Source of the DNA: Candidatus Omnitrophota bacterium | Lineage (GTDB): Bacteria; CAIJMQ01 | Reading direction: 5' to 3' | Assembly: GCA_018812925.1 (NCBI GenBank) | Contig: JAHJCU010000006.1 | Location: 1 to 20,950 of the forward strand | DNA: 20,950 bases | In this document: positions 1 through 20,950 of the stretch, piece by piece | Layout of the letters: each line of letters opens with the position of its first letter | Numbering within the stretch: the stretch's first letter is position 1 | Notes under the pieces: model-generated | What the model saw: the letters and a program-made list of their open reading frames with translations, nothing else | Databases searched by the model: none | Told to the model about the DNA's origin: nothing | Position numbers and translations under genes: made by a program

Positions 1-447
1 ATCTTTAATGATTTTTATTATTATCAGTCCCACTCCTATCAGTATTGAAGAATCGGCTATGTTAAAAGAGTAGGGGAATTTATTAAGCATTAGATAGTCT
101 ATCACAAAGCCATATGCTATTCGGTCTATGAGATTGCTTAGAGCTCCTGCTAATATAAATATAAGCCCCCAATTGAAAAGGGTTTTTTCTTTGTTGGTCC
201 GCAAGTAGACAAACAGGATGAATAAAATAACAATGGATGAGGGGATAATAAAAAGTTTGCCATAGTTTTGAAATAATCCGAAGGCAATCCCAGGGTTTTG
301 GGAAGCGGGGACAAAATAAAGCAAATTTTTTACGATGATGATTTCTTCTTTAACTAAACCTTTGTTGTAGAAGAGAAATTTTAAGATATGGTCTAATAGT
401 ATGATTAACGCGGCGGTTATAAACTCTTTTCCTCGTTCTCTTTGCAT
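1..447 (-). CDS. lspA: Lipoprotein signal peptidase (signal peptidase II), C-terminus cut by window edge
   Basis: Inner-membrane aspartyl protease that removes signal peptides from diacylglyceryl-modified prolipoproteins. Translating the minus strand from the ATG at 445-447 gives 149 residues with no stop before the window edge, close to the usual 150-170, so only a few residues are missing. Family motifs are visible: LLDHILK near the N-terminus, NPGIAFG in the middle, then the two catalytic aspartates in SNLIDR and FNIAD, among four hydrophobic segments. The start lies inside the dksA-like gene, with a 31-bp overlap in another frame, so translation is probably coupled to it. No strong Shine-Dalgarno is visible. 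A lipobox lipoprotein at 18721 is a plausible substrate. Identity is secure; the start is the only in-frame ATG that gives a normal N-terminus. Confidence 0.93.
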   Translation of the reverse strand, partial: MQRERGKEFITAALIILLDHILKFLFYNKGLVKEEIIIVKNLLYFVPASQNPGIAFGLFQNYGKLFIIPSSIVILFILFVYLRTNKEKTLFNWGLIFILAGALSNLIDRIAYGFVIDYLMLNKFPYSFNIADSSILIGVGLIIIKIIKD

Positions 448-791
448 TTTAGACATAATTCCGCGTATGGAACGGCTTTTAATCTTTTTATACTGATAGT
501 TTTATTGCATTGGGAACACTTCCCGTAATTTTTTCTCTCGATTCTGTTTATAGCATCTTGTATCTGTCTTAAAAGTTTTTCTTCTGAAGATAAAAGGTCC
601 AACGAGGTGTTTTCTTCAGCGCTGTCTGAAGCAAGGTCTGCCATATGAATTTTATGCGAGGAAATTTCGCCTGAGACATCTTTGAAAGATTTGCCGAGCT
701 GTTTTTTTTCTTTATCGTCTAAATCGTTAAACAATCTTTCTTTTTCTTTCAAGAGAGTTTCTTTGAATATTTTTATGTCTTTTGCTTTCAA
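417..791 (-). CDS. DksA/TraR-family zinc-finger transcription regulator
   Basis: A 124-residue protein of the DksA/TraR type. These bind the RNA polymerase secondary channel and modulate initiation, often with ppGpp. The first ~70 residues are charged and likely form a coiled coil. A DLASDSAEE stretch in the position of the family's acidic tip follows. The C-terminus carries a four-cysteine zinc finger, CSQC and CLKC about 17 residues apart. Translation starts at TTG (789-791), supported by a perfect GGAGG eight bases upstream. It lies downstream of ileS and overlaps lspA by 31 bp, suggesting an ileS-dksA-lspA operon, a combination found in several diderm lineages. Family assignment is firm; whether it works as true DksA or as a specialised paralogue cannot be told from sequence. 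Confidence 0.9.
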   Translation of the reverse strand: MKAKDIKIFKETLLKEKERLFNDLDDKEKKQLGKSFKDVSGEISSHKIHMADLASDSAEENTSLDLLSSEEKLLRQIQDAINRIERKNYGKCSQCNKTISIKRLKAVPYAELCLKCKENEEKSL

Positions 792-799
792 TTAAGTTA

Positions 800-804
800 C
801 CTCC
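800..804 (-). promoter_or_regulatory. Shine-Dalgarno GGAGG fixing the TTG start of the dksA-like gene
   Basis: On the minus strand GGAGG is followed by eight bases and then TTG at 789-791. It is one of the best ribosome binding sites in the window and is why the TTG is accepted as the start. Confidence 0.8.
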
Positions 805-848
805 GTCTGTTATTATTAATATTTTAATAAGTGTAATCTTATTTACCC

Positions 849-882
849 CGTTAGAGATAGTTCCAATGTCTTTTCTCTAACG
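849..882. repeat. Palindromic element (CGTTAGAGA arms) overlapping the ileS stop codon
   Basis: CGTTAGAGA at 849-857 is perfectly inverted as TCTCTAACG at 874-882, with a 16-base loop. A C run precedes the left arm (846-849), giving CCCCGTTAGAGA, which resembles the CCCGTTAGAAA arms of the elements in truA and ileS. The right arm encodes the last ileS codon and its TAG stop (877-879). There is no T-tract, so it is not a standard intrinsic terminator, though a hairpin here could protect the ileS transcript end. Confidence 0.7.
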
Positions 883-3690
883 ATGTGAATTGGCGACTAT
901 TGTAGCACATCTTGAGCAAAGTTTAGGGAATTCTTTCTGTTTATTTACCTCTTGACTGTATTTCCAGCATCTTGCGCATTTCTCTCCCTTTGCTTTTTTG
1001 ACTTCAATTTTTATTTCTTTTGCTTTGCTATCTTTTTCCAATTCCACATTTGAAACTATAAAGATAGTTGCCAAATCTTCTTTAGAAACATCAAGGGCTT
1101 CCATATGAGAATCTTTTATGTATAGAATGACTTCCGCTTCTAAGGAACTGCCTATTATTTCTTTTTGGCGCGCTTCTTCAAGTGCTTTCTGGACGTCTTC
1201 TCTCAACTTTAATATCTTTTCCCATTTTTGCTCTAATTTTTCGTCTATTTTTTGTTCGTTTGGCAAGTTTGTCAAAAATACGGATTTTTCTTCGAAATTA
1301 CAGTTCTGCCAGATTTCTTCGGCTGTAAAAGACATAAACGGACTAATAAGTTGGGTTAATGTTCTAAGAATAAAATGCATGACTGTTTGGGCCGAGCGTC
1401 TCCCAAGCGAATCCGCTGGCAGAATATATAACCTATCCTTAATTATATCTAAATAGGTTGAACTCATATCCACATTCGAAAACTGATAAATTGCCTGATA
1501 TGCCTTTATAAAATGGAAATTCTGATATGCCTCTTTGACTTCTTCCATAAGTATAAGACAGCGATTATACGCCCATCTGTCAATTTCCAACCATTCGGAT
1601 TGGCCAACAGCGTTTTGCGAATATTGGAAATCATATAAATTACCCAGCATAAATCTGGCTGTATTTCTAAGTTTTCTATATGCCTCAATACATCGTTTGA
1701 GTGTTTCTTCTCCGATTCTTATGTCGCTTCCCCAGTCCGAAGATATAGCCCACAATCTCAAAATATCTGCGCCTTGATTGTTAACTATAACCTGTGGGTT
1801 GGTAACATTACCTACGGATTTTGACATCTTTTTACCTTCACTATCTACTACAAATCCGTGTGTAAGGACTGCCTTGTATGGGGGTTTGTCGTATAAAGCC
1901 ACAGATGTAAGCAGTGATGTCTGAAACCAACCTCTATGCTGGTCACTTCCTTCCAAATATAAGTCTGCAGGCCAGTCTAAATTGCTCGCCCCGTTAGAAA
2001 TTTCATTTTTAATGGGTTTGGAATCTTTTAAGACCGCAATGTGAGAAATGCCGGAATCAAACCACACGTCAAGTATATCTTTATCTTTTTTAAAGCCCTG
2101 AACGCTTTTGCATTTCGGGCATGAAAAATCTTTTGGCAGGAACTTCTCAACCTTATATCCAAACCAGGCATCTGCTCCTTCTTTTTTAATAATATCGCTT
2201 ACATTTTCCATTAAACGGCTGTCAAGAATTTCCTTACCACATTTTTCGCAATAAACAACGGGTATTCCCACGCCCCACAATCTCTGGCGCGAAAGGCACC
2301 AGTCGGGGCGGATCTTTAACATTCCCTCTATTCTGTTTATGGAAACTTCTGGAGCCCACCGGACTTCCTTTAAGCTTTTTATAGCTTTTTGTCTTAGACT
2401 TTTTCTATCAACTCCGACGAACCACTGCTTGCATGCTCTAAAGATTACGGGTTTTTTGCATCTCCAACAATGAGGATAAGAATGTTCCAATTTATTGCTT
2501 TTTAAAAGCAGTTCTACTTTAACCAATAACTCTACAATGTAAGTGTTTGCTTGAAAAACGTGTTTTCCTTTTAGCTCGGGGACTTCATCAGTAAAAAGCC
2601 CTTTTTCATTTACAGGCGAGAAAATCGGCAATTTATATTTTATTCCTGTTAGATAGTCCTCCTGCCCGTGTCCGGGTGCTGTGTGAACACAGCCCGTGCC
2701 TTCTTCCAAACTAACATAATTGGCGTTTACTATTTTGCCTTTTTTGTCAAAAAGTGGATGATTATATTCCAATCCTTCCAATTCCCTACCTTTGTTTGTT
2801 TTTGTGATTTTGTAATCTGTAATTCCTAATTGCTCCATTACTGTTTTTACCAAATCCTTCGCTATAATCCAAGTCCCTGTCTTCTGTCCTCTGTCATCTG
2901 TCTTCTGAATGTCCACCCAAGCATATTCATAGTCAGGATGTAAAGCTACAGCCAAATTGGCAGGTATAGTCCACGGCGTTGTTGTCCAGATGATTATGAA
3001 TTTATCTTTTTGGGAAGATAGCGGAAATTTTACCCAGACGGAATTTGAAGTATGCGGTGCATATTCAACTTCCGCTTCGGCTAAAGCTGTCTCGCAGGAA
3101 ACGCACCAGTAAACAGGTTTTTTATCCTGATAAATATAGCCTTTCTCTGAGAGTTCTTTGAATACATCTATAATTTTGCTTTGATAATGGTAATCCATTG
3201 TGACATAAGGATTATCCCAATTAGCCATGATACCCAAACGTTTTAACTGGTTTTTTTGTATTTCCACATAGCTTTGAGCATATTCTCTTGCTTTTTTTCT
3301 GAATTCTAAGATGTCGAGCTCTTCTTTTTTATTAACTTTGAGTTTCTTGAATAGTTGCAGTTCAATGGGCAGTCCGTGACAATCCCAGCCGGGAGTAAAT
3401 GGCGTAGCGTAGCCTTCTAAAGACTTATATTTGATAACAATATCTTTGAGAACTTTATTTATAACATGCCCAAGATGAATATCTCCGTTTGCGTAAGGAG
3501 GTCCGTCATGCAGAATATATTTTTTCTTGCCTTTGGAAAGCATCTTTTCATAGATGTCGTTATCTTCCCAAAATTTGAGTGTAACAGGTTCTTTTTTAGG
3601 CAAATTTGCCTTCATCTCAAATTTGGTTTGGGGCAAATTTAAGGTATGAGAATAACTTTCTTCCTTAATATTATTAGTTTTATCATTCAT
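877..3690 (-). CDS. ileS: Isoleucyl-tRNA synthetase
   Basis: Class I cytoplasmic synthetase that charges tRNA-Ile with isoleucine and edits misactivated valine. The 937 residues contain the HIGH-type signature HLGH at about 72-75, the editing (CP1) domain with WTTTPWTIPANLAV and GTGCVHTAPGHG, the YLEGSDQHRGWF block, and KMSKS at about 620-624. An anticodon-binding domain follows, then a C-terminal zinc finger with cysteines near 905, 908, 925 and 928. This is the bacterial zinc-finger form. Two in-frame insertions look like mobile repeats: a heptamer array encoding roughly QKTDDRGQKTGT in the editing domain, and a short palindrome encoding PIKNEISNGA just before PADLYLEG. The stop codon lies in a third repeat. 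A promoter-like sequence sits about 28 bp upstream. Confidence 0.98.
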   Translation of the reverse strand: MNDKTNNIKEESYSHTLNLPQTKFEMKANLPKKEPVTLKFWEDNDIYEKMLSKGKKKYILHDGPPYANGDIHLGHVINKVLKDIVIKYKSLEGYATPFTPGWDCHGLPIELQLFKKLKVNKKEELDILEFRKKAREYAQSYVEIQKNQLKRLGIMANWDNPYVTMDYHYQSKIIDVFKELSEKGYIYQDKKPVYWCVSCETALAEAEVEYAPHTSNSVWVKFPLSSQKDKFIIIWTTTPWTIPANLAVALHPDYEYAWVDIQKTDDRGQKTGTWIIAKDLVKTVMEQLGITDYKITKTNKGRELEGLEYNHPLFDKKGKIVNANYVSLEEGTGCVHTAPGHGQEDYLTGIKYKLPIFSPVNEKGLFTDEVPELKGKHVFQANTYIVELLVKVELLLKSNKLEHSYPHCWRCKKPVIFRACKQWFVGVDRKSLRQKAIKSLKEVRWAPEVSINRIEGMLKIRPDWCLSRQRLWGVGIPVVYCEKCGKEILDSRLMENVSDIIKKEGADAWFGYKVEKFLPKDFSCPKCKSVQGFKKDKDILDVWFDSGISHIAVLKDSKPIKNEISNGASNLDWPADLYLEGSDQHRGWFQTSLLTSVALYDKPPYKAVLTHGFVVDSEGKKMSKSVGNVTNPQVIVNNQGADILRLWAISSDWGSDIRIGEETLKRCIEAYRKLRNTARFMLGNLYDFQYSQNAVGQSEWLEIDRWAYNRCLILMEEVKEAYQNFHFIKAYQAIYQFSNVDMSSTYLDIIKDRLYILPADSLGRRSAQTVMHFILRTLTQLISPFMSFTAEEIWQNCNFEEKSVFLTNLPNEQKIDEKLEQKWEKILKLREDVQKALEEARQKEIIGSSLEAEVILYIKDSHMEALDVSKEDLATIFIVSNVELEKDSKAKEIKIEVKKAKGEKCARCWKYSQEVNKQKEFPKLCSRCATIVANSHR
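1989..2016. repeat. Short palindromic element inserted in frame in ileS
   Basis: CCCGTTAGAAAT (1990-2001) faces ATTTTTAATGGG (2005-2016); the arms are complementary at 10 of 12 positions. It adds about ten residues (PIKNEISNGA) between the DSG and PADLYLEG motifs of IleRS. From memory of the E. coli enzyme, DSG and ADMYLEG are separated by 17 residues; here the gap is 27. The left arm matches the truA element's arm over CCCGTTAGAAA. Confidence 0.7.
2874..2908. repeat. Five-unit heptamer tandem array inserted in frame in ileS
   Basis: Read on the plus strand the units are TCCCTGT, CTTCTGT, CCTCTGT, CATCTGT and CTTCTGA, i.e. CAGANGA heptamers on the coding strand. They encode hydrophilic residues (QKTDDRGQKTG) at a place in the editing domain where other IleRS proteins have a short turn. 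The sharp 7-bp period, which is not a multiple of three, is unlike coding sequence and indicates an inserted repeat. Confidence 0.75.
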
Positions 3691-3718
3691 GGTAATGGCG
3701 CTTTAAATTTGAAAAGGT

Positions 3719-3746
3719 ATTATACAGAAATTACTCCTAAATGCAA
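3719..3746 (-). promoter_or_regulatory. Probable sigma-70 promoter of ileS
   Basis: On the minus strand TATAAT (3719-3724) is preceded by TG one base upstream (extended -10) and by TTGCAT (3741-3746) at a 16-bp spacing. It lies 28 bp upstream of the ileS ATG and downstream of the xerC/D stop's opposite side, in a gene-free gap, so it probably drives ileS-dksA-lspA. Confidence 0.55.
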
Positions 3747-3799
3747 TTTCCCCGCATTGTATTACTGTTTAAAAAAGGCAGGAGTATGAGTTTTAAAAG

Positions 3800-4681
3800 T
3801 TAACCTCTGGGGTGATATTTCTTGTGAATTTCCTTCAATCTTTTCCTGTTAAGTTGCGTATAAATCTGTGTCGTAGATATATCCACATGCCCCAACATTT
3901 CCTGAACGGAACGTAAATCCGCTCCTCCTTCCAATAAGTGCGTGGCAAAAGAATGCCTGAAAGTATGCGGGGAAATATCTGAAATACCGTTTTTTCTGCC
4001 ATATTTTTTAATTATCTTCCATATACTTTGTCTTGAAAGTTTTTGCCTTCTTTTATTTAGAAATACATAATTTGAATTTGCGCCTTTTATTAAATTAGGT
4101 CTTATATTTTCTAAATATTTTTTTAACCAGTCCCTCGCATGTTTTCCCATCGGGACAATTCTTTCTTTGGAGCCTTTACCCATAACTCTTATATAACCTG
4201 CTTCTGTGTCCACATTCTCAATCTTTAAATCTACGACTTCAGAAACCCTTGTTCCTGTTGCATAAAGTAATTCTAATAATGCTTTATCTCTTAAATTCGT
4301 TTGTTTTTGGGTATCTATATTTTCCAGCATAGAATTTATTTGTCCCACGGATAAAACAATCGGAAGATGCTGTTCTCTTTTAAAAGATTCCAGAATTATC
4401 GTCGGGTCTTCTTTTATATATTTCTGGCCCAGTGAAAATTTATAGAAACTTCGGATAGTAGAAACCTTGCGCGCAATAGAAGAGGAAGAAATGCTCTTTT
4501 TTCTCAAATGTTCCATATACGACACGAGCTTTGGATAGCGAACATCTTCAAAAGAAGTGTTTTCTTTGGAAAGGAAAACGCAGAAATCTCTCAAGTCCGT
4601 TGTATATGCTTGAATAGTATTTTTAGAAAGTCCTTTTTCAATAATGAGAAACTGCAGAAATTCATCGATTCTTTTGTTCAT
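3800..4681 (-). CDS. Tyrosine recombinase XerC/XerD
   Basis: Site-specific recombinase of the kind that resolves chromosome dimers at dif during cell division. The 293 residues match the usual ~300. The N-terminal half is a SAM-like core-binding domain (GLSKNTIQAYTTDL). The catalytic domain shows the full set: Arg145 in TGTRVSEV, Lys169 in GKGSKER, His239 and Arg242 in PHTFRHSFATHLL, His265 in LGHVDIST, and the nucleophile Tyr274 in TQIYTQL. Only one Xer protein is visible here, so XerC cannot be told from XerD (or a single-recombinase XerH/XerS-like system). It sits between ileS and the MBL gene on the same strand, separated from the latter by an octamer array. Nothing suggests a phage or integron integrase. 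Confidence 0.92.
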   Translation of the reverse strand: MNKRIDEFLQFLIIEKGLSKNTIQAYTTDLRDFCVFLSKENTSFEDVRYPKLVSYMEHLRKKSISSSSIARKVSTIRSFYKFSLGQKYIKEDPTIILESFKREQHLPIVLSVGQINSMLENIDTQKQTNLRDKALLELLYATGTRVSEVVDLKIENVDTEAGYIRVMGKGSKERIVPMGKHARDWLKKYLENIRPNLIKGANSNYVFLNKRRQKLSRQSIWKIIKKYGRKNGISDISPHTFRHSFATHLLEGGADLRSVQEMLGHVDISTTQIYTQLNRKRLKEIHKKYHPRG

Positions 4682-4689
4682 ATTAAAAT

Positions 4690-4750
4690 GGTTAACTATT
4701 AACCCGTTTACTGGTTTACCCGTTAACCCTTTAACCCTCTAACCCTTTCC
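4690..4750. repeat. Tandem array of ~8-bp units (CCNTTAAC) overlapping the MBL gene stop
   Basis: Reading the plus strand: GGTTAAC, TATTAAC, CCGTTTAC, TGGTTTAC, CCGTTAAC, CCTTTAAC, CCTCTAAC, then CCTTTCC. The period is 7 for the first two units and 8 thereafter. The TAG stop of the MBL-fold gene (4739-4741 on the minus strand) lies inside a unit, and the array fills almost the whole gap before the xerC/D start at 4681. Confidence 0.75.
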
Positions 4751-5380
4751 CACATACGGATTTTCTCTTTTTTCTTTGCCGATTGTTGAAGAGGCTCCGT
4801 GTCCCGGATAAACGATAAAATCTTCAGGCAATTTAAACAATTTGTTTTTTATACCATTTATCAGTGTGGTCTCGTCAGCTAAAGGAAAATCCGTCCTTCC
4901 TATGCTTCCCGAAAAAAGCGCATCTCCTGTAAATACACATTTGTCTATAACAATAGATATACCGCCGGGCGTATGACCCGGCGTATGAAGAATAAGCGCT
5001 TTCAAATTCCCGATTTTTAACTGCGAATCTTCGTTTAGCGCTATATCAGGATGAGGGAAAGGTAAACAATCGCCTTGTAAATCCTGCGGCACAAAAGCGG
5101 AAAGATTTAAGACAGGGTTTTTTAAAAATTTTATATCTTCCTCGTGTATGCAAACTTCGGCGTTCAGCGTCTCTTTTAGATATTTATTTGCTCCGATATG
5201 GTCTATATGAGCGTGAGTGTTGATAATATATTTGATATTTAGATTCTTTGCTTTAACAATTTTAAGGATTTTTTCCCCGTCCGCGCCGGGGTCTATAATC
5301 AGCCCTTCCAATGTCCGCTCACATCCGATTATGTAACAATTTGTTTCTATCGCTCCGACTAATAGTTTTTCCAATATCAT
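4739..5380 (-). CDS. Metallo-beta-lactamase-fold hydrolase, glyoxalase II-like
   Basis: Small cytoplasmic MBL-fold hydrolase of the GloB-like family, whose members hydrolyse thioesters such as S-lactoylglutathione or related substrates. The 213 residues carry the metal ligands in order: THAHIDH (His56, His58, Asp60, His61), HTPGHTPGG (His136), FTGDALF (Asp153) and YPGHG (His194). The C-terminal TIGKEKRENPY is typical of this short subgroup, which lacks the long substrate domain of true glyoxalase II. The true substrate is therefore unknown. The last residues and stop fall within an octamer array, so the original C-terminus may have been altered slightly. It is divergent from truA across a 132-bp gap. 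No clear Shine-Dalgarno. Confidence 0.88.
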   Translation of the reverse strand: MILEKLLVGAIETNCYIIGCERTLEGLIIDPGADGEKILKIVKAKNLNIKYIINTHAHIDHIGANKYLKETLNAEVCIHEEDIKFLKNPVLNLSAFVPQDLQGDCLPFPHPDIALNEDSQLKIGNLKALILHTPGHTPGGISIVIDKCVFTGDALFSGSIGRTDFPLADETTLINGIKNKLFKLPEDFIVYPGHGASSTIGKEKRENPYVGKG

Positions 5381-5512
5381 TCATCTGATTTTATCATAAT
5401 ACGAAGATGTCATTGCGAACTTCTATGTTGAATGAAGATAGGAAGTATGGGAAAATACGAAATAAATAATAAATGCTGGATTCTAGTATCTTGTTTTAGT
5501 TTTATTCTTAAA

Positions 5513-6331
5513 ATGCCCAATTACAAACTCACAATTGAATACGAAGGGACCAATTATCACGGTTGGCAAAGGCAAAAGACGAAGGTTACCGTTCAGGAAA
5601 CAATAGAAAGAACGCTCGAAAAAATCTTCAAAGAAAAAATCACTCTAATAGGGCAGGGGAGGATTGATGCCGGAGCGCACGCTTTGGGTCAGGTTGCCAA
5701 TTTTAAAACTAGTCCCGTTAGAAACAGATCGCCATTTGGCGACCGTACGGAAATGCCGGAGGCAATTCCTGTTTCTAACGGGATAAACCCTTTACATTTG
5801 AAAAAAGCGTTAAACAGCATGCTTCCATTAGATATAAGGATTAACGATGCCCAAATAGCAGACGACAAATTCCACTCCCGATATCGGGCAAAGATGAGAC
5901 ATTACAAATATCTGGTTTATAACGATGAAAAAACAGTTTGGTTAAGAAATCTTGCCTATTATGAACCTTATAAATTAAATATTAAAAAAATGAACAAGGC
6001 GGCGAAATATCTAATCGGCAAACACGACTTTTCACCTTTCCAATCAAGCGGAAGCCCCGCCAAAACCCCCGTAAAAACCATAAAACAAATAAAAATATCC
6101 AAAGAAAACTTTTTCTTTTTTGCGGGCAGCGATTTTCCTGTTATAAGATTTGATATAAAAGCAGACGCATTCCTTTATAAAATGGTGCGCAACATAATCG
6201 GGGCTTTGTTTGAAGTCGGCAGAGGTAAAATTCAACCCGCAGAAATTAAAGATATTATAAATAAAAAAGAAAAACGTAAAGGGCAGGTTGTCCCTGCTTG
6301 TGGATTGTATCTAATGCAAGTAAAATACTAA
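5513..6331 (+). CDS. truA: tRNA pseudouridine(38-40) synthase TruA, with a palindromic-element insertion
   Basis: Converts uridines 38-40 in the anticodon arm of tRNAs to pseudouridine. The ATG at 5513 gives the family N-terminus (PNYKLTIEYEGTNYHGWQRQ); an ATG at 5432 in the same frame would add 27 residues unlike the family and is rejected. The catalytic aspartate is Asp52 in GRIDAGAHALGQ (family GRTDAGVHA). The conserved HDFSPFQ and FLYKMVRNIIGAL blocks follow, and the end GLYLMQVKY is normal. Residues ~67-91 are an extra loop encoded by a 71-bp palindrome; without it the 272 residues would be a normal ~247. The loop follows the GQVANF strand and the reading frame is kept, so the enzyme is probably active, since nothing else in it is broken. 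Confidence 0.95.
   Translation: MPNYKLTIEYEGTNYHGWQRQKTKVTVQETIERTLEKIFKEKITLIGQGRIDAGAHALGQVANFKTSPVRNRSPFGDRTEMPEAIPVSNGINPLHLKKALNSMLPLDIRINDAQIADDKFHSRYRAKMRHYKYLVYNDEKTVWLRNLAYYEPYKLNIKKMNKAAKYLIGKHDFSPFQSSGSPAKTPVKTIKQIKISKENFFFFAGSDFPVIRFDIKADAFLYKMVRNIIGALFEVGRGKIQPAEIKDIINKKEKRKGQVVPACGLYLMQVKY
5713..5783. repeat. 71-bp palindromic element inserted in frame in truA
   Basis: TCCCGTTAGAAACAG (5713-5727) is perfectly inverted as CTGTTTCTAACGGGA (5769-5783): a 15-bp stem. Inside are two further hairpins, TCGCC-ATTT-GGCGA at 5729-5742 and TGCC-GGA-GGCA at 5755-5765, so the RNA or single-stranded DNA could form a three-stem cloverleaf. It encodes about 24 residues rich in Pro, Arg, Ser and Asn that TruA proteins normally lack, and it causes no frameshift or stop. 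Confidence 0.9.
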
Positions 6332-6337
6332 AAATAA

Positions 6338-6849
6338 ATGAGGGAATTAAAACTTATATTAATAATTCTTTCTATAATAATTACCCCAAATTTGCTATGG
6401 GGTAAATCATATAAAGAAGCAAAAAACGATAAGGACTTCGGTTTGCTTTTGGGAGACCCGATGGCAATTTCCGTGAAACTGCCTGTTAACGTTCGGAATT
6501 TCTGGGATTTTCGCGCAGGTATATGGACATGGCATTTCTGGCACGACAAAAAATATAATACTCCTTATTTATCTATGGACTATGGCTGGTTTTTCCCTCT
6601 TGAAAATTCTCCGCATTACTTTTATACAGGTATAGGACTTGTTTTTTTCTTTCTGACAATCCCAAAGATGTAAACGACTATGACGCTTGTGTTGCCATAA
6701 GGTTTCCTGTAGGAAGGCAGTTGTATAAAAGCGAGGATTTTTCCGTAATTTTTGAAGTTGCTCCAATTTATCAATTCGCGCCGCCTTATGAGGCGAAACC
6801 TTATATTTTTGAACTCAATGCGGGAATAATGTTCAGACATTCTTTTTAA
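6338..6849 (+). pseudogene. Small outer-membrane-type protein split by a one-base frameshift
   Basis: The first 111 codons (6338-6673) begin with a signal peptide (MRELKLILIILSIII..., cleavage near LLWGKS) and continue with aromatic-rich alternating sequence. The frame then runs into TAA after a tract of seven Ts (6642-6648 region). In the next frame the same protein plainly continues, from SDNPKDVNDYDACVAIRF to AGIMFRHSF and a stop at 6847-6849. One extra T would join them into a protein of about 170 residues. Short amphipathic strands and a C-terminal Phe suggest a small outer-membrane beta-barrel; I do not recognise the family. It starts seven bases after the truA stop. The break may be a real mutation, a phase-variable tract or an assembly error. 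Confidence 0.65.
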
Positions 6850-6913
6850 CTGGCAAAATAATAATGTTAAACTCACTTTCTATATTAAATAAATTGGAAG
6901 AATATTTTAATTT

Positions 6914-7097
6914 GTAGAAAACTATGGAACATTCTGATTTTGTTCACTCCGTTGGAATAATGCCTCAACTCGTTACAAATTGCTATGGGCATTATCTTCA
7001 CTATTTAGATAAGTTCAGAGCAAGGCGCGGGGTTTCCTACGGGGTTCATTTACATACTCATACCGGTTATTCGCTTCTGGACGGGATGTGCAGGATT
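6914..7097 (+). repeat. Left copy of the direct repeat: duplicated dnaE 5' end, interrupted
   Basis: This stretch, minus the 102-bp insertion within it, is an 82-bp copy of 7789-7871: GTAG, a few bases, then AACTATGGAACATTCTG through the dnaE codons up to GGATT. After the ATG there is a single substitution (C7091 versus T7865); upstream of it there is one substitution and one single-base gap that weakens the Shine-Dalgarno. The copies flank the toxin-antitoxin pair. Confidence 0.9.
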
Positions 7098-7124
7098 TCA
7101 ATAAAACAAAAAGAACTATATTGA
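6924..7124 (+). pseudogene. Truncated 5' fragment of dnaE carrying a 102-bp insertion
   Basis: The open frame of 66 codons starts MEHSDFVH and resumes HLHTHTGYSLLDGMCRIS, the first residues of the intact DnaE at 7800, then diverges into IKQKELY and stops. The copy therefore holds only ~24 DnaE codons and cannot make a polymerase. A 102-bp in-frame insertion splits it after codon 8. It lacks the GGAG ribosome binding site of the intact copy. The most likely origin is duplication of the dnaE start when the toxin-antitoxin pair entered; translation of the fragment, if any, would give a short meaningless peptide. Confidence 0.85.
6947..7048. mobile_element. 102-bp palindromic (MITE-like) insertion with imperfect terminal inverted repeats and a GTTCA direct repeat
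   Basis: Compared with intact dnaE, 102 bp are inserted after GTTCA at 6942-6946, and GTTCA recurs at 7044-7048, as expected for a target-site duplication. The ends CTCCGTTGGAA (6947-6957) and TTCCTACGGGG (7034-7044) are inverted at 9 of 11 positions. Inside, ATAATGCC (6957-6964) is perfectly inverted as GGCATTAT (6988-6995). The length is a multiple of three and the frame stays open. The termini resemble the CCCGTTAGAAA arms of the truA element. There is no transposase, so it would have to be moved by something elsewhere. Confidence 0.75.
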
Positions 7125-7150
7125 CGAAACGATTTAATTTGTGTTATAAT
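7121..7150 (+). promoter_or_regulatory. Sigma-70 promoter of the toxin-antitoxin pair (and probably dnaE)
   Basis: TTGACG (7121-7126) and TATAAT (7145-7150) are 18 bp apart. The -10 ends 19 bp before the antitoxin ATG, and the Shine-Dalgarno lies between. It is the best-scoring promoter by eye in the window. Ribbon-helix-helix antitoxins commonly repress their own promoter; I see no convincing operator palindrome, so autoregulation is inference. Confidence 0.75.
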
Positions 7151-7157
7151 GTCTTAT

Positions 7158-7162
7158 GGAGG
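7158..7162 (+). promoter_or_regulatory. Shine-Dalgarno GGAGG that sets the antitoxin start at 7170
   Basis: GGAGG is followed by seven bases and ATG at 7170. An earlier in-frame ATG at 7149 overlaps the -10 box and would place this site inside the coding sequence, so it is not the start. Confidence 0.8.
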
Positions 7163-7169
7163 TAAGACT

Positions 7170-7382
7170 ATGAGTGACACTATTACAATTAGGTTGTCGG
7201 AAAAAGAGAGAAGTAAATTGGAATCTACAAGCAAAAAAACCAGCTTGACTGTAAGTCAGTTGGTTCGTGAAGCTGTTCGGCGTTACCTTGCTGTAGAGCG
7301 TTTCAGAGAACTGAGGGCGGAAACTATTTCTTATGCAGAAAGAGCAGGTTTTTTTACAGATGAGGATATTTTAGAGAAATAA
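7170..7382 (+). CDS. Ribbon-helix-helix (CopG-type) antitoxin
   Basis: A 70-residue DNA-binding protein that should neutralise the adjacent PIN toxin and repress the operon. The N-terminal strand MSDTITIRLSEKERSKLE followed by two helices ending SQLVREAVRRYLA is the ribbon-helix-helix pattern, with alternating Thr/Arg contact residues in the strand. The C-terminal 30 residues (acidic, ending FFTDEDILEK) are the usual toxin-binding tail. Its own promoter and GGAGG site precede it, and the toxin begins two bases after its stop. The pair lies between two copies of the dnaE 5' end, so it is probably acquired. The family is secure by pattern and by partner; specificity cannot be assigned. Confidence 0.88.
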   Translation: MSDTITIRLSEKERSKLESTSKKTSLTVSQLVREAVRRYLAVERFRELRAETISYAERAGFFTDEDILEK

Positions 7383-7384
7383 CA

Positions 7385-7792
7385 ATGAAGATTGTCTTGG
7401 ATTCAAATGTAATCGTTTCTGCTTTTGGTACTCAAGGATTATGCTCAAAGGTTTTTACGCATTGTCTTTTTGAACACGAGATTGTAATCAGCGAATTCAT
7501 AATTGAAGAAGTAGTTAAAACTCTGGAAGAAAAATTTAAGATACCTAAACAAAAGACAAAAGAGCATAGACAATTCTTAATGGAGGAGACTAAAGTAGTA
7601 ATTCCTATGAATGTCCCAACAGATGTTTGCAAAGACCCTAAAGATTTGAAAGTTCTTGGGACAGCATGGGCAGATAAATCGGATATTATAATAACAGGCG
7701 ATAAACACTTGCTTTCATTAAAGGAGTTCAAGGGTGTTAGTATTTTAGGTGTGCGTGAATTCTGGGAGAAAAGCAGAAAATTAGAGAAGTAG
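7385..7792 (+). CDS. PIN-domain toxin (putative endoribonuclease, COG1569-like)
   Basis: A 135-residue PIN-domain protein, expected to be a Mg2+-dependent ribonuclease held inactive by the upstream antitoxin. The acidic residues are in place: Asp6 in IVLDSNVIVSA, Glu41/Glu42 after SEFII, and Asp100 and Asp106 in the ADKSDIIITGDKHLL stretch. All catalytic positions look intact, so it is probably active. It is the second gene of a two-gene operon. Its TAG stop (7790-7792) overlaps AGGAG (7791-7795), the Shine-Dalgarno of dnaE, so ribosomes finishing the toxin may feed dnaE. RNA target unknown. VapC is the best-known relative but this subgroup is distinct, so no symbol is given. Confidence 0.87.
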   Translation: MKIVLDSNVIVSAFGTQGLCSKVFTHCLFEHEIVISEFIIEEVVKTLEEKFKIPKQKTKEHRQFLMEETKVVIPMNVPTDVCKDPKDLKVLGTAWADKSDIIITGDKHLLSLKEFKGVSILGVREFWEKSRKLEK

Positions 7793-7871
7793 GAGAACTA
7801 TGGAACATTCTGATTTTGTTCATTTACATACTCATACCGGTTATTCGCTTCTGGACGGGATGTGTAGGATT
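7789..7871 (+). repeat. Right copy of the direct repeat (intact dnaE start)
   Basis: This is the uninterrupted 83-bp partner of 6914-7097. It starts with GTAG shared with the toxin stop, contains the Shine-Dalgarno AGGAG, the dnaE ATG and the first 24 codons, and ends at GGATT. Identity with the left copy stops abruptly beyond this point. Confidence 0.9.
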
Positions 7872-10800
7872 AGCGATTTGGTAAAAAAAGCGAAGGAATT
7901 CAAGATGCCTGCGCTTGCCATAACCGACCACGGGAACATGTTCGGCGCTATTGAATTTTATAATACGGCTATTTCGGCAGGGATTAAACCGATTATAGGA
8001 AGCGAGACGTATCTGGCTCCCGGAAGCAGGAAAGATAAAAAAGTAGAACGCGGGAAAACAAATTATTATCATATGACCCTGCTATGCAAGAATGAACAGG
8101 GTTATAGAAACTTGATGAAACTCAGCTCTCTCGGATATCTGGAAGGGTTTTATTATAGGCCCAGAATCGATAAGGAAATTTTAAAAGAATATTCAGAAGG
8201 GTTGATAGCGCTTTCGGGATGTCTTAAGGGCGAAATATCTCAAAAAATATTACAGGACAATGAAGAGGAAGCGATTCGTATAGCGGGCAATTTCGAGGAA
8301 ATTTTAGGTAAAGGCAATTTTTATTTGGAGCTGATGGATTTTTCTTTACCTGAACAGAAAAAAGTTAATGAGGCTATGATTAGAATTTCAAAGAAGCTTG
8401 ATATTCCCTGGGTTGTTACTAATGATGTGCATTATATCCAGAAGGAACATTCCGTTGCGCATGATGCTCTGTTGTGTATTCAGACGGGGGCATTGTTGCA
8501 GGAAGAAAAAAGGTTGAAATTCAGCACTGACGAGTTTTATTTTAAATCGCCGCAGGAAATGAAGAAAATATTTGCCGATTATCCCCAGAGTTGGAAGAAT
8601 ACTGTTGAGATCGCGGAAAAATGTAATTTGCAGTTGGAGTTCGGGAAATTTCATTTACCGCATTTTCCCGTTCCCGAAGGCGAAACGCTGGATTCGCATC
8701 TTGCCAAATACTGTTATGAGGGCCTAAAACAAAAACTTCCCGAGGCGGATGAGAAAACAAAAGAAAGATTAGAACACGAATTATCAGTTATAAAGAGTAT
8801 GGGATTTTCCGGTTATTTTTTAATTGTCCACGATTTTATCAATTTTGCCCGCTTGCAAAAAATAGCGGTCGGGCCTGGTAGAGGTTCTACTGCCGGAAGT
8901 CTTGTTGCTTTCTGTTTAGGTATTACCGAAATTAATCCTCTAAAATACGGACTATTTTTTGAAAGGTTTCTTAATCCCGGCAGAAAGAAAATGCCTGATA
9001 TTGATATAGATTTTTCCGATACACGCAGAAGCGAGGTTATAAATTATGTTACTAACAAATACGGAAAAGATAAGGTTAGCCAGATTATTACTTTCGGAAC
9101 AATGGCGGCAAGGGCGGTAATAAGAGATGTCGGACGTGTTTTAGATATGCCTTATAGCGAAGTTGACCTTATTGCCAAGAGAATTCCTATGTTGGGGCAT
9201 TTCACACTAGCCGAAGCTGTGAAAAAAGATAGCGAGTTAAAAAACTTTCAGAATAAATATCCCGCTCTTTTCCAAATTTCAAAAACTTTGGAAGGACTGC
9301 CCCGTCATGCTTCTACCCATGCGGCTGGAATTGTTATAGCCAGGGAACCCTTAACGGATGGATATACCCCTCTTTATCAAATAAGCGAGGGAGAAATCTT
9401 AACCCAATATTCAATGGATATTCTGAATAAAATAGGGCTTTTGAAAATGGATTTACTCGGGTTAAAAACGCTTTCTTTACTGGATAATACTGTTGAAATA
9501 ATTAAATTGACTCAGGGCAAGGATATTGATTTGGTAAATTTGGCTTTGGATGATGCTCCCACATACAAATTATTACAAGCGGCAAAAACTATTGGAGTTT
9601 TTCAGTTGGAAAGCGAAGGGATGAGAGAACTGATAAAGAAGATTCGCCCAACTAGTTTTAAGGATTTGATAGCTCTTTTAGCCCTGTATCGTCCGGGACC
9701 ATTGGGCGGCGGACAGGTTGATGTATTTGTCAAAAGGAAATCAGGCAAAGAAACAGTCGTTTATCCTCATCCCTCATTAAAACCTATACTGAGGGAAACT
9801 TACGGGATTATTCTTTATCAGGAACAAGTTATGCAAATAGCTTCGGAAATTGCTAATTTTTCTTTGGCTGACGCCGATGATTTAAGGTCGGCTATGGGTA
9901 AAAAGATTCCTGAAGTTATGGATGAAAAAAGAGCGCAATTTGTAAAAGGAGCAAAGAAGAATGGCATTACGGAATCCAAAGCAGATAAAATTTTCGATTA
10001 CATGGCATATTTTGCAGGCTATGGATTTAATAAAGCACACAGCACAGCTTATGCTGTTGTGTCTTATAGAACAGCTTATCTTAAAGCCAATTTTTTGTTG
10101 GAGTTTATGGCGGCGCTTCTTAATTCGGAAAAAGCCAACAGGGATAAAATGGCTGTTATTATGAATGAATGCAATGAAACGAATATAAAAGTTTCTCCGC
10201 CGGATATAAATGAAAGTTCCATTAATTTTACCGTTGTCAAAGACAGCATAAGGTTTGGGTTATTGGCGGTAAAAAATGTTGGAGAACAGGCGGTACAGGA
10301 AATTATCAGCGTAAGGGAAGAAAAAGGAAAATTTCGTTCGCTGACTGATTTTCTTGAAAGGATGGAATCCAGAAAAGTTACGAAAAAGGTTATAGAAAGT
10401 CTTATTAAATGCGGGGCATTTGACTGTATGGATAAAAACCGAGCTTATATGATTAGTATATTAGAAAAAGGAATTAATACCAGATACGGCAAAAAGGAGG
10501 GACAGATTGCGCTTTTTAGTACTCCATTAAATGAAAAGAAAGACGAAGATGATACAGTGCAGCAGTGGAGTCAATCCGAAATTCTGCAATTTGAAAAAGA
10601 ACTTCTTGGATTTTATTTGACGGGACATCCTCTAACTAAATACGCGGAAGCGCTTAAAAAATGCACAAGCGGCGATACTCTCTTTTTATCGAAAATTAGC
10701 AGTTCCAAAACCGTAAAAATCGCGGGCATAATAGGCAACATCAAGAAGAAGTTCACCAAGAAAGAAGGCAAAAGAATGGCTATATTTAAATTGGATGACT

Positions 10801-11267
10801 TGAAAGGAAGCATAGAAATTATATTGTTTCCCGATGCTTTTGAAAAAGAAAAAGACAATATAGTAAACGGCGCGGAAGTAATTGTGGAAGGCAGATTGGA
10901 GGCAAATGGTGACGCATCTAAAATAATCGCATCTTCCTTAAAATCTATTCCCGAAGTCATAGGTAAACTGAAAATCGACGTTCAATTATCGCAATCTGCT
11001 AAACTAAAACAAACATTGCATATATATATCGACCAGTCGCAAGCAAACGAAAATACTTTAGACAATTTAAAAAATATTTTACGTACTTCAAAAGGTGAAA
11101 ACGATGTGTATTTTCATATCAAGGAAGGTTCTAAAGAGACAGTCCTTTTAGCGGGAAATTATACGAAAGTTAATCCTCAGAAACCTCTCTTGGATGAAAT
11201 TGAAGAAATTTTGGGCAAAGGAACTGTTTCTCTAATTCCGGAGGCAAATAATGAAAATTCACAATAA
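7800..11267 (+). CDS. dnaE: DNA polymerase III alpha subunit
   Basis: Catalytic subunit of the replicative polymerase, C-family. The 1155 residues match the usual ~1160. An N-terminal PHP domain begins with the metal-binding HLHTH motif (His8-His12) and runs to ~270. The palm follows, with PGRGSTAGSL (~358) and the catalytic aspartates Asp400 and Asp402 in PDIDIDF and Asp551 in KMDLLGL. The finger and beta-clamp-binding regions come next, then an OB-fold (VKIAGIIGNIKKK, ~970) and a short C-terminal tail. ATG at 7800 is preceded by AGGAG overlapping the toxin stop. Its original upstream region appears displaced to 6914, so transcription probably now depends on the toxin-antitoxin promoter. The coding sequence itself is undamaged and free of repeat insertions that I can see. 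Confidence 0.98.
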   Translation: MEHSDFVHLHTHTGYSLLDGMCRISDLVKKAKEFKMPALAITDHGNMFGAIEFYNTAISAGIKPIIGSETYLAPGSRKDKKVERGKTNYYHMTLLCKNEQGYRNLMKLSSLGYLEGFYYRPRIDKEILKEYSEGLIALSGCLKGEISQKILQDNEEEAIRIAGNFEEILGKGNFYLELMDFSLPEQKKVNEAMIRISKKLDIPWVVTNDVHYIQKEHSVAHDALLCIQTGALLQEEKRLKFSTDEFYFKSPQEMKKIFADYPQSWKNTVEIAEKCNLQLEFGKFHLPHFPVPEGETLDSHLAKYCYEGLKQKLPEADEKTKERLEHELSVIKSMGFSGYFLIVHDFINFARLQKIAVGPGRGSTAGSLVAFCLGITEINPLKYGLFFERFLNPGRKKMPDIDIDFSDTRRSEVINYVTNKYGKDKVSQIITFGTMAARAVIRDVGRVLDMPYSEVDLIAKRIPMLGHFTLAEAVKKDSELKNFQNKYPALFQISKTLEGLPRHASTHAAGIVIAREPLTDGYTPLYQISEGEILTQYSMDILNKIGLLKMDLLGLKTLSLLDNTVEIIKLTQGKDIDLVNLALDDAPTYKLLQAAKTIGVFQLESEGMRELIKKIRPTSFKDLIALLALYRPGPLGGGQVDVFVKRKSGKETVVYPHPSLKPILRETYGIILYQEQVMQIASEIANFSLADADDLRSAMGKKIPEVMDEKRAQFVKGAKKNGITESKADKIFDYMAYFAGYGFNKAHSTAYAVVSYRTAYLKANFLLEFMAALLNSEKANRDKMAVIMNECNETNIKVSPPDINESSINFTVVKDSIRFGLLAVKNVGEQAVQEIISVREEKGKFRSLTDFLERMESRKVTKKVIESLIKCGAFDCMDKNRAYMISILEKGINTRYGKKEGQIALFSTPLNEKKDEDDTVQQWSQSEILQFEKELLGFYLTGHPLTKYAEALKKCTSGDTLFLSKISSSKTVKIAGIIGNIKKKFTKKEGKRMAIFKLDDLKGSIEIILFPDAFEKEKDNIVNGAEVIVEGRLEANGDASKIIASSLKSIPEVIGKLKIDVQLSQSAKLKQTLHIYIDQSQANENTLDNLKNILRTSKGENDVYFHIKEGSKETVLLAGNYTKVNPQKPLLDEIEEILGKGTVSLIPEANNENSQ

Positions 11268-11295
11268 TTGCTTTCCAAATGTGAATGTTTTTTTT
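11257..11295 (+). terminator. Weak possible intrinsic terminator after dnaE
   Basis: ATTCACA (11257-11263) pairs with TGTGAAT (11280-11286), followed one base later by eight Ts (11288-11295). The stem is only 7 bp and AT-rich with a 16-base loop, and it overlaps the dnaE stop. The T-tract makes a terminator possible, but the hairpin is weak. Confidence 0.35.
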
Positions 11296-11311
11296 ATCAT
11301 ACCCAATTAAA

Positions 11312-12322
11312 ATGAATAAACTAACTATTTCTATATCGCCTCATATAAAGGATAAAACCAGTGTTAAATCGATAATGTGGGGCGTTGTTGTGGCCATTTC
11401 GCCTGCCGTTGTTTGGGGTGTCCTGTTTTTTCAGGCGCACGCGTTATATTTGGTTTTAACTTGTATTGTTACCGCTGTTTTATCGGAAGCCATTTGTCAG
11501 AAAATTTTAAATAGACCCATAACAATAACCGACGGCAGCGCTTTTTTAACTGGGCTACTTTTGGCTCTAGTTTTGCCTCCTACTTTTCCGTTATGGGCGG
11601 GTTCTTTGGGGGCTGTAGTTTCAATTGTAATTGGTAAACATATTTTCGGAGGGCTTGGGTATAATATTTTTAACCCTGCGCTTTTAGGAAGGGCATTTCT
11701 TTCGGTATCTTTTCCTGTTTTAACAACTGCTTGGCAAGTCCCTGTTTTAAACACCGCAAAACTTTTTTCTGAAGGCAAGTTCTATTCTTTTTTCTCGGGC
11801 GATACAATTACAACGGCTACTCCGCTTGCTTTAGCGCTTTCAAAATTTGCTGTTGCCAATCCTGATATCCCCTCTTATATGGGACTTTTTATAGGGACAA
11901 AGGGCGGATGTATCGGCGAGGTTTCTGCTTTGGCTTTGCTTATCGGCGCAGTATATTTAATTATTAAAAAATATATTGATTGGCGTATTCCTTTTGGTTA
12001 TATAGGAGTAGTTTTTACGGTAAGTTCTTTATTATGGTTTTCAAATAATGCTAATCCTACACCTTTGTTTCATGTTTTAAGCGGGGGACTTTTAATAGGC
12101 GCTTTTTTTATGGCTTCTGATCCCGTAACTTCACCTATTACAAAAAAAGGCAGATGGATTTTTGGAATAGGAGCTGGGATTTTAACGATAAGCATAAGAA
12201 CATGGGGAGGATATCCCGAGGGAGTAATGTATTCTATTTTGATGATGAATGCCTTTACTCCTTTGATAGAAAGATTTACCGCTCCTTTACAATTTGGCGC
12301 TAAAAGGATGATGAAAAAATGA
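11312..12322 (+). CDS. rnfD: Rnf electron transport complex subunit D
   Basis: Membrane subunit of the ferredoxin:NAD+ oxidoreductase that pumps Na+ or H+; homologous to NqrB. About ten hydrophobic segments run through the 336 residues. The N-terminus MNKLTISISPHIKDKTSVKSIMW is the normal RnfD opening, so the ATG at 11312 is preferred over an in-frame ATG at 11285 that sits in a T-tract. DGSAFLTGLLLALVLPP and FNPALLGRAFL are family motifs. TATPLAL (in GDTITTATPL) carries the Thr expected to hold covalent FMN. It overlaps rnfG by four bases (ATGA). No rnfC precedes it; dnaE does. No clear Shine-Dalgarno or promoter is visible, so the operon's start of transcription is unresolved. Confidence 0.95.
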   Translation: MNKLTISISPHIKDKTSVKSIMWGVVVAISPAVVWGVLFFQAHALYLVLTCIVTAVLSEAICQKILNRPITITDGSAFLTGLLLALVLPPTFPLWAGSLGAVVSIVIGKHIFGGLGYNIFNPALLGRAFLSVSFPVLTTAWQVPVLNTAKLFSEGKFYSFFSGDTITTATPLALALSKFAVANPDIPSYMGLFIGTKGGCIGEVSALALLIGAVYLIIKKYIDWRIPFGYIGVVFTVSSLLWFSNNANPTPLFHVLSGGLLIGAFFMASDPVTSPITKKGRWIFGIGAGILTISIRTWGGYPEGVMYSILMMNAFTPLIERFTAPLQFGAKRMMKK

Positions 12323-12882
12323 AAAATAAATCTTTGCAAATTTTTATCGCGCTCGGCGCTGTTTGCTTATTTTCAGGCGGGGCGTTGGCGATAATGTATA
12401 ATTTTACGAAAACTCCTATTGCCGAAAACCAGCAGTCTGAATTAAAAACTGCTATTGTAAAAGTTCTTCCTTCAGTTAAAAATTATAAAGAAATAAAAAA
12501 AACGGAAACCATAACTATATATAAAGGCGAAGACGAAAAGGAGGAGATGCTAGGCTACGCGGTAGTGGGGGAGGGCAATGGTTTTCAAGGTAAAATAAAA
12601 TTAATCGTCGGATTTGATAAAGATTTGACATCTTTTTTAGGTATGGAAATTCTTGAGTCTTTGGAAACCCCTGGGCTTGGAACAAGAGTCGGTGAAGAAC
12701 CTTTTAAAAAACAAGTAAAATCTTTGAAATTGAAACCTGATGTTTCTATCGGTATTGTAAAAGACGAAAAAAACAAAAAAGAAACGGATATTCAGGCTAT
12801 CACAGGAGCCACTATTTCGTCTACCGCTGTTGTTGAAATTTTAAATGAGATTGTTAAGGAAACAACTTTGACCATAAAGTAA
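12319..12882 (+). CDS. rnfG: Rnf electron transport complex subunit G (FMN-binding)
   Basis: Periplasmic-facing subunit anchored by one N-terminal membrane helix (residues ~8-27), homologous to NqrC. It carries covalent FMN on Thr165 in the TGATISST motif near the C-terminus. The LESLETPGLGTRV stretch is the other conserved block. At 187 residues it has normal length. The start overlaps the rnfD stop as ATGA, implying translational coupling, and rnfE begins two bases after its stop. Confidence 0.95.
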   Translation: MKNKSLQIFIALGAVCLFSGGALAIMYNFTKTPIAENQQSELKTAIVKVLPSVKNYKEIKKTETITIYKGEDEKEEMLGYAVVGEGNGFQGKIKLIVGFDKDLTSFLGMEILESLETPGLGTRVGEEPFKKQVKSLKLKPDVSIGIVKDEKNKKETDIQAITGATISSTAVVEILNEIVKETTLTIK

Positions 12883-12883
12883 T

Positions 12884-13495
12884 ATGAAAGCATATCGCGA
12901 ATTTATAAAAGGTATCTGGCAAAGTAATCCTGTATTCAAAATCCTTTTAGGATTATGTCCCACTCTTGCTGTTACTACGCAGGTTCAAAACGGTATTGCA
13001 ATGGGTCTTGCCGTGCTTTTTGTTCTGGTATGTTCTTCATTTATTATCTCTGTGTTTAGAAAACAGATTCCCCCGCAAGTCAGGATTGCCGTTTTTATTG
13101 TTTTTATCGCGACATTTGTTACTTTAGCCGATTATTTTTTAAAAGCGCAGTTTCCCCAGATAAGTAAGCAACTGGGGCCCTATGTTCCCTTGATTGTCGT
13201 AAATTGCATAATTTTAGGCAGGGCAGAAGCGTTTGCAAGCAAGAATTCGATTTTTTATTCGTTATTGGATGCAATAGGAATGGGACTAGGTTTTACGCTT
13301 GCTTTGGTTATGCTCTCCTCAGTTAGAGAACTTTTAGGGTCAGGCAGCATTTTGGGGTATCAGATTCTAGGTAAATGGTGGACTCCTTGGTTAATAATGT
13401 CTTTACCGCCGGGCGCTTTTTTTACTTTGGGAATTTTGATGAGTATTATCAATACGTTTGCTAACAAACACAAGAAGCATAGGAGCGTTGCATGA
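12884..13495 (+). CDS. rnfE: Rnf electron transport complex subunit E
   Basis: Polytopic inner-membrane subunit, homologous to NqrD, with about six helices in 203 residues. NPVFKILLGLCPTLAVTT and VVNCIILGRAEAFA are the two family half-motifs; their cysteines are those that, in solved Rnf/Nqr structures, share a membrane-embedded iron-sulfur centre with RnfA. The end overlaps the rnfA start by four bases. No unusual feature. Confidence 0.95.
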   Translation: MKAYREFIKGIWQSNPVFKILLGLCPTLAVTTQVQNGIAMGLAVLFVLVCSSFIISVFRKQIPPQVRIAVFIVFIATFVTLADYFLKAQFPQISKQLGPYVPLIVVNCIILGRAEAFASKNSIFYSLLDAIGMGLGFTLALVMLSSVRELLGSGSILGYQILGKWWTPWLIMSLPPGAFFTLGILMSIINTFANKHKKHRSVA

Positions 13496-14070
13496 AACAA
13501 CTGTTATTGATATTTTTTGCAATGGTTACTACGAATAATTTCGTATGGCATTATTTTTTGGGAATATGTCCTTTTATAGGTGTATCAAATAAAATAGACA
13601 ATGCTACAGGGATGGGATTTGCCGTAACTTTTGTTATGACATTAGCTACAATTTTTTGTTGGTTTATTTATCACCTGCTTCTTGTCAGATATAACTTGGA
13701 ATTTTTACAATATGTAGTTTTTATCCTAGTTATTGCTTCTTTGGTTCAGTTTGTAGAAATGTATTTAAGAAAAACAATCCCCACTTTATATCGCTCTCTG
13801 GGCATTTTTCTTCCTCTTATTACTACCAACTGCGCTATTTTGGGTATTACGCTTTTTATGGTTATCAGGGACTATAATTTTATCCAATCGGTAGTTTTTG
13901 CTTTCGGAGGCGGCGTAGGATTTACTTTTGCGCTTTTGATTATGGCGGGAATAAGAGAAAACCTTGATTTAGCTCCGGTGCCGGAAAGTTTTAAAGGCGC
14001 AGGTATTACCTTAATTATAGCCGGTATTTTAGCTTTAGCTTTTATGGGACTTACGGGACTTATAAAATAA
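13492..14070 (+). CDS. rnfA: Rnf electron transport complex subunit A
   Basis: Polytopic inner-membrane subunit, homologous to NqrE and an inverted-topology relative of RnfE. Its 192 residues include NNFVWHYFLGICPFIGVSN near the N-terminus and TTNCAILGITLF in the middle, carrying the paired cysteines expected to bind the shared iron-sulfur centre. FAFGGGVGFTFALLIMAGIREN is the usual conserved end. It starts within the rnfE stop region (ATGA overlap). Unlike the tight junctions before it, 120 bp of repeat separate it from rnfB. Confidence 0.95.
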   Translation: MKQLLLIFFAMVTTNNFVWHYFLGICPFIGVSNKIDNATGMGFAVTFVMTLATIFCWFIYHLLLVRYNLEFLQYVVFILVIASLVQFVEMYLRKTIPTLYRSLGIFLPLITTNCAILGITLFMVIRDYNFIQSVVFAFGGGVGFTFALLIMAGIRENLDLAPVPESFKGAGITLIIAGILALAFMGLTGLIK

Positions 14071-14081
14071 AAGGATATAAG

Positions 14082-14173
14082 TGGAAATAAATGGATATAT
14101 GATAGAAATACATTGTAGTGAAGACAACATATTTCTATGTATTTCAATTGTATTTCTTCATCATATATTTCCG
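14082..14173. repeat. Inverted decamer-period repeat between rnfA and rnfB
   Basis: The left half (14095-14115, ATATATGATAGAAATACATTG by position) is imperfectly inverted in the right half (14145-14168), with three extra bases on one side. The building block is a ~10-bp unit of the form TGAAATACAT, on the plus strand at left and on the minus strand at right. A 21-base segment (14125-14145) recurs inverted at 15016-15036 with one mismatch. Confidence 0.7.
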
Positions 14174-14190
14174 TCAATTAAAGTTCAATT

Positions 14191-15003
14191 ATGATGTTAT
14201 TAATATATTCCATTATCAGTATGGTTGCTCTCGGGCTATTTTTTGCCTTAATTTTGTTTATAGCCGATAAAAAATTACGTATCTCTGAAGATCCAAAAGC
14301 AGAAAAAGTAGATAAAGCGCTTGTGGGCCTGAATTGTGGAGCTTGTGGTTACCCCTCTTGTCGAATTGCCGCCGAAGCAATAGTAAAAGGTGAAGCGGCT
14401 GTAGATTCTTGTATTGTGGGAGGGGAAGGAGTAGCAACAATAATAGCTGGTATTATGGGTAAAGATTTTTCGAAAAAGACGCATAAGAATATAGCAGTAG
14501 TTCATTGCAGTGTTGATTCTGCAACCCGACAGATAAGCGCAAGTTATAGCGGAATAAAAAGTTGTGTTGCGGCAAATTTATTGATGCAGGGGGGCATGGC
14601 ATGTAAATATGGATGTCTTGGTTTGGGAGATTGCGCCAAAGTTTGTCCTGTTGACGCGATAATAATGAAAAACGGCGCTCCTGTAATTGATGTGGAAAAA
14701 TGCATTAGTTGCGGAGCGTGCGTGAAAGCTTGTCCGAGGAATATAATTTCTCTTCGTAGGTATTCTGTCGAAGAACGAACTGTTTATGTGGCGTGTAATA
14801 ACATCGAGCCTGGCAAACAAGTGCGCTCAGTTTGTAAAATAGGATGTATTGCGTGCGGTATATGCCAGAAATTATCCGAAGGCGTTTTCGAAATAAACAA
14901 TAATCTTTCCCGTGTTAACATGCAAAAGGCAAAAGATAAAAAAGTCGATTGGGATACAATCATTCAAAAATGTCCCACTAAATGTATATTGGAAATTAAA
15001 TAA
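14191..15003 (+). CDS. rnfB: Rnf electron transport complex subunit B (ferredoxin-type)
   Basis: Cytoplasmic-side iron-sulfur subunit that takes electrons from reduced ferredoxin. Residues ~3-25 form the membrane anchor. A four-cysteine cluster site follows (Cys49, 52, 57, 74; NCGACGYPSC). Then come two 4Fe-4S ferredoxin motifs, CKYGCLGLGDCAKVCP (138-152) and CISCGACVKACP (171-181), and a further cysteine-rich C-terminal part (Cys215, 219, 222, 225, 261, 265), which could hold another cluster. At 270 residues it is within the range for clostridial-type RnfB. ATG at 14191 lacks a visible Shine-Dalgarno. It is bracketed by related inverted repeats on both sides. Confidence 0.93.
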   Translation: MMLLIYSIISMVALGLFFALILFIADKKLRISEDPKAEKVDKALVGLNCGACGYPSCRIAAEAIVKGEAAVDSCIVGGEGVATIIAGIMGKDFSKKTHKNIAVVHCSVDSATRQISASYSGIKSCVAANLLMQGGMACKYGCLGLGDCAKVCPVDAIIMKNGAPVIDVEKCISCGACVKACPRNIISLRRYSVEERTVYVACNNIEPGKQVRSVCKIGCIACGICQKLSEGVFEINNNLSRVNMQKAKDKKVDWDTIIQKCPTKCILEIK

Positions 15004-15010
15004 AATAATA

Positions 15011-15110
15011 CTACTGAAATACATAGAAATATGATGGAAATAACTTGAAATATATTGCCTTTTTACTACGTATTTTTAAGTATATCTACTATATTTCTAC
15101 CATATTTTTA
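15011..15110. repeat. Inverted decamer-period repeat downstream of rnfB
   Basis: The left half (15015-15057) is a run of ~10-bp units: TGAAATACAT, AGAAATATGA, TGGAAATAAC, TTGAAATATA. The right half (15066-15108) holds similar units on the opposite strand (TAGAAATATAG, TAGATATACTT). The 15016-15036 segment matches the element before rnfB, inverted, at 20 of 21 bases. Confidence 0.65.
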
Positions 15111-15144
15111 TTTTATAGGGTAAATTCCACTCTGTCTAAATCTA

Positions 15145-15153
15145 TGCTACAAT
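15145..15153 (+). promoter_or_regulatory. Possible extended -10 promoter for the DHH gene
   Basis: TGCTACAAT reads as TGN followed by TACAAT, twelve bases before the ATG at 15166. No good -35 is visible and no Shine-Dalgarno lies between, so the transcript would have a very short leader. Confidence 0.4.
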
Positions 15154-15165
15154 TTTAATAAAAAT

Positions 15166-16179
15166 ATGCCATATAGTATTGAAAAAATAGCAGGAGCTCT
15201 TAAAGGTAAAAGGAAGATTATAATTTTTACGCATAATAATCCTGACCCGGATGCTATTGCTTCCGCATGGGCAATGAAGCATCTTCTTAAAGAATTATTG
15301 AACATAAAATCAAGAATTGTCTATGACGGTTTTATCGGCCGTGCCGAAAACAAGGCAATGGTTAAACTTTTAAAGATAAAACTTTCTCACCTTTCAAAGA
15401 TAAAACTTTCAAACAGGGACGGCTTCATACTTGTGGATACCCAGCCGGGAGTAGGCAATAATTCTATGCCTTTGCAAATTATTCCGTCACTTGTCATAGA
15501 TCATCACCCTTTGAATAAAAAGCAGAAAAGTATTCTTGTGGATGTAAGAAAAGATGTTGGTTCAACCGCATCCATACTAACGGAATATTTGGTAAACAAT
15601 AATTTGGAAATACCCAAAAATCTTGCCACAGCATTGTTCTATGGCATCGAATCCGAGACGCAAGGATTATCCATAGAAACTGATAATCTCGATAAGCAAT
15701 ATTACAAACTTCTCTTTCCGAAAATCAGCCAGTTTATTCTTGCAAAGATTCAATTCCCTAAACTGGAAAGGGAATTCTTTTTAAATTTAAAAAAAGCATT
15801 AAATAATGTTTATTCTTATAAAAATGTCATAATAATAAATATGGGCAGGATAGATAACGCTGATATGATAAGTGAGTTTTGCAGTTTCTTCCTGCGTTAC
15901 AAAAAATCGACTTGGGCGTTATCTGTAGGAGAAATGAATAATAGATTGATTTTTTCCATTAGAACTCAAAACAGACGCGCTAATGCAGGCAGAATAGCTC
16001 AAAAGATTTCGGGGATAAAAGGCTCAGGGGGAGGGCACGAAACGTCTGCGGGCGGCTGGATTGAATTGACCGATAAAGACAGTTTGAGAAATGTTACGCA
16101 GGATTTTATCAAACGTTTCTTGATTCAACTTGGTCATAAAGAAGATGTAGTGTTAACTCCTTTAGTATCTGTGAAATAA
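15166..16179 (+). CDS. DHH-family phosphoesterase, NrnA-like (nanoRNase/pAp phosphatase type)
   Basis: Manganese-dependent phosphoesterase of the DHH/DHHA1 group, whose bacterial members degrade nanoRNA, pAp or cyclic-dinucleotide products. The 337 residues show the metal site in order: FTHNNPDPDA (His23, Asp27, Asp29), LVDTQ (Asp91), and DHH itself at 112-114 in VIDHHPLN. VGSTASILTEYL follows. The DHHA1 part ends in GSGGGHETSAGGWI, the substrate-binding glycine-rich motif. Length is normal. Residues ~69-82 contain a local duplication (IKLSHLSKIKLSN) caused by a 24-bp repeat. It lies alone between two repeat-filled spacers, so it is probably its own transcription unit. Which of the known substrates it uses cannot be told. 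Confidence 0.9.
   Translation: MPYSIEKIAGALKGKRKIIIFTHNNPDPDAIASAWAMKHLLKELLNIKSRIVYDGFIGRAENKAMVKLLKIKLSHLSKIKLSNRDGFILVDTQPGVGNNSMPLQIIPSLVIDHHPLNKKQKSILVDVRKDVGSTASILTEYLVNNNLEIPKNLATALFYGIESETQGLSIETDNLDKQYYKLLFPKISQFILAKIQFPKLEREFFLNLKKALNNVYSYKNVIIINMGRIDNADMISEFCSFFLRYKKSTWALSVGEMNNRLIFSIRTQNRRANAGRIAQKISGIKGSGGGHETSAGGWIELTDKDSLRNVTQDFIKRFLIQLGHKEDVVLTPLVSVK
15372..15410 (+). repeat. Small in-gene tandem duplication, 24-bp period
   Basis: AAAGATAAAACTTTC occurs at 15372-15386 and again at 15396-15410. The 24-bp period is eight codons, so the protein carries KIKLSHLS then KIKLSN without a frameshift, near residues 70-82 of the DHH protein. Confidence 0.7.
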
Positions 16180-16200
16180 TAATAGAGAAAGTATAAAAAA

Positions 16201-16286
16201 TACGTAATCTGTAATCCGTAATTAGTAATTGGTAACGTGGAATTACAATTTACCCTTTACGGTTTACTAATTACTGTAGGTAATTT
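16201..16286. repeat. Head-to-head heptamer arrays upstream of aroE
   Basis: Five units ending in GTAA (TACGTAA, TCTGTAA, TCCGTAA, TTAGTAA, TTGGTAA; 16201-16235) are followed by a 7-bp turn (CGTGGAA) and then units beginning TTAC (TTACAAT, TTACCCT, TTACGGT, TTACTAA, TTACTGT; 16243-16277). The two halves are inverted versions of one motif; GTAATTAGTAA at 16218-16228 pairs exactly with TTACTAATTAC at 16264-16274. The last bases include the only Shine-Dalgarno-like AGG before aroE. Confidence 0.85.
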
Positions 16287-17135
16287 ATGAAAAAAAACGG
16301 TTCTACAAAAATAACGGGTATTTTGGGATATCCCATAGAGCATACTGCTTCACCGTGTATGCATAATGCGGCTTTTAAAGCATTAAAGCTGGACTGGGAG
16401 TATATCCCCTTTGAGGTAAAACCCCAACAGCTTAAATTGGCAATAAAATCGATAATGTCACTTGGTATGCAGGGAGTAAATGTTACTATTCCTCATAAAA
16501 AAGCTGTTGTGCCTTTTTTGGATGAATTATCTGATGAAGCAGAGTTTATCGGTGCGGTTAATACAATAGTCAGAAAAGGGAACAAACTTATTGGTTACAA
16601 TACTGATGGTGAAGGCTTTATTAAGGCGCTTGAAGAAGAAAAAATTTCTCTTGCAGGAAAGAATGTTTTGGTTTTGGGTGCAGGGGGTGCTGCAAATGGG
16701 ATTATTTATCAGCTTCTGTTAGGAGGTGCAAAAAGAATAACCATTGCTAACAGAACAATAGAAAAAGCTAAAGCTTTAGGGAAACATTTTAAAGGAAAAG
16801 GTAATATTGAAATATTACCCCTTGATAACTCTCTAAAGTCAGCTATTAAGGATGCAGATATTCTTATAAATACTACTTCTTTAGGAATGAAAGATGCCGA
16901 TGTTTTATTAGTAGATAAGAATTCTCTGCCCAAGTCACTTGAGGCTGTAGTTGATATTATATACAATCCACCTGAGACAAAACTTCTGAGAATAGCAAAA
17001 AAGAAGGGCATTAAAACAATGAATGGCTTAAGTATGCTTTTACATCAGGGTGCTTTGTCATTTGAGCTATGGACAGGTAAGAAAGCGCCGATAGAAGTTA
17101 TGAGAAAAGCGCTATGCCAACAATTCAAAATGTAA
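16287..17135 (+). CDS. aroE: Shikimate 5-dehydrogenase
   Basis: Reduces 3-dehydroshikimate to shikimate with NADPH in the aromatic amino-acid pathway. In the 282 residues, the substrate domain opens with GILGYPIEHTASPCMHN and carries the catalytic Lys71 (NVTIPHK) and Asp107 (NTDG). The Rossmann domain has GAGGAANG at 131-138 and an NRT motif consistent with NADPH preference. NTTSLGM, DIIYNPPET and the end block NGLSMLLHQGALSFELWTG are standard. Length is normal. The start is preceded by the end of a heptamer array, and its stop lies in an AT-rich heptamer run (QQFKM then TAA), so both gene borders touch repeats. No other aromatic-pathway gene is adjacent. Confidence 0.96.
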   Translation: MKKNGSTKITGILGYPIEHTASPCMHNAAFKALKLDWEYIPFEVKPQQLKLAIKSIMSLGMQGVNVTIPHKKAVVPFLDELSDEAEFIGAVNTIVRKGNKLIGYNTDGEGFIKALEEEKISLAGKNVLVLGAGGAANGIIYQLLLGGAKRITIANRTIEKAKALGKHFKGKGNIEILPLDNSLKSAIKDADILINTTSLGMKDADVLLVDKNSLPKSLEAVVDIIYNPPETKLLRIAKKKGIKTMNGLSMLLHQGALSFELWTGKKAPIEVMRKALCQQFKM

Positions 17136-17172
17136 AAGTAAAAATGTAAAATTACATATTAAAATTTAAAAT
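17127..17172. repeat. AT-rich heptamer run overlapping the aroE stop
   Basis: AAAATGTAAAA occurs at 17127-17137 and 17141-17151, a 14-bp period that reads as heptamers AAAATGT, AAAAGTA, AAAATGT, AAAATTA. Two TTAAAAT units follow at 17159-17172. The aroE TAA stop is inside the first unit. Low complexity makes this less certain than the other arrays. Confidence 0.55.
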
Positions 17173-17211
17173 TAAAAACTAAAGAAACAACAGAAAAAGA
17201 AAGAAATACTA

Positions 17212-17733
17212 ATGAAAAATTTATTAGCTATACTTTTGTTAATTGTAAGTATAACAATCATAGTAAGAGCTGGAGAGATTAAGCCTTCAGAAGTAGAAAT
17301 CAAAGCGATGGTTGTAACGCTCTCGTCTGCTGAATTGCAAAAACTGGGCATAGAAAAAACAAAAGACAATTTCAGCCCAGAGGAATTTCAGATAATTAGA
17401 ACTAAATTACAAACAGGCGAAATAAAAAGCAATATTTTAGAGCTTCCTTCTTTACGTACTATAGACGGAACACAAGCAACTACTAAAATAAGTTCTCTAA
17501 AATTAGAACATATTTTTACCGCTACACCTAAAATAGATGGTGACATTATTTTAATATCAATGAAATTACAATTAACCGATGCTGTGAGAATGATAAAAAC
17601 TTCCACAACAACCCAAGTTAAAAATGGGGAAACAGCTCTGGTAAGCGGAATTAGCGACTTGGGAGCGGAGGAAGAAAGGTTGAATACTATGGTGTTTGTA
17701 ACTGCTAATATTATTGATTCTCAAATGAAATAA
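17212..17733 (+). CDS. Small exported secretin-domain-like protein
   Basis: A 173-residue protein with an N-terminal signal sequence (residues 1 to ~20, ending near VRAGE). The rest reads like a compact secretin core of GspD/PilQ type. VEIKAMVVTLSSAELQKLGI resembles the strand that opens the secretin domain. LELPSLRTIDGTQATTKIS resembles the strand before the gate. TPKIDGDIILISMKLQ resembles the TP-containing strand, and VKNGETALVSGI followed by NTMVFVTANII resembles the final beta-barrel strands. All N0-N3 ring-forming domains of true secretins are missing. It is followed 59 bp later by prepilin peptidase. It could be a pilotin-like accessory, a decayed secretin that kept its signal peptide, or a distinct family. 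The assignment rests on pattern only. Confidence 0.6.
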   Translation: MKNLLAILLLIVSITIIVRAGEIKPSEVEIKAMVVTLSSAELQKLGIEKTKDNFSPEEFQIIRTKLQTGEIKSNILELPSLRTIDGTQATTKISSLKLEHIFTATPKIDGDIILISMKLQLTDAVRMIKTSTTTQVKNGETALVSGISDLGAEEERLNTMVFVTANIIDSQMK

Positions 17734-17741
17734 AGGCGCAA

Positions 17742-17784
17742 TGTATATCAATATATTTCAATTGTATATCAACTGTATTTCGAC
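17742..17784. repeat. Tandem array of 10-11-bp units between the secretin-like gene and pilD
   Basis: Four units: TGTATATCAA (17742-17751), TATATTTCAAT (17752-17762), TGTATATCAAC (17763-17773) and TGTATTTCGAC (17774-17784). On the minus strand these are GAAATACA-like and match the units flanking rnfB. Here all units have one orientation, and the array ends eight bases before the pilD ATG. Confidence 0.7.
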
Positions 17785-17792
17785 TTGATTTT

Positions 17793-18596
17793 ATGTTTAA
17801 TGAACTTATCGCTTTTATTTTTGGTTTAAATATAGGCAGTTTCTTAAATGTATGCATTTATAGACTGCCTAAAAGTGAATCAATAGTAAATCCTCCGTCG
17901 CATTGCCCGAAGTGCAACAAGAAAATAGAATGGTTCGATAATCTTCCGCTTATTTCTTATATTCTGTTAAGGGGGAAATGTAGAAACTGCAAAACAACAA
18001 TTTCTCCGCGATATTTTCTGGTTGAACTTCTCACAGGTGTAATGTTTTTCTTTCTTATGTTCAAATTCGGGCTTTCTTTTGATTTCTTCATATTTATGAT
18101 ATTTACTTGTGTTCTCATTATCGTTACTTTTATTGATTTTGACCACTTCTTAATCCCTGATGTTTTGGTATTGCCGGGAATTGTTTTAGGACTGGCTGTT
18201 AGCGTAAAGAACAGTTTGTTAGTGAATTTATCGCCTTTGTTTTTTGATGTTTCTTATCCTTTCTCGGCTTTTCTTAATTCTCTTACGGGAGCAATATTTG
18301 GTTTTTTATCGTTGCTTTTTGTTGCGGTGCTGGGAGAAATGCTTTTCAAGAAAGAGGCGATGGGTGGGGGAGACCTTAAACTTCTTGCGATGATGGGCGC
18401 CTTTTTAGGGTGGAGAAATGTATTTTTTACGATATTTATGTCTTCATTGGTTGGTTCTGTTATCGGAATAGCCCTGATTCTCTTTAAAAAGAAAGGGAGA
18501 TGGGAATATATTCCATATGGTCCTTATCTTGCGTTAGCAGGTATTATAAGTATATTTTGGGGCGATATTTTAATTGCAAAGTTCTTAAATCTATAG
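17793..18596 (+). CDS. pilD: Prepilin peptidase (type IV pilin/type II secretion leader peptidase and N-methylase)
   Basis: Inner-membrane aspartyl protease that cleaves and N-methylates type IV prepilins or pseudopilins. The 267 residues begin with GLNIGSFLNVCIYRLP, then a cytosolic zinc site with CPKC (38-41) and CRNC (63-66), then SPRYFLVELLTG. The two catalytic aspartates are in FIDFDHFLIPD (Asp115) and GGGDLKL (Asp194, family GxGD). About seven to eight membrane helices are visible. The zinc-binding methylase loop is complete, so it is probably bifunctional. No pilin or secretion ATPase is nearby, but the upstream secretin-like gene fits the same system. No Shine-Dalgarno is visible. Confidence 0.95.
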   Translation: MFNELIAFIFGLNIGSFLNVCIYRLPKSESIVNPPSHCPKCNKKIEWFDNLPLISYILLRGKCRNCKTTISPRYFLVELLTGVMFFFLMFKFGLSFDFFIFMIFTCVLIIVTFIDFDHFLIPDVLVLPGIVLGLAVSVKNSLLVNLSPLFFDVSYPFSAFLNSLTGAIFGFLSLLFVAVLGEMLFKKEAMGGGDLKLLAMMGAFLGWRNVFFTIFMSSLVGSVIGIALILFKKKGRWEYIPYGPYLALAGIISIFWGDILIAKFLNL

Positions 18597-18628
18597 ATGA
18601 ATGTTTAAGAATTGGAGCGCAAAAAAAA

Positions 18629-18720
18629 TATAATGGTAAAAAAGTAAAAAAAAAGGGGTGATGATATAATAGTGGTAAAAAAGGAGATAAAAAGTAAACA
18701 TTATAAGGAGGAGATAAATT
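18629..18720 (+). promoter_or_regulatory. Purine-rich leader with two TATAAT boxes before the lipoprotein gene
   Basis: TATAAT occurs at 18629-18634 and 18665-18670. Each is followed by GGTAAAAAAG (18635-18644 and 18674-18683), so the segment looks duplicated. No good -35 is visible for either. A strong Shine-Dalgarno, AAGGAGG, lies about ten bases before the ATG at 18721, and a second GGAG lies earlier at 18683-18686. Confidence 0.45.
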
Positions 18721-19071
18721 ATGAAAAAAGGGTATGTACTTCTTCTAATTCCCGTTCTATTGTCTATTGTTTTAGTTGGTTGTACAACAACTAAAAAAAG
18801 CATAGAAATAAAACAGACAAGATCAACGGAAAAATTAGAATATGGAAAACTTGTATTTATGGGTGATGAATGTGTTGCTTGGTTTAGCCCAGATTTGAAC
18901 ATTATAGGACGAACAGATATCGCGAAATATTTTACAGAGAATCAGATAAAGCCCCAAGAATCTGAAATCTTAGAACATTTTGCTTCTTTGGGTTGGACAA
19001 TTGCAGGAACACCTAAAAAAGATAAATATACTATCGAGTATCAATTAGAAAGATTAAAAACAGAGAATTAA
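18721..19071 (+). CDS. Hypothetical lipoprotein
   Basis: A 116-residue exported lipoprotein. MKKGYVLLLIPVLLSIVLVGC is a typical type II signal peptide with the lipobox LVGC; the mature protein starts at Cys21 and is followed by TTTKKS. Asp is not at position +2, so outer-membrane sorting is plausible. The mature part is charged and has no motif I recognise. Its end, ILEHFASLGWTIAGTPKK followed by a final strand, loosely resembles small domains of DUF4177 type (a helix, then GW, then a strand), but this is weak. The start is well supported by AAGGAGG ten bases upstream. It lies between pilD and dnaJ on the same strand; no functional link to either is evident. Confidence 0.75.
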   Translation: MKKGYVLLLIPVLLSIVLVGCTTTKKSIEIKQTRSTEKLEYGKLVFMGDECVAWFSPDLNIIGRTDIAKYFTENQIKPQESEILEHFASLGWTIAGTPKKDKYTIEYQLERLKTEN

Positions 19072-19101
19072 AATTCGCTTAATAGGTGAGATAAAATAAA
19101 A

Positions 19102-19770
19102 ATGAGTTCGAAGGATTACTATAAACTTCTCGGTGTTGAAAAAAGCGCCCCTGCCGATGAGATAAAAAAAGCATACAGGAAATTAGCGTTTAAATATCAT
19201 CCCGACAAAAATCAGGGAAACAAAGAGGCTGAAGAACATTTCAAGCAAATAAACGAAGCGTATGCTGTCTTGAGCGATTCGCAGAAAAGACAACAATACG
19301 ATTTGATGGGTGATGCCAGATTTCATCAGCAGTATTCGCCGGAAGATATTTTTAAGGGATTTGATTTCGGTAATGTAAAAGATGTTTTTGATGGTTTTGG
19401 AAGAAGCAGTGGAGTCAGAGGTTTTGATGATTTATTTTTCAATCTTTCAGGTTCTGGTGGCAGAAATAGAACAAGAGTAACTATTATAAACGATGGCAGT
19501 GGTCAGACCTTTAAGGCGACCAATCTTAACGATATTTTTGATTCGTTGTTTCATACAGGCAGACAAACGATTAGCCGCCAAGATGTATATTTAAATTTTC
19601 CTCTTTCTTTGGAAGAACTTGAACAAGGAGCAAAAAAACGCATAACCAAAAAAGACAGTAAAGTAATCCACATAAAAATTCCTGCTAAAACAAAAGAAGG
19701 TACAAAACTTCGCGTGAAAGGGCAGGGGAGTAATGGAGGCGATTTGTATCTTGTAGTTAAAAGAAAATAG
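19102..19770 (+). CDS. Short DnaJ-family cochaperone (J-domain plus one C-terminal domain)
   Basis: Cochaperone that stimulates Hsp70 ATPase and delivers substrates. Residues 5-70 are a complete J-domain with HPD at 33-35. A Gly/Phe-rich region follows ([18 protein letters not shown]). From ~165 there is one beta-rich substrate-binding domain ([19 protein letters not shown] to [11 protein letters not shown]). The zinc-finger cysteines of DnaJ are absent, as in CbpA, and the second C-terminal domain and dimerisation helix are missing: 222 residues against ~300-380. No frameshifted remainder is visible downstream, so it is either a natural short form or was cut long ago. AGGTGAG lies about 13 bases before the ATG. 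No dnaK or grpE is nearby. Confidence 0.88.
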
Positions 19771-19985
19771 CCATTAATACACCACGCTTATGCTATTTCT
19801 TTTAGGTCACATGTTATCCCATATTAATATTTACAAGTATTTCAGCATTGCTGATGACAATCCCCTTGTTGACAGTGCCGCTTTATTGGCAAGTTCGCGC
19901 TGTTTTTTCCTACCAGAGCACTTGTAAATTGTATTACGAGAGCAGAGTTTTGTCTTTCAGCGGAGTACTTGACGCCCTTACATAA
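19771..19985. other. Gene-free gap between convergent genes with inverted repeats
   Basis: This 215-bp gap between dnaJ and the beta-helix gene has no credible gene. ATTTACAAGT at 19829-19838 is perfectly inverted as ACTTGTAAAT at 19920-19929, enclosing a ~100-bp segment. Inside lies the 13-base palindrome TCAGCATTGCTGA (19842-19854). There is no T-tract for an intrinsic terminator. It could be the remnant of a small inserted element. Confidence 0.5.
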
Positions 19986-20950
19986 TTAATAATATTCATA
20001 TGCGCCTTTATCAATACATGAACCCTGTAGCCGCTCATTGCCGTCAAGGTCAGGCGTGAATTCTGTAGTGTCCCCATCTTCATCAATATCATAGATGTCT
20101 TGGGATGCTCCTTCATTATTAGTGTCACTGTTAATTGCCGGAGAATCACTTGAAAGACGCAGATTGTCGTCTTCAGTGCCGTATACATCATCTGCGCCGT
20201 CGGGATCAACAAACAGGGGGTCATTGCCATCATTCCCATAACCGCCATACTCGTCGGCCCATCCCTCAATGCTTGTATTGTACAATATCACACCACCACC
20301 TCCATAAAACTTAATCTGCCGGTTCGGCCCCGGCGTGTCAGTCGAAGTGTTATACCACAAAAGGGAGTTCATAATTATTGAATAGTTATTTGAGTTAACA
20401 TAAACGCCTCCCTGGTAATGTGCATAGTTTCCGTAAATGGTAACGTTATTCAAAGTAATACAGCTATAATTGGTAATCGTCACATTGATTGCGCCGCCGC
20501 TGGCGCCGCCGGTGGTGTGATGGTAGCTCGCAGTATTGCTGTAAAAAAGACAATTGGTCAGATCAGCCTCTGAATTATTCAGCCTAACCGCGCCTCCTCC
20601 TCCCTGCCCTGCGGCGCTGTTGCCCCACAAACGGCAATTAATAAAGGTGCAGGGTTTTGAATAGACAGAGCCAAAATCATACACGGCTCCGCCGCTATTT
20701 CGCGCAGTATTGTTTGAAAAAATGCACTCCTCCGCTAACATAAAGCTGCGTTCGTTGCCAATTGCGCCGCCGCTTCCAAAACTGCTGCCGTTGTCTGCCT
20801 TATTATTGCTAAACGTGCAGTTAAATAATACGGGTTTGCTGTAGAAATTCTTCATCGCTCCGCCCTGCGTTGATGCTTTGTTATACTCAAAGGTGCAATT
20901 GCGAATTCTTGCCGCAGAAAACTCATTACGCATGCCGCCGCCAGCATCAT
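19986..20950 (-). CDS. Beta-helix surface protein with choice-of-anchor Q-like C-terminus, 5' end outside window
   Basis: The frame is open to the window edge (upstream of the Met at 20933 it reads DAGGG), so that Met is internal and the N-terminus is missing. The visible 320 residues are imperfect repeats of the form NCTFSNNxAxxxGGAI, as in Chlamydia-type polymorphic outer-membrane proteins and right-handed beta-helix proteins. The last ~90 residues follow the choice-of-anchor Q pattern: DPLFVDPDG, LRLSSDSPAIN, DLDGNERLQG, then DKGAYEYY at the C-terminus. Such proteins are exported to the surface and often large. GC content is clearly higher than in the rest of the window and the strand switches here, so horizontal acquisition is possible. 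Function (adhesin, polysaccharide binding or lyase) cannot be assigned. Confidence 0.85.
   Translation of the reverse strand, partial: DAGGGMRNEFSAARIRNCTFEYNKASTQGGAMKNFYSKPVLFNCTFSNNKADNGSSFGSGGAIGNERSFMLAEECIFSNNTARNSGGAVYDFGSVYSKPCTFINCRLWGNSAAGQGGGGAVRLNNSEADLTNCLFYSNTASYHHTTGGASGGAINVTITNYSCITLNNVTIYGNYAHYQGGVYVNSNNYSIIMNSLLWYNTSTDTPGPNRQIKFYGGGGVILYNTSIEGWADEYGGYGNDGNDPLFVDPDGADDVYGTEDDNLRLSSDSPAINSDTNNEGASQDIYDIDEDGDTTEFTPDLDGNERLQGSCIDKGAYEYY

Follow-up and report, generated by a model that had tools for sequence, protein, structure and literature searches.

The truA gene at positions 5513 to 6331 (forward strand) of a 20,950-nucleotide stretch of a Candidatus Omnitrophota genome, here called the window, encodes a tRNA pseudouridine(38-40) synthase (NCBIfam TIGR00071, Pfam PF01416) whose coding sequence is interrupted, in frame, by a palindromic DNA element. 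What moves such coding palindromes, and how they enter essential genes, has been a puzzle since they were found in Rickettsia. We favor the reading that the truA insert is a non-autonomous, protein-coding derivative of a mini-transposon with a single gene, for a GIY-YIG nuclease, and we give this a probability of roughly 0.7. The analysis was wholly computational, and the genome of the window, designated G000, is a draft; G001 and G002 are congeners, G003 belongs to the same family, and G004 belongs to the same class.

The element occupies 71 nt (5713 to 5783), begins with T and ends with A, and is delimited by its sequence, its fold, and homologous copies. Its left arm, TCCCGTTAGAAACAG (5713 to 5727, forward strand), and right arm, CTGTTTCTAACGGGA (5769 to 5783), are exact reverse complements of each other, which bears out the perfect 15-bp inverted repeat described in a first-pass annotation of this DNA. 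Homologous copies define two inner forward-strand hairpins, one at 5727 to 5744 (5727 to 5733 paired with 5738 to 5744) and one at 5749 to 5769 (5749 to 5757 paired with 5761 to 5769). The RNA of 5708 to 5788 folds with −39.5 kcal/mol (z = −7.1), and none of 200 dinucleotide shuffles folded as well. The two smaller hairpins, also part of the first description, recur in 11 copies of a related 69-nt subfamily (PVRNRSPLGDRTEMPEALPISNG) with a 13-bp outer stem. The three-stem structure is 93% paired across those copies, compared with 33 to 46% when the partners are slid, and six pairs carry compensatory changes versus 3.3 after shuffling, including a double change from G-C to A-T in inner hairpin 1 in four copies. 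The cloverleaf-like fold is therefore kept, as DNA or RNA, while the element codes for protein.

The host gene is otherwise intact, as had been thought, with its product scoring 198 bits against TIGR00071 (cutoff, 142.9). The element is translated as the peptide PVRNRSPFGDRTEMPEAIPVSNG. Read-through in frame thus stands, but the figure of about 24 extra residues fits less exactly, with 75 nt, or 25 codons, expected as the net insert (71 nt plus a 4-bp target duplication) and an excess of only 21 to 23 residues over empty orthologues in the alignment. The loop is missing from the TruA proteins of G002, G003, and G004 in an orthologue alignment, giving the empty site in close relatives that the annotation had proposed to look for. 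The truA copy is old and lacks a recognizable target duplication, which has decayed to CTAG on the left and TAAA on the right. Because the structural model of TruA is of low confidence (pLDDT 63.5), the position of the loop rests mainly on the alignment; the model shows insert residues 70 to 90 as structureless between a strand (60 to 67) and a helix (93 to 103), as a tolerated loop would be. With the loop placed after the strand that follows the catalytic-Asp region and before the helix that comes next, the enzyme has probably remained functional.

The palindrome family is dispersed and mobile. The first-pass annotation had staked its view of a small mobile element on further copies in the genome, and pattern searches combined with individual stretches of genome found 25 exact arm cores (CCCGTTAGAAA) in G000 versus 1 for a reversed control, or 119 versus 59 with one mismatch allowed. 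A scan of genome contigs gave at least 114 DNA stretches with paired arms, from Omnitrophota, Patescibacteria, Planctomycetota, Elusimicrobia, Nitrospirota, deltaproteobacterial, and WOR-3 genomes. Copies have the boundaries Y-CCCGTTAGA..TCTAACGGG-R, with a 4-bp target duplication of consensus YNNR on either side. At 128 sites, the bases just outside the left and right cores are complementary (C-G at 89, T-A at 31), and the same 4 bp stand on both sides at 76, with 9.2 expected from shuffling. The target grows by the arm-to-arm length plus 6 nt per element, and lengths divisible by three therefore keep the frame. Empty sites were found in related genomes for at least eight host genes. Three of these show exact 25-codon insertions relative to empty orthologues: pyrD (empty, VD/IPII; filled, VD[PVRN..ISNG]VDMPII), a glycosyltransferase gene (junction FPN/TKFLL), and an addB-like nuclease gene (FK/VKMDK). 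The others are mutL, pepP, nadA, truA, and mnmG. Elements also nest and decay in frame, as in the thymidylate-synthase-like gene of G001 and in nadA of G001, where decay proceeded by in-frame changes. In the deltaproteobacterial genome G069 (L189 to L199), 145 arm cores were counted, with elements of 57 to 180 bp and multiply nested palindromes.

Several candidates for larger or different elements were set aside. Arm pairs 0.6 to 5 kb apart in 8-kb loci are not single elements and show no consistent target duplication, and a 2.2-kb candidate in a deltaproteobacterium is in fact a set of independent small nested elements. The likeness of GTTAGAA to integron attC sites was dropped, since the core appears to be oriented the opposite way and target duplications are present.

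A candidate parent came from intergenic copies of about 100 to 155 nt with intact duplications, which hold fragments of a GIY-YIG protein such as FYTYVLRSEKDGRRYTGITENL; these were first recognized by eye and then followed by PF01541 searches. Full-length elements are about 280 bp and contain a single gene, for an 86-residue GIY-YIG nuclease, between the same arms. Those of the congener G002 (TAAA on both sides) and of a Terrybacteria genome measure 278 nt arm to arm, and the right arm itself encodes the C terminus of the protein (..RFLSLTG). The full-length relative matches PF01541 with an E value of 1.5e-16 and has the conserved Y, YxG, R, and E columns, placing it in the GIY-YIG superfamily. 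Its AlphaFold model (pLDDT 92.5) is nearest, among solved folds, to UPF0213 BH0048 and Slx1. Slx1 is a nuclease of branched DNA, and a hairpin substrate would fit with this.

GIY-YIG loci were surveyed in 116 genomes of the phylum of genome G067 and in 193 of the phylum of genome G060 (Omnitrophica). Both arms were present at 24 of 25 distinct loci whose protein is at least 60% identical to that of G002, and at none of 26 below 50%; such arm scores are rarely attained by a null of mismatched flanks (99th percentile, 14). The arms lie 273 to 289 nt apart at 23 of the 24 two-arm loci and 334 nt apart at the other, and 10 of the 24 have a target duplication. In the protein tree, one fork with moderate support holds 29 rows, 28 of them arm-bearing, and the label changes 5 times overall versus 25 after shuffling. 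Among the 193 Omnitrophica genomes, small palindromes occur in 15 of the 19 that have an arm-bearing GIY-YIG gene and in 24 of the other 174 (Fisher P = 7e-9, a value inflated by the phylogenetic relatedness of the genomes). In no genome were two near-identical full-length elements seen, and a scan of viral contigs for 278-nt elements gave two matches, both unrelated and lacking a GIY-YIG gene.

The small palindromes could instead be miniature inverted-repeat transposable elements (MITEs) moved by an unlinked transposase, of the DDE type or another, with the GIY-YIG gene as a passenger or homing-endonuclease-like cargo. Target duplications of 4 bp are typical of some DDE insertion sequences. 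Moreover, G000 has many small copies and no detected arm-bearing GIY-YIG gene, and G060 has 79 palindromes and no close GIY-YIG match, so mobility in those genomes would be past or driven from elsewhere. However, a 280-bp element leaves no room for another gene, the linkage of gene to arms is nearly complete and the protein clade tracks the arm sequence, and GIY-YIG gene and palindromes co-occur. A search for two Pfam families in 12 genomes did not find DDE_Tnp_1 in G000 to G002 or Y1_Tnp in G000; no DDE_Tnp_1 locus examined ended in these arms, and no sampled Y1 locus was bounded by them. We consider an unlinked transposase unlikely, though it is the strongest of the alternatives.

From these sequence relationships, we infer that the GIY-YIG nuclease itself carries out transposition. 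The nuclease would recognize the arms, perhaps as extruded hairpins, and cut at their base; it would cut targets with a 4-nt stagger, the repair of which would give the target duplication. Small palindromes, some with a leftover nuclease fragment, would be moved in trans. In gene-packed genomes, out-of-frame insertions in genes would be purged while in-frame copies persist, and the survivors would be read as polar, probably flexible surface loops.

A broader proposal, to which we lean with rather less assurance than to the derivation of the truA insert, is that a new class of inverted-repeat transposons has GIY-YIG nucleases as its transposases. The entire autonomous element would be about 280 bp, and the class would occur across bacterial phyla and give rise to protein-coding palindromes. 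Sister clades whose arms differ (CCCCGTGAAAT, ACAAATTCGAAT, and the TCATTGCGAGG..CGAAGCAATC repeat, which is widespread) would make this a superfamily, possibly including parentless palindromic repeats of other bacteria. To our knowledge, the GIY-YIG fold is not known as a transposase and the parent element fits no known transposon class. If the GIY-YIG protein is the transposase, the parent would be categorically new, and if it moves the element, this would be among the smallest of autonomous elements, with a nuclease fold new to that role.

Other GIY-YIG genes also lie between repeats. Those at L301, L302, and L287 belong to another clade and have the widespread TGTCATTGCGAGG..CGAAGCAATCTC repeat at their borders, which suggests a link between a GIY-YIG element and this common bacterial repeat as well. 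More distant genes at L291, L300, L297, L335, and L319 have the terminal repeats CCCCGTGAAATA, ACAAATTCGAAT, CCCCGCCCTTCCT, CCAGGTAGTGAAAATTCGAC, and ACCCTGTTAAATA, with exact 4-bp duplications at two of the five loci. At L306 (contig C28 of G067), a short CACGTTAGAAAATATTATTTTCTAACGTG palindrome interrupts a GIY-YIG element, a nesting of family members.

Inside protein-coding genes, the elements are strikingly uniform. Intact pairs within conserved genes of G000, G001, and G002 read PVRN..(I/V)SNG, and their hosts are truA, mutL, gatB, pyrD, a PepQ/Xaa-Pro peptidase gene, and nadA. The 69-nt subfamily was found in lipB, an Ogg-type N-glycosylase/DNA lyase gene, mnmG, a thymidylate-synthase-like gene (its best profile match is below the family cutoff), a glycosyltransferase gene, and the AddB-like nuclease gene, always in one orientation and frame, and the Ogg-type site is identical in two species. 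Copy L252 of this subfamily is flanked by short open reading frames (ORFs) only. A related 63-nt element lies in a gene for a MinD/Mrp-like ATPase with ferredoxin motifs. Of the six frames of the pyrD copy, +0 and −1 are open, and genes use only +0.

Counting elements with at least 75 codons of ORF on each side, 26 are spanned by an ORF, all in frame and without stops, 23 in the PVRN frame and 3 in the PLE..FLT frame; the third frame has a stop within the arm. Five more elements have a long ORF on either side, the two ORFs not being continuous with each other. In the genes of the window, the target occurs by codon position at about 381:282:361 for the PVRN, PLE, and stop frames, so unselected insertion would predict about 57 to 43 instead of 23 to 3. 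Lengths divisible by three account for 76 of 119 (P about 1e-11); the P values for frame and length are overstated, as the sequences are related. These biases show that the places and forms in which copies survive are under strong selection. The suggestion that the element was selected to be tolerated inside proteins holds to that extent; the biases may reflect evolution of the element toward tolerance or a purifying filter on insertions.

The same counts bear on whether the hairpin is translated at all. Ribosomes might bypass it, as has been proposed for the hop/byp elements of some yeast mitochondria, or it might be removed from the RNA or the protein. The strong mRNA hairpin and the structureless, low-confidence peptide of the TruA model would suit such a mechanism, which would require no open frame; yet all 26 ORF-spanning elements are open, overwhelmingly in one frame, lengths are biased to multiples of three, older copies such as that in nadA of G001 decay in frame, and an Rfam scan of the window, introns included, gave no match. 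We therefore hold an untranslated hairpin to be highly improbable.

Some host sites have further features. In gatB of G001 (L170), a different palindrome, GCAAAAGGGGACGGTTCTC..GAGAACCGTCCCCTTTTGC, is inserted in frame in the same loop as the PVRN element of G002 gatB, making this loop a hotspot at which unrelated palindromes insert. In L030 (G000 C11:370213) and L036 (G002), the element extends over the hisF start; it contains the start codon, and its arm is read in the other frame (..KFLTGLAKRIIPC). At the starts of pilin-like genes (L069 and L087), elements read ..FLTGFTLIELL and ..FLTGYTLMELL, and part of the prepilin leader may come from the arm.

Rickettsia palindromic elements (RPEs) are mobile palindromes of about 150 bp that lie in frame within many essential genes and form families with conserved peptides (PMC10969869). 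The present family is likewise short palindromic mobile DNA in frame within unrelated protein genes, but it differs in sequence and peptide, is shorter, spans many phyla, duplicates 4 bp of its target, and has a candidate for an autonomous parent. We know of no autonomous parent of RPEs. Direct homology with RPEs would explain the shared behavior of palindromes that enter many essential genes in frame (PMC10969869), and the reported RPE size of about 150 bp speaks against it (PMC10969869). The truA loop is absent from relatives and the arms recur through the genome, so the first-pass view of a small mobile element like RPEs but different in sequence is upheld. NCBIfam includes RPE domains, and four insert peptides gave no NCBIfam match at E values up to 10, a weak test with queries so short; the likeness thus holds as analogy rather than membership, and common descent has only a very slight chance of being correct. 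The insert might have been an ordinary TruA loop of this lineage or an inverted repeat due to chance, and loop insertions are common in proteins, but this is refuted by empty orthologues, target duplications, and the presence of the same 69-nt sequence in three congeneric genomes, where at least nine unrelated genes hold it. The truA insert is a protein-coding MITE with RPE-like behavior.

Like the bacterial MITEs Correia, RUP, and Chunjie, these elements are non-autonomous, with terminal inverted repeats and a target duplication, the latter found at the family level and in the dnaE pair of the window and decayed in the truA copy, and they are internal-deletion derivatives of a larger element. 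They carry no transposase gene of their own and share their ends with the 280-bp GIY-YIG elements, a presumably autonomous parent. The named MITEs have DDE insertion-sequence or unknown parents and are mostly intergenic (PMC10969869), whereas this family has a coding subfamily and ends that match a GIY-YIG-only element. The nuclease shares its fold and conserved motifs with GIY-YIG homing endonucleases and UPF0213/YhbQ-like proteins, with UPF0213 BH0048 as the nearest solved structure. Homing endonucleases act at one target site and do not recognize their own element (PMC1564403); in contrast, inverted repeats enclose this gene, which occurs at many unrelated sites marked by target duplications. 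A 2024 study described GIY-YIG-encoding inserts in rRNA genes of CPR bacteria that had no intron match and seemed to be outside homing (PMC11270868). Transposing elements would behave in this way, and we take the inserts as an independent hint; the main text of that study does not mention inverted repeats (PMC11270868). Small dispersed palindromes are also typical of REP elements with their RAYT (Y1) proteins, but no Y1 gene was detected in G000 and REPs are mainly extragenic. REPs are not known to make a target duplication. The open-access literature that we searched yielded no earlier account of this coding palindrome family or of GIY-YIG inverted-repeat transposons. With its clear target duplications, its empty sites, and a candidate parent that encodes a nuclease, the family makes both questions about coding palindromes testable. 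The family accounts for a group of unusual insertions in conserved proteins of bacteria known from metagenomes, and it offers a natural experiment on the gain of new protein loops.

The window holds two more members of the family. A decayed, 27-nt minimal palindrome, identified from its sequence and orthologues, lies in frame in ileS (1990 to 2016, reverse strand) and is read as PIKNEISNG; it is missing from G003 and present in G001. A divergent 98-nt element (6947 to 7044, forward strand) lies in frame in a 5′ relic of dnaE, flanked by the duplication TTCA at 6943 to 6946 and 7045 to 7048. Its empty site is the intact dnaE copy at 7793, with whose start the joined flanks of the relic agree at 77 of 80 positions, and the insert of 98 + 4 = 102 nt keeps the frame. 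The 5′ end of dnaE is duplicated within 6917 to 7871, the relic with its palindromic insert occupying 6923 to 7110. An ORF resembling a ribbon-helix-helix antitoxin (from about 7170) and a PIN-domain toxin-like gene (7385 to 7792), both family names assigned by eye, follow the relic and precede intact dnaE, so that the region looks like the insertion of a toxin-antitoxin cassette with the start of the gene regenerated.
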